Below are positions 1-64,000 of a DNA stretch of 64,000 bases, in pieces. Position 1 is the stretch's first letter. Every line of letters begins with the position of its first letter. The position numbers and the translations under genes are program-made. The DNA comes from Acidobacteriaceae bacterium. Its GTDB lineage: Bacteria; Acidobacteriota; Terriglobia; Terriglobales; Acidobacteriaceae. The notes beneath the pieces were generated by a model. The model was not told where the DNA came from. It searched no databases and worked only from the letters and a program-made list of their open reading frames with translations. The stretch spans positions 1 through 64,000 of the forward strand of contig JASHNW010000060.1 of assembly GCA_030041435.1 (NCBI GenBank), read 5' to 3'.

Positions 1-171
1 CGTATGGCATCTGAAGACAGCTGCTCCCAGGACATGCTCGTGATGATCCGCTGGCAGGATCGGAACCTGGCGGTCCCACTCTCCCAACTGACTGCCACTA
101 ACCCCGATAAGTCAACCTGCCAGGCTATCGAGGACTGGCATTACTGGGTCGCACAGGGATACTGCTTCTGA
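1..171 (+). CDS. CcbP-like calcium-binding protein, C-terminal part (5' end outside window)
   Basis: The frame is open from the first base of the window and ends at TGA 169-171, so only the last 56 codons are visible. The residues include LAVPLSQL and the C-terminal block EDWHYWVAQGYCF. These resemble the C-terminal half of CcbP-type calcium-binding proteins, small acidic proteins often found beside recombinase genes. An ATG at position 4 is in frame, but it lies inside the conserved region, so the real start is probably upstream of the window. The neighbouring recombinase remnant suggests this is the edge of an old mobile element. Family assignment is from memory of the motif only. Confidence 0.5.
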   Translation, partial: RMASEDSCSQDMLVMIRWQDRNLAVPLSQLTATNPDKSTCQAIEDWHYWVAQGYCF

Positions 172-206
172 TCTGTGCACGCCTGCCGAAAGCTCACGAA
201 ATTGCG

Positions 207-485
207 AAGCCTCTCAAGAACCCGCTGGGCCGCGCCATGGTGACGATCATCGGCGCGGTGGCCGAGTTGGAGCGCAGTCTGATCATCGAACGGGTGCGCG
301 CCGGCCTGAGACGCGCGCGGCCTGAAGGGCGGCACATCGGGCGCATGCCGCTCGATCTCGACCGCGAGGCGATCCTCCGCGATCGCCAGCGCGGGCAGAG
401 CCTGCGGCAGCTGGCCACGAGCTACCGCGTCAGCCGCGCCACCATCCATCGCGTGTTGCAGCACGCACAGGAGCGGTTCGCATGA
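207..485 (+). pseudogene. Serine recombinase (resolvase family), C-terminal remnant
   Basis: The readable part matches the end of the resolvase catalytic domain (GRAMVTIIGAVAELERSLI, the long E helix), the following RVRAGLRRAR region, and a C-terminal helix-turn-helix (QSLRQLATSYRVSRATIHRV). The N-terminal catalytic region with the active-site serine, which should supply about 100 residues, is absent. The open frame upstream instead runs into the preceding calcium-binding protein gene. An ATG at 237 would give an 82-residue DNA-binding fragment without recombinase activity. The most likely reading is a decayed mobile-element gene; expression of the HTH fragment cannot be excluded. Confidence 0.7.
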
Positions 486-745
486 CCGAAGCCACCAGCT
501 GGATCCTCGTCTGGATGATGATCATGCTCTGCCTGGGCTTCATGCTGGGATGGGACCTCGGCGACCAGGTCCGCCGCCGCAAGCACGCCGAGCAGCAGGT
601 CGACGAACTGCGCGGGCAGCTGGAGCGCACCGGCGCCGAACAACAAAGCCGCGACCTCCAGCTCCGCCAGTTGCACCGCGTCGTCAACGACACCCACCGT
701 CTCGTTCGCGGCGTCACAAAAACCCTCGAAAAACGCCCCCTCTAA
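482..745 (+). CDS. Small membrane-anchored coiled-coil protein
   Basis: This 87-residue protein starts with ATG that overlaps the stop of the recombinase remnant by four bases (ATGA), implying translational coupling. Residues 7-27 form one hydrophobic helix (SWILVWMMIMLCLGFMLGWD). The rest is charged and heptad-like (HAEQQVDELRGQLERTGAEQ), predicting a coiled coil on the cytoplasmic side. No family is recognised. It probably belongs to the same mobile remnant as the recombinase, where small spanin- or holin-accessory-like proteins also occur, but nothing in the sequence proves that. Confidence 0.55.
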   Translation: MTEATSWILVWMMIMLCLGFMLGWDLGDQVRRRKHAEQQVDELRGQLERTGAEQQSRDLQLRQLHRVVNDTHRLVRGVTKTLEKRPL

Positions 746-759
746 ACCCCACAAAATCA

Positions 760-786
760 ACGGCCGGATCTCCCCGATCCGGCCGT
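760..786. terminator. Perfect 11-bp hairpin between convergent genes
   Basis: ACGGCCGGATC (760-770) and GATCCGGCCGT (776-786) form a perfect stem around a five-base loop. It sits between the small plus-strand gene ending at 745 and the histidine kinase ending at 882 on the minus strand. There is no strong T run; the minus-strand exit reads TGATTTTG, so it could be a weak bidirectional terminator. Confidence 0.5.
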
Positions 787-881
787 CTCAAAAGGTATGG
801 CTTCGGGAACATCGATATGCGACACCCTACAGCTCGCGTAAGCGCAATTTAAGCGGTAGATCAGAGCTTCTAACTTGCGGC

Positions 882-2288
882 CTAAGGCGGGTCGCCGGTC
901 ACGCCGATCCGTTGGAAGACGACGCTGCAAGCTGTTCCAGCATGCTCCACGCTGGAAACGCAAAGCCGTGCACGGTGGGTGTCGGCTATCCACTTGGCGA
1001 TGGAAAGGCCAAGGCCGCTGCCTTCTACCTGGCTGCGCGAGGGGTCGGCGCGGTAGAAACGGTCGAAGATGCGGGGCAGGGCAGATTCGGGAATGCCGAT
1101 GCCGTTGTCCCGCACAGTAACCGTGGCTTCGGAAGCGCTGGTGGCGAGCGAAACATCGATACGGCCGGGCGAAGGCGAGTATTTGAAGGCGTTGTCGAGG
1201 AGAATCCAAAGAAGACGGCGCAGATTGCCGGGATCGCCGAGGACGACGACCAGCCGGTCGGCGCCCAGGGTCAGGGAGAGAGTATGGCTGCGTTCGCCGG
1301 CGATGGCGCGCGCCATCTCGCAGGTTTCCTCGACAACGGCGGCCAGATTGACGGGCGCCAGCACCGCGTCGCCACGATCGGCGTCAGCGCGAGCGAGGGT
1401 GAGGAGATGCTCGAGGAGTTCAGCAGCCTTGGCGGATTCGTCGACGATATCGGTGAAGGCCTGGCGGCTCCGCGCGTCGGCGGCGGGATTGCGCAACGCA
1501 ACCTCAGCGACGGTTCGGGTGAAAGAAATTGGGCCGCGGAGGTCGTGAGAGGCATCGGCTGTGAACTGTTTGATCTGGTTCACAGCGGTTTCCAGGCGTT
1601 CGAGCATGGCATTGCAGGTCTCCGCGAGGCGCTGCAACTCGTCGCCGGTGCGGATGACAGGAACGCGCTCAGAGAGATTGGTGATGCTGATGGTGCGCGC
1701 CGATGCGGTGATTCGGTCGACCGGGGTGAGGGCGCGGCGGCTCAGGAAATATCCGCCGGCCGAAGAGATGACCAGCAATACCGGGATCGAAGTGAGCAGA
1801 CCGGTGAGGAAGCGATCGAGGACAAGCTGATTGCCGGATTCGGGCGCGGCGGCGAGCAGGTACAGCGGCTGGGATCCGAGCGAATACGGATGTGCCAAAA
1901 CCCAGTAGGCCTGGCCCGACCAGTGGACAAGCTGGAAACGTTCCGAGCCGATGGTGCCGAGCGAGGGCCAGGGGAAATCCTGCGCCGCGGGCTTGGGTGA
2001 AGGAAAGGCGCGCTGGCCGGAGGGCAGGAAGACTTCGCAGAGACCGTTGCCGGTGGCCTGGGCAAAATCTGCGAAGTCGGCCGCGCGATCGGCCCCGCTT
2101 TCGCTCTGGTTTTTGGCAAGCAGGTCTTCGAGGCGGACGAGGCGGCGAGCCAGCGTCTGATAGCGCTCGCCGGTGAGCGTGCTCCTGAGGTTGAACCACA
2201 TGGCCGCGCCGAAGAGGAGCCAGCCGACAAAAAAGATGCCGCCGAACCACGCGGTGAGACGCAGAGAGATGGACCAGCGCGGGGTCAT
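882..2288 (-). CDS. Two-component sensor histidine kinase
   Basis: This 468-residue inner-membrane kinase has a transmembrane helix at about 13-33, a periplasmic sensor region of roughly 130 residues, and a second helix at about 162-182. It continues with a HAMP linker (about 183-235), a HisKA dimerisation domain with the phospho-accepting His at about 248 (ASHDLRGP, with Asp where Glu is usual), and a HATPase domain with N box (LLDNAFKYSP), DNGIGIP and GSGLGLSI. The layout is that of the OmpR-partner kinases of the CusS/PhoR type. It overlaps the response regulator gene by four bases and is cotranscribed behind it. The signal is unknown; the divergent receptor and phosphatase suggest phosphate or organic phosphate. 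Confidence 0.92.
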   Translation of the reverse strand: MTPRWSISLRLTAWFGGIFFVGWLLFGAAMWFNLRSTLTGERYQTLARRLVRLEDLLAKNQSESGADRAADFADFAQATGNGLCEVFLPSGQRAFPSPKPAAQDFPWPSLGTIGSERFQLVHWSGQAYWVLAHPYSLGSQPLYLLAAAPESGNQLVLDRFLTGLLTSIPVLLVISSAGGYFLSRRALTPVDRITASARTISITNLSERVPVIRTGDELQRLAETCNAMLERLETAVNQIKQFTADASHDLRGPISFTRTVAEVALRNPAADARSRQAFTDIVDESAKAAELLEHLLTLARADADRGDAVLAPVNLAAVVEETCEMARAIAGERSHTLSLTLGADRLVVVLGDPGNLRRLLWILLDNAFKYSPSPGRIDVSLATSASEATVTVRDNGIGIPESALPRIFDRFYRADPSRSQVEGSGLGLSIAKWIADTHRARLCVSSVEHAGTACSVVFQRIGVTGDPP

Positions 2289-2959
2289 GCCTCAAAACGG
2301 AGTGTGTAGCCCACGCCGCGCACGGTGTGGAGCAGTTCCGTCTCGCCGGGATGGGTGAGTTTGGCGCGCAGAGAGCGAATGAAAACGTAGAGCGAGTCGA
2401 AGCTGACGTCGGCGTTGGGCCCCCAGCCGTCGTCGATGAGCGCTTCGCGGGGCACGATGGCGCCGGCGCGGCGCATGAGCGTCTCCAGCAAGGCGTATTC
2501 GGTGCGGGTGAGCGATTCGACGCGTCCGGCGCGCTCGAACTCCCAGGTTTGCGGGCGCAGGATGAGATCGCCTGCGCGCAGGACCTCCGGAGGGCGCTCC
2601 ACGACGCGGCGAGCGGCGGCACGCATGCGAGCCAGCAGGATGTCGAGAGCAAACGGCTTGGTGAGGTAGTCGTCGGCGCCGGCGTCGAGGCCGCGGACGA
2701 CATCCGCCATGGAGTCGCGCGCGGAGAGGATGATGGTCTGCGTTTTCAGGCGGTCTTCGCGCAGTTTGCGGATGACGGTGAAGCCGTCCATACGCGGAAG
2801 CATCACATCGAGGATCATCAGATCGAAGCGATCGGAGCGGCCGAGGCGCAGGCCTTCCTCGCCGTCGTAAGCCAGCGTGACGGAGTAGCCCTCGCCCTGC
2901 AGAGCGCGGCCGAGGTGGCCGGCGAGGCTGCGCTTGTCCTCGACGATGAGCACCTGCAT
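2285..2959 (-). CDS. OmpR/PhoB-family response regulator
   Basis: This 224-residue protein has an N-terminal receiver domain with acidic pocket (VED at 6-8), phosphorylated Asp at about 51 (LMILDVMLPRMDGF), conserved Thr/Ser and Lys (TKPF), and a C-terminal winged-helix DNA-binding domain with the typical LTRTEYALLETLMRR recognition region. It is the first gene of the two-gene operon with the sensor kinase. It is divergent from the TonB-dependent receptor, whose coding region begins about 130 bases away, so the shared intergenic space is the natural place for its binding sites. Confidence 0.93.
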   Translation of the reverse strand: MQVLIVEDKRSLAGHLGRALQGEGYSVTLAYDGEEGLRLGRSDRFDLMILDVMLPRMDGFTVIRKLREDRLKTQTIILSARDSMADVVRGLDAGADDYLTKPFALDILLARMRAAARRVVERPPEVLRAGDLILRPQTWEFERAGRVESLTRTEYALLETLMRRAGAIVPREALIDDGWGPNADVSFDSLYVFIRSLRAKLTHPGETELLHTVRGVGYTLRFEA

Positions 2960-3091
2960 GGGCGCAGTGTAGGCCCGCGGAGGTTAATTCCCGATGAAAA
3001 ACCGGCTTTGCGCAGGCGGCCATTAGGTTGGCTTTAGATTGGCCATGCATACTCCGCCCTGATGACCCACTCCGGGCTTCGTGAGGCAAGT

Positions 3092-6055
3092 ATGAACGCG
3101 GGCAAGCGAATCTGGCTCTCTCTGACATCGAGCGCGCTGCTCCTCGCCGCGCTGGCTGCAGCGCCCGGCGCACTGGCGCAGGCCGCCAAAGCATCGATCA
3201 GTGGCACGGTAAGCGACGCTTCGAAGGCGGTGATTCCCCATGCGCGCGTGGTAGTGAGCCCCGGGAACTACGTGACAACGACCGACCGAACAGGGAACTT
3301 CAGCATCTCCGGTCTGGCCCCCGGAACCTACACGGCGACGATTACTGCGCCGGGATTCACGCCCCTCACGTACACCGTCACGCTCAAGGCCGGAGAGTCG
3401 CAGACGGAATCTCTCGTCATTGAGGTTGGCTCTGCGATCGAGCAGGTGGTGGTGAACGCGGGATCGGGACCGACCCAAACCATGACGCAGGCCGTCAATG
3501 CAGAGATCACCTCGGCGAACATTCTGAACGTACTGCCGGAGAGCGAAATCGTTGCTCTGCCGAATGCCAATATCGCCGACGCGACGGGCCGTATGCCGGG
3601 CGTAACGCTGCAGCGCAACGAAGGCGAGGGCGAATATATCCAGGTGCGCGGGCTCGATCCGCGGCTGACCAACGTGACCATCGACGGCGTGACCGTCCCG
3701 GCGCCGGAAGTGGCCATCCAGCAGGTCGATCTGTCGACCATCCCTGATGACATGGTGGAGTCGATTGAACTGAATAAAACGCTGTCGGCGAATCAGGATG
3801 CGGACGGCATCGGGGGCTCGGTCAATCTGGTGACCAAAACGGCGAGCGCAAAGCCCTACGCCTCCCTGGAAACGACCATGGGCTACACGCCGATTGAAGA
3901 CACGCGCTGGATGGGCAAAGTGGACACGACGGCGGGGATGCGCTTCGGGGCCGCGCAGAAATGGGGCGTGATCGGGGGTGCGGAATACGATTACAATGGC
4001 CGCGGTATTAACGATATCGAGCCTGATCCGCAGCCGAATCCCGACGGCACGGCCACGCCTTACTACGACAAGGTCACTCTGCGCGAGTATCGCTATCAGC
4101 GCCTGCGCTGGGGCGGCACCAGCAGTGTCGATTACAAGGTCAGCGATCACTCCACCCTCGCCGCCCACGTCATGCTCTCCGACTTAAAGGACTGGGGCGA
4201 CAAGTGGTACTACGAGATCAAGACGAACAAGCCCACGGGGTCGTCCTACTATGAGTCGGTGCGCAGGCCCGACCTGGCCGTAGGCACTTTTTCGCTCGAC
4301 GGTAACCACGTCTTCACGAACACCTGGATCCACTGGGGATCGGCCGTTTCCCGCTCCCGCGAGCTGAACGCGGGCGGCAATCCGGAGGTCGACTGGGCGC
4401 CGACTTCGGCCGCGCTCAATCAGTCCGGCTCGGGTGTCGCGACACAGCCAGGCACCACGGTCCTGCCCACCTGCGCTTTCGCGGGCACACCGCGGGGTCC
4501 GTATCTGCCGCAGTGGTCTTCGGGCTGTACTCTTCCCAGCTCGCCCCTCTACAACCTGAACAACTATGCAATGACGCAGTTCATCACCACCTCCGGCCAG
4601 GCCGTGGAGCTGAACCTCCAGGAGTGGGCGGGCATGGGCATGAATTACCATCTCGGCTCGCACTCGGCGACGTTCGAGTTTGGAGGCGAGTTCCGTAACA
4701 GCCACGCCTTCCAGTATGCGTATACACCAACCTACATCCCCTCCTTCGACAACAATGCCAACGGCGGCGACAACAACGGAAACCCCTACGGGATCTATCC
4801 TTCGCAGTTCCAGGCCCCGTGGCAGGACCCGCATTACTACAGCGGCAACTATCACAACGGTCCGTTTACGGACTACTACAGGGAAACGGCGTACTTTGCC
4901 GCCAATCCGAGCCAGTTCGACCTGAGCGAGGCTCTGACGCACTTCGGATCCGACTCCGCCAACTTCGATCTGATCGAGCGCATTGGCGCCGGATACGTGA
5001 TGAACACCATCGACTGGCCCAAATTCCGCCTGCAGACTGGTCTGCGGTTTGAAGCGACCCAGGTCCATGCGCTGGGCTACTATGTGAACCCTGCCGCCGG
5101 GCCGAATGGCGACGGTCTCGACAACAACGGCAACTGGATTGGCACCGCTGGGGAGACCACCAGTCAGTCCTATGTCGTTCCTTTGCCCAGCGTGCAGGGG
5201 CGCTGGCAGATTGCTCAGCTGACGGCCATTCGCGCCGTGTATTCGCGGGGCATCGCGCGGCCCAATCCCTACGACCTGGTTCCCTATGTCCTCGACAACG
5301 GCGCGGGGAGCGTTCCGCGCTATGCGATCGGCAATCCGCAGGAACAGCCGACGCACGCGAACAACTACGACCTGCTGGTCGAGCAGGAACTGCGCCCCTT
5401 CGGCGTCATCCAGACCGGCTACTTCTATAAGCAGCTCTACGACCCCATTGTCTCCGTCTACGTTCCTTACACCACCATCAACCCCGATGGTTCACCCGAT
5501 CTTGCCCAGCAGGACCAGAACGCCAATAATGCCAGCGTTTGGGGCCTGGAGTTTTCCTGGCAGCAGCGGCTGAACAGCCTGCCCGGCGCGCTGAGCGGCC
5601 TCGGCATGATGGCGAACTACTCCTACGCTGACTCGCATACCAACGGCATCACGGGACGCACCGACTCGCCCTCCCTCATCGGCACGGCGCGCAATGCCTT
5701 CAACATCGAGCCTTCGTACGAACTGGAACGCTGCGAGGCTCACATGGGCATCAGCTACAACGGGGCCAACGACAACGCCTACCAGTGGTACAACAACCAG
5801 GCTGATCCCGGTAACGATTCTGTCGGGCCGCCGAATGGCCCGCAGGGCGACAACTTCTTCTATCCCCACCTGCAGGTGGACGCCCAGGTGGGCGCGCGGA
5901 TCTGGCGCGGGCTGCAGCTGCATCTCGATGGCCTGAACCTGACCAATGAGGTCTTCGGCTTCTACAACGGCAGCCCGCAGTACATGACGCAGCGCGAATA
6001 TTACAAGCCGACCTACAGCGCCAGTCTGCGCTGGACCTCGGGCACGGAACGCTGA
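3092..6055 (+). CDS. TonB-dependent receptor with carboxypeptidase-regulatory-like domain
   Basis: This 987-residue outer-membrane receptor starts at the second in-frame ATG, which has GAGG at 3084-3087 and is followed directly by a signal peptide (ALLLAALAAAPGALAQ). An upstream ATG at 3062 would put ten polar residues before the signal. After cleavage comes a carboxypeptidase-D regulatory-like beta domain (ISGTVSDASKAVIPHARV, about 35-112), then the plug (NIADATGRMPGVTLQRNEG with IQVRGLDPR) and a long beta-barrel with many Asn/Tyr-rich strands. The plug type resembles the Caulobacter/Xanthomonas-like receptor family. The histidine acid phosphatase gene follows directly, suggesting import of a phosphorylated ligand or its product, powered by TonB. 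Confidence 0.88.
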   Translation: MNAGKRIWLSLTSSALLLAALAAAPGALAQAAKASISGTVSDASKAVIPHARVVVSPGNYVTTTDRTGNFSISGLAPGTYTATITAPGFTPLTYTVTLKAGESQTESLVIEVGSAIEQVVVNAGSGPTQTMTQAVNAEITSANILNVLPESEIVALPNANIADATGRMPGVTLQRNEGEGEYIQVRGLDPRLTNVTIDGVTVPAPEVAIQQVDLSTIPDDMVESIELNKTLSANQDADGIGGSVNLVTKTASAKPYASLETTMGYTPIEDTRWMGKVDTTAGMRFGAAQKWGVIGGAEYDYNGRGINDIEPDPQPNPDGTATPYYDKVTLREYRYQRLRWGGTSSVDYKVSDHSTLAAHVMLSDLKDWGDKWYYEIKTNKPTGSSYYESVRRPDLAVGTFSLDGNHVFTNTWIHWGSAVSRSRELNAGGNPEVDWAPTSAALNQSGSGVATQPGTTVLPTCAFAGTPRGPYLPQWSSGCTLPSSPLYNLNNYAMTQFITTSGQAVELNLQEWAGMGMNYHLGSHSATFEFGGEFRNSHAFQYAYTPTYIPSFDNNANGGDNNGNPYGIYPSQFQAPWQDPHYYSGNYHNGPFTDYYRETAYFAANPSQFDLSEALTHFGSDSANFDLIERIGAGYVMNTIDWPKFRLQTGLRFEATQVHALGYYVNPAAGPNGDGLDNNGNWIGTAGETTSQSYVVPLPSVQGRWQIAQLTAIRAVYSRGIARPNPYDLVPYVLDNGAGSVPRYAIGNPQEQPTHANNYDLLVEQELRPFGVIQTGYFYKQLYDPIVSVYVPYTTINPDGSPDLAQQDQNANNASVWGLEFSWQQRLNSLPGALSGLGMMANYSYADSHTNGITGRTDSPSLIGTARNAFNIEPSYELERCEAHMGISYNGANDNAYQWYNNQADPGNDSVGPPNGPQGDNFFYPHLQVDAQVGARIWRGLQLHLDGLNLTNEVFGFYNGSPQYMTQREYYKPTYSASLRWTSGTER

Positions 6056-6153
6056 GCGCGGCATTCCGGGGTTCGCCTCACTCAACTGGCTGCGTGGATT
6101 TCAGACCGGTCGCCCCGCTTGATTCGTGGGGAGAGCGCGGGGTACGGGACGCA

Positions 6154-7524
6154 ATGGGTGCGATGCTGAGAAAAACGATGCGAAAGCTGCCGGTACTGCT
6201 GGGACTGTCGGGTTTGCTGATGGGTGCGCACGCATCTTTTCCCGCTCCGCAAAAGGGAAGCGGCGGCGCCCAGCTGCAGTTCGTGGTGATTCTCAGCCGG
6301 CACGGCGTGCGGTCGCCGACGGGCGATGCGAGCCAGTATGAGACGTATTCGCGCGCGGCGTGGCCTGCGTGGGATGTGCCGCCAGGCAATCTGACCCAAC
6401 ACGGTTACGAACTGATGCGGATCTTCGGGGCGTGGGACCGGATGCTGCTGGCGAAAGAAGGTCTGCTGACGGCGACAGGTTGCTCGGATGCTGCGCGCGT
6501 CGCCATCGTGGCCGACTCCGACCAGCGGACCCGCGAAACGGGGCGCGCGCTGGCAGAGGGGATGTTTCCGAAGTGCGCACCCGCAGTGCGCGCGCTGGCG
6601 GAGGGAACGCCCGATCCGTTGTTTCATCCGCTGCATGCGGGCGTGGGCCTGCCTGACCGGCCGGGCGATGCTCAAACTCTGACGGCGGCGATGGCGCAGC
6701 GCGCAGGCGGCTCGGCAGAGAGTCTGACGGAACGGTTGCATCCGCAGCTGGCAGCGATGGATCGAATTCTGGCTTCGTGCGGAACCCCCAAGCCGGGGCA
6801 CACGCGCAAGTCGATCTTCGACGTTCCGGCCAGCGTCGGAGCAGGGCACAGCGATCACGGTGCGGAACTGCGCGGCCCGGTGAACACGGCGGCGTCGCTG
6901 AGCGAGAATTTCCTGCTTGAGTACGCGCAGGGGCTGCCGCGCCAGGAGGTCGGCTGGGGCTGCGTCGACGGGAAGACGGTGCGCTCGCTGATCGCCCTGC
7001 ATACGGCGGCGTTCGACGTGGAGCAGCGCACCCCGGCCGCGGCGCGGATGCAGGCGTCGAACCTGCTCGATCGTATCCGGCGCGCGCTCCAGCAGGCAGC
7101 CACAGGCACGGTGGATGCGGAGGCTCCCGACGGCCCAGCTGATCGCGCGCTCTTTCTGGTGGGGCACGATTCAAACCTGGCCAACGTAGCGGCCCTCCTC
7201 GATCTGCACTGGGATGCGGACGGACGCCGCGACGATACACCACCGGGCAGCGCGCTGGTGTTCGAGCTCTGGAAGCAGAGCCTGACGGGAGAGGAGTTTG
7301 TAAAGGTCTATTACACAGCGCAAACACTCGAGCAAATACGCGCGGGCGAGCGGCTGACCGCGAAGGATCCACCTGTGCGCGTCGCGCTCAATCCGTGTGG
7401 TGGCCCCTCTTCACAGGGATGTCCATGGGCGGTCCTCTCACGTCAACTGGAACGCGCGATTGATCCGATGTGGGTTGCAAGCGTGCGTTCTGATCGAGTG
7501 TCAGATAAATCTCTCAGAAAGTGA
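6154..7524 (+). CDS. Secreted histidine acid phosphatase (phytase / glucose-1-phosphatase type)
   Basis: The protein, about 456 residues, has an N-terminal signal peptide (KLPVLLGLSGLLMGAHA) and the family active-site motif RHGVRSPT, whose His is the phosphate acceptor. The distal GHDSN motif supplies the proton-donor Asp. Conserved cysteines such as DSDQRTRETGRAL context and WGCVDG are also present. Its length fits the periplasmic AppA/Agp branch. Starts at 6154, 6163 or 6178 all leave the signal peptide intact; 6154 has a GGGA six bases upstream. It lies about 100 bases behind the receptor and probably shares its transcript. Substrate (phytate or sugar phosphate) cannot be read from sequence. 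Confidence 0.85.
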   Translation: MGAMLRKTMRKLPVLLGLSGLLMGAHASFPAPQKGSGGAQLQFVVILSRHGVRSPTGDASQYETYSRAAWPAWDVPPGNLTQHGYELMRIFGAWDRMLLAKEGLLTATGCSDAARVAIVADSDQRTRETGRALAEGMFPKCAPAVRALAEGTPDPLFHPLHAGVGLPDRPGDAQTLTAAMAQRAGGSAESLTERLHPQLAAMDRILASCGTPKPGHTRKSIFDVPASVGAGHSDHGAELRGPVNTAASLSENFLLEYAQGLPRQEVGWGCVDGKTVRSLIALHTAAFDVEQRTPAAARMQASNLLDRIRRALQQAATGTVDAEAPDGPADRALFLVGHDSNLANVAALLDLHWDADGRRDDTPPGSALVFELWKQSLTGEEFVKVYYTAQTLEQIRAGERLTAKDPPVRVALNPCGGPSSQGCPWAVLSRQLERAIDPMWVASVRSDRVSDKSLRK

Positions 7525-7557
7525 GCTTATACAGTTATGAGTAAAGAGGCCAGAGGC

Positions 7558-7827
7558 CTAAGCCTCCGACCTTTCTTCGGCGGCTTCTGCCAGGCACCTG
7601 CAGAACACCACCCGGGCGGCCATCGAGCTCCAGCTCATCTCGAGGCTGGCGGCCATCGGGCGCAGCCGGTCCGGATCGGCCGGCATACAGCCATCCTCGA
7701 TGGCGGCCCACTCGGAGAACTTCATGCCCGCCAGTCGGGCGGCGTCGGCAACGGTCAACCCGCGGTCCTCGCGGCGCTCGCGGATAAGGCTGCCGAACAG
7801 CTGCCCCGCGGCGCGTGGTGAGTTCCG
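7558..7827 (-). pseudogene. HTH (XRE-like) DNA-binding protein remnant
   Basis: The minus-strand frame is open from the stop at 7828-7830 and encodes GQLFGSLIRERREDRGLTV followed by an XRE-like helix-turn-helix (ADAARLAGMKFSEWAAIEDG). There is no ATG or GTG before the HTH. A TTG at 7758 cuts into the first helix, and a CTG ACG GAA CTC start-like stretch lies one frame away. This pattern fits a gene that lost its start and suffered a one-base frameshift. It may still be translated from TTG, giving 66 residues. It sits in a stretch of decayed genes together with the GH43 fragment. Confidence 0.5.
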
Positions 7828-8079
7828 TCAGAAACGAGCTGCGTTGACACGCGTTTCGCCGGTCCTGACGTCGATCGTCCAGGGTGCGGGCGGGGGGAGG
7901 AACACTTTACCGTCGCCGATCCGGAGCGGCATCCAGAGGTAGCGCGAATCCCAAAGCGCTCGCGGCTTCCAGATGTCGCCCATGAAGATCACGGTTGTAG
8001 CCTTCGTGCCCCTGACGGCCAGCAGCATGCTCGACTGCGAGCCGTACGTGCCGGGAGAATCCGGCGCGATGGGCGTACA
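7828..8079 (-). pseudogene. GH43-like glycoside hydrolase, C-terminal fragment
   Basis: The frame gives IAPDSPGTYGSQSSMLL, then VIFMGDIWKPRALWDSRYLW and the ending PPPAPWTIDVRTGETR. This is the pattern at the end of family 43 beta-propeller glycosidases, where a FMGDxW motif precedes the last blade. An in-frame TGA at 8080-8082 precedes it and the remaining 300 or so residues are missing, so it cannot be a working enzyme. It is the tail of a gene that was deleted, probably in the event that also damaged the neighbouring HTH gene. Confidence 0.55.
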
Positions 8080-8179
8080 TCACAAAGCAAACCTGCCGAG
8101 CCAAACCGTCGAGGCAATCTTCGCGGATCGGGAGCAGAACGATTGGAATACCGACCCAAAACACATTTTTAGAGAACGA

Positions 8180-10858
8180 TCAGCGGACTCCGGCAGCGGC
8201 TGCCGGGAATTGTTGTTCGATTTCCTCCGGATCGTCGCAGTCGAGCAGTGCGCGCGCTTCTGCCGCAGTCTTCGGATGAGCGAGGCGAGCCTTGCGCGGA
8301 TCGAAGATGCGCGGGTCGGCAGGGAGTGCCGTGTAGGGCGTGAAATCGGGCTCGGAAGTGAAAACGTCGCTCAGGCCGGCGCTGAGCGCGTCTTCCAGAT
8401 TCAGAGGACCGAGGCCCAGCAGCCGATAGATGGATTTCTGCACACCCACCATGCTGGTGACCACGTGCGAGATATCTCCGCGCTTCACCCATGGGCTGAT
8501 GACGAGCAGTACGCTGCGATGCGCGTCGACGTGGTCCGCGCCGCTCTGCGCGTCGTCTTCAATCACAAAAATGGCGGAATCGTTCCAGACAGCACTGTGC
8601 GAGATGAGCTCAACGATCTTGCCGAGCGCGAGATCGTTGTCGGCAATGTAGGACGCGCGGTAGGGGTAGCCGTCGGCGGGGCGCGGATCCGCAGTATGGT
8701 CGTCCGGCAGGCGAATGACGGTGAGCGCGGGCAGATGACGGCGAGCCAGCCGTCTCGAAAAATCGCGCTGAAATTCGGCGAACCGGTATTGGTCGGGAAT
8801 GCCAAGGTTGAAGGTGGGATAGAGGCGATCTGTGGACGTAAAGACGGGCCTCGGCAGAGGCGCATTCAGCAGAAGCCGCTGCCCCTGGGGCGCGGTGCCG
8901 TCGTCTTCGTCGCTGCCCTCCAGTTCCAGGCCCTCGCCGTAGTTCAGGATTCTGAGCTTTGCATTCGCAACGTGCTCCCACAGCGAGCCAAATTCGGGCT
9001 CATCTTCGGGCATGGGCGCATCTGCGCCGCCGAAGATGGCGCGGCGTCCGGGCGAGGTGCTGAACACGTCGCCGGTGCGCCTGCCGCCGTAACCCGAGGT
9101 CCACGCGATGTTCATCCACGGCGTGGGAGCGATGCCGACCGCCCAGCGATGCCCGTCGGCAGAGACGTCGCTGTCTACAGAGAAACGGTCGCTGGTCGCA
9201 AAGCGAGCGGCCAGAGCGTGGGCGTTGGGCGTGACGTTCACGTCGCGCACGGCCGGATCTTCTTCAGTCCAGCCGTGGAGGCCGTAACGGGCCAGTTTCG
9301 GATCGCCGTCGGCGCCGGGCAGGTCGCCGAGAATTTCGTCGAAGGTGCGGTTCTCGCGAATGATGAGGAAGACGTGATGAACCGACGTGGCCGGCATTGC
9401 GGTTGCCGCGCGCAGTCCAGCCTCATTGTTCGCGAGGACCTTCGCCGTCATCGCGGCGAGATTCCCGGTAATGGCGGCGACGGATACGGTCGCCAGGCTG
9501 CCGTGCTCGAGTTCGCCGATGTAGTGGCGCTGGCCGTCGATATAGTTCGGGCCGGCACCCTTGCCTTTGTTGTTGAGAATGTAAAGCTGCTGACCATCGG
9601 GCGAGAGCGCAACCGCTGCGGGATACCATCCGGCCGGAATATGGCCGAGCACCTGATTCGTCGCTGTGTCGATGACCGCGACTGCATCGATTCCTGATTC
9701 CGCAGCATAGAGCCGCCCGCCGCCGAGGGCCAGCCCCTGCGGAGCGATGCCGCGCAGCGGGCGACCCTCCCGATCGACGAACTCGGGGCCGGTAAAGGGC
9801 GAAAGCGCAATCTGTGTCTCCACGCGCTTCCCGTCGGGTGAGATGACGCAGATGGCGTCATCGTGCGCGAGCGACACGTACACGTTCGAATTGCTCGCAG
9901 CGATGCCGCTCGGCGACGCTCCGCCAATCACCCCGCCGCGATGCTCGGAGATGGGCGCGCCCAGACGCAGCTGCGATATCAAGCGCGGCCCGTGCGGTCC
10001 GGTGAGGTCATAGGTCCAGAGAGAACTGCCGCGAGGATTATTCTCCTTGCCCAGACCGGGAATCGCGTGACCCTCAGCGGTGGCGCCTTTCCGCGCTGCT
10101 TTCGAGGGATACCCAAAGGGCGGGAAATGCAGACCGGTGTCCAGCGGATCGTTCCTGTCGAGACCGCCGATGGTTTTGTATTCGAACAGCCCGGAGTTGG
10201 CCACATACAGATGCGTGCCGTCGGGCGAGAGCGCGATGGCCAGCGGATCGACGCCGGTGGGGATTGAATAGAGACGCGCCCGTACAGAGGTGTCGATGGT
10301 GACGACGCGCCAGTTCGCCTGATCGATGACATAAAGGAACCGGCCATCGGCGGAGAGCACGAGAGATGCGGCAAAGCTCGATGCAAACTGCGTGCCGCCG
10401 GTCGTGCCGTCCAGCGAAATGCGCGCGACCCGTGTCCAGTTCTGCGTCGACCAGATATCGACCGCTCCGGAATCTCCGGTCGCGTCGTAGAGCAGAGAGC
10501 CGTCAGGCGAGTAAGCCACGCCGGTATGTACTTCGACGGCGGGGTCGTTCTTCTGGCCGGGCGGAATGCGGCTGACGCTCGGCTGGGGCGCAGCCGGATG
10601 GTCCACGATGTTGAGCGAAAACGGCCATCCGATGGAGGGCGCGACAAGTTGCTGCCCATCGGGCCGAACCGCCAGAGCGAAGGGAAAGGGCGCCAGTTCC
10701 ACCGTGGTCCCGGCGGGGGAGATGAGCCGCCCATTCGGCAGCAGGGTTTCCGGCGCCGGGCTTGATTGCGCCACGGCGGCTGCGGCGACCAACACCAGCG
10801 GCGCCGAAAGGACAAAGCGAACCGTCAATCGTCGAATGGTTTGCAGCGAATTGCGCAC
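8180..10858 (-). CDS. Bifunctional YncE-like beta-propeller / phosphoesterase-family protein
   Basis: This 892-residue secreted protein has a signal peptide (VRFVLSAPLVLVAAAAVAQ). The N-terminal half is a YncE-like seven-bladed propeller with repeated SPDG blades (LAIALSPDGTHLYVANSG, AVALSPDGQQLYILNNKG). The C-terminal half, from about residue 500, is a phosphoesterase/alkaline-phosphatase-superfamily domain beginning HHVFLIIRENRTFDEILGD with metal-ligand regions SDRFSVDSDVSADGH and FVIEDDAQSGADHVDAHR. The combination is common in Acidobacteria and planctomycetes but its substrate is not established. It is a single gene, transcribed away from gntR, and may add to the phosphate-scavenging theme of the preceding 5 kb. 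Confidence 0.85.
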   Translation of the reverse strand: MRNSLQTIRRLTVRFVLSAPLVLVAAAAVAQSSPAPETLLPNGRLISPAGTTVELAPFPFALAVRPDGQQLVAPSIGWPFSLNIVDHPAAPQPSVSRIPPGQKNDPAVEVHTGVAYSPDGSLLYDATGDSGAVDIWSTQNWTRVARISLDGTTGGTQFASSFAASLVLSADGRFLYVIDQANWRVVTIDTSVRARLYSIPTGVDPLAIALSPDGTHLYVANSGLFEYKTIGGLDRNDPLDTGLHFPPFGYPSKAARKGATAEGHAIPGLGKENNPRGSSLWTYDLTGPHGPRLISQLRLGAPISEHRGGVIGGASPSGIAASNSNVYVSLAHDDAICVISPDGKRVETQIALSPFTGPEFVDREGRPLRGIAPQGLALGGGRLYAAESGIDAVAVIDTATNQVLGHIPAGWYPAAVALSPDGQQLYILNNKGKGAGPNYIDGQRHYIGELEHGSLATVSVAAITGNLAAMTAKVLANNEAGLRAATAMPATSVHHVFLIIRENRTFDEILGDLPGADGDPKLARYGLHGWTEEDPAVRDVNVTPNAHALAARFATSDRFSVDSDVSADGHRWAVGIAPTPWMNIAWTSGYGGRRTGDVFSTSPGRRAIFGGADAPMPEDEPEFGSLWEHVANAKLRILNYGEGLELEGSDEDDGTAPQGQRLLLNAPLPRPVFTSTDRLYPTFNLGIPDQYRFAEFQRDFSRRLARRHLPALTVIRLPDDHTADPRPADGYPYRASYIADNDLALGKIVELISHSAVWNDSAIFVIEDDAQSGADHVDAHRSVLLVISPWVKRGDISHVVTSMVGVQKSIYRLLGLGPLNLEDALSAGLSDVFTSEPDFTPYTALPADPRIFDPRKARLAHPKTAAEARALLDCDDPEEIEQQFPAAAAGVR

Positions 10859-10951
10859 CCATTGAGATTACAAAACATCGGCGCCGGATGGATGAGCGGC
10901 AAGCAGCGGCGGAAATCGGCGCCCTGCAGGGGCAACCGCCCCGCACCTCTT

Positions 10952-11668
10952 CTAGCGGAATCGGCGAATGCGAAGCGTGTGACGGCCGGAGCGGTAAAAG
11001 CCGGTGACGTAGACCGTCGCGCGGCCGGTGGAGGAGAAGATGAGCTGCCGCATGCGCAGCAGCGGCGTTCCCTTTGGAATGCAGAGCAGGTCGGCCATGC
11101 GCTGATCCGCGTCTGTGGCGTCGATCTCCTCGTCGGCATAGGCGAGCTCAATGCCGCACTGATGCTCGAGAACGGCGAAAAGAGAAGTTCGCTCCAGCGG
11201 CGCCTCAATCAGGGCAGGGAAGTCATCGGCAGACCAGTAGCAAATCTCCAGCGCGACCGGTTCGTCGCCCGCCAGGCGGACACGCTCCAGCCTGCCGAGA
11301 CGGCTGGAGGGATGCAGGCCCAGCCGGGCCGAGATCTCGTGCTCGCGGGTGACGATGGCCGAGGAAACAATCCTCGAATGTGCTGTGAGCCCGAGGCTCG
11401 CCATCTGTTCCGTATAACCGAGCAGTTTGTTGAACTGAACCTTGGGGGGCGCAACAAATGTGCCCGCGCCGTGGCGGCGTTCCACGATGCCGTCGCGCGC
11501 CAGCTCCGTGAGCGCGTGGCGGGCCGTCATCAGGCTGACGCGGTGGATCCGGGCCAGCTCCCGTTCGGAAGGAACGGGGTTCCCGGGCCTCAGCTGTCCG
11601 GAGTCGATGCGGCGGCGGAGTGTTCCCTGGATCTTTTTGTAAGCTGGCTCTTCGCTGCGACCTGGCAT
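10952..11668 (-). CDS. GntR-family transcriptional regulator with UTRA domain
   Basis: From ATG 11668 the product is 238 residues. It has an N-terminal winged helix (YKKIQGTLRRRIDSG, then PSERELARIHRVSLMTARHA and GIVERRHGAGTFV) and a C-terminal UTRA effector domain of the HutC/FarR type ending in TVYVTGFYRSGRH. An open frame extends 25 codons further upstream, but the conserved domain begins just after the chosen Met. It is divergent from the Oar-like receptor. GCTATATAGC palindromes occur in both promoters (see separate entries), so autoregulation and control of the receptor is the obvious hypothesis. The effector is probably a sugar or amino-sugar phosphate, as usual for UTRA proteins, but is not known here. 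Confidence 0.9.
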   Translation of the reverse strand: MPGRSEEPAYKKIQGTLRRRIDSGQLRPGNPVPSERELARIHRVSLMTARHALTELARDGIVERRHGAGTFVAPPKVQFNKLLGYTEQMASLGLTAHSRIVSSAIVTREHEISARLGLHPSSRLGRLERVRLAGDEPVALEICYWSADDFPALIEAPLERTSLFAVLEHQCGIELAYADEEIDATDADQRMADLLCIPKGTPLLRMRQLIFSSTGRATVYVTGFYRSGRHTLRIRRFR

Positions 11669-11772
11669 TGTTCTCGTAAGCTTCGGTTTCGGCACCAACC
11701 CCGGAGCTGCCTGCGCACTCAGCCCGGACACTCCGAAACACAATAGCAGAATTGGATTTCTGAAAACGGTGT

Positions 11773-11820
11773 GCTATAGCGCTGGTGCATGATGCTAACA
11801 GAGAGCTATATAGCTGACAA
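11773..11820 (-). promoter_or_regulatory. Putative gntR promoter with operator palindromes
   Basis: On the minus strand TTGTCA (11820-11815) and TAGCAT, 18 bases later, form a plausible promoter for gntR. The perfect palindrome AGCTATATAGCT (11804-11815) fills the start of the spacer. A shorter related palindrome, GCTATAGC, lies at 11773-11780 downstream of the -10. The same GCTATATAGC core occurs twice in the facing receptor promoter. Binding here would block RNA polymerase. The promoter boxes are assigned by eye. Confidence 0.5.
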
Positions 11821-12018
11821 GGAGAAACCGGATACCTGCGCCCCGAGGCGGACAGCGCCGGATCTTCGGTTCCGTTCGCGGGCGCGTCGGAAGGTTCAAC
11901 AAAAACAAGCGGATAGCTTGATTTAGCGGGAGGAAATGTAAGCCTTTACCGCAAGAACGCGCGCTGCTCTTTCCGGCCGGGCGGCAGATTATCCACAGCT
12001 TTGCGACTGGTTCCCGGC

Positions 12019-12068
12019 TTGACAGCCGATCCGTATTGCTATATAGCAATACAAGCGTGCTATATAGC
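12019..12068 (+). promoter_or_regulatory. Receptor promoter with two GntR-type operator palindromes
   Basis: TTGACA (12019-12024) is followed after 17 bases by TATAGC (12042-12047). The perfect 18-bp palindrome TATTGCTATATAGCAATA (12034-12051) covers the -10 box. A second GCTATATAGC core lies at 12059-12068, about 25 bases (two and a half helical turns) further on. Together with the copy at 11804-11815 this defines a likely operator for the adjacent GntR regulator. Confidence 0.6.
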
Positions 12069-12119
12069 GCATTACAGTCACACGCCCGCTCCGATGGGGG
12101 CTTTTTGAGGAGGTTTCCA

Positions 12120-15100
12120 GTGAAATCGAGAACCAGGACACTACTGTCAGCGTTCAGCGGCCTGTGTACGCTGCTGCTTCTGTTTGCCGCCCCGGGCCCG
12201 GTGTGGGCGCAGCAGGCTGCCGGCTCCATTACCGGCACCGTGACGGATCCCGCCGGCTCAGCAGTGGCCGAAGCCACGGTAACCGCCCGCGATGTGAGCC
12301 AGGGGACAACCTGGACGACGAAGACCGACAGCGCAGGCATCTACGATTTTCCACGCATCAGCGTCGGGGACATTGCCGTCACGGTAACAGCGCCGGGCTT
12401 TGCCACGCAGGCGCGCACGCCGTTCACGCTGGTCCTGAACCAGACCGCGCGCGTCGACTTCCAGCTGGCCGTCGGCAAGGTGAGCGAAACGGTCAGCGTC
12501 ACCGGGGCGCCGCCGCTGCTCCAGACTGACTCCTCGCTGAACGGCACCGTCATCAGCCAGCAGGCCACGACCTCGCTGCCGCTGGCTTCGCGCGACATCA
12601 ACCAGCTCACGCTGCTGGTCCCGGGCGTGGTCAGCCCCAACATATACGCCTTCCAGTCGCCGCAAACGACCTTCGGCACCGGCCGCCCCTACGTTAACGG
12701 CGCGCGCGAGCAGGACAACAATTTCTCTCTCGACGGGATGGATACGAACCAGCCCGACAACAGCGAAGTCTCCTACGTGCCCGGGCCTGACGCGGTGCAG
12801 GAATTCAACATCATCACCAGCAACGCGCCGGCCGACTTCGGCAACTACCTCGGCGGCATCATCGTCGAGACGCTCAAGTCGGGCACCAACTCGTATCACG
12901 GCGACGTCTTCGAGTTCCTGCGCAACACCGACCTCGACGCCAACAGCTGGAATAACAAGGCTGCGCAGTTCGCCTCGTCGGCGCCGGCGCTGCTGCCGCG
13001 GGAACCGCTGCAGTGGAATGAATTCGGCGCCACCCTCGGCGGCCCCATCATCAAGGACAAGCTTTTCTTCTTTGCCGATTTCCAGGGCTCGCGCTACAAC
13101 ACGCCGGCCACGTCAACGCCGTTCAGTTCCATCCCCGCGGCCTTCCGCACGGGCGATTTCTCATCGCAGTGCACCGGCACCTTTACCAATGGGATTTGCA
13201 GTAACGCGGCGGAGCAGCTCTACGATCCGGCTTCCAGCGCCAATCCGGCCACGCGCACGCCCTTCCTCAACAACCAGGTGCCGATCCGCAGCAAGGTCGC
13301 CGGCAACATCATCAGCTCCTCGCTCTTCCCGGCGGCTACCGCCGGCAGCTACCTCTCGCACAACTACGTCAATTCGTATCAGGGCGACGCCAAAATCGAC
13401 TGGCAGGCCTCCGATCGCGATCACGTGATGGGCCGGTATACGCAGCAGTATGTGATCAACAACACGACCAACAGCCTCGTGCTCCTCCCGTCGCTCACGC
13501 GTGAATATCCGCTGAAGAATTTCGTCGTCGACTACGTCCGGACCGTTTCGCCCACGCTGGTGAACGAAGCCCGCGCCGGCGCGCAGATCTTCCCGGCCAA
13601 CGACCAGGTGTACACCAACCCCACCGGCCAGAACCTGCCGCAGACCTTCGGCATCCCCGGCGTGCAGGATACGATCCTGCCGGCCATGAACATCGGCCAG
13701 TACAGCACCGTGGGCAACAACGACAGCGTGGAAATCTTCCACGACACGACGCTCGAAGGCGAGGATCTGCTGACCTGGACCCATGGCCGTCACGTCGTCA
13801 CCGGCGGCGCAGAATATTTCCACTACATCATCAACGACCTCTATCCCGGCAACCAGGGGCTCGCCGGCGACTTTGACTTTACCGGCCAGTTCACCGGGAA
13901 CGGCGCGAATGGCACCTCGGGCGGGAATGCGGTCGCCGACTTCCTTCTCGGCCTGCCGGAAGAAGTGGACGAGGGCACGCCGCTCCATCTCAATCTGCGC
14001 AACAGCCTGATTGGCGCTTTCGCACAGGACAACTGGAAGGCCACGTCGAAGCTGACCCTCAATCTCGGCCTGCGCTATGAGGTCAACACGGCACGCGGCG
14101 ACAAAGACTCCAGCGAGAACGTCAACTTCGATCTGGTTTCAGGCACTCCGGAAATCGGCACGAATTACGACACCTACACCGGGAGGGATACGCTGCAGCC
14201 GCGCATCGGTTTCGCGTGGCAGCCAATCCAGAACACCGTCGTCCGGGGCGCTTACGACATCTCCAGCTATATGGAGGCGACGGGCCTGAACAACATGGCG
14301 ATTGCCAACCCGCCCTATCAGATCGCGCGCAGCGAGATTAACAACGGACTCCCCGAGCCCGGCACCACGCTCGACCAGGGCTATTCCGCGTTTCCCGCGG
14401 CGGCCTGCACGGCGCAGGGTCTGCAGCAGTTCTCCGCGGCCTGCCTCGGCGGCGGCGTCACCGTGCACGCCACCAATCCGCATCTGATGCCGGCCGTCGA
14501 TCAGCAGTGGACCGCCTTCGTGGAACATGAGTTCAACGCCAACACCACGGCAACCATCGGCTATGTGGGCAACAAAGTGGACCACATGACCGACATCTTC
14601 CTCTACGACCAAAAGCTGCTCGAGTCGAACGGCACCGTCGCTCCGCCGCCGTACGCCGCGCCGCTCATCAACGCCGGAGCCAACGTTCGCTACAACGATT
14701 CGTCGGCTATTCAGCGCTACAACGCGCTTGAGCTGACCGTGGCCGAGAAGGCATACCACGGCCTCGATCTGCAGGCCTCGTACACCTGGTCGCGCTGCAT
14801 GTCGAACTCGCTCGGCTACTTCGGGCAGTACGGCGACGAAGAGGGCACCGGCCAAAGCCAGACCAACGGCGGCTACTTCTTCTTCCAGAACGAGTACGAT
14901 CCGCTGGCCGATTACGGCCGCTGCATCAGCGACATCGCCCAGGACGTGCAGGGTTACGTGGTCTACGATCTCCCCGTCGGCAAGGGCCGCCAGTTCGCGG
15001 CGAACGCCGGCCCGGCCGTCAACGCCATCATCGGCGGGTGGCAGCTGGCCTCCGACTTCACCTTCCACTCCGGCTTTGCCATCGATCCCAGCGCTCCGGA

Positions 15101-15542
15101 CGAATCGGGCACCGGCTCCTACGACTCCCGTCCCGATTGCGTCTCCGGGGCGGCCAACAACGGCAGCAAGGCGTTTGAGTCCTTCGGTTCAAGCGTCGGC
15201 ATTCAGTACCTGAACCCCGGAGCGGTCAGCCTGCCCGCCACGGGCACCTTCGGCAACTGCGAAGTCGGCGCGCTGCGCGGCCCCGGCCTCAAAACTGCCG
15301 ACCTCAACGTCACGAAGAAGATCGACTTTACGGAGCGCGTCAATCTGCAGTTCATGACGCAGTTCATCAACCTGACGAATACGCCGATCTTCGGCGCGCC
15401 ATCGTCCGGCTGCGGCCCCAACTGCAACGGCCAGATTCAGACCGGCGCCAACGGCGGCAACACCGGGGCCGGCAACTTCGGCTTCGCCCAATCCATGGAT
15501 CCAGGCCGGCAAATTCAGTTCGGCCTGAAAATCAACTATTGA
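12120..15542 (+). CDS. Oar-like TonB-dependent outer-membrane receptor
   Basis: The start is GTG 12120, chosen because TGAGGAGG lies at 12106-12113 and a signal peptide follows (LLLLFAAPGPVWAQ). This gives 1140 residues. The order is signal peptide, carboxypeptidase-regulatory-like domain (ITGTVTDPAGSAVAEATVT, about 36-125), a plug with NGAREQDNNFSLDGMDTNQP, and a very large barrel ending in QIQFGLKINY, an aromatic end typical of outer-membrane barrels. This is the Oar-like family expanded in Acidobacteria, thought to import oligosaccharides or other large ligands. Control by the adjacent GntR regulator is inferred from shared operator palindromes. A strong terminator follows immediately. Confidence 0.9.
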   Translation: MKSRTRTLLSAFSGLCTLLLLFAAPGPVWAQQAAGSITGTVTDPAGSAVAEATVTARDVSQGTTWTTKTDSAGIYDFPRISVGDIAVTVTAPGFATQARTPFTLVLNQTARVDFQLAVGKVSETVSVTGAPPLLQTDSSLNGTVISQQATTSLPLASRDINQLTLLVPGVVSPNIYAFQSPQTTFGTGRPYVNGAREQDNNFSLDGMDTNQPDNSEVSYVPGPDAVQEFNIITSNAPADFGNYLGGIIVETLKSGTNSYHGDVFEFLRNTDLDANSWNNKAAQFASSAPALLPREPLQWNEFGATLGGPIIKDKLFFFADFQGSRYNTPATSTPFSSIPAAFRTGDFSSQCTGTFTNGICSNAAEQLYDPASSANPATRTPFLNNQVPIRSKVAGNIISSSLFPAATAGSYLSHNYVNSYQGDAKIDWQASDRDHVMGRYTQQYVINNTTNSLVLLPSLTREYPLKNFVVDYVRTVSPTLVNEARAGAQIFPANDQVYTNPTGQNLPQTFGIPGVQDTILPAMNIGQYSTVGNNDSVEIFHDTTLEGEDLLTWTHGRHVVTGGAEYFHYIINDLYPGNQGLAGDFDFTGQFTGNGANGTSGGNAVADFLLGLPEEVDEGTPLHLNLRNSLIGAFAQDNWKATSKLTLNLGLRYEVNTARGDKDSSENVNFDLVSGTPEIGTNYDTYTGRDTLQPRIGFAWQPIQNTVVRGAYDISSYMEATGLNNMAIANPPYQIARSEINNGLPEPGTTLDQGYSAFPAAACTAQGLQQFSAACLGGGVTVHATNPHLMPAVDQQWTAFVEHEFNANTTATIGYVGNKVDHMTDIFLYDQKLLESNGTVAPPPYAAPLINAGANVRYNDSSAIQRYNALELTVAEKAYHGLDLQASYTWSRCMSNSLGYFGQYGDEEGTGQSQTNGGYFFFQNEYDPLADYGRCISDIAQDVQGYVVYDLPVGKGRQFAANAGPAVNAIIGGWQLASDFTFHSGFAIDPSAPDESGTGSYDSRPDCVSGAANNGSKAFESFGSSVGIQYLNPGAVSLPATGTFGNCEVGALRGPGLKTADLNVTKKIDFTERVNLQFMTQFINLTNTPIFGAPSSGCGPNCNGQIQTGANGGNTGAGNFGFAQSMDPGRQIQFGLKINY

Positions 15543-15560
15543 ACGCGTTTCCAGCTACTC

Positions 15561-15595
15561 GCCAATGCCACCTGCAAGGGTGGCATTGGCTTTTT
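15561..15595 (+). terminator. Rho-independent terminator of the Oar-like receptor gene
   Basis: GCCAATGCCACC (15561-15572) pairs perfectly with GGTGGCATTGGC (15579-15590) across a six-base loop and is followed by TTTTT. It lies 18 bases behind the receptor stop codon. Confidence 0.93.
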
Positions 15596-15684
15596 GTGTG
15601 TCTGCTCGTTGATGATAAGTGAGTACTCATCTGCCCGCCGCACGGTGGCGCAGGGCGTACTCCGCTGCGCTGAGGAGTTTCTGC

Positions 15685-16905
15685 ATGTTTCGATCGCTCC
15701 GCTGGTTTTCGCTGCTGCTGCTGCTGCCGCTCTCGGCAAAAGCGGCAGGGCCTCGTCCGGATTTCTCCCGAATCGATCAACTCGTCGACCAGGCGGTCGC
15801 GGTGCACCGCATCCCCGGGGCGGTGGTGGTTATCGGGCACGATCAGCGCGTCGTCTTCCGCCGCGCCTACGGCTGGCGCGCGCTTGTGCCAACCCAGGAG
15901 CGCATGACGCCGGACACCATCTTCGACATGGCGTCGCTGACCAAACCGCTGATCACGGCCTTAGCCGTCATGCAGCTGGTTAGGCAGGGCAAGATCGACG
16001 TCGATGCGCCGGTCGCGCAGTACATTCCCGAGTTCGCGGCCCACGGCAAAGGCAACATCACGATCCGCGACCTGCTCACGCACTACTCCGGCCTGCCGCC
16101 GGATCTCTCGCTTGCGGCGCCCTGGGAAGGCAAAGGCGAAGCCTATCGCCGCGCGTTCGCTGTCGTGCCGGCCGAACCGCCCGGCGTCCGTTTCGTTTAC
16201 AGCGACATCAACTTCGTCACCCTGGGAGCACTGGTGGAGCGTCTCTCCGGGCTGCCTCTGGACGTTTACGCGCAGCGGTTCATCCTGATGCCGCTCGGTC
16301 TGCGGCATACGCGCTACCTGCCGCCGGAATCGTGGATTCCCCTGATTGCGCCCACGCAGTATGAGCACGGGTTCTCGGCTTCCGGTGTCTCCGGGCTCGC
16401 GACGGGCGCTAACGATGTCGTCCTCCGCGGCGTCGTCCACGATCCCACTTCGCGCCGTATGGGCGGCGTCGCGGGGCACGCAGGTCTCTTCAGTACCGGC
16501 GACGACGTTGCCGACTACGCGCAGAACCTCCTCGATCGCCTCGCCGGCCGCCCCAGCCGCTTCCCGCTCTCGCGTTCTCTGCTGCGCAGGATGGTCTCGC
16601 CGGAGCAGCCGGCAGGCGGCAAAGCGCTGCGCGGCTTCGGATGGGACATCGACTCGCCCTACTCCAGCAACCGCGGCAAAATCTTTCCCGTCGGCTCCTT
16701 CGGCCACACCGGCTTTACCGGCACCTCATTGTGGATCGACCCAAAAAGCGACACCTACGTCGTCATTCTTACCAACGCCGTGCATCCCAACGGACCCACC
16801 GGCATCACGCAGCTCCGCAGCCACATCGCCGACGCCGCGGCCACCGCTTTAGATCTGTATCCGAATCGGGAACTCAGTGCGCATGCCCGAGATGAATCGC
16901 GATGA
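15685..16905 (+). CDS. Secreted serine hydrolase, class C beta-lactamase family
   Basis: The chosen ATG 15685 has GAGGAG seven bases upstream and is followed by a signal peptide (WFSLLLLLPLSAKAAG), giving 406 residues. The fold is the DD-peptidase/class C beta-lactamase type: the nucleophile motif SLTK (in DMASLTKPLITALAVM), the second motif YSD (VYSDINFVTLG, replacing YxN), and HTGFTG as the KTG-like box. Proteins of this kind are more often esterases or D-amino-peptidases than antibiotic-resistance enzymes. No regulator of the AmpR type is adjacent. The gene's last 32 bases overlap a convergent small gene. Confidence 0.85.
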   Translation: MFRSLRWFSLLLLLPLSAKAAGPRPDFSRIDQLVDQAVAVHRIPGAVVVIGHDQRVVFRRAYGWRALVPTQERMTPDTIFDMASLTKPLITALAVMQLVRQGKIDVDAPVAQYIPEFAAHGKGNITIRDLLTHYSGLPPDLSLAAPWEGKGEAYRRAFAVVPAEPPGVRFVYSDINFVTLGALVERLSGLPLDVYAQRFILMPLGLRHTRYLPPESWIPLIAPTQYEHGFSASGVSGLATGANDVVLRGVVHDPTSRRMGGVAGHAGLFSTGDDVADYAQNLLDRLAGRPSRFPLSRSLLRRMVSPEQPAGGKALRGFGWDIDSPYSSNRGKIFPVGSFGHTGFTGTSLWIDPKSDTYVVILTNAVHPNGPTGITQLRSHIADAAATALDLYPNRELSAHARDESR

Positions 16906-17056
16906 GCAGGAAGACGATGACTCCCCCGGCCAGCAGGATGAAAGCCAGCAGAAAGCCTCCAATGATGAGCTGCGCGGTCTTCTCCTGTTCGGGCCTGGGA
17001 CGAGTGATGCCGAAGGTGGCGATGAAGGTTTCCGTGAGCCAGGCAAACAGCTTCAT
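16874..17056 (-). CDS. Small membrane protein, 60 residues
   Basis: The product has a short amphipathic start (MKLFAWLTETFIATFGITRP), a charged turn, and one long hydrophobic segment (IIGGFLLAFILLAGGVIVFL) ending in a His-rich tail (AIHLGHAH). No known family is recognised. It lies just downstream of nusB on the same strand, 37 bases away, and may share its transcript. Its 3' end overlaps the convergent serine hydrolase gene. Confidence 0.6.
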   Translation of the reverse strand: MKLFAWLTETFIATFGITRPRPEQEKTAQLIIGGFLLAFILLAGGVIVFLLIAIHLGHAH

Positions 17057-17093
17057 AGTTCGATCTCAGAGTATTGCCAGCGCCGAAGGCGGG

Positions 17094-17510
17094 TCACAGC
17101 CGGCTCTTCGCGATGGCGTCGAGGAGCCCGTTTAAGAAGTCGATCGACTCCGGGGCGGAGTAGCGGCGCGCGATCTCCAGCGCCTCGTCGATGACAATGG
17201 GCGCGGGTGTGCCCGGATATCCCAGCAGCTCCGCAACCGCCATGCGCAGCAGGTTGCGATCGACCGCGGGCATGCGGGTCAGGCGCCAGTTTTTCGAATG
17301 CTGCTCCAGCAGCGCGTCGATCTCCGAATCGCGCGCTTTTGCCACGCGAAACAGATCTTCGGCGAAGCCGCGGGTCGCGTCATCGACCTCCTCGCGAGCC
17401 TGCCAGAAGGTTTTGCGCACCTCGTCCGCATTCTGACGGCCCACGTCGGCCTGGAAGAGCATCTGCATGGCGAGTTCACGGGACTTGCGGCGCTTACCCA
17501 CCAGCGTCAT
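17094..17510 (-). CDS. nusB: Transcription antitermination factor NusB
   Basis: The 138-residue protein has the all-helical NusB pattern: RRKSRELAMQMLFQAD at the start, a middle VDRNLLRMAVAELL region and the ending EALEIARRYSAPESIDFLNGLLDAI. NusB binds BoxA RNA with NusE to promote rRNA transcription antitermination. Its ATG overlaps the stop of the lumazine synthase gene by four bases, the conserved ribH-nusB arrangement seen in many bacteria, so the two are translationally coupled. Confidence 0.95.
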   Translation of the reverse strand: MTLVGKRRKSRELAMQMLFQADVGRQNADEVRKTFWQAREEVDDATRGFAEDLFRVAKARDSEIDALLEQHSKNWRLTRMPAVDRNLLRMAVAELLGYPGTPAPIVIDEALEIARRYSAPESIDFLNGLLDAIAKSRL

Positions 17511-18436
17511 GCGCGCCGTCCTGCCAGGCCGGCGTTCTGCGCTTCCGGCTCGCCGGCGCTGCCGGACTTTTCTTCGATGCGGCGATAGAGAGAGACCATC
17601 TCGATGGCAGCGGCCGCCGCTTCGAATCCTTTATTGCCGCCTTTCAGCCCGGCCCGGTCGAGAGCCTGCTCCAGGGTGTCGCAGGTGAGCACGCCGAAGG
17701 AGTGCGGAACGCCGGTTTCCTGCTGCGATTGTCCGATACCGCGCGCCACTTCGTTGTAGATCGCCTCGTAGTGCGCGGTTTCGCCGCGCAGCAGACAGCC
17801 GAGCGCGACGACTGCATCGAATTGGCGGGTTTCGGCCAGTTGCCGCGCCGCCCCGGGGATCTCCCACGAGCCGGGAACGCGTGCGATCTGAATGTCGTCG
17901 CGCCGCGCGCCGCTGCGCAGCAGAGCATCGAGCGCGCCCTGCAGCAGTCGCTCGGTGATGACCGCGTTCCAGCGCGCCACCACGACTGCGAACTTCATGC
18001 CTGCGGCGGTCAGGTCGCCTTCCAGAGCGAGGGGCCTGCCGCGCAGCGGATCCAGCCACTCCCAGAAGGCGACGACGAATCCCGGCACGGGCTCCGCAGT
18101 GAACAGGCGCGATTTCCAGTGCGTCTCTTCTGCCGGGCCGATCCGCGTTTCCGCGCCGTGCCGGGCCAGCCACTGCGCCGCCACCCGATGCAGCGCGTCC
18201 AGTTCGGTGGTCTCGACAAGGAGCTGCGTCTTTGCGGTCGGCGGCTGGCCGTCGATCAGCTCCAGGTTGCCGAGCGGGGCCAGAAACGGCCGCCCGCGGC
18301 CGGCAATGCCCGGCCTGTCGCTGGGCTGGTCCCAGCTGCGGCCGGGCTGGAATCCCAGTGCCGAAAAGAAGCTCACCAGCTGCTCGAAGTCAGCCGGAGA
18401 GAGCACCGGGTGAATCCAGGTAATGCCCTTGATCAT
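17507..18436 (-). CDS. ribH: VOC-like domain fused to 6,7-dimethyl-8-ribityllumazine synthase
   Basis: The 309-residue protein is twice the normal RibH length. Residues 147-300 are a complete lumazine synthase: MKFAVVVARWNAVITERLL, VPGSWEIPGAARQLA, LGCLLRGETAHYEAI with the catalytic His at about 222, and NKGFEAAAAAIEM. It condenses the ribityl-amino pyrimidine with the C4 phosphate in riboflavin synthesis. Residues 1-130 look like a VOC/glyoxalase-type domain (WIHPVLSPADFEQLVSFF, GNLELIDG, FTAEPVPGFVVAFWEW) of unknown role. The frame is continuous with no stop and no strong ribosome site before Met147, so a true fusion is likely. Downstream is nusB, overlapping by four bases. Confidence 0.88.
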   Translation of the reverse strand: MIKGITWIHPVLSPADFEQLVSFFSALGFQPGRSWDQPSDRPGIAGRGRPFLAPLGNLELIDGQPPTAKTQLLVETTELDALHRVAAQWLARHGAETRIGPAEETHWKSRLFTAEPVPGFVVAFWEWLDPLRGRPLALEGDLTAAGMKFAVVVARWNAVITERLLQGALDALLRSGARRDDIQIARVPGSWEIPGAARQLAETRQFDAVVALGCLLRGETAHYEAIYNEVARGIGQSQQETGVPHSFGVLTCDTLEQALDRAGLKGGNKGFEAAAAAIEMVSLYRRIEEKSGSAGEPEAQNAGLAGRRA

Positions 18437-18513
18437 GATTTGAGGGTATCAGGGGGACTGGCCGTCCGGGCAATCGCGCCTTCGGCGCAGACCGCGCACG
18501 AGAAGTGTCCCGT

Positions 18514-18609
18514 GGCAGGGAAACCGGGTGTCTGCGGTCTCCCTGCCTTCGGGGTGCTTTGCTATCCGGCCAACTGTCAGAGCCTGGCAGCACTCGCACA
18601 GGCTCCGAC
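18514..18609 (-). other. Structured intergenic RNA region between hppA and ribH
   Basis: Two good stems lie in this space. GGCAGGGAGACC and GGTTTCCCTGCC (minus strand, 18547-18514) form a 12-bp helix with one G-U wobble, and GTCGGAGCCTG with CAGGCTCTGAC (18609-18576) form a second with one mismatch. The wobble is only stable in the minus-strand RNA, so the structure belongs to the hppA 3' end or the ribH leader. No T run and no FMN riboswitch consensus is present. Confidence 0.4.
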
Positions 18610-18632
18610 CGGGGGTGAGGCGGCTCTCAGGA

Positions 18633-21230
18633 CTATTCGCTCTGGATCCGCATCCCGTAAAACGACCGATGCACGAAGTAGAACGAGATGAGGAAGAAGA
18701 CCCCCGCAAGCACGTGCGTCAACAGCGGGCTGGTAGACGACAGCTCGACTGCCAACTCGACGGCGAGCAGGCCGAAGAGTGTAGTGAACTTGATGACCGG
18801 GTTGAGCGCCACAGCGGCCGTGTCCTTGAAGGGATCGCCGACCAGGTCGCCCACCACGGTCGCCTCGTGCAGGGGCGTTCCTTTCTCGTGCAATTCGACT
18901 TCGACGATTTTTTTGGCGTTATCCCAGGCTCCTCCCGCGTTGGCCATAAAGATGGCCTGGTAGAGCCCGAACATGGCAATGGAGATGAGATAGCCGATGA
19001 AGAAGAAGGGATCCAGGAAGGCAAAGGCGAGGGCGGCAAAAAACAGCGAGATGAAGATGGTCAGCATGCCGCTTTGCGCGTATCGCGTGCAAATGGCGAC
19101 CACCTTTTTGCTGTCCTCGGTGGAAGCTTTCTCGGCTCCTTCAATCTTCATATTTCTCTTGATGAATTCCACGGCACGGTAGGCGCCAGTGGTGACCGCC
19201 TGAGTGGCAGCGCCGCTGAACCAGTAGATGATGGCACCACCGGTGATGAGGCCGAGCAGAAAGGGAGCGTGGAGAAGGGAGAGCTTGTCGACGTTGGCAG
19301 TGAGGGAGTTGGTGAGCGCCATAATGGTGGCGAAGATGAGGGTGGTGGCGCCGACGACGGCGGTGCCGATGAGCACCGGCTTGGCGCTGGCTTTGAAGGT
19401 ATTGCCGGCGCCGTCAGCCGCTTCCAGCATCTTCTTGGCGCGCTCGAAGTCGACTTCCACGCCGTACTGCCGCTTCACTTCCTCCTTCACGCCGGGCTCG
19501 TTTTCAATGAGCGACAGCTCGTAGATGGACTGTGCGTTGTCGGTTACGGGTCCAAAGGAATCGACCGCGATGGTGACAGGACCCATGCCGAGGAAGCCGA
19601 AAGCAACCAGGCCGAAGGCAAACATGGGCGCGGCCAGAATCACGTTCGCGAAGCCGAGGGTGCTGACCCCGTAGCCAATCGCCATCAATACGATGACCGC
19701 CAGTCCCAGGTAGTAGGAGGAATAATTCCCGGAGACAAACCCGGAGAGCAGACCGAGAGCGGCTCCGCCCTCTTTCGCCGACGCCACGACCTCTTTCACG
19801 TGGCGGGCTTCGGTTGAGGTAAATACCTTGACCAGCTCGGGAATGAGAGCGCCCGCCACGGTTCCGCAGGAAGTAATGGTGGCGAGTTTCCACCAGAGCG
19901 TCGGGTCGCCGCCCAGCTGAGAAAGCAGGGCCCAGGTGACCGGATAAGTGACGGCGATGGTAACGATGGAAGTGATCCAGACGAGCGACGTGAGCGGCGA
20001 TTCGAAGTTGAATTGCGCCGATTTGCCGTACCGCGCTTTGGAAATCACCCCGTTCACGTAGTAGCCGACAACGGCGGCTACGAGCATGGCCACGCGCACC
20101 GCAAACAGCCAGACGAGCAGCTTGACGCCGACTTCAGCGCTTTTCGCGCCCAGGATGATGAAGGCGATGAGGGCGACCTGGACGACGCCGTAGGTCTCAA
20201 AACCGTCGGCGGTGGGACCGACCGAATCGCCGGCATTGTCTCCGGTGCAGTCGGCAATGACACCGGGGTTACGGGCGTCGTCTTCTTTGACGTGGAAGAC
20301 GATCTTCATCAGGTCAGCGCCGATGTCGGCAATCTTGGTGAAAATGCCGCCGGCCAGGCGAAGCACGGCGGCGCCCAGCGATTCGCCGATGGCAAAGCCG
20401 ATGAAACACGGCCCCGCGTAGTCACCCGGAACGAAGAGGATGATGATGAACATCATCAGCAGCTCGACGGAGATCAGCATCATGCCGATGCTCATGCCCG
20501 ACTTCAGGGGAACGCTGAATGCGCGATACGGATTCCCGCCCAGCGAAGCCCACGCGGAGCGCGAGTTCGCCAGCGTATTCACCCGGATGCCAAACCACGC
20601 CACCCCATAGCTGCCCGCCATCCCGAGCACGCTGAAGGCAAGGATGATGATGACGCGGGCGGCGCTGAAGTGCAGCAGGGCGGCGAAATAGACCAGAATC
20701 ACGACCGCAATGAACGACCACAGCAGCAGCAGAAACTTCCCCTGGTGGAGCAGATAGGTCTTGCAGGTCTCCCAGATCAGCTGCGAAACCTCTTTCATCG
20801 CGCGGTGCGCCGGCAGACCCCTGAGGTGAACGTACATAAAGAAGCCGAAGATCATTCCCAAAATGCAGGCCAGAGGTCCGAACAGGAGCAGGCTGTGGCC
20901 GTTCATACCGAAGAACTGGACCTGGGTCAAATCCGGAAGCTGCAGATTGGCTTCGCCTCCGCCCGGTGCCGAGGTTGCGGCAAACGCAGCGCCCTGAGCG
21001 AGCAAGATAACTGTGGCAAAAGCGCCGGCGAGTCTCGCCCAGCGCGAGGAAAATAAATTGCTCTTCATAGGCCTTCCAGTGTCCTCTCCTCGCCGGTTTG
21101 GGGCGGCAGTCTGCTGCATGGCTGCTGTGCCGGTCTCCGAACCGCGCACTTGCGGGGTAAACAACCACGCGACGATGAGCGAAAGCATGCTCACAAGAAG
21201 AAATAACCCAACCCAGGCGTTAACCGACAC
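18633..21230 (-). CDS. hppA: Membrane-bound proton (or sodium) pumping pyrophosphatase, divergent type
   Basis: From GTG 21230 (GGGAGGA five bases upstream) the product has 865 residues, longer than the usual 660-770. It has about 16-17 transmembrane helices and couples PPi hydrolysis to ion export. The pyrophosphate-binding loop reads EDDARNPGVIADCTGDNAGD. The canonical D(X)7KXE motif is altered: DIGADLM is followed by KIVFH, so the usual Lys and Glu are not in place. GNTFKAS has Lys where K+-independent enzymes do. The first 54 residues are an extra hydrophobic helix and a polar linker before a second signal-like segment (Met55, 21068, also a possible start). Transcribed alone. Confidence 0.88.
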   Translation of the reverse strand: MSVNAWVGLFLLVSMLSLIVAWLFTPQVRGSETGTAAMQQTAAPNRRGEDTGRPMKSNLFSSRWARLAGAFATVILLAQGAAFAATSAPGGGEANLQLPDLTQVQFFGMNGHSLLLFGPLACILGMIFGFFMYVHLRGLPAHRAMKEVSQLIWETCKTYLLHQGKFLLLLWSFIAVVILVYFAALLHFSAARVIIILAFSVLGMAGSYGVAWFGIRVNTLANSRSAWASLGGNPYRAFSVPLKSGMSIGMMLISVELLMMFIIILFVPGDYAGPCFIGFAIGESLGAAVLRLAGGIFTKIADIGADLMKIVFHVKEDDARNPGVIADCTGDNAGDSVGPTADGFETYGVVQVALIAFIILGAKSAEVGVKLLVWLFAVRVAMLVAAVVGYYVNGVISKARYGKSAQFNFESPLTSLVWITSIVTIAVTYPVTWALLSQLGGDPTLWWKLATITSCGTVAGALIPELVKVFTSTEARHVKEVVASAKEGGAALGLLSGFVSGNYSSYYLGLAVIVLMAIGYGVSTLGFANVILAAPMFAFGLVAFGFLGMGPVTIAVDSFGPVTDNAQSIYELSLIENEPGVKEEVKRQYGVEVDFERAKKMLEAADGAGNTFKASAKPVLIGTAVVGATTLIFATIMALTNSLTANVDKLSLLHAPFLLGLITGGAIIYWFSGAATQAVTTGAYRAVEFIKRNMKIEGAEKASTEDSKKVVAICTRYAQSGMLTIFISLFFAALAFAFLDPFFFIGYLISIAMFGLYQAIFMANAGGAWDNAKKIVEVELHEKGTPLHEATVVGDLVGDPFKDTAAVALNPVIKFTTLFGLLAVELAVELSSTSPLLTHVLAGVFFLISFYFVHRSFYGMRIQSE

Positions 21231-21533
21231 GAATCCTCCCTTGAAAATGTATTGCGCCCGCCCGGTGCGGCTGCAGGCCGTCGTGGCGGGAACCCCCGAC
21301 GATAGCAGTTACCGGGCCGGCAAAGCTGTGATAGCAGGCACAAGAATATCGGGTCCGGTCCGAAATGGGCCGGTTCCGAAAGGGACCGCTCCACCACCGC
21401 AGCATTTTCTTCTGCAACAGGCAGGTTTGGGAAGAGGAAAAACAGGGATATTTTGCAGATTCGGCCGGATGGGGCCGGAAGGCGATCCGCTGCAGCCTCG
21501 GGAGAGCGGCAGCGCAGGATCATTTCCGGCCGT
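21231..21533 (-). other. Intergenic space upstream of the pyrophosphatase gene
   Basis: This 303-base space holds the promoter and leader of the pyrophosphatase and the 3' end region of lutC. The only structure seen is a tandem TTTCGGAACCGG / TTTCGGACCGG pair on the minus strand near 21352-21383. No reading frame or known riboswitch consensus was found. Confidence 0.4.
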
Positions 21534-22187
21534 CTACCGCACCACCACCACATCCAGAAAGCGCGGGCCGTGGACGCCGCGAATCCGCGTCATCTCGATG
21601 TCCGCTGTCGCCGACGGGCCGGAAATAAACGTCAGCGGATGCGTCGCAGACGGCGCCAACCGGTCGAAGGCCTCGGGCACCGTCTCCACCACCTGGTGGG
21701 CGCGCACCACGCAGAGGTGCCGATCCGGAATCAGCGACAGGCGCCGCGCCCCCTCGCCGGGGCCGTGCGCCAGAACAATGGTTCCCGTCGACGCGATGGC
21801 CACGGTGCACACCGTCACGATGCCGTCGCACTCGTTCAGATCTTCGATCCCGGCCTCGCGCTCGGCGAGAAACTCGAAATCCCGGGGCAACATCTCGTGA
21901 GGCAGACCATCCGCAGCGATCACTTTCCTCTGCCCATGCTGCTGCAGCACGTTGGCAATCGTGCGGGGCAGGGAATCGGCGCTCGTCTCCACCACATGCG
22001 CGTCGTAATCATGCAGGCGGTCGATGAACAGGTGCAGCCGCGCCTCGGCATCCAGACGGCCGGCGCGCAGATAGGGCCTCGCAATCGCAGCGAACTCCTC
22101 CGCGGCCCGAGCAGGGGCGTTCTCATCCGCCCCGCGCCGAGTGGCCGAGCAAATCCGCTCCAGAATGGCATCGCGTGCGTCAGGCAT
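21534..22187 (-). CDS. lutC: Lactate utilization protein C (LUD domain)
   Basis: The 217-residue LutC/YkgG protein has the LUD fold, with SADSLPRTIANVLQQHG, ESEAGIEDLNECDGIVTVC-like acid and glycine positions, and the C-terminal RTIRG-type ending (TRIRGVHGPRFLDVVVVR). The start at 22187 is preferred because GGAG precedes it; an ATG at 22205 is also in frame. It overlaps the end of lutB by a few bases. LutABC together oxidise L-lactate to pyruvate. It is the last gene of the operon. Confidence 0.88.
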   Translation of the reverse strand: MPDARDAILERICSATRRGADENAPARAAEEFAAIARPYLRAGRLDAEARLHLFIDRLHDYDAHVVETSADSLPRTIANVLQQHGQRKVIAADGLPHEMLPRDFEFLAEREAGIEDLNECDGIVTVCTVAIASTGTIVLAHGPGEGARRLSLIPDRHLCVVRAHQVVETVPEAFDRLAPSATHPLTFISGPSATADIEMTRIRGVHGPRFLDVVVVR

Positions 22188-23625
22188 GGCCGCTCCGCTC
22201 TGCATTCTTCGCTCGTTGCTTCCACCACTCCCGGAAAGTCTGCGGCGGCAACGCGCGCAGATCGCGCACGCGCGTCCAGTTGCCCAGCAGCCCGGGCAGG
22301 TTGCCGAACCATCCCTTCCGCACCAGCGGACCCTGCGCCAGCCGCCCCAGCCGCTGCGCCGCTTCGAAGCGCCTGCGGCTGGCGAAGATTGCTGCCGCCA
22401 TCTTCATCGCCAGCGCCTCGGCATCGAGCGCGCTCTTCTGCTCGCGCACCACGCGCCCGCGCAGATGGATCAGCACCTCGGGGATGTCGATCTTTACAGG
22501 ACACACTTCATAGCACGCCCCGCACAGCGACGACGCGTAGGGCAGCGACTGACCGTGCTCCATGTTGAGCAGTTGCGGGGTCACGATCGCGCCGATCGGC
22601 CCCGAGTAGCTCGAGCCGTAGGCCAGGCCGCTGGTCTGCCGGTAGACCGGACAGGCGTTCAGGCACGCCGCGCAGCGAATGCAGTGCAGCGTCTGGCGGG
22701 CCTCGGCGTCGGCCAGCACGCTGGTCCGCCCGTTATCGAGCAGCACCACGTGGAAATGCTTCGGACCATCATTGGCGTGAACCCCCGTCCACAGCGAGTT
22801 ATACGGATTCATCCGCTCGCCGGTGGCCGAGCGCGGCAGCAGCTGCAGAAAAACCTCCAGGTCCTGAAAGGAGGGGATGACCTTCTCGATCCCGGCGAGC
22901 GAAATCAGCACCTCGGGCATGGTCAGGCACATGCGCCCGTTGCCCTCCGACTCCACGATGCAGACGCTGCCCGTCTCCGCAACCAGGAAATTCGCCCCGC
23001 AGATGCCGACCTTCACGCGCAGAAATTTCTCCCGCAGATAGCGCCGCGCCGCCGCCGTCAGGTCTTCCGGCCGGTCACCCAGGTCGGGCAGATGCATCGT
23101 CTCGCGGAAGATCTCCCGCACCTGGCTGCGATTCTTGTGCAGCGCCGGCGCCACGATGTGAGACGGCCTGTCGCGGCCCAGCTGGATGATCAGCTCCGCC
23201 AGATCTGTCTCGTGCGCGCGAATGCCCTCGTGCTCGAGCGCTTCGTTGAGGCCCGTCTCATCGGAGGTCATGGTCTTGATCTTGATGACCTCATTGCCGC
23301 CGTACCCTCGCACCAGATCCGCAACGATGCGGTTCGCGTCGTCCGCATCCGCTGCCCAGTGCACCTGCCCGCCCGCCGCCGTGCAGGCCTTCTCGAACTG
23401 CAACAAATAATGATCCAGATACCGCAGGGTGTGCGCCTTCGTGTCGCTTGCCGTCGTGCGCAGTTCCTGCCAGTCCACCGTCTCGGCCACCACCTGTGCG
23501 CGCTTGAGCTGGATCACATCCGTCGCGTGCCGGACATTCCTGCGCAGCTGGGCATCTTCGAGCAGCGGCAGCGCCGCCTTCTGAAACGAGGGCGCCTGCG
23601 CGGACTCGGCCACGCGGATGGTCAT
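22180..23625 (-). CDS. lutB: Lactate utilization iron-sulfur protein LutB
   Basis: The 481-residue protein has an N-terminal LUD domain (EVIKIKTMTSDETGLNEAL, GANFLVAETGSVCIVESEGN) and a ferredoxin-like region with two 4Fe-4S clusters (CIRCAACLNACPVY and CGACYEVCPVKIDIPE). A C-terminal helical tail follows. LutB carries electrons within the LutABC lactate oxidase complex. Its ATG overlaps the lutA stop by four bases (ATGA), showing strict translational coupling. A much longer frame reads upstream into the lutA region, but that part is antiparallel noise of the lutA gene in another frame. Confidence 0.93.
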   Translation of the reverse strand: MTIRVAESAQAPSFQKAALPLLEDAQLRRNVRHATDVIQLKRAQVVAETVDWQELRTTASDTKAHTLRYLDHYLLQFEKACTAAGGQVHWAADADDANRIVADLVRGYGGNEVIKIKTMTSDETGLNEALEHEGIRAHETDLAELIIQLGRDRPSHIVAPALHKNRSQVREIFRETMHLPDLGDRPEDLTAAARRYLREKFLRVKVGICGANFLVAETGSVCIVESEGNGRMCLTMPEVLISLAGIEKVIPSFQDLEVFLQLLPRSATGERMNPYNSLWTGVHANDGPKHFHVVLLDNGRTSVLADAEARQTLHCIRCAACLNACPVYRQTSGLAYGSSYSGPIGAIVTPQLLNMEHGQSLPYASSLCGACYEVCPVKIDIPEVLIHLRGRVVREQKSALDAEALAMKMAAAIFASRRRFEAAQRLGRLAQGPLVRKGWFGNLPGLLGNWTRVRDLRALPPQTFREWWKQRAKNAERSGHA

Positions 23626-24368
23626 GCCGGCACCTCGTCGCTCTCCGTAGCCGCCAGAATCTCCGCAATGTGCGCCGTCTCGACGCCCGCCCGCTGCCGG
23701 TGCAGCCCGCCGAAGATGTGCATCAGGCAGGAGTTGTCGACGGCCGTCACCACTTCGGCGCGCGTGTTCTCCACATCGCGCATCTTCTCCGCCAGCATGG
23801 CGGCGGAAACATCGCCCATCTTCACCGCAAACGTGCCGCCGAAGCCGCAGCAGCGGTCGATATTCGGCAGATCGACCAGCTCGATGCCGCGCACCTTCCG
23901 TAACAGCCGCAGTGGCAAATCGCCAAGGTGCAGGCTCCGCTGCGAGTGGCAGCTGGCGTGGTAGGTGACGCGATGCGGAAAATAGGCGCCCACATCCTCC
24001 AGCCCGAAGCGATGCACCAGCAGCTCGGTCAGCTCGTACACGCGCGGCAGCAACTCGTCCACAGCGCGCGCCAGGCCCGCATCGTTCTGCTCCGCGGCCA
24101 TCTTGGGATAATGATCCCGCATCATCGCCACGCACGACGACGAGGGAACGCAGACCGCCTCGGCATCGCGATAAATCCTCACAAAGCGACGCAGCAGAGG
24201 CAGCGCCTCCTGCTGGTAGCCGGTGTTGTAGTGCATTTGCCCGCAGCAGGTCTGCTCCGGGTTGAAGTCCACGGTGTGGCCCAGCCGTTCCAGCAGCCGC
24301 ACTACCGCCTGGCCCGTGGCCGGAAAGAGCGTGTCGTTGTAGCAGGTGATGAAGAGCGAAACGCGCAC
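23622..24368 (-). CDS. lutA: Lactate utilization protein A (CCG-domain oxidoreductase)
   Basis: The 248-residue protein has two CCG cysteine-rich domains, each binding a non-cubane iron-sulfur cluster: TCCGQMHYNTGY with CVPSSSCVAMMRDHY, and HASCHSQRSL with DRCCGFGGTFAVKM. The start is GTG 24368 with GGGA upstream and a stop codon three codons earlier in frame. It is the first gene of lutABC and is transcribed away from the pectinase gene. No lutR-like regulator is adjacent. Confidence 0.92.
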   Translation of the reverse strand: MRVSLFITCYNDTLFPATGQAVVRLLERLGHTVDFNPEQTCCGQMHYNTGYQQEALPLLRRFVRIYRDAEAVCVPSSSCVAMMRDHYPKMAAEQNDAGLARAVDELLPRVYELTELLVHRFGLEDVGAYFPHRVTYHASCHSQRSLHLGDLPLRLLRKVRGIELVDLPNIDRCCGFGGTFAVKMGDVSAAMLAEKMRDVENTRAEVVTAVDNSCLMHIFGGLHRQRAGVETAHIAEILAATESDEVPA

Positions 24369-24482
24369 GTCCCATCATCGCACCGGCGCTGGCGCCGACA
24401 AACCGGATTCCCCTCCCGCCCCGCTCTCAGGTAAGGTGGAAGCGCAGTGGTCGAACCAGTTCCCATCCCCCCAGGAGCAGCG

Positions 24483-26093
24483 ATGTCCGCCCCCAAATCC
24501 GATACCCGCAGAGATTTTTTTCGCCTCGCCGGAGCCGGTGTTACCGGCGCAGCCCTGACCGTCGGCGCAGCCACACCCGCCGCCGCGCAGACCGGCCCCT
24601 CAGCCAGCCACGGCGTTTTCTCCGTCCGCGATTTCGGCGCCAGCGGCGACGGCCGCACCCTCGACACGGCCGCTGTGAACAAAGCCATCGCCGCAGCCGG
24701 TGCTGCCGGCGGAGGCACGGTCCGTTTCCCCGCGGGAACTTACGCCTGCTTCTCCATCCATTTACAGAGCAACGTCGAGCTGCATCTCGAGCGCGGCGCC
24801 ACCATCGTCGCCGCCGAAGGCGCGCAGTACGACCAGGCCGAACCCAAAACCGCGTGGGACGCGTACCAGGATTACGGCCACAACCACTGGCACAACTCAC
24901 TGCTGTGGGGCGAAGACCTGCACGACGTCTCCATCACCGGCCCTGGCCGCATCTACGGCAAAGGCCTCAGCAAAGGCTACGGGCCCGGTCCCAAAACCGA
25001 AGACCCCGGCGTGGGCAATAAATCCATTGCTCTCAAAAACTGCCGCAACGTTATCCTGCGCGATTTCTCGATCCTGCAGGGCGGATGGTTCGGCATCCTT
25101 GCCACCGGGGTCGACAACCTCACCATCGACAACCTCGTGATCGATACGAACCGCGACGGCATGGACATCGATTGCTGCCGCAATGTGCGCGTCTCCAACT
25201 GCACCGTCAACTCCCCCTGGGACGACGGCATCGTGCTCAAGAGCTCGTACGCGCTCGGCACTGCGCGCCCCACGGAAAACGTCACCATCACGAACTGCTA
25301 TCTCTCCGGCTACTGGCAACTTGGCTCGGTGATCGACGGCTCATGGAAGAAATACGGCCCCGGCGATCATATTTTCGGCACCGGCCGCATCAAGTTCGGA
25401 ACCGAATCGAACGGGGGCTTCATCAACATCGCCATCGCCAACTGCGTCTTTGAAGGCTGCCAGGGCTTCGCGCTGGAGACCGTCGACGGCGCGCTGCTGG
25501 AAGACGTTTCCATCACCAACATCACCATGCGCAACATCATCAGCGCGCCCCTGTTCCTGCGCCTGGGCGCGCGCCTGCGCGGGCCCCAGGAGACGACCAA
25601 ACCCGGCACCCTGCGCCGCGTCAACATCGGCAACATCGTGTGCTGGAACAGCAGCGGGAAATACTGTTCCGTTCTTAGCGGCATTCCCGGCTCATCGATT
25701 GAAGACGTCAGCATCCACGACATTCTCGTTGTCTCCGAGGGCGGCGGCACAGCCGAGCAGGCGGCCCTCGAGCTACCAGAGGATGAGTCAAAATATCCTG
25801 AGCCCAGCATGTTCGGCTCCACCCCCGCGTATGGCTTCTACGTTCGCCACGTCAAGGGGCTCTCGATGAGCAACATCCGGCTCAAGACGGAAAACGCGGA
25901 CGCGCGGCCGGCGATCCATCTGGAAGACGTCGATGGCGCCGACTTCTTCCGGATTCAGGCGCAAACGTCGGCGGGCGTTCCGGTCTTCACCCTGCATCAG
26001 GTCGAGAACTTCGCCATTCGGTACAGCGAGCCGGTGGCTGACACCCGCCTGCCGAAGGCTGACAAGATCACATTGCCGAAGGAGAATGGCTAG
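24483..26093 (+). CDS. Tat-exported GH28-family pectin hydrolase
   Basis: ATG 24483 has AGGAG five bases upstream and begins a twin-arginine signal (TRRDFFRLAGAGVTGAA, cut after AAAQ), giving 536 residues. The body is a right-handed beta-helix: it starts with FSVRDFGASGDGRTLDTAAV, a pectate-lyase-superfamily entry motif, and holds the GH28 active-site pattern NRDGMDID ... SPWDDGIVLKS with its three aspartates. The substrate is probably a polygalacturonan or rhamnogalacturonan side chain. Tat export implies folding in the cytoplasm. The xylulokinase gene follows on the same strand. Confidence 0.85.
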   Translation: MSAPKSDTRRDFFRLAGAGVTGAALTVGAATPAAAQTGPSASHGVFSVRDFGASGDGRTLDTAAVNKAIAAAGAAGGGTVRFPAGTYACFSIHLQSNVELHLERGATIVAAEGAQYDQAEPKTAWDAYQDYGHNHWHNSLLWGEDLHDVSITGPGRIYGKGLSKGYGPGPKTEDPGVGNKSIALKNCRNVILRDFSILQGGWFGILATGVDNLTIDNLVIDTNRDGMDIDCCRNVRVSNCTVNSPWDDGIVLKSSYALGTARPTENVTITNCYLSGYWQLGSVIDGSWKKYGPGDHIFGTGRIKFGTESNGGFINIAIANCVFEGCQGFALETVDGALLEDVSITNITMRNIISAPLFLRLGARLRGPQETTKPGTLRRVNIGNIVCWNSSGKYCSVLSGIPGSSIEDVSIHDILVVSEGGGTAEQAALELPEDESKYPEPSMFGSTPAYGFYVRHVKGLSMSNIRLKTENADARPAIHLEDVDGADFFRIQAQTSAGVPVFTLHQVENFAIRYSEPVADTRLPKADKITLPKENG

Positions 26094-26223
26094 CCAACGT
26101 GGAGGGTTGTCGGGCAGATCACTATCTGCTACCAGCTACTAACCGCGAGCTACCCGCCACCCGCTCATCGCTGTTACAGTGTTCTGGGCCTGCACTACAG
26201 CGATTTACCCGGGAGAACCCACC

Positions 26224-27708
26224 TTGTTTCTGGGCATGGATGTCGGTACGGGCGGCACGCGCGCCGTCCTCGTAGATGAGCAGGGTCAGCTGGCCGCCTC
26301 CGCTGCGAGCGAGCACGCGCCCTTTCGCGTCCCGCATCCGGGCTGGGCCGAACAGGACCCGGAAGACTGGTGGCGGGCTGCGCAGGAAGCCATCCGCGAA
26401 GTGCTGGCGCTCGCTCCCGGCGTACCGGTCGAAGCCGTCGGCCTCACCGGCCAGATGCATGGCGCCGTCATGCTCGATGAGGACGGCCAGGTGCTGCGCC
26501 CTTCGCTCATCTGGTGCGACACCCGCACGCAACCCCAGTGCGACTGGCTGCATGCCCAGTTTGGGCCCGGCGAGGAGGGGCGCCGCAAGCTCATCGAGCT
26601 CACGGCCAACCCGGCGCTGCCCAACTTCACGCTCACCAAGCTGCTCTGGGTCAAGGAGCACCAGCCGGAAATCTTCGCGCGCATCGCCCACGTGCTGTGC
26701 CCCAAGGATTACGTCCGCTTCCGGCTGACCGGCACGTACGCCATGGACGTCCAGGAAGCCTCCGGCACGCTGCTGCTCGACGTCGCGCACCGCCGCTGGT
26801 CGAAGGAAGTGGCGCAGGTTGCCGGCATTCCTGAATCCTGGCTGCCGCAGCTCTTCGAATCGCCGGAGATCTGCGCGAAGATCAGCCCCGAAGCCGCTGC
26901 GCTCACCGGCCTGGCATCAGGTACTCCAGTGGCGGCCGGTGCCGGCGACCAGGGAGCGGGCGCCGTCGGCATGGGCATCCTTGAACCCGGCTCCGTCTCC
27001 GCGACGATCGGGACGTCGGGGGTGGTCTTCGCCGCCACCGCGGCGCCCACGCGCGATCCGCTGGGCCGCCTGCACACCTTTTGCCACGCCGTTCCGGGGC
27101 GCTGGCACGTGATGGGCGTCACCCAGGCCGCGGGGCTCTCGCTGCGCTGGCTGCGTGAGACCCTCGCGCCTGACCAGACTTACGACGATCTCACCGCAGC
27201 CGCAGCGAAGATTCCAGCCGGCAGCGACGGCCTGCTATGGACGCCGTACCTCCTCGGCGAGCGCACGCCGCATCTCGACGGAAAGGCGACTGCGGCCTTC
27301 GTCGGCATCACGGCGACCACCACACGCGCACACTTCACGCGCGCCGTGCTCGAGGGCGTCGCCTATTCGCTCAGGGACACCTTCACGCTCTTCTCCGAAC
27401 TCGACATTCCGGTCAAAGGCGTGCGGCTCGGCGGAGGCGGCGCGCGCGGACCGCTGTGGCGCGAAATCCAGGCCAACATTTATGGATATCCCTGCGAGCG
27501 CCTCACCGCAGAAGAAGGCGGAGCCTTTGGCGCGGCGCTCATGGCCGGAGTCGGCGCCGGCCACTGGGCCGATCTCGAAGCCGCCTGCGCCGACGGCATC
27601 ACCGTGGCGGAGACGATCGAGCCCCACCCCGCGACCGTCCGGCGTTATGCTGAAGGGTATGCGGGCTACCGCCGCGTCTATCCCGCGCTGAAAGGCATCA
27701 GGGGATAG
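26224..27708 (+). CDS. xylB: Xylulokinase
   Basis: The product, 494 residues from TTG 26224 (GGGAG eight bases upstream), belongs to the FGGY kinases. The phosphate-1 motif is FLGMDVGTGGTRAVLVDEQG, the ligand loop LTGQMHGAVML with the catalytic-Asp-region GAGDQGAGAVGMG, and the ATP-binding TIGTSGVVFA and RLGGGGARGPLWREIQANI. It phosphorylates D-xylulose to enter the pentose phosphate pathway. An ATG at 26179 gives an N-terminal extension with no family counterpart, so it was rejected. The pectinase upstream points to plant-wall sugar use. No xylose isomerase is in the window. Confidence 0.9.
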   Translation: MFLGMDVGTGGTRAVLVDEQGQLAASAASEHAPFRVPHPGWAEQDPEDWWRAAQEAIREVLALAPGVPVEAVGLTGQMHGAVMLDEDGQVLRPSLIWCDTRTQPQCDWLHAQFGPGEEGRRKLIELTANPALPNFTLTKLLWVKEHQPEIFARIAHVLCPKDYVRFRLTGTYAMDVQEASGTLLLDVAHRRWSKEVAQVAGIPESWLPQLFESPEICAKISPEAAALTGLASGTPVAAGAGDQGAGAVGMGILEPGSVSATIGTSGVVFAATAAPTRDPLGRLHTFCHAVPGRWHVMGVTQAAGLSLRWLRETLAPDQTYDDLTAAAAKIPAGSDGLLWTPYLLGERTPHLDGKATAAFVGITATTTRAHFTRAVLEGVAYSLRDTFTLFSELDIPVKGVRLGGGGARGPLWREIQANIYGYPCERLTAEEGGAFGAALMAGVGAGHWADLEAACADGITVAETIEPHPATVRRYAEGYAGYRRVYPALKGIRG

Positions 27709-27737
27709 AGCAATCGCATACAGCGCAGGCCTTCATC

Positions 27738-28076
27738 ATGCTGCCTCTCGCCAAATTCCTCGCTCTTGCCCTCAGCATTCTCTCCCTCTGCGCGCTGCTC
27801 GGCCACGCCTTCTTCGTCCCTGGCGCCGGCTGGCAGGATCGCCTGCTCGACGGGCTCGGCATGCTCGGCCTCGCGGCCAGCGTCTGCTTCGCCAGCGGAC
27901 TGATCTTCGAAATCCCCGACCGCAAATTCGACGCGGAGCCTCCCGTGCCGCTCACGCACACGCTGCCCGTACGGCTTTTCTTCTGGGCCGCCGGAATCAT
28001 GGCAGTCACCTTTGCGGTCAGTTGGTTTCTGGCCGTGGACTTTGTCCCGATGATCTGGAAAAACCAGCCGTACTGA
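27738..28076 (+). CDS. Small membrane protein, 112 residues
   Basis: Three hydrophobic stretches are visible: MLPLAKFLALALSILSLCAL, LGMLGLAASVCFASGLIFEI and RLFFWAAGIMAVTFAVSWFL. Short charged loops lie between them. No family is recognised. It begins 29 bases after xylB and may be cotranscribed, and it ends four bases before the convergent hepT gene. Confidence 0.65.
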   Translation: MLPLAKFLALALSILSLCALLGHAFFVPGAGWQDRLLDGLGMLGLAASVCFASGLIFEIPDRKFDAEPPVPLTHTLPVRLFFWAAGIMAVTFAVSWFLAVDFVPMIWKNQPY

Positions 28077-28080
28077 CGGG

Positions 28081-28422
28081 TTATTTGCGCTGGAGTCCCT
28101 GCTCGAGCAGCCGAATGAGCTGGGGCAGATCGTCGACAATAATCGTCCACAGCACGTCGAAATCGACGGAATCGTAACCGTGAATGAGGCGATTGCGGAG
28201 CCCCGTGATTTGCCCCCAGGGGATGGATGGGCAACGCTTCCGCTCTTCCGCGGTGGTTCTGCCGGCTGCCTCGCCGACAATTTCGAGCAACCGTACCAGC
28301 GCGAGATTCAGTTTTCGGTCCGCGTCGAGGTCGGTGCGGGCTTTCCCGGCGGCCATGGAAACAGCTTCTCGCGAATGGTCCAGCATGTGGTGCAGCCGAA
28401 GCAGGCCTTCACGCTGCGACAT
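28081..28422 (-). CDS. hepT: HepT-like RNase toxin
   Basis: The 113-residue HEPN-domain protein has the RxxxxH RNase motif extended to [11 protein letters not shown], in which the tyrosine is the residue AMPylated by the MntA antitoxin. The ATG at 28422 has GAGG six bases upstream; an upstream ATG at 28467 has none. It overlaps the antitoxin gene by 14 bases. The pair forms a type VII toxin-antitoxin module. Confidence 0.85.
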
Positions 28423-28711
28423 ATTGATCCTCTGCCGTATGGAGCGCCTCTGCGCGGATACGCCCACTGAGAAACCCCGGCGTATTCAGATCCACGGCGC
28501 GCCCCAGGATGGCGGAAAGCTCATCCTGCATGGCAAAGAACTCGAGGCCCGGCACGAACCCCGGTTCGAACTCCACGAGCACATCCACGTCGCTGTCCGG
28601 CCGGAAGTCATCGCGCAGCACCGAACCGAACAGACTCAGCCGGCGCATGTGGTGCGTGCGGCAGAACGTCTCAATCCGGTCCCTGGGTACAGCGATGCGC
28701 GCCCGCGACAT
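28409..28711 (-). CDS. mntA: MntA-like nucleotidyltransferase antitoxin
   Basis: The 100-residue minimal nucleotidyltransferase has the motif [20 protein letters not shown], i.e. GSx10DxD, in which the two aspartates bind magnesium. It neutralises HepT by adding AMP groups to its tyrosine. It has a strong ribosome site (GAGGAG) and precedes hepT, with its stop inside the toxin gene. The ordering antitoxin-first is standard. Confidence 0.85.
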
Positions 28712-28749
28712 GACTCCTCTCTCCTGTCAGCAGTGTAGCTCCGCTTCGC

Positions 28750-29394
28750 CTACTGATCCGAAGATACAGATGGCGGGGCCTGGCCCGCCCCCGGCTTGCC
28801 CTTGACCTTCCGCCACACAAACCATCCCAGGCCGCCGAAGATCGCCACCAGCAGCACAATCGTCAGCACGAAATGCTGTTTCGCGAAGTCGCCCACCACG
28901 TTCACGATCTGCGGCCCATACTTCACCACCAGCGCTGTCTCGATGCCAAAGCGGATGGCCCTGCCCACAAAGACGGCCAGCAGGAAGTTCGTGGTTCGCA
29001 TCTCGAAGACGCCTGCGCCGAACACAAACAGCTTCCACGTCGTCGGCGGAGGGAGCAGGGACGGAATCATCACCGCCAGGAATTCCTGCTTCTCAAATTG
29101 ATTGCGCAGCGCCTCGTACCGTTCCCGGTTGATGCGTTTGAGCAGAAACAGCTCGCCCCCGGCCTTGCCCAGGTAGAAGGGAATCAGCCCGCCCAGCGCC
29201 GACCCGGCAGCGGCCAGCAGCGCATAGAGATAGAAATGCGGCTTGTCAGCCCACGCCCAACCGGCCATCAGGACGTCGATGGGCAGGGGAATGGACGCCG
29301 AATCGATGAACGACGCCAGCAGAACGCCCCACGGTCCCAGGGGAATGAGGAAATGCTGGACGAACCTGTTGAATTTCAGAAATAAGCGTTTCAG
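28750..29394 (-). CDS. VTT-domain (DedA/SNARE-associated) membrane protein, probable CTG start
   Basis: The frame runs 214 codons from CTG 29394. The VTT/DedA core starts LGPWGVLLASFIDSASIPLP, continues with AAAGSALGGLIPFYLGKAGG and IPSLLPPPTTWKLFVFGAG, and has four to five transmembrane helices with a Pro/Lys-rich tail. The only ATG in frame (29268) comes after the conserved IPLP motif, so translation from it would remove the first helix. Between the upstream stop and this ATG there is no ATG, GTG or TTG. CTG 29394 overlaps the stop of the upstream Mog gene as CTGA, exactly as an ATGA overlap would. DedA-type proteins are lipid scramblases or transporters. Confidence 0.75.
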   Translation of the reverse strand: MKRLFLKFNRFVQHFLIPLGPWGVLLASFIDSASIPLPIDVLMAGWAWADKPHFYLYALLAAAGSALGGLIPFYLGKAGGELFLLKRINRERYEALRNQFEKQEFLAVMIPSLLPPPTTWKLFVFGAGVFEMRTTNFLLAVFVGRAIRFGIETALVVKYGPQIVNVVGDFAKQHFVLTIVLLVAIFGGLGWFVWRKVKGKPGAGQAPPSVSSDQ

Positions 29395-29966
29395 GCGCGT
29401 TCAACCTTTCCCTTATCCGCGTGTCCCTCAAGTTCGTGGAGAGCTGCCGTCGCTTCGTCGGTTCTGCTATGCTCCGTCCGGCCCGCCAGCAGTTCCAGCG
29501 CATGCGGCAGCACCGGCAGCGCAGCCAGCAGCGCGGTCACGGCTCCGCGCGGGCTCCCGGGCACATTCAGAACCACCGCCGTCCCGAGCGTTCCGCAAAC
29601 CCCGCGGCCCAGCGCGGCCAGGGGCGTCTCTTTCCGGCCTTCTGCCCGCATCAGCTCGGCCACGCCCTCCAGCAGCCGGTCGCAAACCGCGCGCGTCGCC
29701 TCCGGGGTCACATCCCGGGCTGCAATCCCGGTGCCGCCCGTGGTCACCACCAGCCTGGCGCGGGCAGCGGCCTGCCGGATCGCCTCTTCAATGGTCCCGG
29801 TTTCGTCAGGAACGGTAACCAGCCCGATTGTCTCGAATCCTGCGGTCTCCAGCGCCCCGGCCACCGCTGGCCCCGAGACGTCCTGGCGCGCTCCCCGGGC
29901 GCACGAATCGCTCACCGTAATCACAATGGAGGGCGTTCCCGGCCGCCGGTGCAACTCCTGAGTCAT
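29391..29966 (-). CDS. MogA/MoaB-type molybdopterin adenylyltransferase domain protein
   Basis: The 191-residue protein has the MoCF-binding fold: IVITVSDSCARGARQDVSGP, the TTGGTGIAARDVTPEAT loop and the final LPGSP-like NVPGSPRGA motif. It activates molybdopterin with ATP (Mog) or is the related MoaB. The 40-residue tail (AGRTEHSRTDEATAALHEL) is longer than the usual. It lies upstream of, and overlaps by four bases, the VTT membrane protein. Divergent promoter space (151 bases) separates it from tonB. Confidence 0.85.
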   Translation of the reverse strand: MTQELHRRPGTPSIVITVSDSCARGARQDVSGPAVAGALETAGFETIGLVTVPDETGTIEEAIRQAAARARLVVTTGGTGIAARDVTPEATRAVCDRLLEGVAELMRAEGRKETPLAALGRGVCGTLGTAVVLNVPGSPRGAVTALLAALPVLPHALELLAGRTEHSRTDEATAALHELEGHADKGKVERA

Positions 29967-30117
29967 GGATTCGATTGTACAAACCGCGAAAGAAACGCCT
30001 ATTTAATGAGAAAATAGTCAAAAGCATCGTGGCGTTCCCGTTTCCGCCCCGCAGTGTCCAGGATCGCGCGCCGCGGGGGACCCGATTGGAACCGCGCACA
30101 CCCGAAATTGCCCAGGA

Positions 30118-31278
30118 ATGCCGATTCGCGTGACGCCAACCAGTCTTGAACTCGACCAGGCCTCGGACGAGCCCGCCGCCGAGGTTGCCGCCGAATCTCC
30201 GCGCGAGGAAGACTCGGACGCCGCGTCTCCGCCCGACTCGTCCAACGGTTCGGCCTCGGTGGCCGCCTTTCGCCGCTCGCGATACGAGGAATACGACCAC
30301 ACCGACCTGCTGCACGTCATCGATGAGCTGGAAGGCAACCGCAACTGGATCAGCCTCCGCGAAAAGCTGTGGATCGCCCTGATCATCCACATGATGATCG
30401 CCTGGTATCTGTTTTACGGGCCCAAATACATCTATCACGTGCGGGTGATCGACCCGTCGGTGATTATGAAGCAGCGGCAGAAGGAGCTGACCTTCCTCGA
30501 CATGCCGCCGGACGCGCTGAAGCAGGAGAAGCCGAAGCCGACGAACATCATCTCCGACAAGGACCGCGTCGCCGAGACGCCTCACCCCACCATCGACCGC
30601 AAGACTCTGGAAGAGCTGGAAGCCATGCGCCGCGCTGAGGAGCCAAAGCCCAACCCGGCGCCTCCCCAGCAGCAGGCTCCCGCTGCCCCCGCTCCGCCGC
30701 AGCCGCAGGTCGCCGAGCGCCGCGCCCCATCGCCTCCGGCCCAACCGCTGCCGCAGAACAACCAGGCGCATCTGGAAGCCCCGCCGATGGCCCCACAGCC
30801 GAACTTCAGCACCGGGCCGAGCAATCCCAATGAGCAATTGCAGCAGGCCATGCGCAATGCCATGCAGGACGGGGCTGGCCAGTACAGCGGCGACGGCGGC
30901 CTGGGCGCGCCCTCCCAGCACCCCGGCAACGAAGGCGCCGTCGACGTCCTCAGCGACACCATGGGCGTCGACTTCGGCCCCTACATCCAGCGCGTCATCT
31001 GGGACACCAAACGCGCGTGGTACCCGATCATCCCCGAATCCGCGCGCCCGCCCCTCGATAAGCAGGGCAGAGTCCTGATCCGCTTCAAAATCCTGCCCGA
31101 CGGCAGCGTCACCGACATGCACCTGGACAGCCCCTCCGGCGACGTGTCCCTCGACCGCGCCGCGTGGGCCGGCATCACGGGAGCAGCCCCCTACGCGCCG
31201 CTGCCCAAAGCCTTCAAAGGCCCCTACCTCGAACTGCGCTTCTATTTCCTGTACAACATTCGTCCCGGAGACGAGTAA
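30118..31278 (+). CDS. TonB-family energy transducer
   Basis: The 386-residue protein has a long cytoplasmic N-terminus (about 80 residues, acidic), one transmembrane helix (LWIALIIHMMIAWYLFY, about 82-100), a periplasmic Pro/Gln-rich linker (PPQQQAPAAPAPPQPQ) and a C-terminal TonB domain (about 295-380: RVLIRFKILPDGSVTDMHLD). It should transmit proton-motive force to the three receptors in this window. ExbB/ExbD are not here. The acidic cytoplasmic extension is unusual for TonB. A 52-residue membrane protein follows after eight bases. Confidence 0.85.
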   Translation: MPIRVTPTSLELDQASDEPAAEVAAESPREEDSDAASPPDSSNGSASVAAFRRSRYEEYDHTDLLHVIDELEGNRNWISLREKLWIALIIHMMIAWYLFYGPKYIYHVRVIDPSVIMKQRQKELTFLDMPPDALKQEKPKPTNIISDKDRVAETPHPTIDRKTLEELEAMRRAEEPKPNPAPPQQQAPAAPAPPQPQVAERRAPSPPAQPLPQNNQAHLEAPPMAPQPNFSTGPSNPNEQLQQAMRNAMQDGAGQYSGDGGLGAPSQHPGNEGAVDVLSDTMGVDFGPYIQRVIWDTKRAWYPIIPESARPPLDKQGRVLIRFKILPDGSVTDMHLDSPSGDVSLDRAAWAGITGAAPYAPLPKAFKGPYLELRFYFLYNIRPGDE

Positions 31279-31286
31279 GGAGACCG

Positions 31287-31445
31287 GTGAGGAAACCGTC
31301 AGGCGCGCCTGTGGCGACCAACCTCGCCCGTTTGCGGCGCCGCCAGCTGATCGGGATCCTGCTGATCGCCGCCGCAATCCTCGCCATTACGCTCGTCCGC
31401 GCCGACTGGCACGACCTCTTCCCGCCCGGCTGGTGGCGCTGGTAA
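31287..31445 (+). CDS. Small Arg-rich single-helix membrane protein, 52 residues
   Basis: GTG 31287 has AAGGAG six bases upstream, immediately behind the tonB stop. The product has a basic N-terminus (NLARLRRRQ), a hydrophobic helix (LIGILLIAAAILAITLV) and the ending DWHDLFPPGWWRW. No family is recognised. Its placement suggests cotranslation with TonB. Confidence 0.65.
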   Translation: MRKPSGAPVATNLARLRRRQLIGILLIAAAILAITLVRADWHDLFPPGWWRW

Positions 31446-31449
31446 AGGC

Positions 31450-31478
31450 TTGCTCTCTCATACACAAAAAACTAGAAT
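31450..31478 (+). promoter_or_regulatory. Promoter of the vapBC operon
   Basis: TTGCTC (31450-31455) and TAGAAT (31473-31478) are separated by exactly 17 bases, and the ribosome site CGGAG lies at 31489-31493 before ATG 31501. Confidence 0.65.
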
Positions 31479-31500
31479 CTATACACATCGGAGCCGGCAC

Positions 31501-31704
31501 ATGCGCACCAACATCGAAATCGACGACAAGCTGATGGCGCAGGCCATGCGAGCCAGCGGGGCACCCACAAAGAAGGCAGTCGTGGAAGAGGCGCTGCGCA
31601 TGCTCGTCCGCACCCGCTCCCAGGCTTCGATTCGAGAGCTCTTCGGTACGGTTAGCTGGGAAGGCGATTTGAAGCGCTCGCGCCAGGGGCGATTTCCGAA
31701 ATAG
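31501..31704 (+). CDS. vapB: VapB-family antitoxin
   Basis: The 67-residue protein has a ribbon-helix-helix N-terminus (MRTNIEIDDKLMAQAMRA, APTKKAVVEEALRMLVR) and an acidic/basic C-terminal tail (VSWEGDLKRSRQGRF) that would wrap around the toxin. It binds its own promoter in such systems. The toxin gene begins three bases later. Confidence 0.88.
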   Translation: MRTNIEIDDKLMAQAMRASGAPTKKAVVEEALRMLVRTRSQASIRELFGTVSWEGDLKRSRQGRFPK

Positions 31705-31707
31705 AGC

Positions 31708-32103
31708 ATGACGATTGTCGATACGACCGTCTGGATCGATTATTTCGGCGGCATTGCGAATCGTCATACGCTGTGGGTCCGTCGTGAGGTTGGCGTCATA
31801 TCGCTCGCCCTCGTCGATCTCATCTTTTGCGAGGTCCTGCAGGGAATCCGAGACGATGGGGAGTTCGCTCGCGTGCGGGACCGTCTCATGACCCTGCCCA
31901 TCCTCGATACCGGAGGCTCGGCTTTCGCGCTGGCTGCGGCGAGGAATTACCGCCTCCTTCGGGAGCGAGGGCGCACAATTCGTACGACAATCGACTGTCT
32001 CATAGCGACCTTCTGCATTGAATCCGGCCATGAGCTCCTGCACCGCGATCGCGACTTCGATCCCTTCGAGACTCACCTCGGCCTCTCGGTCGTCCACCCC
32101 TGA
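31708..32103 (+). CDS. vapC: VapC PIN-domain ribonuclease toxin
   Basis: The 131-residue protein has the PIN-domain acidic residues: Asp5 in MTIVDTTVWIDYF, Glu in IFCEVLQG, and Asp in TTIDCLIATF, with a final DRDFDPF. It cleaves RNA unless bound by VapB. Nine bases of the end-to-end gap separate it from the ada reading frame's first open codon. The module is within an area of accessory genes. Confidence 0.9.
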   Translation: MTIVDTTVWIDYFGGIANRHTLWVRREVGVISLALVDLIFCEVLQGIRDDGEFARVRDRLMTLPILDTGGSAFALAAARNYRLLRERGRTIRTTIDCLIATFCIESGHELLHRDRDFDPFETHLGLSVVHP

Positions 32104-32204
32104 ACGGGGCATTGCCCTTCGCACCCGCCCGAAATTTGCCCGCAATCCGCGGAGTGTGCCGCAACCGCATCCCTGCCATCCTGATGCTCAGAGGTGCGAG
32201 TACG

Positions 32205-33254
32205 ATGAACACATCCGCCATGCTCACCGACGACCAGGCCTGGGCCGCCATCCTGGCCCGCGATCCTTCCGCCGACGCGGAGCTGGTCTATGCCGTCACC
32301 ACCACCGGCGTCTTTTGCCGTCCCACCTGCCCCAGCCGTCGCCCCGATCGTGCCAACGTGCGCTTTTTCTCCGACCCCGCCGCGGCCGTCTCCGCGGGAT
32401 TCCGCCCCTGCCGCCGCTGCCGTCCGCAGCAGCCGCACAGCGACGCTGCTTTCGTCGCCGACCTCTCCGTGCGCCTGCGCCGCGATCGCACGATAACGCT
32501 GCGCGAGCTGGCCCGCCAAACCGGCCGCAGCCCCTTTACGATCGAGCGCACCTTCAAGCGGGTCCTCGGCGTCACGCCCGCGCAATACCAGCGCCAGAGC
32601 CGCGCCGCTTCGTTTCGCCGCGAGCTGCGCAACGGCGACACGCGCGTCACCGACGCCATCTACGACGCCGGCTTCTCCGGGCCGGGGCGCGCTTACGAGA
32701 ACGCGCAGCTCGGCATGGCTCCCCGCGAATACCGCGCCGGAGCCCCGAACGCCCGCATCGGCTACGCCACCGGAGGGTGCGCGCCTGGCCGTCTCCTCAT
32801 CGCCGCCACATCTCGCGGGCTGTGCTCTGTCATCCTGGGCGACTCGGACGCCGAGCTTACCCGTCAGCTCCGCACCCAGTTCCCAGCTGCGGAAATCGCT
32901 CCCGACTCGGGCCTCGACGATGCCCTCGCTCAGGTGCTCTCGCAGTTCACCGAGCACCCCGCCGTCCTCGATCTCCCGCTCGACCTGCGCGCCACCGCCT
33001 TCCAGATGCGCGTCTGGGAAGCCCTGCGCCGCATCCCCCGCGGCGAAACCCGCACCTACGCGCAGCTGGCCCAGTCGATCGGCCGGCCCACCGCCGTTCG
33101 CGCCGTTGCCCGCGCCTGCGCCACCAATCCCGTCGCTGTCGTTGTCCCGTGCCATCGTGTCATCGGCAGCAACGGCAAGCTCACCGGTTATCGCTGGGGC
33201 ATCGAGCGCAAGAAGAAGCTGCTGGAGCTGGAGAGAGCGTCGAACTCCGGCTGA
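32205..33254 (+). CDS. ada: Ada: methylated-DNA repair and adaptive-response regulator
   Basis: From ATG 32205 the product has 349 residues and the N-terminal zinc cysteines fall at 38, 42, 69 and 72 (FCRPTC and PCRRC), exactly the numbering of E. coli Ada, which fixes the start. An AraC-type HTH domain follows (REL.RQTGRSPFTIERTFKR, about 90-175). The C-terminal methyltransferase has the VVVPCHRVI active-site box. It repairs O6-methylguanine and phosphotriesters and activates its own gene after self-methylation. The CDF transporter gene lies 59 bases downstream on the same strand. Confidence 0.95.
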   Translation: MNTSAMLTDDQAWAAILARDPSADAELVYAVTTTGVFCRPTCPSRRPDRANVRFFSDPAAAVSAGFRPCRRCRPQQPHSDAAFVADLSVRLRRDRTITLRELARQTGRSPFTIERTFKRVLGVTPAQYQRQSRAASFRRELRNGDTRVTDAIYDAGFSGPGRAYENAQLGMAPREYRAGAPNARIGYATGGCAPGRLLIAATSRGLCSVILGDSDAELTRQLRTQFPAAEIAPDSGLDDALAQVLSQFTEHPAVLDLPLDLRATAFQMRVWEALRRIPRGETRTYAQLAQSIGRPTAVRAVARACATNPVAVVVPCHRVIGSNGKLTGYRWGIERKKKLLELERASNSG

Positions 33255-33313
33255 CCCGCGGTGCGTCCTATAAGATCGAAGGGAGCCGACCCCCCAGGCT
33301 CCCCGGACCGACC

Positions 33314-34228
33314 ATGGATGGCGCTGCCGAAACCGAACGATTAGTCCGCCGTGGCCTGCACTCCTCCGTCATCAGCATCGCTTCCAATTTCTTCCTCGCC
33401 GTCTGCAAGTGCCTCGCCGGGGTGGTTGGCCACTCCTTCGCCCTGGTCGCGGACGGCATTGAGTCACTCTCCGACGTCTTCAGCTCCAGCGTCGTCTATT
33501 ACGGGCTGCGGGTTGCCATTAAGCCACCGGATAAAGAGCATCCCTACGGCCACGGCAAAGCTGAACCGGTGGCCGCTGCCGCGGTCAGCCTCGCGATGGC
33601 CCTGGCCGCCTCGGGCATTGCCATCGAGGCCATTGTCCTGATCCGCACGCCGCATCCGCTGCCCAGGTCCTACACCCTCGCCGTCCTGCTGGTCGTGTTT
33701 GGTATCAAGATGCTGCTCACCCGCTACGTCTCCTCCGTTGCCCATAACATTGACAGCACCGCCGTACGCGGAGACGCGTGGCACCACTTCAGCGATGGGA
33801 TCACGTCGCTCTTCGCTTTCGTCGGGATTTCCGTCGCGCTCTGGACCAAAGACTATCGCGCCGATGACTGGGCCGCTCTGTGCGCTGCTCCCGTGATCCT
33901 TTTCAGCGCGTGGCGCCAGATCCGCACTCCTCTGGACGAAATCCTCGACACGGCGCCGCCCCCGGAAATCGAAAAACACATCCGCGAGGTTGCCGGGGCG
34001 GTGCCAGGCGTCGTCGGCCTCGAAAAATGCTTTGTCCGCAAAGTCGGTTTCCGTTACTACGTCGATCTCCACGTCGTCGTCCACGGCGACCTCACCGTGC
34101 GCTCCGGCCACGCTATCTCCCATCGGGTGGAAGACTCGGTTCTGGATCAGGTGAGCCGCGTGGCCAAAGTTCTGGTACACATCGAGCCGGAAGAGATGCT
34201 GCTCAATCCCAGCCACAGCGATATGTGA
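33314..34228 (+). CDS. Cation diffusion facilitator (CDF) exporter
   Basis: The 304-residue membrane protein has six predicted helices. Family motifs include SFALVADGIESLSDV (first Asp site), HPYGHGKAEPVAAAA, and a second HxxxD site, WHHFSDGITS. The C-terminal cytoplasmic domain (about 200-295: VDLHVVVHGDLTVRSGHAI) is metal-binding. It exports zinc, iron or manganese against protons. A 7-bp hairpin (GGGAGCC / GGCTCCC, 33281-33304) lies just before the start and no clear ribosome site is visible. Confidence 0.88.
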   Translation: MDGAAETERLVRRGLHSSVISIASNFFLAVCKCLAGVVGHSFALVADGIESLSDVFSSSVVYYGLRVAIKPPDKEHPYGHGKAEPVAAAAVSLAMALAASGIAIEAIVLIRTPHPLPRSYTLAVLLVVFGIKMLLTRYVSSVAHNIDSTAVRGDAWHHFSDGITSLFAFVGISVALWTKDYRADDWAALCAAPVILFSAWRQIRTPLDEILDTAPPPEIEKHIREVAGAVPGVVGLEKCFVRKVGFRYYVDLHVVVHGDLTVRSGHAISHRVEDSVLDQVSRVAKVLVHIEPEEMLLNPSHSDM

Positions 34229-34309
34229 TTGCAGGCGGTTCGCGAGCGGCGCACCCTGCCCTTTGCAGGCAGAGATTTGCGGCCCTGTAACGGAGCAGAT
34301 CGCTGACCG

Positions 34310-34338
34310 TTGCAAAATATACGATCGGATCGCATAAT
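34310..34338 (+). promoter_or_regulatory. Promoter of the GyrI-like secreted protein gene
   Basis: TTGCAA (34310-34315) and CATAAT (34333-34338) lie 17 bases apart in an AT-rich patch that stands out from its GC-rich surroundings; GATCGGATC inside the spacer is a short palindrome. Confidence 0.55.
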
Positions 34339-34444
34339 TTACACGATCCATTTGCAGCCCCGGCAGCCCTGCCCGCGGCGGGCCGCATTTTCCGGCCGAA
34401 ATTCTCTGAACTGGCCCGCATTCCCCTGCGTATACTGCTCTGCT

Positions 34445-35092
34445 ATGCTCTCAGCCGCCTGGAAACTTGCCCTGCTTCCCGCGCTGGTTGTTGCGCCCGC
34501 AGTGTCGGCGCAGACCACGCCCGCCGCCACCCAAACTGCACCCGCCACCCAGCAGACCGCTCCCGCTGCGACTCCCGATACCGCCGCGACTCCCGCTCCT
34601 GCCGCATCGCCTGCTGCGGTCAAGGTGGAAGACCAGGACAGCTTCACCGTGGTTGGCGTGACGGTGAGAACCAACAACGATGCCGAAGCCTCGGGGCAGG
34701 GAAAAATCCCAGAGCTCTGGCAGAACGCCATGACCAGCGGCCAGCTCGACCAGATCCCCAATCGGGTTGGCGACGGCATGGTGGTCGTCTACAGCGACTA
34801 CGCGACCGACGGCAGCGGCGATTTCACCTACACGCTCGGCGTCCGCGTCTCTTCCGCCGACAAGATTCCTGACGGCATGGTGAAGCGCGTCATTCCTACA
34901 GGCAAATACGCTGTCGTCCAGTCCGATCAGGGGCCTCCGCAGGAAGTGATTCCCGCGCTCTGGCAGCACATCGCGCAAATGACCCCGCAGCAGCTGGGCG
35001 GGACCCGATCCTACCAGACCGACTTCGAGATCTACCCGCCCATCACCGATCCCGGCACTATGCAGATGACCGCGCACATCGGTGTGAAGTAG
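34445..35092 (+). CDS. Secreted protein with GyrI-like effector-binding domain
   Basis: The 215-residue protein has a signal peptide (LALLPALVVAPAVSAQ), a Thr/Ala/Pro-rich linker of about 40 residues, and a GyrI-like/AraC effector-binding domain from about residue 62 (FTVVGVTVRTNN, QIPNRVGDGMVVVYSDYATDG, TFEIYPP-like FEIYPPITDPG). Proteins with this domain bind amphipathic small molecules. Export before binding is unusual. It lies upstream of thrS with 90 bases of spacer. Confidence 0.75.
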   Translation: MLSAAWKLALLPALVVAPAVSAQTTPAATQTAPATQQTAPAATPDTAATPAPAASPAAVKVEDQDSFTVVGVTVRTNNDAEASGQGKIPELWQNAMTSGQLDQIPNRVGDGMVVVYSDYATDGSGDFTYTLGVRVSSADKIPDGMVKRVIPTGKYAVVQSDQGPPQEVIPALWQHIAQMTPQQLGGTRSYQTDFEIYPPITDPGTMQMTAHIGVK

Positions 35093-35109
35093 CGATTAGC
35101 GATCAGCAG

Positions 35110-35136
35110 CCAGCGACGCGTACAGCGCGTCGCTGG
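35110..35136 (+). other. Perfect 11-bp hairpin in the thrS leader
   Basis: CCAGCGACGCG (35110-35120) pairs with CGCGTCGCTGG (35126-35136) around the loop TACAG. It is followed by no T run, so it could be a transcript-end structure of the upstream gene or a leader element of thrS. Confidence 0.45.
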
Positions 35137-35182
35137 GCGTCGATCTCTGTACCGTGATCCATAAACCCGTTAACCTGTTTTC

Positions 35183-37207
35183 ATGAGTTCCATTCAGGTT
35201 CAGCTGCCCGACGGATCGGTTCGTCAGGTGCCCGCCGGCACCACGCCCCGAGATATCGCCGAGGGCATCTCGCCGCGCCTGGCGCAGGCCGCGCTGGTCG
35301 CCCGCATTCGCCCCCTCCAGGCCGGCCCGGTTGCGGCCACCACCGCCGACAGCGCGGAAGACTCGATGTACGTTGCCGAGGACACGCACGCTGAGCGCCT
35401 CGTCGATCTCACCACGCCGCTCCAGGAAGACGTCGCGCTCGAACTGCTCACAGATCGTGCGCCCGATGCCCTCAAGGTTCTGCGCCATTCGGCAGCCCAC
35501 GTTCTGGCTACGGCCGTCCTCGAGCTGTTTCCCGAGACGAAGCTGGGGCATGGCCCAGCCACCGATTCCGGCTTCTTTTACGACTTCTGGCGCCCTACTC
35601 CTTTCACGCCGGAAGACCTGAAGCTGATTGAGGGCCGGATGGCCGAGGTCGCCGCCCGCGACGACAAATTCGTGCGCGAATTCGAGCCGCGCGCGGAAGG
35701 CCTCGAGAAGTTCAAAGCGGGCAACGACTTCATGAAGGTCCACTTCATCGAGAAATTCACGAAGCCGGGCGAGCCAATTTCGCTCTATCGCAACGGCAGC
35801 TTCGTCGACTTCTGCCGCGGGCCGCACGTTCCGTCGACGGGACGCGTCAAGGCGTTCAAGGTCATGAGCCTTTCCGGCGCCTACTGGCTGGGCGACGAGA
35901 AGAACCCGCAGCTGCAGCGCATTTACGGCACAGCGTTCTTCTCGAAGAAAGATCTCGACGAATATCTGGAGCGAATCGAAGATGCGAAACGCCGCGATCA
36001 TCGCCGCCTGGGCAAGGAACTCGAGCTCTTCACGGTCAGCGAAGAAGTAGGATCGGGCCTGCCGCTCTGGCTGCCCAAAGGCGCAACCATCCGGCGGCTG
36101 CTGGAGGAATACATCCTCGGGCTCGAACGCGAAGCCGGCTACGAGCACGTCTACACGCCCAGCCTGGCCAAAGTCGATCTCTATATTCGCTCCGGCCACT
36201 GGGAGCACTATCACGAGGATATGTTCCCGCCGATGGACATGAAGACCGAGCAGTTAGTGCTGCGGCCCATGAACTGCCCGCATCACATTCTGATCTACGA
36301 GTCGAAGCTGCGCAGTTATCGCGATCTGCCGGTGCGGCTGGCCGAGCTGGGCACGATGTATCGCTACGAGCGGTCGGGCGTGGTAAGCGGGCTAAGCCGG
36401 GTGCGCTCGATGACGCTGAACGACGCGCACATCTTCTGTTCGCCCGATCAGATCAGGGAAGAGTTTTCAGGAGTCATGAAGCTGGTCGAGCGGGCTTATC
36501 GCGACCTCGGGATCACGCAGTACAGCTACAGGCTGTCGCTGCGCGACCCCGCGAATAAGCAGAAATATGTCGACAACGACGAAATGTGGGCGTTGGGCGA
36601 ACGCGAACTGCGCGAGGCCCTCGATTCCCTCGGCCTGCCCTATCGCGAAAGCAAGGGAGACGCCGCGTTCTATGGCCCCAAGCTCGATATCCAGCTGGCC
36701 GACGTGATGGGACACGAGGAAACTTACTCGACCGTGCAGGTGGACTTTCACCTGCCGAGCCAGTTCGGACTGGAATACACGGCGGCGGACGGCAAGCCGC
36801 ATCGCCCCGTCATGATCCATCGCGCCATTGTCAGCACCATGGAGCGCATGATCTCCTACCTGATCGAGATGTACGCCGGGGCATTCCCGCTGTGGCTGGC
36901 CCCGGTGCAGGCGGGAATCGTCCCCATCAGCGAACGGCATCATGCGTACGCTGAAAAAGTCCGCGGTTCACTGCAGGCTGCGGGACTGCGCGTGGAAGTG
37001 GACGGGCGCAACGAAAAGATGAACGCGAAGATTCGCGACTTCACGCTGCAGAAGGTGCCTTACGTCCTCGTGATGGGCGACAAGGAAGAGGCCGGCAATG
37101 CGGTGAGCGTGCGCACGCGCGGGAAGGGCGACGAAGGCTCGATGGCACTGGAATCGTTTCTTACTCGTGCGCGGGAAAATGTCGCGCGCAAGTCGATGGA
37201 TTTGTAA
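35183..37207 (+). CDS. thrS: Threonyl-tRNA synthetase
   Basis: The 674-residue enzyme has an N-terminal TGS domain (VQLPDGSVRQVPAGTTPRDIA), an editing domain with HSAAHVLATAVLELFP and the zinc-contact His, and a class II catalytic core (motif 1 at PLWLPKGATIRRLLEEYI, motif 2 at MYRYERSGVVSGLSRVRSMT, zinc Cys in MNCPHHI). The anticodon-binding domain ends with YVLVMGDKEEAGNAVSVR. Its length is normal. The leader holds an 11-bp hairpin; no T-box is present. Confidence 0.97.
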   Translation: MSSIQVQLPDGSVRQVPAGTTPRDIAEGISPRLAQAALVARIRPLQAGPVAATTADSAEDSMYVAEDTHAERLVDLTTPLQEDVALELLTDRAPDALKVLRHSAAHVLATAVLELFPETKLGHGPATDSGFFYDFWRPTPFTPEDLKLIEGRMAEVAARDDKFVREFEPRAEGLEKFKAGNDFMKVHFIEKFTKPGEPISLYRNGSFVDFCRGPHVPSTGRVKAFKVMSLSGAYWLGDEKNPQLQRIYGTAFFSKKDLDEYLERIEDAKRRDHRRLGKELELFTVSEEVGSGLPLWLPKGATIRRLLEEYILGLEREAGYEHVYTPSLAKVDLYIRSGHWEHYHEDMFPPMDMKTEQLVLRPMNCPHHILIYESKLRSYRDLPVRLAELGTMYRYERSGVVSGLSRVRSMTLNDAHIFCSPDQIREEFSGVMKLVERAYRDLGITQYSYRLSLRDPANKQKYVDNDEMWALGERELREALDSLGLPYRESKGDAAFYGPKLDIQLADVMGHEETYSTVQVDFHLPSQFGLEYTAADGKPHRPVMIHRAIVSTMERMISYLIEMYAGAFPLWLAPVQAGIVPISERHHAYAEKVRGSLQAAGLRVEVDGRNEKMNAKIRDFTLQKVPYVLVMGDKEEAGNAVSVRTRGKGDEGSMALESFLTRARENVARKSMDL

Positions 37208-37314
37208 AGCCGGTTGGCGCGTGGGCTGCTTTGGCCGGCTCGTGTCTCAAAACGCGACAGTTTCGTGGTGGCGATTCCGCACACGTGGGAAAAACTGCGC
37301 CGGCACGCAGCTAC

Positions 37315-37725
37315 ATGGCTAGAATCGACTGCAGGGGAGCAAACTTTACGGCAATTCCTGAGTTCCTGTGGCCTTTCGGATTCTGCGCAAGGTCGCCGCT
37401 CCCTGAGGGACGCGTCGACTTGGGTGCAGCGGCTTCGGGATACACCGACTCAGGAATTGCGATAGCTCCGGACGAGAAATCAATGCGGCCGCCCCTCTGC
37501 GACTCCGAACCCATCCACGTCAGCGCACGATTCCGCATCACGCTGGAGTCTTCCATCCTGGCTCTGGAAGCGGGCGCTGCCCGCGACGAAAAAGCAATCC
37601 CGATGCTGGATGACCCCGATCATCGCCGCCGTCAGCGGCTGCTGGTGGGGTCGCAGCTGCTGCGCGCCTCCCAGTTGCGCGAACTGCTCGCCCGGACCGC
37701 CTTGCGATGCGAACGAGCAGCCTGA
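37315..37725 (+). CDS. Hypothetical protein, doubtful
   Basis: An open frame of 136 codons fills the space between thrS and the YXWGXW gene. The C-terminal half (DDPDHRRRQRLLVGSQLL) could be an amphipathic helix, but no family is recognised and no ribosome site precedes the ATG. The first third lies inside a foldback repeat (37351-37460), which argues that the frame may be accidental. Confidence 0.3.
   Translation: MARIDCRGANFTAIPEFLWPFGFCARSPLPEGRVDLGAAASGYTDSGIAIAPDEKSMRPPLCDSEPIHVSARFRITLESSILALEAGAARDEKAIPMLDDPDHRRRQRLLVGSQLLRASQLRELLARTALRCERAA
37351..37460. repeat. Imperfect foldback (inverted repeat) element of about 110 bases
   Basis: GCAATTCCTGAGT (37351-37363) is repeated exactly in inverse at 37448-37460 (ACTCAGGAATTGC). 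Inner parts also match imperfectly (CTGCGCAAGGTCGCCGC against the inverse CTGCACCCAAGTCGACGC), so the whole segment can form a long hairpin. It is probably a decayed palindromic repeat or miniature element. Confidence 0.55.
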
Positions 37726-37740
37726 TGCACGCGCTCTGAT

Positions 37741-39078
37741 TTACCTCCGTCCGTGCGGACGATTGTCCTCCGGTTTGGCATTACTGCGTGGTTGCGGGCG
37801 GCTCTCGGGGCGCGCTGCCTGTGGACGAGGCGCGGGCCTTGCCTCGGTACGAGGCTGCTGAGGCCTCGCTTGCGGTATCGGCCTCGTTTCGGGCCGGGCT
37901 TCAGGGCGTGCTGCAGGACGGGTTGCTGGCGTGGCTTCAGGGCGAGCTGCCGGGCGCGCTTCAGGTCTGGCTGCCGGACGCGCCGCGGGCCGCGCTTCAG
38001 GTCTGGCTGTGGGAGCCGCTTCGGGCCTGGCTTCAGGCCGCGCTGCGGGAGCCGGACGCGCGGCTTCCGGATGGGCTGCCATCGCGGGACGGGCTTCCGG
38101 CGCCGGATGGCTCTCGATCGGTCCACGCGCCATGTGCACGTAGGCAGGCGCGGCCGCCGGACGACCGGTGTTGATGGGGCGACTTTCCGCGATCAGCGTG
38201 GGGCGCCCATGATTGACGCTGGCGAACTGCGCGCGATTCTGCATGGAAACGGTGACCATCTGGCGCTGCGCAGGCAGGACGGCAACGTGCGGCTCGCGCA
38301 GGGCGACAATCTCGGCCGGGGCCGGGTGGTAGGCGAGGCCGCCGCGTCCGCCAACAAACGCCACCCGCGTGGTGTTGTAACGGTTGAACTGGTTGTAGAC
38401 ATACACGTTGCGAATGATGGTGACATTCACATGGGTGATGGCGGTGTTGTAGTAGAAGGCGTTGTCGCGCCAGCAGCCGCCCTCATAGCCGACGCCGACA
38501 TAGCCAAAGCCGTAATTGATGCCGCCATAGAAGCCGATGTGCGGGCCCCAGTAGCCGTGGTACCAGTGATAACGGTTTCCATACCAGCCCCAGTAACCGG
38601 GCGTCCAGAGCGCGCCGACGTAGGGCGCGACGACCCAGGCGCCGGGCACCCAGTAGTAGCCCATGGGTGCGTAGGCCCAGTAGCCGGGCGTCCACATGTA
38701 GCCGGGCCCAGGTGCTTCGGGCTGGTCGTAGTCCGGCAGGGCAGGCGGCGGCTGAGGAGCAACTGCCTCGTCGGTCTCGCCATCGTCTTCCGCGGGAGGA
38801 GGAGGCAGAGCGGCCGGCTGGCTGGATTCTGCGGAGGAGGAAGAAGAGGATGCGGTCTGGTCTGGCGGCGGGGCGGGGGGATTCTGATCCTGGGAGGTTG
38901 GGGTGACGTTGCTCGCCTCGGCGAGATTGGCGGCTGCGGGATCGGCGCTGGCGGCGGGCTGCGCCTGACTCTGACTTGGGGTCTGGTTTGCGTTCTGGTT
39001 CTGATTGTTGCCGTGGCAGCCCGCGAGGGCCAATGCCAGGACGATCGAAGGGGCTACGATCTGGCCAATTTTCTTCAT
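37741..39078 (-). CDS. YXWGXW-repeat lipoprotein with PEARPAARP-rich tail
   Basis: The 445-residue protein begins with a lipoprotein signal (VLALALAGC, Cys at 21). A Gln/Ser/Pro-rich linker (about 22-125) follows, then the YXWGXW-type block (GYMWTPGYWAYAPMGYYWV, ALWTPGYWGWYG; about 127-205), and a long low-complexity tail of PEARPAARP units (about 325-435). Proteins of this group are surface or periplasmic, with unknown ligand. It is a single gene; the short repetitive tail could vary in length by slipped-strand replication. Confidence 0.8.
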   Translation of the reverse strand: MKKIGQIVAPSIVLALALAGCHGNNQNQNANQTPSQSQAQPAASADPAAANLAEASNVTPTSQDQNPPAPPPDQTASSSSSSAESSQPAALPPPPAEDDGETDEAVAPQPPPALPDYDQPEAPGPGYMWTPGYWAYAPMGYYWVPGAWVVAPYVGALWTPGYWGWYGNRYHWYHGYWGPHIGFYGGINYGFGYVGVGYEGGCWRDNAFYYNTAITHVNVTIIRNVYVYNQFNRYNTTRVAFVGGRGGLAYHPAPAEIVALREPHVAVLPAQRQMVTVSMQNRAQFASVNHGRPTLIAESRPINTGRPAAAPAYVHMARGPIESHPAPEARPAMAAHPEAARPAPAARPEARPEAAPTARPEARPAARPAARPEARPAARPEATPATRPAARPEARPETRPIPQARPQQPRTEARPAPRPQAARPESRPQPRSNAKPEDNRPHGRR

Positions 39079-39266
39079 GGCTCGATTGGATGCCGGTCTG
39101 GCTCCGGGGACAGCTTGCCAGGGAAACGGAGCACCGGATCACTCTCCTTCCGCTTTCGGTGCTTCAGTCTATCGCACGGCGAGGAAAATTGTGGGCTCGC
39201 CGGGGTGTGTGTCGCAGTTTTCCGGAGTTTGAAGCGGCGGCAACAGGAGTTGCGCGTTCGGATGCT

Positions 39267-39809
39267 ATGCTGCTCAGGATGCAGGCGAGGATTCGTTTGG
39301 CAACAGCGTTGTGCGCAGCCATTGCGCTGGCCGTGGCGGGCGGCGCTCTGGCGCAAACGGGGGACTCGGCTCGGGGATCAGGGGAGGCAAGGGTGACGCA
39401 GCACGCAACGGGCAGTTTCGAGGTGAAGATGGCGCCGCAGAAACCGGATAACGCGCCGGCCGAGGCGTCCGGCCTGGGGCGCATGTCGATCGACAAGCAA
39501 TTCCACGGCGATCTGGAAGCGACGAGCAAGGGCGAGATGCTCAGCTTCCTGAATCGCGACATTGGGTCCGGCGGCTACGTGGCGATGGAGAAAGTGAGCG
39601 GGACGCTGCAGGGCCGCAGCGGAAGCTTCATCCTGGAGCACAACGCAACCATGAATCGCGGCACGCCGGCCCTCGAGGTGATTGTGGTCCCGGACTCAGG
39701 CACCGGCGAGCTGACCGGCATTTCCGGCTCGATGAAAATCCGCATCGAGGGCGGCAAGCACTTCTACGACCTCGACTACACGCTGCCGGCGCCGGCTGCG
39801 ACGCACTGA
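39267..39809 (+). CDS. Secreted DUF3224-family protein
   Basis: From ATG 39267 the 180-residue protein has a signal peptide (LCAAIALAVAGGALAQ) and the DUF3224 domain (ATGSFEVKMAPQKPDN, FHGDLEATSKGEMLSF, GSFILEHNATMNRGTP, SGTGELTGISGSMKIRIEGG). Its fold is an avidin-like/lipocalin-like beta barrel; function is unknown. It is convergent with the siroheme operon. Confidence 0.8.
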   Translation: MLLRMQARIRLATALCAAIALAVAGGALAQTGDSARGSGEARVTQHATGSFEVKMAPQKPDNAPAEASGLGRMSIDKQFHGDLEATSKGEMLSFLNRDIGSGGYVAMEKVSGTLQGRSGSFILEHNATMNRGTPALEVIVVPDSGTGELTGISGSMKIRIEGGKHFYDLDYTLPAPAATH

Positions 39810-39826
39810 AGGCCGGACGGCTGCCC

Positions 39827-40609
39827 TCACAACGCAGAGGGGTAAGGCTGCTCTTCGGCCTGGTGGAGAGCGAAATCGGTGAGTTCTGCGAGCGCGTCGG
39901 CCTGGGCCTCGCGCATAGCCTCTCCGGCGAGCAGAATCGACGGCGCGGGAAGCGGCGCGATGCCATCGAGCTGCGCCAGCGTGGTGCGGACAATCTGCTG
40001 ATCGGGCTGGGCAGCGCGCGAAACAACGACGCAGGGCAGATCGGCGGGAAGACCTTCGCGGCGCAATTGCGCGGCGGTGCTGCTTAGATCGCGGCCCGGC
40101 ATGTAGACGACGCGCGTGGCGCCGGCCAGCGAGGCTGGCTCCAGGCTGGATCCCGGCGCATGGTGGCCTGAAGAGAAGCTGATACTGGAGGCGGTGCGGC
40201 GGTCGGTAAGCGGACGGCGCAGCGCTGCCGCAGCCGCAAAGGCGGCCGTAATGCCGGGGACCACCTCAAAGGGAATGCCGGCTGCGCGGAGGGCATCCAT
40301 CTCCTCGCCCGCTCGGCCGAAGACGAGCGGATCGCCGGACTTGAGCCGCACGACGGAAAGGCCCCGGCGCGCGTAATCCACCATCATCGCGTCGATTTGT
40401 TCCTGGGAGATGTTTTTGCGGCCGCAGCGCTTGCCGACATTGATGACGATGGCGCTCGCGGCATGGCCGAGGATCGCCGGCGGCACCAAGTCGTCGTGGA
40501 GGACGACATCGGCGGCGCCCAGCAGGCGCGCAGCTTTCAGGGTCAGCAGTTCCGGATCGCCGGGACCGGCGCCGACGAGGTAGACCGTTCCGGGGCTCGT
40601 ACCGGTCAT
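39827..40609 (-). CDS. cobA: Uroporphyrinogen-III C-methyltransferase
   Basis: The 260-residue SAM-dependent methyltransferase has VYLVGAGPGDPELLTLKA, the DVVLHDDLVPPAIL region, VRLKSGDPLVFGRAGEE and GITAAFAAAA. It makes precorrin-2 from uroporphyrinogen III in siroheme and cobalamin synthesis. Start at 40609 with GGAG upstream overlaps the stop of the oxidase/chelatase gene by four bases. It is the last gene of the three-gene siroheme/sulfite-reductase operon, so its role here is siroheme supply. Confidence 0.92.
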   Translation of the reverse strand: MTGTSPGTVYLVGAGPGDPELLTLKAARLLGAADVVLHDDLVPPAILGHAASAIVINVGKRCGRKNISQEQIDAMMVDYARRGLSVVRLKSGDPLVFGRAGEEMDALRAAGIPFEVVPGITAAFAAAAALRRPLTDRRTASSISFSSGHHAPGSSLEPASLAGATRVVYMPGRDLSSTAAQLRREGLPADLPCVVVSRAAQPDQQIVRTTLAQLDGIAPLPAPSILLAGEAMREAQADALAELTDFALHQAEEQPYPSAL

Positions 40610-41241
40610 GCGGAGGCTCCACGCAATGCATCGATCCGCTGCTGCGCGAAGTGGCGCGTGGGGCAGTCGGTCAAGGCACAGAGCGGGCGTTGAGCCAGCT
40701 CGTGGAGGAGAAGGTTGCGGGCTTCTCCGGCGGGTGCGGCACTGCGAACTTCGTGGCGGAGAGCGCCGAGTTCGGCGAGCCAGGGGCCGAGATCGGCGGG
40801 TAGCTGGGCGTCGATTTCCCGGCGGAGACGCTGCGCGAGCGCGGGGCTTTCGCCGGCCGTGGAGATGGCAATTTGCAGATCCCCGCGGCTTACGACCGAT
40901 CCAAAGTAGAAATCGCAGTTCGGCGGATCGTCGACGGCGTTGCAAAGGACATTGCGGCGCAGAGCCTCCTCGTAAACGGCGCGGTTCACGGCGGGCGCGT
41001 TGGTCGCCGCGATCACGAGGAATACGCCTTCGAGGTCGGAAGCCTGAAAGAGGCGCCGGCGCCAGGTCAAAGCGCCCTCGGTTGCCAGCGTCCTGACCGC
41101 AACGGCTGCCTCGGGAGCGACGACAGCGATTGCAGCTCCGGCGTTGCGCAGACTTTGGATTTTCGCCAGCGCGACGGTGCCGGCGCCGACAACAAGGCAC
41201 GGCCGGCGCTCAAGGCGAAGAAAGATGGGCAACAGGCTCAC
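40606..41241 (-). CDS. Precorrin-2 dehydrogenase (CysG N-terminal / Met8-like)
   Basis: From GTG 41241 (GAGGAG seven bases upstream) the 211-residue protein has the NAD-binding motif LLPIFLRLERRPCLVVGAGTVALAK and the family block NAVDDPPNCDFYFGSVVSRGDLQIAISTAGESPALA. It oxidises precorrin-2 to sirohydrochlorin and may also insert iron, as Met8p and the CysG N-terminal part do. It sits between the reductase (10-base gap) and cobA, completing siroheme synthesis. Confidence 0.9.
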   Translation of the reverse strand: MSLLPIFLRLERRPCLVVGAGTVALAKIQSLRNAGAAIAVVAPEAAVAVRTLATEGALTWRRRLFQASDLEGVFLVIAATNAPAVNRAVYEEALRRNVLCNAVDDPPNCDFYFGSVVSRGDLQIAISTAGESPALAQRLRREIDAQLPADLGPWLAELGALRHEVRSAAPAGEARNLLLHELAQRPLCALTDCPTRHFAQQRIDALRGASA

Positions 41242-41251
41242 GGGCGTCTCC

Positions 41252-42964
41252 TCAACCAGCCAGCTCGACGGGAACGCGGCCGCTGGGCAGGTCGCGCTCG
41301 ACGGGAACCAGATCCTCGCCGGCCAGCGCGGCGCGAAGCTCCGCGTCGCTGCTGCGGCCAAAATACCTGCGCAGGGTCTCGTTCGGCTCGCGCTCGGCGA
41401 GATACCTGCGCAGCAGACGTTCGACGGCGTCCGGGACCAGGTGTGCGGGTGTGCGGAATCCAACAGGACGAGCGGTCCCGGCATGCTTGCCGACCGACCC
41501 GCCGACACAGAAGTAGTATGCGTCAGTCAGCTGTCCTTCGTGCTTGATTTTCTTGCCTTCGAGTCCGAGATCGGCGATCCAGTGCTGACCGCAGCTGTTG
41601 GGGCAGCCGGTAACGTGCAGGCGCAGCTGCTGATCGAACTGGGGCAGGCGCTCTTCCAGCTCATCGACCAGCCAGCGCAGGAAGCCTTTCGTCTCGGTGA
41701 TGGCCAGTTTGCAGAACTCCGTGCCGGTGCAGGCAATGCCGCCGCGCCAGAAGGGCGAGCCGTCGACACGCAGCCCGATGTGTTCCAGCTCGCGGACAAG
41801 CTCAGCGGCGCGCGCGGCGGGGATGTTGAGGAAGAGCAGATTCTGCATGACGGTGAGGCGCAGTTCGCCGGGATGTCCGCTCCCGGGGCTGCCGAAGCGC
41901 TCGGCCAGGTCGGCAGCCGCGGCCAGTTGATCGCCGGTGAGGCGCCCGCGCAGGACGCTGGCGCCAACATGACACAGGCCGGGCTGCTTCTGGCGATGAA
42001 TGCCGGTGTGGTCGCGCAGGATATCGTCGGGGATCGCTTCTTCGACGCCGGGCGAGAGCGTGTAGCCGAGGCGGCTCTCGATCTCAAACAAAAAGCGCTC
42101 GGCGGTCCAGCCTTCTTTCATGAACAGGTACTTGAGACGCGCGCGATCGCGGCTTTCACGGAGAACCTGCTGATCGCGGAAGATTTCGGTGATGGCGCGG
42201 ACGACCGGCACCGCCTGGTCCTGACGGACAAAGGCGTCGAGGCGGACGGCGAGATGCGGCTCGTTCGACAGGCCGCCTCCGACGCGAACGGAGTAGCCGA
42301 TTTCGTCACCGCGGCGGACAGCGGTTAGGGCGATGTCGTTGATCTCGGGGTACGAGCACCAGACAGGGCAGCCGGTAACGGAAATCTTGAACTTGCGCGG
42401 GAGGTTGTAGAAGTCGTCGTTGCCGCGCAGGGTGCGCGCGATCTCGAGAGCGAGGGGCGAGGCGTCGATCAGCTCGTCGTGGGCGATGCCGGCCAGTGGG
42501 CAGCCGGTGACATTGCGAACCACGTCGCCGCAGGCTCCTTTGGGCGAGAGGCCGACGGCGTCCAGAGCCTCCATGATCCCGGGCAGCGACTCGATGGTGA
42601 GCCAGTGGTACTGAATATTTTGGCGGACCGTGATGTCGGCGAGATTGCGGCCGTGGCGCTGTGCGATCTCGGCGAGGACACGGGCCTGGTCAACGCGCAG
42701 GATGCCGTTGGGGAGGGCGACGCGCATCATGAAGAACTCCGTGGCTTTTCCTTCGCCGCCTTTGCCGCCGGTCACGCCGAGGCCGTCGCCCTGGGTATAA
42801 ATGCCCCACCAGCGGAAGTAAGTGTTCCATTCCTCGGGGATGGAGTTGCGGCCGTCACGGGCAAAGGCACGAATCTCGTCGATCGCGTCCCAGGGGTTCT
42901 TCTCGCGCTTCAGGCGCTCAGCTTTCTGTGCTTTAGTCTCTTTAGTTGCAACAAGTTCCGCCAT
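41252..42964 (-). CDS. Siroheme-dependent sulfite (or nitrite) reductase, ferredoxin type
   Basis: The 570-residue protein has the two-fold ferrodoxin-like reductase repeat and the siroheme/4Fe-4S ligand cysteines (ACTGTEFCKLAITETKG and TGCPNSCGQHWIADLG), with substrate-binding VRQNIQYHWLTIE. Sequence alone cannot separate sulfite from nitrite reductases, but its operon partners make siroheme and its leader carries a cysteine-codon run with an attenuator-like terminator, so assimilatory sulfite reductase is favoured. It uses electrons from ferredoxin; no CysJ flavoprotein is adjacent. A NirA annotation is therefore less likely. Confidence 0.88.
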   Translation of the reverse strand: MAELVATKETKAQKAERLKREKNPWDAIDEIRAFARDGRNSIPEEWNTYFRWWGIYTQGDGLGVTGGKGGEGKATEFFMMRVALPNGILRVDQARVLAEIAQRHGRNLADITVRQNIQYHWLTIESLPGIMEALDAVGLSPKGACGDVVRNVTGCPLAGIAHDELIDASPLALEIARTLRGNDDFYNLPRKFKISVTGCPVWCSYPEINDIALTAVRRGDEIGYSVRVGGGLSNEPHLAVRLDAFVRQDQAVPVVRAITEIFRDQQVLRESRDRARLKYLFMKEGWTAERFLFEIESRLGYTLSPGVEEAIPDDILRDHTGIHRQKQPGLCHVGASVLRGRLTGDQLAAAADLAERFGSPGSGHPGELRLTVMQNLLFLNIPAARAAELVRELEHIGLRVDGSPFWRGGIACTGTEFCKLAITETKGFLRWLVDELEERLPQFDQQLRLHVTGCPNSCGQHWIADLGLEGKKIKHEGQLTDAYYFCVGGSVGKHAGTARPVGFRTPAHLVPDAVERLLRRYLAEREPNETLRRYFGRSSDAELRAALAGEDLVPVERDLPSGRVPVELAG

Positions 42965-43005
42965 GATGACTCCGATTCGAACTCAGGAAGGCGATGGGGA
43001 GAAAT

Positions 43006-43042
43006 AAAAAGCCCGCGTCAGCGTGGGCTGAAGCGCGGGCTT
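43006..43042 (-). terminator. Attenuator-like intrinsic terminator in the reductase leader
   Basis: On the minus strand AAGCCCGCG and CGCGGGCTT (43042-43034 and 43017-43009) form a perfect 9-bp stem, with a nested CAGC/GCTG in the loop, followed by TTTTTAT. It lies 27 bases downstream of the cysteine-rich leader frame and about 45 bases upstream of the reductase start, within the same transcript. Confidence 0.8.
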
Positions 43043-43069
43043 ATGGGGTGCGGTGCTTTGAGGAGGGGC

Positions 43070-43138
43070 TCACCCACAAGTCCGGCGCAAGGCGCAACAA
43101 CAAGCGCAACAAGACACCGGCTTGGAGATAAGAACCAT
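43070..43138 (-). CDS. Cysteine-rich leader peptide (22 residues) for the sulfite reductase operon
   Basis: ATG 43138 begins a 22-codon frame ending at TGA 43070. Cysteine occurs at positions 10, 11, 13, 14, 15 and 21, including the run CCACCC encoded by TGT and TGC codons. It lies directly in front of an intrinsic terminator and the siroheme/sulfite-reductase operon, and behind a promoter whose -10 box is seven bases away. The bases TGTGGGTGAG that cover its last cysteine codon and stop can pair with the terminator loop (TTCAGCCCACG). This is the layout of a ribosome-mediated attenuator sensing cysteinyl-tRNA: stalling at the cysteine run frees that segment to open the terminator. No comparable peptide is known to me in Acidobacteria; similar cysteine-rich upstream frames exist in mycobacteria. 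Confidence 0.7.
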   Translation of the reverse strand: MVLISKPVSCCACCCALRRTCG

Positions 43139-43145
43139 TGGAATG

Positions 43146-43175
43146 ATCTTAAGGTAACTATGCCCGGAGCGTCAA
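43146..43175 (-). promoter_or_regulatory. Promoter of the leader-reductase operon
   Basis: Minus-strand TTGACG (43175-43170) is followed after 18 bases by TAAGAT (43151-43146). Seven bases later comes the leader ATG, so the RNA should start at or next to the start codon (leaderless). Confidence 0.55.
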
Positions 43176-43228
43176 AGGAAATCAGCAAAAGCGCTGGAAA
43201 TGCCGGCCGAGGTCCGAAACGTTCGGCC

Positions 43229-43244
43229 TATAATCGCCGATTAT
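43229..43244 (+). promoter_or_regulatory. TATAAT box and inverted repeat over the start of the methyltransferase gene
   Basis: A perfect TATAAT (43229-43234) lies eight bases before ATG 43243, so this transcript also looks leaderless. ATAATC-GCC-GATTAT (43230-43244) is an inverted repeat over the -10 and start codon, and CCGAA-ACG-TTCGG (43214-43226) is another just upstream. Both could be operators. Confidence 0.45.
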
Positions 43245-43803
43245 GCTGTGGATTGTGGCGGTTGCGGAGATGTTCGTGTGCTGGGTGGCGTGGTCGCTGG
43301 CGTTCATCCGGCCGAGCCGCGAGGCTGCAGGACGTACTGAAGTCACCCGTGCGCCGTCGTCCAAATGGGGCATCGTGCTGGTGATGGTGGGATTCGCGTT
43401 GCTCTGGGCATATGTTCGACCTGTGGGTTTCCGCAAGTCGGATCTATCCCTGATCCTGTCCATGGTGCTGGGGCCGCCTTCGGTCGCGCTGGTCTGGGCC
43501 GCGACACGGCACCTGGGCAAGCAGTGGCGCTATCAGGCAGCGTTGCGCGCAGACCATGAGCTGATCCGGACGGGACCGTATGCGTGGATTCGGCACCCCA
43601 TCTACACATCGATGCTGGGGATGGTGCTGGCAACGGGATTGTGCTGGACGTGGTGGCCTCTGTTTGTGGCCTCACTGATCTTCTTTGTGGCAGGGACCGA
43701 GATTCGGGTGAAAGCCGAAGACCGGCTGCTCGCGGAGCGGTTCGGGGAGACGTTCGTCGCCTACCGGACCCGAGTTCCGGCGTATTTGCCGTTTGTGCGA
43801 TGA
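43243..43803 (+). CDS. Isoprenylcysteine carboxyl methyltransferase-family membrane protein
   Basis: The 186-residue protein has about five membrane helices and the family C-terminal block LIRTGPYAWIRHPIYTSMLG followed by EDRLLAERFGETFVAYRTRV. Such proteins use SAM to methylate lipids, thiols or other small compounds; bacterial members are not protein-prenyl enzymes in general. It is divergent from the cysteine-attenuated operon; a sulfur-related substrate is possible but unsupported. Confidence 0.8.
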   Translation: MLWIVAVAEMFVCWVAWSLAFIRPSREAAGRTEVTRAPSSKWGIVLVMVGFALLWAYVRPVGFRKSDLSLILSMVLGPPSVALVWAATRHLGKQWRYQAALRADHELIRTGPYAWIRHPIYTSMLGMVLATGLCWTWWPLFVASLIFFVAGTEIRVKAEDRLLAERFGETFVAYRTRVPAYLPFVR

Positions 43804-43816
43804 CCGCTGCTCCGCA

Positions 43817-44401
43817 TCATCTAAACGGGTAAGCCGTGAAAATGTAGTCTGTTGCCTTCACCTTCGAATGGCACTGGCCGTAACAATAACTCTTGCCGAA
43901 CGAGGCATCTTTCCCATAAGCAGTGAACGAATCGGACTTGGCATCGTAATTAAACTGCGCATATCCCCATCCACTCGTGTCCGGGAATCTCCTGGAATCC
44001 TTCTCGATGAAGGCGAGCACTGTCAGCGTGTCCGGTACCTCGACCGCATAGGGAGACAAGGGGTTGGTTTTTTTGGTCCACATGATCTTTACAATTTTGG
44101 CGCCGTCGGGGAAGGGCTTGCCGTTGCCGGGGATGCCTGATTTGTAGGCTTTTATCATCGCGGGATTCCCCAGTATGGCCTTGATCGTAGTATTGGTCCG
44201 GCTGACGGCGACGTCCTGCCAATCTTCGTAGCCTTTGAACTCAGAGAACGAGACCCCGTTCAGGGCTTTCAACGCATACCGGTCCTGCGCCGACTTCTGC
44301 TGCGCCGCGTTCTGCTGCGCCACAAGGACAATGCCGGCGAGCACAGTTAGCGATGCGATAACGATCACAATCGTGCGGGAGTTCCTGCTTCTCATCTCCA
44401 T
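43817..44401 (-). CDS. Cytochrome P460-family protein
   Basis: From ATG 44401 (GAGGGGG upstream) the 194-residue protein has a signal anchor (IVIVIASLTVLAGIVLVAQ) and the P460 fold: WQDVAVSRTNTTIKAILGNP, FPDGAKIVKIMWTKK, GWGYAQFNYDA and the single heme motif CYGQCH near the C-terminus. P460 proteins oxidise hydroxylamine or nitric oxide in ammonia oxidisers, but in heterotrophs they are less understood. Base composition by eye is less GC-rich than neighbours. Single gene, convergent with the methyltransferase. Confidence 0.85.
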   Translation of the reverse strand: MEMRSRNSRTIVIVIASLTVLAGIVLVAQQNAAQQKSAQDRYALKALNGVSFSEFKGYEDWQDVAVSRTNTTIKAILGNPAMIKAYKSGIPGNGKPFPDGAKIVKIMWTKKTNPLSPYAVEVPDTLTVLAFIEKDSRRFPDTSGWGYAQFNYDAKSDSFTAYGKDASFGKSYCYGQCHSKVKATDYIFTAYPFR

Positions 44402-44709
44402 TGCCCCCTCTTCTGAGCCGCTGGTCATGCACCCGAAAATCTGCCTTTGCGTTTGCCGGGCTTTGATCCAGTTGGGCTGAAGCGATATGACCAGAAGCGC
44501 AGCGGCGGAACAATCAGACGAAGGTATCGGCAATACTTTGGTATGGGATTTCGATTTTGATCTCCGGGATGGGCAGCGTTGCAGACTCAGGGTTTTTGAC
44601 TTGGGACGGGCGACGATTTATAACGGCCTTTCCGGCTGAAATTTTTTCTGACGGGAAAAGAAGGCGCGAGGGCGCGGCGGGAATCTTCCTGCCGGTGCGT
44701 TCGCGTAAA

Positions 44710-44912
44710 GCCAGAATTCGCACAGGGATGCTCGGGAAGGCGGTGAAAATCCGCCACTGCCCCGCAACTGTAAGCGCGTGGTCCTGCGTCTGGTCTTTTT
44801 GAGACGCAGGAAAAGCCAGGCCGAAGCGCCACTGGAGCCCAGGGGTTCCGGGAAGGCTGCCGGGCTTTGTTCCCCAGGAACGACGCGCAAGTCAGGAGAC
44901 CGGTCCCGTGTG
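44710..44912 (+). promoter_or_regulatory. Cobalamin (adenosylcobalamin) riboswitch
   Basis: The conserved core reads GGGAAGGCGGTGAAAATCCG then CCACTGCCCCGCAACTGTAA (44734-44773), and the B12 box AAGTCAGGAGACCGG closes it near 44889-44903. A small hairpin, CGTTCC-gagg-GGAACG (44948-44963), lies just before the ribosome site GGAGG, so a translational off-switch is plausible. It precedes the BtuB-like receptor, the classical target. Confidence 0.93.
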
Positions 44913-44971
44913 CCAGGGCGGGCGCTGCTGCGCCGACTCGTTCACCGCGTTCCGAGGGGAACGGAGGACTT

Positions 44972-47476
44972 ATGACGTATTTTCCGCGGCCTGTGCGCCG
45001 CCTTCTTTGCATTTTCGGGCTGACTGCCGCGACGACTGCGAGCCACGCGGTCACCGTTCATGGAACGGTGACGGATCCGCTGGGAGCGCCCATTGCGCAC
45101 GCCGTTGTGGCGCTGGTGCATGACGGCAAGGTCATCGTGTCCGGACAGACCGGCTTTGACGGGAGCTACACCCTTTCCAGCGCCGATTCAGGGCGCTTTT
45201 ACGTTCTGGCGTCGGGGCATTCATTCCGGCAACTGCAGACGCAGAGTTTTTACGGCGGGACCCTGGACGATGTGGCACAGAACGTGGTGCTGGAGCCGGA
45301 GTGGGTGCGGCAGTCGGTGGTGGTGACGGCGACGGGCGAGCCGGAGCCGCAGGCGCAAACCAGCGGATCGGTGACGGGGATTGGGGCAACGCAGTACGAG
45401 AACCGGATGACGATTGTCGACACTCTGCGGCAGATTCCGGGACTGGACGTGGTGCAGACAGGCGAACTGGGCGGGGAGACGTCGCTGTTCATCCGCGGGG
45501 GCTCGTCGACGGCGAACCGGGTGGTGATGGACGGCGTGCCCATCGAGGATATTGGCGGGCGGTTCGACTTTACGAATCTGGCGACGACGGGCCTCGAAAG
45601 CGTGGAAGCGTACCGCGGGCCGAACAGTGTGCTTTACGGGTCCGATGCTGCGGCGGGTGTGGTGGCGGTGACAACGCCGCGCGGGAGCACACCGTTTCCG
45701 TCCCTGCTGTACGAGGGCAGCGCAGGGAGCTTTGGCACGTACAGGAACCAGGTGCAGCTGGCGGGGATGAAGCGGAAGCTGGATTACTATGGCGGATTCT
45801 CTAGCCTGGAGACGCGGAATTCGATCCCGATGGATGCGTACCACGATGACACGGGAGTGGCGAACGTGGGCTGGAGCTGGTCGGCGAAGACCGAGATGCG
45901 GGTGACCGCGCGTAACAGCGATTCGGCGACGGGGCTGCCGGCGGGGAACAGCGGCTACTCGTTCTATGGGATCGCGAACGACGGCAAGCAGCTGGACCAG
46001 GACACCTATGGAACCGGCACGATTACGCATGCGTTTCGCGACAACCTGCACGCGACGGCGCGGTATGGGCTGGTGCGAAAACGCGAGGAGAGCGAGCAGT
46101 GGTATCCGGCGGGGAATTTGATCGCGGGCAATTATTACGGCGATTTCGAAACGGTGACAGGCGCCAATGGCGACACGGTGCGCGGGCTGGCGCTGCTGAA
46201 TTACGGATCGTCGTCCGGGGCGGTGTATCCCTACCAGCTGGCGCTGGCGTCGAACCGTGACGATCTGTATGCGGAGATGAATTACGTGCACGGGCCGCAT
46301 CTGGCGGTGGTCGGGGGCGCGCGGTACGAGAACGAGCGCGGCGTGGAGAAGGAGCCGGTGTACGCCTACCGCGAGGGCCTGGAGCGGGAGAACTACGATT
46401 ACCAGGCGCAGGTGGGCGGCGAGTTTAAGAATCGGCTGTTCTACACGGCGGCCGGGAACGTGGAGAAGAACGGGCTGTTTGGGACGGTTGGGACGCCGCA
46501 CGCGGGCGGAAGCTACTACCTGGTGCGGCCGGGCAAGGGAGCGCGGGGGACGAAGCTGGACTTCAACTTTGCGCGTGGGTACCAGGAGCCGACGCTCGAT
46601 CAGCAGTTCGGGTCGCTCTATACGTTCCTGACGAAAAACGGCGGCCAGGCGACGGCGGCACAATATGGAATTACGCCGATCGGCGCGGAGCAGGCACGAA
46701 CGTACGACGGAGGGGTGGAGCAGAGCCTGTTCAGCGAAAAAGTAACTCTGCGCGCTACCTATTTTCACAACGAGTTTGGGAACCAGATTGAGGCGGTGCC
46801 GGCGTCGCTGGTGCCGGTGCTGTTGCCGAACCTTACGGCAGCGCAGCAGCAGAGCCTGCAGGCGTTTCTGAACAACAATTACGCGTACGAGCTGGATTTG
46901 AATTCGATGTCGTACCGGGCGCAGGGCGCCGAGGGCGAGGTGGAGTACGGGCTGGGGAAGAGCGTCTTCCTGCGCGGCGGGTATACGTATCTGGACGCGG
47001 TGGTGCAGCGCTCGTTCGCGTCAGATGGACCGAGCGCCTGCAGTTCGACCGGAACGACGGGGCCGTGCACGAATCCGGGCTTTCCGGGGATTCCGATCGG
47101 GAACTATGCGCCACTGATTGGGGCGCGGCCGTTCCGCAGGCCGCCGCACACAGCGTTCGCCAGCGCGATCTACACGGGAAGAAAATGGACCGGCGTGGTC
47201 GATGCGGCGTACGCCAGCCGCAGCGACGACTCGACCTACCTGGGTGGCGATGACGTGAACGGGGGCAACACGCTGCTGCTGCCGAACCGCGACCTGGACT
47301 ATGCCTACGCGAAGATCGACGTGGGCGCCAGCTATGAGTGGAAGCCGTGGGCGACGGTGTACTCACAACTGAATAACCTGAGCAGCAACCAGCACATTGG
47401 ACCGATCGGCTATCCGTCGCTGCCGTTCACCTTCGAGACGGGAATGCGCTTCACGCTGAGCCTGGGCAAGCGGTAA
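44972..47476 (+). CDS. Vitamin B12-regulated TonB-dependent receptor (BtuB-like)
   Basis: From ATG 44972 (GGAGG seven bases upstream) the 834-residue receptor has a signal peptide, a short carboxypeptidase-regulatory-like domain (VHGTVTDPLGAPIAHAVVAL, to about 110), a plug with DTLRQIPGLDVVQTGELGG, SLFIRGGSSTANRVVMDGVP and EDIGGRFDFTNL, and a barrel ending in FTLSLGKR. The riboswitch in front of it implies repression by cobalamin and so uptake of cobalamin or a cobinamide. BtuCDF are not in the window. The regulatory-like extra domain is unusual for BtuB, which normally goes straight from signal to plug. Confidence 0.88.
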   Translation: MTYFPRPVRRLLCIFGLTAATTASHAVTVHGTVTDPLGAPIAHAVVALVHDGKVIVSGQTGFDGSYTLSSADSGRFYVLASGHSFRQLQTQSFYGGTLDDVAQNVVLEPEWVRQSVVVTATGEPEPQAQTSGSVTGIGATQYENRMTIVDTLRQIPGLDVVQTGELGGETSLFIRGGSSTANRVVMDGVPIEDIGGRFDFTNLATTGLESVEAYRGPNSVLYGSDAAAGVVAVTTPRGSTPFPSLLYEGSAGSFGTYRNQVQLAGMKRKLDYYGGFSSLETRNSIPMDAYHDDTGVANVGWSWSAKTEMRVTARNSDSATGLPAGNSGYSFYGIANDGKQLDQDTYGTGTITHAFRDNLHATARYGLVRKREESEQWYPAGNLIAGNYYGDFETVTGANGDTVRGLALLNYGSSSGAVYPYQLALASNRDDLYAEMNYVHGPHLAVVGGARYENERGVEKEPVYAYREGLERENYDYQAQVGGEFKNRLFYTAAGNVEKNGLFGTVGTPHAGGSYYLVRPGKGARGTKLDFNFARGYQEPTLDQQFGSLYTFLTKNGGQATAAQYGITPIGAEQARTYDGGVEQSLFSEKVTLRATYFHNEFGNQIEAVPASLVPVLLPNLTAAQQQSLQAFLNNNYAYELDLNSMSYRAQGAEGEVEYGLGKSVFLRGGYTYLDAVVQRSFASDGPSACSSTGTTGPCTNPGFPGIPIGNYAPLIGARPFRRPPHTAFASAIYTGRKWTGVVDAAYASRSDDSTYLGGDDVNGGNTLLLPNRDLDYAYAKIDVGASYEWKPWATVYSQLNNLSSNQHIGPIGYPSLPFTFETGMRFTLSLGKR

Positions 47477-47604
47477 GACGGTTGACACAGGTCCCGGCAG
47501 GCGGAGTTACGAAGGGCGCGTGCGGTGCTGTGAAAAGCATCTGGCCGCCGCGCCAATTCCTGCTGCAGAAGGGGCGTATACTGCGCGCAAAAGGGGGTGC
47601 CGGT

Positions 47605-48135
47605 ATGACGATCGCGGAGAAAATGCTGCGGCAATTCGATGAAGAGTTCGGCTATACGAGGGCGTTTTTGGCGCTGGTTCCGGACGAGAAGCTGCTGTGG
47701 AAGCCGCATGAGAAGTCAATGGAACTGGGGCGTCTGGCATGGCACCTGACGGATTTCCCGGAATGGACGGTGTTGACGCTGACCACCGACCACTATGCGA
47801 TGACCCCGGAGGAAGGCGAAAAGGCCATGTCCGGCTGGAAGGGGATGAAGCGGGCGGACATGCTGGCGCGCTTCGACGGGGATTTGCCGCAGGCGCGGGC
47901 GGCGCTGGAGGCGACCAGCGACGAGGAGATGGCGCGGACGTGGACGATGGAGTGGAACGGAGAAACCATCGTCAACGATTTGCGCGAGGACGTGTACCGG
48001 AAGTGGACGATCGGCCACATGGTGCATCATCGCGCGCAGCTGGGCGTGTATCTGCGACTGCTGGGTATTGCGATTCCGGGGTGCTACGGGCCGTCGGCGG
48101 ACGAGATGGCTCAGGAGCGCGCGGCGGCAGCGTAG
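47605..48135 (+). CDS. DinB-family metal-dependent protein
   Basis: The 176-residue protein has the four-helix DinB fold with metal-ligand histidines in LGRLAWHLTDFPEW and IGHMVHHRAQLGVYLRLLG. DinB-like proteins in this group are often thiol-transferases or dehalogenase-like enzymes using a bacillithiol-type cofactor. The start at 47605 follows a GGTG stretch; the preceding in-frame codons look non-conserved. Confidence 0.85.
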   Translation: MTIAEKMLRQFDEEFGYTRAFLALVPDEKLLWKPHEKSMELGRLAWHLTDFPEWTVLTLTTDHYAMTPEEGEKAMSGWKGMKRADMLARFDGDLPQARAALEATSDEEMARTWTMEWNGETIVNDLREDVYRKWTIGHMVHHRAQLGVYLRLLGIAIPGCYGPSADEMAQERAAAA

Positions 48136-48165
48136 GCAACAGGACCGAGACGGGTGATGGGGCGG

Positions 48166-49401
48166 TCAGGCGGATGTCAGGTTCGGGTGGGTGGGAAGGA
48201 AGACGCTGAGGAGGGTGCCGGAAGGCTGAGCTGTACGGCTGCGGCAGCGGATGGAGCCGCCACGCCGCACCAGCAAGTCCCTGACGGTCCACAGGCCGAG
48301 GCCGATGTTGATGTCTTTACGGCCGGCGGAAAATGGCGCGAAGATGGCTGAACGGGAGCCTGGCGGGATACCGGTTCCCTGGTCGCCGGCCGTGAAGCGA
48401 ATGCCGCGGATGCCAGTGGAAGGGTGATGGCACTCCCATGCAGACAGATACATGGAACCGCCTTCGGGTGAGGCGTCGATGGCATTGGCGACGAGGCCGG
48501 AGAGGATCTGTTTGCATTCGCCCGGGGACCAGAAAACTTTGAGGCCGGGGCGAATTTTCTTCGTCACCGAAACCTCATTTAGCTGGAGCCGGCGGCTGTA
48601 GATGGCAAGCACTTCATCGACCGCTTCAGGAAGCGAGACAGAGTCGACAGAAGCCGCATCGCGGTAATAATCCAGGGTCTGGCGCGTGATGCGGGAGACG
48701 TGCTCCAGGACATTGTGGGCTTTGAGCTGCCAGAGTAACGCGCCGCGGCCGCGTTCTTTGCCGCTGAGGTTTTCATAGCCCAGGGAGGGAGTGACGTGGG
48801 TGTGCTGGGAACAAATCCGGTCAACGGCAACCCCGTCGTCACCGCGGGAGAAAAAGCTGAGAGGCCAGCCACAGGAAAGATGGAAAGTGCGGGTGCGGGA
48901 GAGGTCGTTCCACAGGTCTTCCAGACGCAGGGAGGCGGAGGGATTTCCGTCCTCCCAGAGGATGGCGACCATTTCTCCGTAGGTGACGATGGGTGCAAAT
49001 TTTGACCCATATGTGGAAACGGCGGCGGCAACGCGATCGAAGACGCCGCCCAGCAGGGAGCCGAAACGTTGCGGATCGGGCGAGTCGCCGGCCATGAACA
49101 CGCCCAGAGTTTTCCGGGCATCGAGAGGCACCCAGCGGTCCTCGCGAGCGGCGCGGCTGAGATCGATCCCGGAGGATTCGACATAGTGAGCCAGATCGCG
49201 GCCGTGGGAGTTCTCAGCAATAACAACCGCGGCGCCACCAGCATGAAGAGCGTCTGCCAGCCGCTGACCGACTTCGCCGATCAGCGTGGAGTCGCTCGAA
49301 TAGAAATGGGCTGTATGGCTCCCATGGGCAGGGACGGGGAGCGGAGCGCGGTTCCCGGCGGCCGAAAACGGCCTCGAACCCGATAAGGAGGAGTGTGACA
49401 T
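48166..49401 (-). CDS. MEDS-domain sensor with histidine-kinase ATPase, H-box missing
   Basis: The 411-residue protein starts with a MEDS (methanogen/methylotroph DcmR sensory) domain: HTAHFYSSDSTLIGEVGQRL, GAAVVIAENSHGRD, FAPIVTYGEMVAILWEDG. A helix LKAHNVLEHVSRITRQTLDYY follows, then a HATPase domain with NAIDAS (N box), DQGTGIPPG and GLGLWTVRDLLVRRGG. In related kinases an HExNNPL H-box precedes ITRQTL, but here that stretch is absent. The protein may therefore work as a light/redox sensor partner or use another His. No response regulator is adjacent. Confidence 0.8.
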   Translation of the reverse strand: MSHSSLSGSRPFSAAGNRAPLPVPAHGSHTAHFYSSDSTLIGEVGQRLADALHAGGAAVVIAENSHGRDLAHYVESSGIDLSRAAREDRWVPLDARKTLGVFMAGDSPDPQRFGSLLGGVFDRVAAAVSTYGSKFAPIVTYGEMVAILWEDGNPSASLRLEDLWNDLSRTRTFHLSCGWPLSFFSRGDDGVAVDRICSQHTHVTPSLGYENLSGKERGRGALLWQLKAHNVLEHVSRITRQTLDYYRDAASVDSVSLPEAVDEVLAIYSRRLQLNEVSVTKKIRPGLKVFWSPGECKQILSGLVANAIDASPEGGSMYLSAWECHHPSTGIRGIRFTAGDQGTGIPPGSRSAIFAPFSAGRKDINIGLGLWTVRDLLVRRGGSIRCRSRTAQPSGTLLSVFLPTHPNLTSA

Positions 49402-49521
49402 ACGGCCCGGATGCGGCAGAGCAGGGGATTTCGCGCGATCCCCGATTCCGACAGTTTCAGGTGTTTCGATGAGGACGCGGGCAGAAAGGGATGCCTGAGG
49501 AGTGTGAGGGATCGCGATGAG

Positions 49522-49546
49522 CAAAAAGCCCCTCCGGTGAGGGGCT
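49522..49546 (-). terminator. Terminator of recA
   Basis: On the minus strand AGCCCCTC and GAGGGGCT (49546-49539 and 49534-49527) with a four-base loop are followed by TTTTTGC; it lies about 30 bases past the recA stop. Confidence 0.9.
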
Positions 49547-49575
49547 CTTCGCGTTGCAGTCGAGGTGCGGAAGGG

Positions 49576-50655
49576 TTATTGGCGTCGTGCAGGACGCACG
49601 GCTTCCTGAGCGTGGGCTGCGCCGTTGGGAGGCACGGGCGGCGGCTCGGGAGCGACGTTCTTCGGCACGATGCCGAGTTTCTGGCGGAGCTGGGTGTCGA
49701 TTTTGGCGAAGGTGTCGCGGTTTTCCTTGAGGAAGGAGCGGACGTTCTCGCGTCCCTGGCCGATGCGCTCGCCGGCATAGCTGAACCAGGCGCCGCTCTT
49801 CTCGACGATGTTGTTGTTGACAGCGAGATCGAGGACGTCGCCCTCGCGGGAGATGCCTTCGCCGTAGAGGATGTCGAATTCGGCTTCGCGGAAGGGAGCG
49901 GCGACCTTGTTTTTGACGATTTTGACCTTGGTGCGGGAACCGACGACGGTGTCGCCTTCCTTGACCGCGGCGATGCGGCGGATGTCGATGCGGACCGAGG
50001 AGTAGAACTTGAGAGCGCGGCCGCCGGTGGTGGTTTCGGGGTTGCCGAACATGACGCCGATCTTTTCCCGGATCTGGTTGATGAAGATGAGGGAAGTTCT
50101 TGATTTCGAGACAGTTCCGGTAAGCTTGCGCAGGGCCTGGGACATGAGGCGGGCCTGCAGGCCCATGTGGGAGTCGCCCATTTCGCCGTCCAGTTCGGCC
50201 TTGGGAACCAGAGCGGCAACGGAGTCGACGACGAGGACGTCGATGGCGCCGGAACGGACGAGAGCTTCGGTGATTTCGAGGGCCTGCTCGCCGTAGTCGG
50301 GCTGGGAGATGAGCAGGTTGTCGATGTCGACGCCGAGTTTTTTGGCGTACTGCGGGTCGAGGGCGTGCTCGGCATCCACGAAGGCGGCCAGGCCGCCGGC
50401 CTTCTGGGCTTCGGCGATGATCTGGAGGGTGATGGTGGTCTTGCCGGAAGATTCAGGGCCGAAGATTTCGATAACGCGGCCGCGGGGCACGCCGCCAACG
50501 CCGAGCGCGGCGTCGAAGGAGATGGAGCCGGTGGAAATGACGGCGATGGGGACGATGGCCTCTTTGCTGCCGAGGCGCATGATGGAACCCTTGCCGAACT
50601 GCTTTTCAATCTGGGAAAGCGCCAGTTCTACGGCGCGCTGACGATCATCTGCCAC
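49576..50655 (-). CDS. recA: Recombinase RecA
   Basis: The 359-residue protein has Walker [10 protein letters not shown], the VDAEHALDP and [14 protein letters not shown] motifs, loop L2 ([16 protein letters not shown]) and a proline-rich tail. The start is GTG 50655, with GGAG seven bases upstream, which matches the start of other RecA proteins ([12 protein letters not shown]). An inverted repeat sits in its upstream region; no classical gamma-proteobacterial LexA box is visible. Confidence 0.97.
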
Positions 50656-50672
50656 GAGGATGCTCCAATCCG

Positions 50673-50699
50673 GGCGTTCTGGATGGGCGCCAGAACGCC
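50673..50699 (-). promoter_or_regulatory. Perfect 10-bp inverted repeat upstream of recA
   Basis: GGCGTTCTGG (50673-50682) and CCAGAACGCC (50690-50699) are exact inverse copies separated by seven bases. The repeat lies 18-44 bases before the recA start. It contains the half-sites GTTC and GAAC, so it could be an SOS operator of an unfamiliar type or a leader hairpin. Confidence 0.55.
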
Positions 50700-50759
50700 A
50701 TTCGAGTCCTGATCTGGGACAATTTGCCCCGAGTCTACCACCGGGTTTCGGACGCACTC

Positions 50760-51615
50760 AGCGCGCGAGGCGCGGAAAATGCGCGGTGGTAATGCGCGGG
50801 AACGAAGAAGCAGTTTACAGGGTTTCGACGGTACCGTTTTTCCTCAGACGGCGCCGCGCCGGCCATGCGTGGCGCGCATGGCTGGAGCCAGCTGCGAAGG
50901 GTCTGACTCGATGGAACGCGCAGCAACGGGTACCCCCCCTCTTCGCGTTTTTTGCGTAAGCAATTGATTCCAAAGGGGGTGACGGGCGGCGAATTTCGCA
51001 AGTGTATGATTCCGAAGTGCTTATTGTAAGCACTGTGTTTTCAGATGCTTACGGAATTCGAGGGGGCCGGGCGGGAGGTGCGCCGGCGATCCGGTGGCAG
51101 TGAGTCCCGTCGGGAAGAGAAAAGGTCCGCGTGGAGGCGGACCTTTTCCAGTTTCTACTCTATAGATTCAGAATATCAGGCTGGATGAGTAAGTCTGCCA
51201 ACTTTGTAGGGGTTGGTTGGCGGGTAAGTGGCGTGTTATCAGCGGGGGTTACTTTGGTGAAGAGGTGCGGGGGTTGACAGTTTTTCAGGGAGGGGTGGCT
51301 GGTGGAGGAAGAGGGGCTGAGATGGGCGGTCGGCGGAGACTGGAGGGAGGCGGGGACAAGGGGAGCGCGTTTCCGATTGCGCATTCTCGATTCGGCGAGC
51401 AAGGTGTGCTGGACGAGCGGTTTGGTCTTTGGTCGCAAGCCGACGACTTCGGCACTTGCACGGCATGGCGACTTTACGTCAAGGTAAGTCGCGATATCGG
51501 GCCGTTTGCGGTTACCCGTCACGCCCTTCTGGCGCAACGCGTTCGCCATGAGCGGGTTGCATCGCAGAGCCCCACTGACCTGCAACAGGGCTTGGACGGC
51601 GTTGCAGCGCTCTGA
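50760..51615. other. Long non-coding space between recA and the accessory island
   Basis: No supported gene lies in these 856 bases. AGTGCTTA-TTG-TAAGCACT (51016-51034) is a perfect 8-bp inverted repeat, and the related words GTAAGCA and TGCTTAC recur nearby. A 12-bp hairpin at 51119-51148 (GAAAAGGTCCGC / GCGGACCTTTTC) ends the better-structured part. The part from 51160 to 51615 looks like repetitive non-coding sequence; open frames there lack coding character. Confidence 0.5.
51119..51148. terminator. Bidirectional 12-bp terminator-like hairpin
   Basis: GAAAAGGTCCGC and GCGGACCTTTTC form a perfect stem with the loop GTGGAG; a T-rich tract follows on the plus side and an A-rich one precedes, giving U runs in both directions. 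Confidence 0.6.
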
Positions 51616-52665
51616 TTATTCATAGCTCGGCTGCAGGATGAAGCGCCACAGCGGCAGTTGTTTCTTCTTCCAGTCATGCGGAATGACGGGCGCGAGAGAT
51701 GTGGGCTCTTTCACGTTGAGTTTCGTTACCCGACCGCCTTCTCCTAGAGTGAGGAAATTGTAGGCCTGGGAGTAAAGGAAGCTGAGAGAGCCGATCATCT
51801 CGAATCCCTGGTTGGGTGTGATCTCCTCAGGAGATACCGTGTGCACCGCCGCCAGCGGCAACCCGTCTCTATCGAGTTCGATGTGCCCTCCATCGTAGCG
51901 CCATTTGCCGTACATCATGAGATAGAACGCGATGTTCCGTTCTGTATTGTCCTCTAGCACGGTGCCGCCAACCCTGATCTCGGAGCCGCCGATCCACATA
52001 CTCACTTTGCCGTCTGCCAGAATCTCCCTCGGCTTGTTCATGTCGGCGGTTAACCGAAGGGTCAGCGGGTACGTAGTGCCGATGGTGTAATCGCCGAGGG
52101 CGGCCATTTCATTCTCTTTCATAGCCGCGAAAAACTCGATCTCAGCGTAGTTCCCGGTCCTTGTGAACCTTGCGGGATCATTGAGGGTCCATTGGTTCCA
52201 CGGAGCCCAGTAAATGGCAAAGCGAAGCGGAATCCCGGCAAGGCCGGCATATCGCCCGAGCGCGTCCAGGTCAGTCGCGCGAATTCGATAGCATTTCATC
52301 GGATCTTTGCAAAAATGATTCTTGGTTTCGATGAGCAACGGCTTCCCGGCCTCCGTAATCACCCGGAAATCAGGAACGAGCACGTCATCGTCGGAACGGT
52401 AATAGCAGTCCCCTGTGTCCTCCACTTTCAGCAGCCGAACGGTGTTGAGATTCACGACCATTCCACCGAACAGGGCCTGCACCCTTATCCCGTGCAGTGT
52501 TGCCTCCGAATCCAGCGCACGAGTCAGTCCGGCATCGACCTGTGAGAGGAAGGACTCCCGATTCGCTGGGTCGTATATGGCCCGGCCGTCCCCCGATTGC
52601 AGCACGGAAAACAGATTGAGCGTCTCGAGTTTCTGTGGTTCGCGGCCGACTTTCCTCATGACCAC
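51616..52665 (-). CDS. Accessory protein with PD-(D/E)XK nuclease-like motif
   Basis: The 349-residue protein is not a recognised family. Residues 97-118 read LVPDFRVITEAGKPLLIETK, i.e. a PD followed by a hydrophobic strand and ETK, the PD-(D/E)XK nuclease core. The surroundings (NLNTVRLLKVEDTGDCYYR, CYRIRATDLDALGRYAGLA) would supply flanking strands. The C-terminal half has beta-rich aromatic repeats. Base composition appears lower in GC than neighbours. A 99-residue gene lies upstream on the same strand, and recA and a long non-coding stretch surround it, so it may be a transferred defence or maintenance gene. Confidence 0.6.
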   Translation of the reverse strand: MVMRKVGREPQKLETLNLFSVLQSGDGRAIYDPANRESFLSQVDAGLTRALDSEATLHGIRVQALFGGMVVNLNTVRLLKVEDTGDCYYRSDDDVLVPDFRVITEAGKPLLIETKNHFCKDPMKCYRIRATDLDALGRYAGLAGIPLRFAIYWAPWNQWTLNDPARFTRTGNYAEIEFFAAMKENEMAALGDYTIGTTYPLTLRLTADMNKPREILADGKVSMWIGGSEIRVGGTVLEDNTERNIAFYLMMYGKWRYDGGHIELDRDGLPLAAVHTVSPEEITPNQGFEMIGSLSFLYSQAYNFLTLGEGGRVTKLNVKEPTSLAPVIPHDWKKKQLPLWRFILQPSYE

Positions 52666-52766
52666 AATATATCTATGGAGTTCCTATAGGTGGTGCGGCT
52701 CGACTCACGCGAGATCTCCGATCCACTGCACTGAGTGAGGCGCGAATGGGAGGGCGGGGGTCGGGC

Positions 52767-53066
52767 CTAGCGGGTGCCGCACGAGCTCGCCGGCAAGCCA
52801 AATTTTTCCCGCTCTTCGTCAGAGAGCGATAAGCCCGGCAGCCAATAGAAGCCATCCGTCTGCAAGCCGTGGAACAGCTCCTCAATAGCCCGGGCGGTCA
52901 TTCCCAGGGAGAACAGTGCGCGCTGCACCGCCTCGCCCGTAAGAAGGCGGCGGGGCTTCGCGCTGCCGCCGGCGGACCTCGCGGGCACCAGGCTAAGTAG
53001 GTAAGAAGTGCCCGCCGCGCGGACCTGTGTTAGGCTCGATACCGTCAGATTATAGGGCTCCGTCAT
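52767..53066 (-). CDS. Hypothetical protein, 99 residues
   Basis: The product reads MTEPYNLTVSSLTQVRAAG, then a helical stretch LLTGEAVQRALFSLGMTARA and the end WLPGLSLSDEEREKFG. No family is recognised. It lies 101 bases upstream of the PD-(D/E)XK-like gene on the same strand and may form a small operon with it. The downstream gene is close in base composition. Confidence 0.5.
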   Translation of the reverse strand: MTEPYNLTVSSLTQVRAAGTSYLLSLVPARSAGGSAKPRRLLTGEAVQRALFSLGMTARAIEELFHGLQTDGFYWLPGLSLSDEEREKFGLPASSCGTR

Positions 53067-53102
53067 TCTGTGCCTCCCAAGGGGCGGGAACTGCGCCAAC
53101 AA

Positions 53103-53889
53103 CCTAAGTTAGTCCCTCGCCTTCCGCAGGGAGTATAGGCGAGGAGCGGCGGAACGGCAATTCGAATCGAGACTCCCTTTTCCCCCGCGCCACGGGTGGC
53201 CATCGAATGGGTGGGTTTGCTAACCGTAAGTCGGCCGGTGTTTACAAATCCTATCCACTTGCCCGTAGAACGGCCGACTCGGACAGCCGGTGAATCCGTA
53301 AAGCGGGGCTCAGTTCGTGCTTCATCCCCGATGCGCTTACTGAGAGCGAACAGGACCGCGGGAGTCGGCTTCTCGGTGAGGATTGACGGCGGGTGTCGCG
53401 TTGCGGGGCCCGAGGACAGGACGCGATTCGGGGGCGGCCCGTGCGGCGGCGAATGGAATGAGCCGGCAGCGACCGGGGGCCCCGGCGAAGAGGGTTCGCT
53501 GGGGTGGGAAGCGCACGGACGAGCCAGAATTCGGAGAGGGACCCATTCGGCTCGGTCGCCGAGGGCGAGCCTCGCTCAGGGCAGGCTGTGCGCCGCGCGT
53601 CCGAGACGAATTGTGGCGAAGAGCCCCCGCCCAGGAAAAGACAAACGCAGGCCGAAATTCGGCCCGGTCTCCGAGGCGACCTTCGCTCAGCGAGGCCGCG
53701 AACCGGCGAAGCGGAGCGCAGCGAGTTGCGCGCAGTCGGCGGGCGCCGCGGGGCGAATCGCGACACCCGGCATGAGGACCAGGATAGCGCACCGCCTGGG
53801 CGGGCCATCGTTTTCCGCGCCGCTGTGACCGGCGGCACAGCGGTTCCCGGCGGGAGAACCTAGTCTGAAGCGTCGCCGGGAGGGACAGC
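53103..53889. other. Non-coding space with imperfect repeats
   Basis: Reading frames here are numerous but lack coding character. Two imperfect direct repeats stand out: 53545-53579 (ATTCGGCTCGGTCGCCGAGG) and 53657-53690 (ATTCGGCCCGGTCTCCGAGG), both followed by CGCTCAG. They look like a decayed interspersed repeat family. The sharp promoter-like part before the MFS gene at 53890 was not resolved. Confidence 0.4.
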
Positions 53890-55530
53890 GTGGCGACGCT
53901 GGTGGAGAGTCCGGTCGCGGCGGTGGGGACGGTGCGTCCAGCGGATATGGCTGCGCGTGGCGCGGGCGCCGTGGTGGCGGAGCGTGCGGTCTCCAACCCC
54001 TGGATCGTGGCGATTTCGGCGATGCTGGCCACGTTCATGGAGGTGCTGGACACGGCCATTGCCTCGGTGGCGCTGCCGTACATTGCGGGGTCGCTGGCGG
54101 CGTCGAACTCCGAAGCCACGTGGGTGCTGACCAGCTATCTGATTGCCAACGCCGTGGTGCTGCCGGCGAGCAACTGGTTTGCACTGCGCTTTGGGCGGAA
54201 GCGCTTCCTGATTTCCTGCGTGGTCGTGTTCACGATTGCCTCGTTCTGGTGCGGGGCCGCACCGTCGCTGGGGATTTTGCTGCTGGCGCGGGTGGTGCAG
54301 GGAGCGGGCGGCGGCGCGCTGCAGCCGCTGTCGCAGGCGATTCTGCTGGAGAGTTTTCCACCGAAGAGACGCGGGGCGGCGATGGCGCTGTTCGGCTTCG
54401 GGGTGGTGGTGGCGCCGGTGCTGGGGCCGACGCTGGGCGGCTGGCTGACGGACTCGTTCAGCTGGCGGTACGCGTTCTACATCAATATTCCGGTGGGAAT
54501 TGTAGCGGTCTCCATGATCAGCCGGTTTGTGAAGGACCCGCCCTATATCAGGCATGCCAGGGCGGGGCCGTTCGACAACATGGGGTTTGCGCTGCTGTGC
54601 CTGTGGACAGGGTGTTTGCAGGTGATTCTGGACAAGGGTCAGGAAGACGACTGGTTCGGCGCGCTGTGGCTGCGCTGGGCGGTGACGATTCTGGCAGTGA
54701 GCCTGGTGTTGTTTGTGTGGCATTCGTGGCGGGCGAAGCAGCCGCTGGTGAATCTGCACATTCTGTTCCGGAACCGCAACTTCGGCGTAGGCTGCCTGCT
54801 GGTGTTCATGCTGGGCATCGCGATTTACGTGACGGTGGCGATTCTGCCGCTGTTCTACCAGGAGGTGCTGGGGTACACGGCGCTGACGGCGGGCATTGTG
54901 GTGGCGCCGCGCGGGCTGGGGTCGATGCTGGGGCTGCCGGTGGTGGGGATAATCAGCCATCGCGTGGACAATCGCTGGCTGTTGTGCGGGGGGTTCGCGG
55001 TGTTTGGGGTGTGCTCGATTTTGTTTTCCTGGGTGAACCTGGGGATCAGTCCGACGACGCTGCTGATTCCGATTGTGGTGACGGGGTTCGCGCTGAGCTT
55101 TGTGTTTGTGCCCATCGCGAGCATGGCGACGGCGACGCTGAGCAATGAGCAGATGGGGAACGCGACGGGGATCTTCAACCTGCTGCGGAATATCGGCGGA
55201 TCGATCGGGATCTCGATGGCGGAGACGGCGCTGATCCGGCGAGAGAGTTTTCACCAGAGCATGATCGCCGCGTCGGCGCCGCAGGCGGGAGTGTGGTTTG
55301 AGCAGCGCGCGGCGCAAAGCAGCGCCTACTTCGGGCGGGCGCTGGGGCATGCGGCGGGACAGCCGGCGGCGCTGGCGGCGATGTACCTGCAAGTGCAGCG
55401 GCAGGCGATGCTGTGGTCGTTCGTGGATGTGTTTCGCTGGACCGCGCTGATTGCGTTTGCGGCGGGCGGGATGGTGTGGCTGTTCCGGCGCATCAGTCAC
55501 GAAGAAGATGGCAGCGTGAAGACGCACTGA
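53890..55530 (+). CDS. DHA2-family MFS multidrug exporter (EmrB/QacA type)
   Basis: The 546-residue protein (GTG start, GGAGG upstream) has 14 predicted helices. The family motif A is FALRFGRKRFLISC, motif C GFGVVVAPVLGPTLGGWL, and the D-motif helix starts with FMEVLDTAIASVALPYI. It exports drugs or metabolites against protons. No membrane-fusion partner or repressor is adjacent, though such pairs often occur. Confidence 0.88.
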   Translation: MATLVESPVAAVGTVRPADMAARGAGAVVAERAVSNPWIVAISAMLATFMEVLDTAIASVALPYIAGSLAASNSEATWVLTSYLIANAVVLPASNWFALRFGRKRFLISCVVVFTIASFWCGAAPSLGILLLARVVQGAGGGALQPLSQAILLESFPPKRRGAAMALFGFGVVVAPVLGPTLGGWLTDSFSWRYAFYINIPVGIVAVSMISRFVKDPPYIRHARAGPFDNMGFALLCLWTGCLQVILDKGQEDDWFGALWLRWAVTILAVSLVLFVWHSWRAKQPLVNLHILFRNRNFGVGCLLVFMLGIAIYVTVAILPLFYQEVLGYTALTAGIVVAPRGLGSMLGLPVVGIISHRVDNRWLLCGGFAVFGVCSILFSWVNLGISPTTLLIPIVVTGFALSFVFVPIASMATATLSNEQMGNATGIFNLLRNIGGSIGISMAETALIRRESFHQSMIAASAPQAGVWFEQRAAQSSAYFGRALGHAAGQPAALAAMYLQVQRQAMLWSFVDVFRWTALIAFAAGGMVWLFRRISHEEDGSVKTH

Positions 55531-55551
55531 GGCGCAGCGACCAGGCGAAAA

Positions 55552-55614
55552 GCAGCCAGGGGTAAAGCGGTCAGGTAAGGAACGGTCAGGGGCAAAGCGG
55601 TCAGGGGTAAAGCG
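55552..55614 (+). repeat. Tandem 15-base repeats
   Basis: Four near copies of GCGGTCAGGGGTAAA (first with AGCAGCCAG, second shortened) run between the MFS and rsmA genes. Similar GCGGTCAG words recur after glgA at 58184-58197. Confidence 0.7.
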
Positions 55615-55624
55615 CGAGCCGCGA

Positions 55625-56431
55625 TCAGCCGTGCAGGTGGTGGTAGAGGCTCGCCATGGTGTTTAGGTCGAGTTGTTCGGCGCGCGCTTGCGGGGAGATG
55701 CTGCAGGCGGCGAAGGCGGCAGCGATCTGCGCGGGATCCTGACCGGCGGTGCGGAGATTCTTCGCCAGCATTTTGCGCTTCTGCGCGAAGCCCACCTTAA
55801 GAAAAGCGATGAAGGGATGGATGGCGGCGGGGGTGAGGTGGAGCTGGTCGAAACGCGGGGCCATGGTCAGGCGCAGGACGGTGGAATGAACCTGCGGCGG
55901 CGGCGAGAAGGCTTCCGGGGGGAGAGTGAAGAGGGTCTCGACGCGGGCGTAGAGCTGCGCGGTGGCGGAGAGCAGGCCGTAATCGCCGGTGCCGGGGCGG
56001 GCGGCGACGCGCTCAGCGACTTCATGCTGGATCATCACGACGGCGCGGTCGATGACGGCGTGCGCGGCGAAGAGGTGAAGGAGGATGTCGGAGGTGATGT
56101 AGTAGGGGAGATTGCCGACGACGAGGAGCTTGCTGTCGCTGTTGGATCGGAGGGCGGGCAGATCGGTAGCCAGAATGTCCTGCTCAAGGATTTCGACCTG
56201 AGGGTAGCCGGCGAATTGTGCGCGCAGGCGCGGAGCGAGGCCGCGGTCGAGTTCGATGGCGACGAGGCGCTGGGCACGGCGGGCGAGGAGGCCGGTGATG
56301 GCGCCGCGGCCGGGGCCGATTTCGACAACGGTGCGCCGGGAGAGATCGCCGAGGGCGTCGGCGATGGCGGCCTGGGCGGTGGGGCTGACGAGGAAATTCT
56401 GGCCGAGTTTGGGGCGATTTCGGATAGTCAC
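55625..56431 (-). CDS. rsmA: 16S rRNA (adenine1518-N6/adenine1519-N6)-dimethyltransferase
   Basis: The 268-residue protein has KLGQNFLVSPTAQAAIADAL, the SAM-binding VVEIGPGRGAITGLLA and the catalytic NLPYYITSDILLHL motif, with a helical C-terminal domain (LKVGFAQKRKMLAKNLRTAG). It dimethylates two adenines near the 3' end of 16S RNA. The gene is divergent from glgA, 234 bases away. Confidence 0.95.
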   Translation of the reverse strand: MTIRNRPKLGQNFLVSPTAQAAIADALGDLSRRTVVEIGPGRGAITGLLARRAQRLVAIELDRGLAPRLRAQFAGYPQVEILEQDILATDLPALRSNSDSKLLVVGNLPYYITSDILLHLFAAHAVIDRAVVMIQHEVAERVAARPGTGDYGLLSATAQLYARVETLFTLPPEAFSPPPQVHSTVLRLTMAPRFDQLHLTPAAIHPFIAFLKVGFAQKRKMLAKNLRTAGQDPAQIAAAFAACSISPQARAEQLDLNTMASLYHHLHG

Positions 56432-56665
56432 GGTTCTTCCTCGAATCTGTTCCAGCCGCCGCTCTCCGGGTTCGCGGCGGCGCAGGCAGCAACCGCTCCT
56501 GCGAAGATCTTTTTCGAAATCGCGTGGGTCATTGCGCGCGCTGGGACATCTGTTCTGATTGTGACGCGGGAGCAGCGCGGGGTCGAGGGTTTACCGGCGC
56601 GGCACGCAGAAGGTTTAGACTCAGCTTTCGGTTTCCTGCAACGGAAAGAACCTGGGGGTTCTGGA

Positions 56666-58120
56666 ATGCACATTGTCTTTGCGGCGTCGGAGTGCGCGCC
56701 CTGGGCGAGGACGGGCGGCCTGGGCGAAGTGGTGGCAGCGCTTTCGCGCCAGGTGGTCGCGCAGGGGCATGAAGCGACGGTGTATCTGCCGTACTACCGG
56801 CAGGTGCGGGAACTGGCACCGGACAAGGTCTACGCGATCCGCAGCGTAACGATTCCGTTCCAGTACTACAACCGGTTCGCGGCCATTCTGGATGGTGGGC
56901 TGCACGATGGGGTGCAGGTGTATTTTGTGGATTGCCCGGAGCTGTTCGATCGTGAGTCGCTGTATGCTACGCCGTCGGGCGACTACGGCGACAACTGGGA
57001 GCGGTTTGGGTTGTTCAGCCGGGCGGTGCTGGAGGCGACGAAGCAACTGGGCGTCCCGGACGTGTTCCATGTGCACGACTGGCAGGCGGCTCTGGTTGCT
57101 GTGTATCTGAAGACGCTTTACGCCAGCGATCCGGTGCTGCTGCATCGCGGGACGGTGCTGACGATCCACAACGCCGCGTATCAGGGGCTTTATCCGGCGC
57201 AGACGACGGAGCGGCTGCTGTTTCCGTGGGACATTTTCACCGTGGAGCGGCTGGAGCACTTCGACAAGTTCGATTTTCTGAAGGGCGGGATTGTTTACTC
57301 CGACCAGCTGACGACGGTGAGCCCGCGGTACGCGCAGGAGATACAGACGCCAGAGTTCGGCGAGGGGCTGGAGGGGGTGGTGAAGAAGCGGGCCGCGGAC
57401 CTGGTGGGGATTTTGAACGGCATCGATTACGCGGAGTGGAATCCGGCGAAGGACGGCAACATTGCGGCGCACTATTCGGCGGAGAACCTGGCCGGGAAGG
57501 CGGAGTGCCGGAAGGACCTGCTGCACGCGTTCGGGGCGGGGGCGGTGAGCGAATCGACGGCGGTGCTGGGAATGGTGACGCGGCTGGCCACGCAGAAGGG
57601 CATCGATCTGGTGGAGCAGGCCGCTGTCGAACTGATGAGAGAAAACGTGGTGCTGGTGGCGCTGGGTATGGGCGAAGAGTACTACGAGAATATGTTCCGG
57701 TCGCTGGCGGCGCAGTATCCGGGGCGAGTGATGGTGAGGATTGCCTACGACGAGATGCTGGCGCACAAGGTGGAAGCGGGGGCAGACATCTATCTGATGC
57801 CGTCGCGCTACGAGCCGTGCGGGCTGAACCAGTTCTACAGCATGAAGTACGGAACGCCGCCGGTGGTGCGCGGGACGGGCGGGCTGGAGGATACGGTGGA
57901 GGAGTGGGATGCGCAGACGGGCAAAGGGACGGGGTTCAAATTCCACGGATACAAGCCGGAGGAATTTCTGGCGGCGATCCGGCGGGCGCTGCGGCAGTTC
58001 GAGGACAAGGACGCGTGGCACGCGCTGATGAGGAACGGGATGGCGAGGGAATTTTCGTGGGTGCGGCCGGGGAAAGAGTATGTGGAAGTATACGAGCGGG
58101 TAGCGCGGGCGCGAAGCTGA
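56666..58120 (+). CDS. glgA: Glycogen synthase (ADP-glucose type)
   Basis: The 484-residue GT5 protein starts MHIVFAASECAPWARTGGLGEVVAAL. In GlgA the usual first motif is KTGGL; here it is RTGGL. Other blocks are normal: FHVHDWQAALVAVYL, LTIHNAAYQGLYPA, KGGIVYSDQLTTVSPRYAQE, GILNGIDYAEWNP, VTRLATQKGIDLVE and PSRYEPCGLNQFYSMKYG. It extends alpha-1,4-glucan. Start 56666 has GGGGG upstream; a much longer upward frame is the antisense of rsmA. Confidence 0.93.
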   Translation: MHIVFAASECAPWARTGGLGEVVAALSRQVVAQGHEATVYLPYYRQVRELAPDKVYAIRSVTIPFQYYNRFAAILDGGLHDGVQVYFVDCPELFDRESLYATPSGDYGDNWERFGLFSRAVLEATKQLGVPDVFHVHDWQAALVAVYLKTLYASDPVLLHRGTVLTIHNAAYQGLYPAQTTERLLFPWDIFTVERLEHFDKFDFLKGGIVYSDQLTTVSPRYAQEIQTPEFGEGLEGVVKKRAADLVGILNGIDYAEWNPAKDGNIAAHYSAENLAGKAECRKDLLHAFGAGAVSESTAVLGMVTRLATQKGIDLVEQAAVELMRENVVLVALGMGEEYYENMFRSLAAQYPGRVMVRIAYDEMLAHKVEAGADIYLMPSRYEPCGLNQFYSMKYGTPPVVRGTGGLEDTVEEWDAQTGKGTGFKFHGYKPEEFLAAIRRALRQFEDKDAWHALMRNGMAREFSWVRPGKEYVEVYERVARARS

Positions 58121-58131
58121 ACAAGAGCGAG

Positions 58132-58180
58132 CACAGAGCACAGAGCTCAGATCTCAGAGCACAGAGCTCAGAGCTCAGAG
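58132..58180. repeat. Seven tandem heptamers CWCAGAG
   Basis: CACAGAG and CTCAGAG units (one as CTCAGAT) are repeated seven times in exact register, just behind the glgA stop. The run ends at 58180 and is followed by GGTCAGCGGTCAG. Confidence 0.85.
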
Positions 58181-58368
58181 TGGAGCGGTCAGCGGTCAGA
58201 AGGGCGAGCGGCTGCGATGAGCGATTGCGAAAGTTTCGACCGACTCGTGGAATTCACATCCGCGCAGCGCGGATGGGGGTATAGCGCAGGGTTCGCCGGA
58301 TGCTGATTCGCGGAGGCGGCCCGATTCCTGCTGGTTTCCGGCGCGGCTGATCCGCGACTCCGAGAGAG

Positions 58369-59049
58369 ATGAAGCGGGGCTGGGCGATGAAAGCACGAAT
58401 GGTCGTCCGTTTCGTGACCCTGACGATCCTGTTTGGCTGCATCCTCATGGGAACTGCTGGGACGGTTCGGTTCTGGCAGGCATGGGCTTTCCTGGCGCTG
58501 ATGGGGGGCGGCAGCGCCGCGCTGGCGGTCTATCTGGTGCGCAGGGATCCGGCGCTGCTGGAGCGACGCATGCGGCGGGAGGAACAGCGCCCGGTGCAGA
58601 AGGTGTTTCATTATTCGACCATCAGCGCCTGGCTGCTGGCCTTCCTGCTGGCGGGCCTGAGCCGTCGCTATGGCTGGAGCCCGGTGCTGCCGTGGTGGGT
58701 GTGCGCTGTGGGGCTCGCGGTGGTGGCGTGGAGCTTTGCGATCAACTATGCCACGCTGCGGGCGAACACATTTGCGTCCGCGACCATTCGGCTTGAGGAG
58801 AATCAGCGGGTCATCTCAACCGGGCCCTACCGGATCGTGCGGCATCCCATGTACTCGGGCATCGCGGTGCTCGTGGTTGGGATGCCCATTGCGCTGGGTG
58901 CGGTGGCGGCACTGGCGGCCTCCGCGATCATGATTGCGATGCTGGTGCTCCGGTTGCTGGATGAGGAGAAGCTGCTGCGCGCGGAATTGCCTGGATACGC
59001 GGAATATTGCGCGCGGGTGAAGTGGCGTCTGGCGCCGGGGGTGTACTGA
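58369..59049 (+). CDS. Isoprenylcysteine carboxyl methyltransferase-family protein
   Basis: The 226-residue membrane protein has five to six helices and the methyltransferase block VISTGPYRIVRHPMYSGIAV, with ELPGYAEYCARVKWRLAPG at the end. It uses SAM on an unknown hydrophobic acceptor. A second copy of this family lies at 43243-43803 with about the same C-terminal motif. ATG 58387 is an alternative start. Confidence 0.8.
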   Translation: MKRGWAMKARMVVRFVTLTILFGCILMGTAGTVRFWQAWAFLALMGGGSAALAVYLVRRDPALLERRMRREEQRPVQKVFHYSTISAWLLAFLLAGLSRRYGWSPVLPWWVCAVGLAVVAWSFAINYATLRANTFASATIRLEENQRVISTGPYRIVRHPMYSGIAVLVVGMPIALGAVAALAASAIMIAMLVLRLLDEEKLLRAELPGYAEYCARVKWRLAPGVY

Positions 59050-59237
59050 GCGTCGCGGGGATCTCCTGAAAAAAGGGCAGAAAAGTCCTTGCGCGCCAGC
59101 GCAGGGAAGCGTAGTGTGAGGGGCTTATTTAGCTCCTGACGCTGTCCTGTCCGCCCGTGTCCGGGCGGTCCTCGCCCCACCCAGCCACCACATTGCCGGT
59201 CGTCTGCAGGGTGCGTCGTTCGAAGGAGGTTCCCTCC

Positions 59238-61103
59238 ATGAAAACTCGACAGCAGTGGCTCAGCACGCTGGCGCTGACATGCGTCGTTTTGTCCGCAACC
59301 GGTTGCTACAAAGCGCGGGCGCGCCTGCAAGCCGGCCCCGCAAGCGGCAGCCTCAATACTCCCACGCAGCTGGCAACCGCGTTCCAGCTGACGAACACCG
59401 GCGAAGCAGACGCCGAGAACGTGCTGGCTTCGGCAATTTCGCTGAACGGCGCGACGCTGACATATCCGGCGCTGCCGGCGGACCTGGGACCGCTGCCGAG
59501 AGACGGCAGCACGGCGGTGGCCGCGACCTTCACGGGCAGCGGATTTGCTGCGGGCAACAGCTACACGATCCACATGGAGGGAACGTTTCGCGAGCACGGA
59601 CACACCTTCCCGTACAAGCTGGATACGGCGTTGCACATACCGCCGGCCGCGCCGGGAGCGGGGAATTCGCTGACGGGATCGTCACCCGCGCATGTGGTGA
59701 ACGGGGCGCATTACCCCTATCAGCCGCCGAACTTCCCGGGCGAGGCGAACGAAGGCGGCCACGGCTGGACGGTGCCGAACGGGCCGAACCGGCCGAAGCC
59801 GGGTCCGCCCTCCAACTCCTCGGGCGTGCAGCCTGCTCCGCAGGGCGATCCTCCGCAGGTGGATTTCGAAGTGAACAACAGCCTGGGACTGAGCGGCGGC
59901 AGCACGGTCAACGAGCCGAGCGGGGCAGTGAGTCCGGGCGGGATCGTGTTTGAGACGGCGAACTGGTACGCGGCCTGGTCGAAGGACGGGACGCACTTCA
60001 CGCAGCTCCAGCCGACGACGATCTTTCCAAATAATGTTGACGGCGGATTCTGCTGCGATCAGATTGTGGTGTACGCGCCGAGCATCGACCGCTTTATCTG
60101 GGTGATGCAGTATTCGCAGTTGAACGGGAGCGGGGAAAGCCTCTACCGGCTTGCGGCAGCGAGCCCAGCGAGCGTGCAGAGTTCGAGCGGCACGTCGTGG
60201 ACATACTGGGACATTACATCGACGCAGATCGGGACGACGACGAGCTGGGTGGATTATCCGGACCTGTCTGTGGGCAACAACAATGTGTATCTCAGCGCGG
60301 ACGTGGTGGGTGGCGGGCGTTACGTGGTGCGCATCCCGCTTGCGGAGATTCAGTCGGGCAGCACCATCAACTTCCGATACACGGATTACCACAACGGTGG
60401 ATCTGCGTATGGCGGACATCTGACGCAGAACACGCAGGACGAGATCTTCTGGGCGGGGCAACAGAACAACAGCACGATCCGCGTCTTCGCATGGCCGGAA
60501 TCGAGCACGAATTATTCCTGGACGGACGTCAGCATCTATAGCTGGCCGAATCCGGCCGGATCGTCATCCAGTTGCAGCTCCACGACTCCAGACAAGCAGG
60601 ACTGGCTGAAGAAGCTCCTGACGTCGTTTCCGGGCAACGCGGCGCTGGGCGCTACGCGGCTGATCGGCGCCAACGCCCGGAACAAGGTGAACGAAGTGCT
60701 GTTTGCCTGGACCGCGTGCGCGGGATCGGGTTTTCCGCAGCCGCAGGTGCAGTGGGTGGCGCTGGACGCGAACAACAACTTCAACCTGATCTCGCAACAG
60801 GAGATCTGGAATCCGAATTACGCCTTCGCCTATCCCGCGTTCGTGGTGAATGCAAACAACGATATCGGGATGTCTCTGGAGTGGGGCGGCGGGGGAAACT
60901 ATGAGAATCATGTAGCCGGATTCTGGGGCGACTACGTGGTGTATGCGACAACCAGCAGCTCGGTGGGGACGACGCGGTTCGGGGACTACGTGACGATCCG
61001 GCCCTACACGCCAGACACGAAGCGCTTTGCGGCCTTCGGGTACGGGATCACGGGCAGCGGAGTGGACACACACTATGTGGTGTTCAGCAGGCCGGGCCAG
61101 TAG
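59238..61103 (+). CDS. Large secreted lipoprotein with Gly/Ser/Asn-rich propeller-like body
   Basis: The 621-residue protein starts MKTRQQWLSTLALTCVVLS with a lipobox-like ATGC (AGGAGG upstream). The first 120 residues form an Ig-like/CARDB-like domain (LATAFQLTNTGEADAENVL). A Pro/Asn linker follows, then a long repeated beta-rich body (WYAAWSKDGTHFTQLQP, YPDLSVGNNNVYLSADVVGG, WVALDANNNFNLISQQEIW) that resembles sialidase-type propellers without their Asp-boxes. It is probably surface exposed. No family name is supported. Confidence 0.65.
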   Translation: MKTRQQWLSTLALTCVVLSATGCYKARARLQAGPASGSLNTPTQLATAFQLTNTGEADAENVLASAISLNGATLTYPALPADLGPLPRDGSTAVAATFTGSGFAAGNSYTIHMEGTFREHGHTFPYKLDTALHIPPAAPGAGNSLTGSSPAHVVNGAHYPYQPPNFPGEANEGGHGWTVPNGPNRPKPGPPSNSSGVQPAPQGDPPQVDFEVNNSLGLSGGSTVNEPSGAVSPGGIVFETANWYAAWSKDGTHFTQLQPTTIFPNNVDGGFCCDQIVVYAPSIDRFIWVMQYSQLNGSGESLYRLAAASPASVQSSSGTSWTYWDITSTQIGTTTSWVDYPDLSVGNNNVYLSADVVGGGRYVVRIPLAEIQSGSTINFRYTDYHNGGSAYGGHLTQNTQDEIFWAGQQNNSTIRVFAWPESSTNYSWTDVSIYSWPNPAGSSSSCSSTTPDKQDWLKKLLTSFPGNAALGATRLIGANARNKVNEVLFAWTACAGSGFPQPQVQWVALDANNNFNLISQQEIWNPNYAFAYPAFVVNANNDIGMSLEWGGGGNYENHVAGFWGDYVVYATTSSSVGTTRFGDYVTIRPYTPDTKRFAAFGYGITGSGVDTHYVVFSRPGQ

Positions 61104-61290
61104 CACAGCTCAGAGTGCCGTTGACGATGAAGGCTCGCATTTTCCGGAAATCCGGCAGGTGCGGGCCCTGGTTGTCCTCCATCGCGGGAGGGAGATAAAT
61201 CTCGACTCCATGGTGGGTGCGCTGCGAGGCTGAATTCATGGACAATAGCTGAGCCCTGCCCCGAAAACTCGGATACAAAAGAGAGGAACC

Positions 61291-61482
61291 ATGGCCGACC
61301 AGGTTGTGACGAACCAGAAGACCATTCTCGGTAACCAAAGAAAGATCCTGGCGAATCAGAAGACGATCGTGAAAAACCAGGGCGATATCAAAAGAAATCA
61401 GAAGGCCCTGAGCACGATTCTTGCCAACCAGAAAGAGATTCTGCGGAATCAGAAGGCGATTCTGGATGCGGTGAAGAAGTAG
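61291..61482 (+). CDS. 63-residue NQK-heptad coiled-coil protein
   Basis: Almost the whole protein is built from a seven-residue unit of the type NQKxILx (TNQKTILGNQRKILANQKTI, KNQGDIKRNQKALSTILANQ, KEILRNQKAILDAVKK). Hydrophobic I/L at one spacing and polar NQ/K at others suggest a parallel coiled-coil bundle. GAGGAACC precedes the ATG. The family is unknown to me; similar short proteins in Acidobacteria carry the same style of repeat. Confidence 0.75.
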   Translation: MADQVVTNQKTILGNQRKILANQKTIVKNQGDIKRNQKALSTILANQKEILRNQKAILDAVKK

Positions 61483-61622
61483 GATTGCGCCGCGCGGGCC
61501 AGCCTCACTCTAGCAGTTTCGGAATTGGTGTAGACCGAAGGCACACGCTCCAGTGGCTTTTTAATCAAGAAGAAGCCACCCTCTACCGGCCTCAAAAAGT
61601 CTACGTGTATTCCGAAACTGCT

Positions 61623-63854
61623 CTAATATTCCGCCAGTTGTTTGATCGCCTGGAAGATGGTTTCAGGCTGGGGGAGGATCGCGTCCTCGAGCAGCGGGTG
61701 GTAGGCAACGAAGCTGTCCAGGGCGGCGACGCGGCGGACGGGGGCGTCGAGCGAATCGAAAAGCTCTTCTGCGATGCGGGCGGCGATTTCGGCGCCGTAG
61801 CCCCAGCTCAGCATGTCTTCGTGGGCGATGATGACTTTGCTGGTCTTCTGCACTGAGGTTGCGATGGCTTCCCAGTCGTACGGGTTGAGGCTGCGCAGGT
61901 CGAGAACTTCGGTTTCGACGCCGTGCTCGCGCTGGGCGCGCTGCGCGGCCTGCAGGGCGCGGGGAACGAGCGCGCCGTAGGTGACGACGGTGAGGTGCCT
62001 GCCTTCGCGAACAATCTTCGCCTTGCCAAAAGGAATCGTATAGTCGGGGCCGGGATAGGGCGAGCGTCCCCAGGTTTCGCGATAGAGGCGTTTGTGCTCG
62101 AAGAACAGCACGGGGTCGTCGCAGCGGATGGCGGTGCGCAGCAGGCCGTTGGCGTCGAGGGCGTTGGACGGGAAGACGACGCGAATGCCGGGGGTGTGGG
62201 TGAAGATGCTTTCGCCGCTCTGTGAGTGGTAGATGGCGCCGCCGGTGAGATAGCCGCCGATGGGGACGCGGATGACGGCGGGCGCGGCGAAGCTGCCGTT
62301 GGAGCGCCAGCGGATGAGCGAGAGCTCGTTGCGGAGCTGATGCATGGCGGGCCAGATATAGTCGAAGAACTGAATTTCGGCGACCGGCTTGAGGCCGCGG
62401 ATGGCCATGCCGACGGAACGACCTGCGATGGCGGCTTCGGCGAGGGAGGAGTTGAACACCCTGTCGGAGCCGAATTCGCACTGCAGCCCGGCGGTGAGCT
62501 TGAAGACGCCGCCCTTACCCTTGACCTGTTTCTGCTCGAGATATTCTTCGCGGGAGCAATCGGCGACATCTTCGCCGAAGACCAGGATGCGAGGGTCGCG
62601 GCGCATCTCGTCGTGGAGGCAGGCATTGATGAGATCGGCCATGGTGCGACCGCGGTCGTCGGCCCTGAAATGAGGTTGGGTGGCGAGAGCGGGGCTGGTG
62701 GGGTCGTAGTCTTCGGAATATTGATGGCGCAGGATGGCGGCCGGCTGGGGCGAGGGCAGCGGCGCGTGGATGGCGCGCTCGGCGGCCAGGCGGACTTCTT
62801 CGTCGACTTGTTTCTCGATGCGCTCGATGCTTTCGGCATCGAGGATTCCTTCGCGCAGCAGGAACATCTGGAAGTTGTGGATGGGGTCGCGCAGGGCTTC
62901 TGCCTCACGCTCGCTTTCGGGGCGGTAGAGACGGGCATCGTCGGAGTGCGAGTGGGCGTAGGGACGGATGACGTGGCCGTGGACGAGGGCCGGACCTTTG
63001 CGGGCGCGGCAGTGCGCGACGGCGGCTGCGAAGGCTTCGACGCAGGCGATGGGATCGGTGCCGTCGATTTCGGCAAAGTGGAAGTTGGGGAAATTGCTCA
63101 GCAGGTGCGAGACGTTGCCACCCGGAGTGTTGACTTCGACAGGGACGGAGATGGCGTAGCCGTTGTCTTCGACCACGAAGAGGACGGGGAGCTTCAGGTT
63201 GGAGGCGACGCTGATCGATTCCCAGAATTCGCCCTGGCTGGTGGCGCCTTCGCCGATGGAGACGTAGACAACCTCGTCCCCGTGGAACTCGACGGGATGG
63301 TACTGGCGGTAATCGCCATCGTGCCGGGCGGCGGCTTCGGGATGCGCGGCGAGATAGAGGCCGGCCTCAGCGCAGCCGACGGCCTGCAGGCACTGCGTGG
63401 CCGTGGAGGACGACGGGGTGACAATGTGCAGCTTCGGGTTCGACCAGTGGGAAGGCATCTGGCGGCCGCCGCTGGCGATGTCGGTAGCGGCGCCGACGCC
63501 CTGGAGGAAATGATCTTCGGGCGTCGAGCCGAGGGCGAGGGAGAGGCCGCGGTCGCGGTAGTAGGGGAAAAACCAGTCGTAGCCGGGGCGAAGAGACAGG
63601 CCGGCGGCGACGAGCAGGGCTTCGTGGCCGGCGCCGGAGATCTGGAAGAAGATTTTCTGCTGATTTTTGAGGATGATCTCGCGGTCGTCGACGCGGCGCG
63701 AGAGGTACATGAGGCGGTAGATTTCGATCAGCTTTTCGCGGGCGACAGGGAGGGAGGACGCCGGAGCGCCGGATGCGGCAACTTCGCTTCCGTTGCCGGA
63801 GTGGCTGGCTGGTTTTTGACTGGTTTCAGCGGCGGAGACTGCGGTGCGCGCCAT
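61623..63854 (-). CDS. Fused alpha/beta E1 component of a 2-oxoacid dehydrogenase (branched-chain type)
   Basis: The 743-residue protein joins both E1 subunits. The alpha part (about 1-370) has the thiamine-diphosphate loop [19 protein letters not shown] and [15 protein letters not shown]. The beta part (about 390-743) has [31 protein letters not shown] and the final [20 protein letters not shown]. It decarboxylates branched-chain oxoacids before the E2/E3 subunits. GAGG lies seven bases before the ATG. No E2/E3 is in the window, so the partner genes are elsewhere. Confidence 0.9.
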
Positions 63855-64000
63855 CAGGAATCCTCGACCCTCGGTTAGATGTTTGCCCCTTCAGTTTAGA
63901 GTGCGGTGGGGAGGTTTGCGAATCCAAAAAACCGCGCTCGCAGCCGAGTGGACGGGAAATTGTATCAGCGGATTTGCAGGACGGGCCACCCGGATTCGAT

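Follow-up and report, generated by a model that had tools for sequence, protein, structure and literature searches.

Attenuators of the trp and his type have a leader peptide in which the regulated amino acid is abundant, the strand pairings 1:2, 2:3 and 3:4, and a terminator with a U run. Canestrari et al. (2020) reportedly described leaderless polycysteine short ORFs before cysteine-related genes in mycobacteria, with control that is said, in the papers citing that work, to be translational. In the cys leader peptides of actinobacteria, which precede cys operons, Cys codons come in runs close to the stop of a short frame; the accessible part of the 2005 survey describing them reports no conserved terminator for the mycobacterial cases, and suggests Rho-dependent termination as one possibility (PMC1262725). 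In Rhodobacterales, the uORFC-8-2 motif before cysS is predicted to act by ribosome-mediated attenuation, with stalling leading to read-through, and its excerpted description includes tandem Cys codons in an upstream ORF and a terminator (PMC8632094). Among the matches listed from open-licence PMC papers, no title or abstract concerned cysteine attenuation in Acidobacteriota.

The window, meaning the whole stretch of 64,000 nucleotides that was analysed, carries on its minus strand a short Cys-rich frame, a hairpin trailed by a T-rich tract, and a sulfite/nitrite reductase family gene (Table 1). The parts, their conservation, their complementarity and their co-variation across species were computed here. 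Their best explanation is, very probably, transcription attenuation mediated by the ribosome, with charged tRNA-Cys as the signal sensed, and the sulfite reductase would then most likely be made only when cysteine is short. By analogy, the predicted system is one that works like a trp-type attenuator with a mycobacteria-like leaderless leader. The leader peptide, the strands 1:2, 2:3 and 3:4 and the terminator come in the same order as in the trp- and his-type attenuators; unlike in those, translation seems to start at the 5' end without a Shine-Dalgarno sequence, and the pairing of strand 1 is weak in clade B.

Table 1. Features of the putative cysteine leader, its predicted terminator and its proposed target genes, and a second leader in the same genome
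Feature	Location	Strand	Remarks
-35 element TTGACG	43170..43175	minus	sequence; similar elements in relatives
-10 element TAAGAT	43146..43151	minus	18 nt after the -35 element, 7 nt before the leader ATG
Leader ORF MVLISKPVSCCACCCALRRTCG (stop)	43070..43138	minus	22 codons, six Cys, no Shine-Dalgarno seen
Strand 1	43114..43132	minus	protector; pairs with 43088-43069 without a ribosome; mean pairing probability 0.76 before strand 4
Cys codon cluster TGT TGC GCT TGT TGT TGC	43094..43111	minus	proposed stall site; Cys runs conserved among relatives
Strand 2, antiterminator 5' side, GCGCCGGACTTGTGGG	43073..43088	minus	last leader codons; included in the swap test (74 sequences)
Strand 3, antiterminator 3' side, CCCATAAGCCCGCGC	43033..43047	minus	contains the whole 5' arm of the terminator
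Intrinsic terminator hairpin AAGCCCGCG..CGCGGGCTT (strands 3 and 4)	43009..43042	minus	dG -22.9 kcal/mol, predicted
T-rich tract TTTATTTCT	43000..43008	minus	directly after the hairpin
Sulfite/nitrite reductase family hemoprotein	41252..42964	minus	570 residues; first gene after the leader
Frame with siroheme synthase N-terminal domain	40606..41508	minus	domain in residues 93-278; domain start near 41232
Uroporphyrinogen-III C-methyltransferase	39827..40591	minus	siroheme synthesis
Second leaderless polycysteine leader (L146 / L179)	G000 contig 105, ~67.8-68.7 kb	minus	predicted terminator and antiterminator

Judged from partial accounts of them, the mycobacterial polycysteine ORFs are the closest to the window leader in start and codons. 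Both are short ORFs with contiguous Cys codons before cysteine-related genes, leaderless in mycobacteria and apparently so here, and the cysteine response through ribosome elongation that the citing papers give for the mycobacterial ORFs is also proposed here. On the same accounts the control is translational in mycobacteria, whereas a terminator-like hairpin with a competing antiterminator is found here, in another phylum. The actinobacterial cys leaders share the Cys-codon runs and differ in that the accessible survey text identifies no terminator, against a T-tailed hairpin here (PMC1262725). Among the matches listed, uORFC-8-2 is, as far as its excerpted description goes, the closest terminator-based cysteine attenuator; it is a motif of Alphaproteobacteria before cysS, with two Cys codons that mostly occupy positions 14 and 15 (PMC8632094). 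The leaders reported here look leaderless, belong to Acidobacteriota, precede reductase, cysD and peroxiredoxin-family genes, and contain 3 to 11 Cys where they precede the reductase. The window leader departs from the excerpted uORFC-8-2 description, as the next gene is of the reductase family and its six Cys, at positions 10, 11, 13-15 and 21, are grouped as a pair, a triple and a single. Because the mycobacterial leaderless ORFs and the Rhodobacterales cysS attenuator were already known, the system would be a new variant and not a new kind. It would join two things that have been described apart, namely leaderless polycysteine ORFs, whose control in mycobacteria is described as translational, and terminator-based attenuation.

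An earlier note on this DNA had claimed a 22-codon minus-strand frame with six Cys at 43138-43070, which was read here as it had been stated. It was the only one of the 306 ATG frames of 10-60 codons in the window to have at least 4 Cys in 8 residues. A chance ORF was set aside on this uniqueness and on 40 shuffles of the 64 kb, which gave a mean of 0.025 frames with at least 5 Cys per shuffle. At least 4 Cys in 7 residues were found in 53 of 74 upstream windows of 420 nt (that of the window included), whereas 11 of 1273 windows drawn at random from this DNA had as many. The frame thus shows the enrichment in codons for the amino acid of the regulated pathway that characterises attenuator leaders, with six Cys in 22 codons.

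Eighty relatives were fetched, of which L006 was excluded since it begins inside the gene, leaving 79 with upstream DNA. In the comparison across relatives that the earlier note had called for, the leader, the Cys runs and the hairpin proved to be kept across Acidobacteriaceae, with a Cys-rich frame and a T-tailed hairpin before the orthologous reductase in 73 of the 79 relatives. A Cys-rich frame was assigned in 74 of the 79; the nine-residue frame of L043 was dropped, and the remaining 73 were combined with the window to give the 74 sequences analysed below. Six relatives had no leader directly before the reductase (L033, L043, L058, L045, L070 and L075). In L033 and L043, cysH is directly upstream of the reductase. 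In L058, a Cys-rich leader with a hairpin was located farther away, ~1.3 kb upstream; the gene behind it is YeiH-like (132 bits, below the cut-off of 232.6). No leader was found in the available upstream DNA of L045, L070 and L075. The L020 and L070 contigs are labelled Opitutia and Rhodanobacteraceae, and their reductases are 70% and 67% identical to that of the window, respectively; L020 carries the leader. Both are possibly misbinned metagenome contigs.

The number of Cys per leader ranged from 3 to 11 among the 74 reductase leaders. The form of the Cys run varied by lineage (CCACCC, CCRCC, CCCTCCCCACVC and others), with CCxCC-like motifs recurring, and the leader sequence outside the Cys cluster was not shared between clades. 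The Cys codon choice in the leaders was 260 TGT to 137 TGC, compared with 61 TGT to 688 TGC in the reductase genes. TGT is the wobble codon for the usual tRNA-Cys, and its preference in the leaders may therefore lengthen the pause. A leader whose Cys-rich nascent peptide senses a metal or thiol oxidants and arrests the ribosome, with tRNA-Cys charging irrelevant, would suit the recurrent CCxCC-type motifs, and one of the targets is a peroxiredoxin-family gene, a redox gene. We rate this explanation as quite improbable, as the non-Cys peptide sequence differs between clades, the number of Cys varies over the range given above, and most of the targets found are cysteine-biosynthesis genes. The excess of TGT over TGC in the reductase leaders also suits slow decoding, although the peroxiredoxin leaders are even in this respect (50 TGT and 49 TGC in 19 leaders). 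That the leader is a small protein with a function of its own, and the hairpin merely its terminator, we find scarcely credible. Short Cys-rich proteins do exist, and the frame has its own promoter; against this, nothing outside the Cys cluster is shared between clades, and strand 2 keeps its complementarity to the terminator arm while both change.

On the minus strand between 43175 and 42964, TTGACG, TAAGAT, the leader, a 27-nt spacer, the hairpin, its T-rich tail and the reductase ATG follow in this order. The distance from the -10 element to the ATG is 7 nt, which makes a transcript start at or beside the leader ATG probable; the window leader looks leaderless. A leaderless promoter was scored as TANNNT 5-11 nt before an in-frame start codon, together with a hexamer, spaced 16-19 nt from it, that agrees with TTGACA in 4 or more positions. 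Such a promoter was present in 58 of the 74 leaders (in 46 at 6-7 nt), whereas shuffled upstream sequence gave a mean of 1.9 and a maximum of 7 in 200 rounds. A Shine-Dalgarno-like tetramer was seen before 2 of the 74 leaders, compared with 28 of the 33 reductase starts placed exactly at an ATG. These counts match the leaderless start of the mycobacterial ORFs, with the start site predicted from the promoter. In a Sulfotelmatobacter-like clade, the -10 element lies ~10 nt from the leader ATG, so that, by the same prediction, the 5' UTR would be a few bases long. The promoter pattern including the ATG had 7 matches in the genome, with the window leader among them, and 2 for the backward control; the pattern TGYTGYNNNTGYTGY had 91 matches, compared with 46 for the backward control.

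The terminator with a U run that the earlier note had placed before the reductase ATG at 42964 was recovered as a hairpin at 43042-43009 followed by the T-rich tail. The region 43145-42950 folded better than 200 of 200 dinucleotide shuffles (z -3.55). The lowest-energy whole fold of the stretch from antiterminator to terminator (-36.9 kcal/mol) keeps the terminator together with small upstream stems. The hairpins after the leader in the 74 sequences ranged from -10.1 to -28.6 kcal/mol (median -20.1), with 7 of the 74 set by hand where the script had missed them or picked poor ones. At least 5 T were present in the 8 nt after the hairpin in 58 of the 74 sequences, and just 3 T in 7. A terminator between the leader and the first gene is thus predicted from sequence in all 74, and the lack of a terminator reported for the mycobacterial ORFs is not shared. 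An Rfam scan of the leader stretch gave no family at the gathering score. A lenient scan returned RF01142 (11.2 bits, gathering score 45), and RF02424 (Bp2_287) matched 43006-43121 on the plus strand opposite the leader (29.5 bits, gathering score 70); both were taken as chance.

The hairpin bears on whether the leader instead works by translational attenuation of the mycobacterial kind, gating the reductase ribosome-binding site, with the hairpin incidental. In both systems, going by the partial accounts of the mycobacterial one, sulfur genes are preceded by leaderless polycysteine ORFs, and the ordinary Shine-Dalgarno at 28 of 33 reductase starts may be a site that could be masked. Translational gating is nevertheless improbable, in that each of the 74 leaders has a T-tailed hairpin behind it whose 5' arm is the predicted pairing partner of strand 2, while the accessible text of the 2005 survey reports that no conserved terminator was found in the mycobacterial cases (PMC1262725).

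The antiterminator of the transcriptional attenuator differs from the one first proposed. The earlier note had the segment covering the last Cys and stop codons pair with the terminator loop. That pairing can form, with -14.2 kcal/mol in the window, but it is not the best antiterminator, and the loop did not hold as the main partner. With a longer strand 2 of 29 nt, pairing to the spacer plus the terminator's 5' arm was stronger in 9 of the 9 sequences of clade A, the clade of the window (-18.8 to -27.4 kcal/mol). With the earlier note's strand of 14 nt alone, four of the nine clade A sequences (the window, L001, L008 and L009) paired with the loop as well as or better than with the spacer plus arm, with -14.2 for the loop and -13.4 kcal/mol for the spacer plus arm in the window. 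Loop pairing as the main antiterminator was rejected, being strong just in the window and L001 (-13.9 kcal/mol), with -5.4 to -10.1 kcal/mol in the other seven clade A sequences. The window antiterminator consists of GCGC.GG.CTTGTGGG (43088-43073) with CCCATAAG.CC.GCGC (43047-43033), plus a small inner stem. Its energy (-23.3 kcal/mol) is set against -23.4 kcal/mol for the bare terminator.

The competition was analysed by folding the RNA that is free of the ribosome, up to but excluding strand 4, and scoring the upstream pairing of the terminator's 5' arm; the front edge of the stalled ribosome was assumed to lie 13 nt past the A-site base. The mean predicted pairing over the 74 sequences was 0.68 for a ribosome stalled at the Cys run; one placed at the stop codon gave 0.28, and shuffles of the intervening sequence gave 0.51, in keeping with the earlier proposal that a ribosome at the stop covers the pairing segment and that an early stall frees it. 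L039 entered this run with a poor hairpin, and the corrected one was used in the swap test below. The stalled-state pairing exceeded the sequence's own shuffle mean in 69 of the 74, with a shuffle fraction of 0.05 or less in only 16. For the window alone, it was not significant (0.61 compared with a shuffle mean of 0.55, with 40% of shuffles as high). Footprints of 10, 13 and 16 nt with the stall at the first or second Cys left 69-71 of the 74 sequences above the stop state. Moving the stall to the cluster's last Cys shrank the effect to 0.42-0.53 compared with 0.26-0.30, with 45-55 of 74 above the stop state, and abolished it in the window; the model thus needs an early stall. Once strand 4 was present, the equilibrium fold of the stalled RNA favoured the terminator (mean 0.76; window 0.83), so the model also needs co-transcriptional trapping. 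Without translation, the probability of the protector pairing 1:2 was 0.76 in the window, with means of 0.57 in clade A and 0.11 in clade B.

In a swap test across species, strand 2 paired with its own target at a mean of -25.3 kcal/mol, compared with -21.1 kcal/mol for permuted partners (sd 0.41; lowest of 5000 permutations -22.5), in a permutation that ignores relatedness. Within clade B, the values were -27.6 for own and -24.8 for other partners. Two groups were exceptions: clade C strands fitted the partners of other clades better (-26.6, own -24.2), and six unplaced loci fitted their own no better than foreign strands did (-19.9 and -20.2). RNAalifold on MAFFT alignments found the antiterminator significant in clade C (z -4.7), and not significant in clade A (z -1.2) or in clade B (z +0.4); the core pairs hardly vary among 15 clade B sequences. 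An exclusive antiterminator that is freed by a stall and covered at the stop was thus found in silico over the set, a set-wide result in which the window alone is not significant and the alignment-based covariation is weak.

From these parts we infer the start site, the stalling, the termination and the cysteine response as follows. Transcription would begin at or within a few bases of the leader ATG, and a ribosome would load directly at the exposed 5' end. If Cys-tRNA is plentiful, the ribosome would run on to the stop and cover strand 2, so that terminator 3:4 forms and ends transcription ahead of the reductase. When Cys-tRNA is scarce, an early stall in the CCACCC run would leave strand 2 free to form pairing 2:3, with the spacer and the 5' arm of the terminator, ahead of the synthesis of strand 4, and the polymerase would go on into the sulfite reductase and siroheme genes. 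In RNA without a ribosome, strand 1 would pair with strand 2, and the terminator would form. The earlier proposal of a Cys leader peptide with an attenuator and read-through on Cys-tRNA shortage is supported in silico, by conservation and by the cross-species pairing.

The NCBIfam matches of the window reductase were all below their cut-offs, the best being NirA-type and sulfite reductase models. Its reading as an assimilatory sulfite reductase rests on the neighbours of two orthologues: cysD-cysN-cysH precede the one in L033, and cysH precedes the one in L043. A reductase paralogue with 35% identity in the same genome had no Cys-rich frame in the preceding 450 nt.

Cysteine control seems to reach beyond the sulfite reductase operon; in relatives, the same switch appears to act on genes for sulfate activation and on an enzyme that destroys peroxide. 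This wider control and the leaderless start both seem to be additions to the earlier reading. Sixteen of 17 further reductases of the family were preceded by a Cys-rich frame. A cysD match was obtained in 23 of 60 family genomes, 21 of them above the cut-off, giving 23 CysD loci, and 17 of these had a frame of at least 3 Cys in 8 residues within 450 nt, which is a loose criterion. By judgement, 14 of the 17 frames were well placed, 6 of which lie outside the folding test. Terminator-like hairpins accompanied the leaders of cysD, which encodes sulfate adenylyltransferase, at L152, L156, L161, L163, L164, L168, L169 and L173. The genome of the window has a cysD of its own (L150), with no Cys-rich frame by the same criterion in the preceding 450 nt. 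In other families of the phylum, 3 of 12 reductase-family loci (L136, L141 and L142) had a Cys-rich frame and a terminator, with strands that are complementary though their letters are quite different. A second set of 20 loci was assembled from 9 of the 17 further family reductases, 8 cysD loci and these 3 of 12 loci, all picked because a Cys-rich frame and a hairpin were present. In this set, the 5'-arm pairing was 0.72 stalled, 0.23 at the stop and 0.52 in shuffles, with 18 of 20 above their own shuffle mean and all 20 exceeding the value for a ribosome at the stop.

Another of the 7 promoter-pattern matches in the same genome opens a second polycysteine frame, MIASAPTCMCCCCCRGNMRVCP (stop); behind it come a T-tailed hairpin and then a peroxiredoxin-family gene (best model 183.8 bits, cut-off 211). 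A frame of at least 3 Cys in 7 residues was found within 350 nt at 20 of 30 peroxiredoxin loci, which are the best places from 80 genomes searched, one per genome, and give no family frequency; the nearest background for this criterion was 143 of 1273 windows of 420 nt. The 5' arm of the terminator read [A/G]CCCACCC in 18 of the 20 leaders. L198 was left out of the folding as no terminator was found, and the 19 leaders tested gave a 5'-arm pairing of 0.83 stalled, 0.15 at the stop and 0.54 in shuffles, with 18 of 19 above their own shuffle mean (the exception was L199).

The leaders at 20 of the 30 peroxiredoxin-family loci suggest that Cys charging may be read as a stress signal. Thiol oxidation would drain free cysteine, uncharged tRNA-Cys would stall the ribosome on the leaderless leader, and the peroxiredoxin transcript would be released. 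If this were true, it would be a redox sensor made of codons and RNA only, without a redox-sensing protein. A Cys-attenuation regulon of Acidobacteriota that couples tRNA-Cys charging to sulfur assimilation and peroxide defence is a tentative proposal, which we hold to be possible but on balance doubtful.

Two further features were noted in the window. A divergent gene adjoining the promoter (43243-43803, plus strand) is weakly isoprenylcysteine methyltransferase-like (74 bits, cut-off 160). A cobalamin riboswitch (Rfam, 70.3 bits) lies at 44709-44923 on the plus strand, before a long frame at 44867-47476 that resembles a TonB-dependent receptor.
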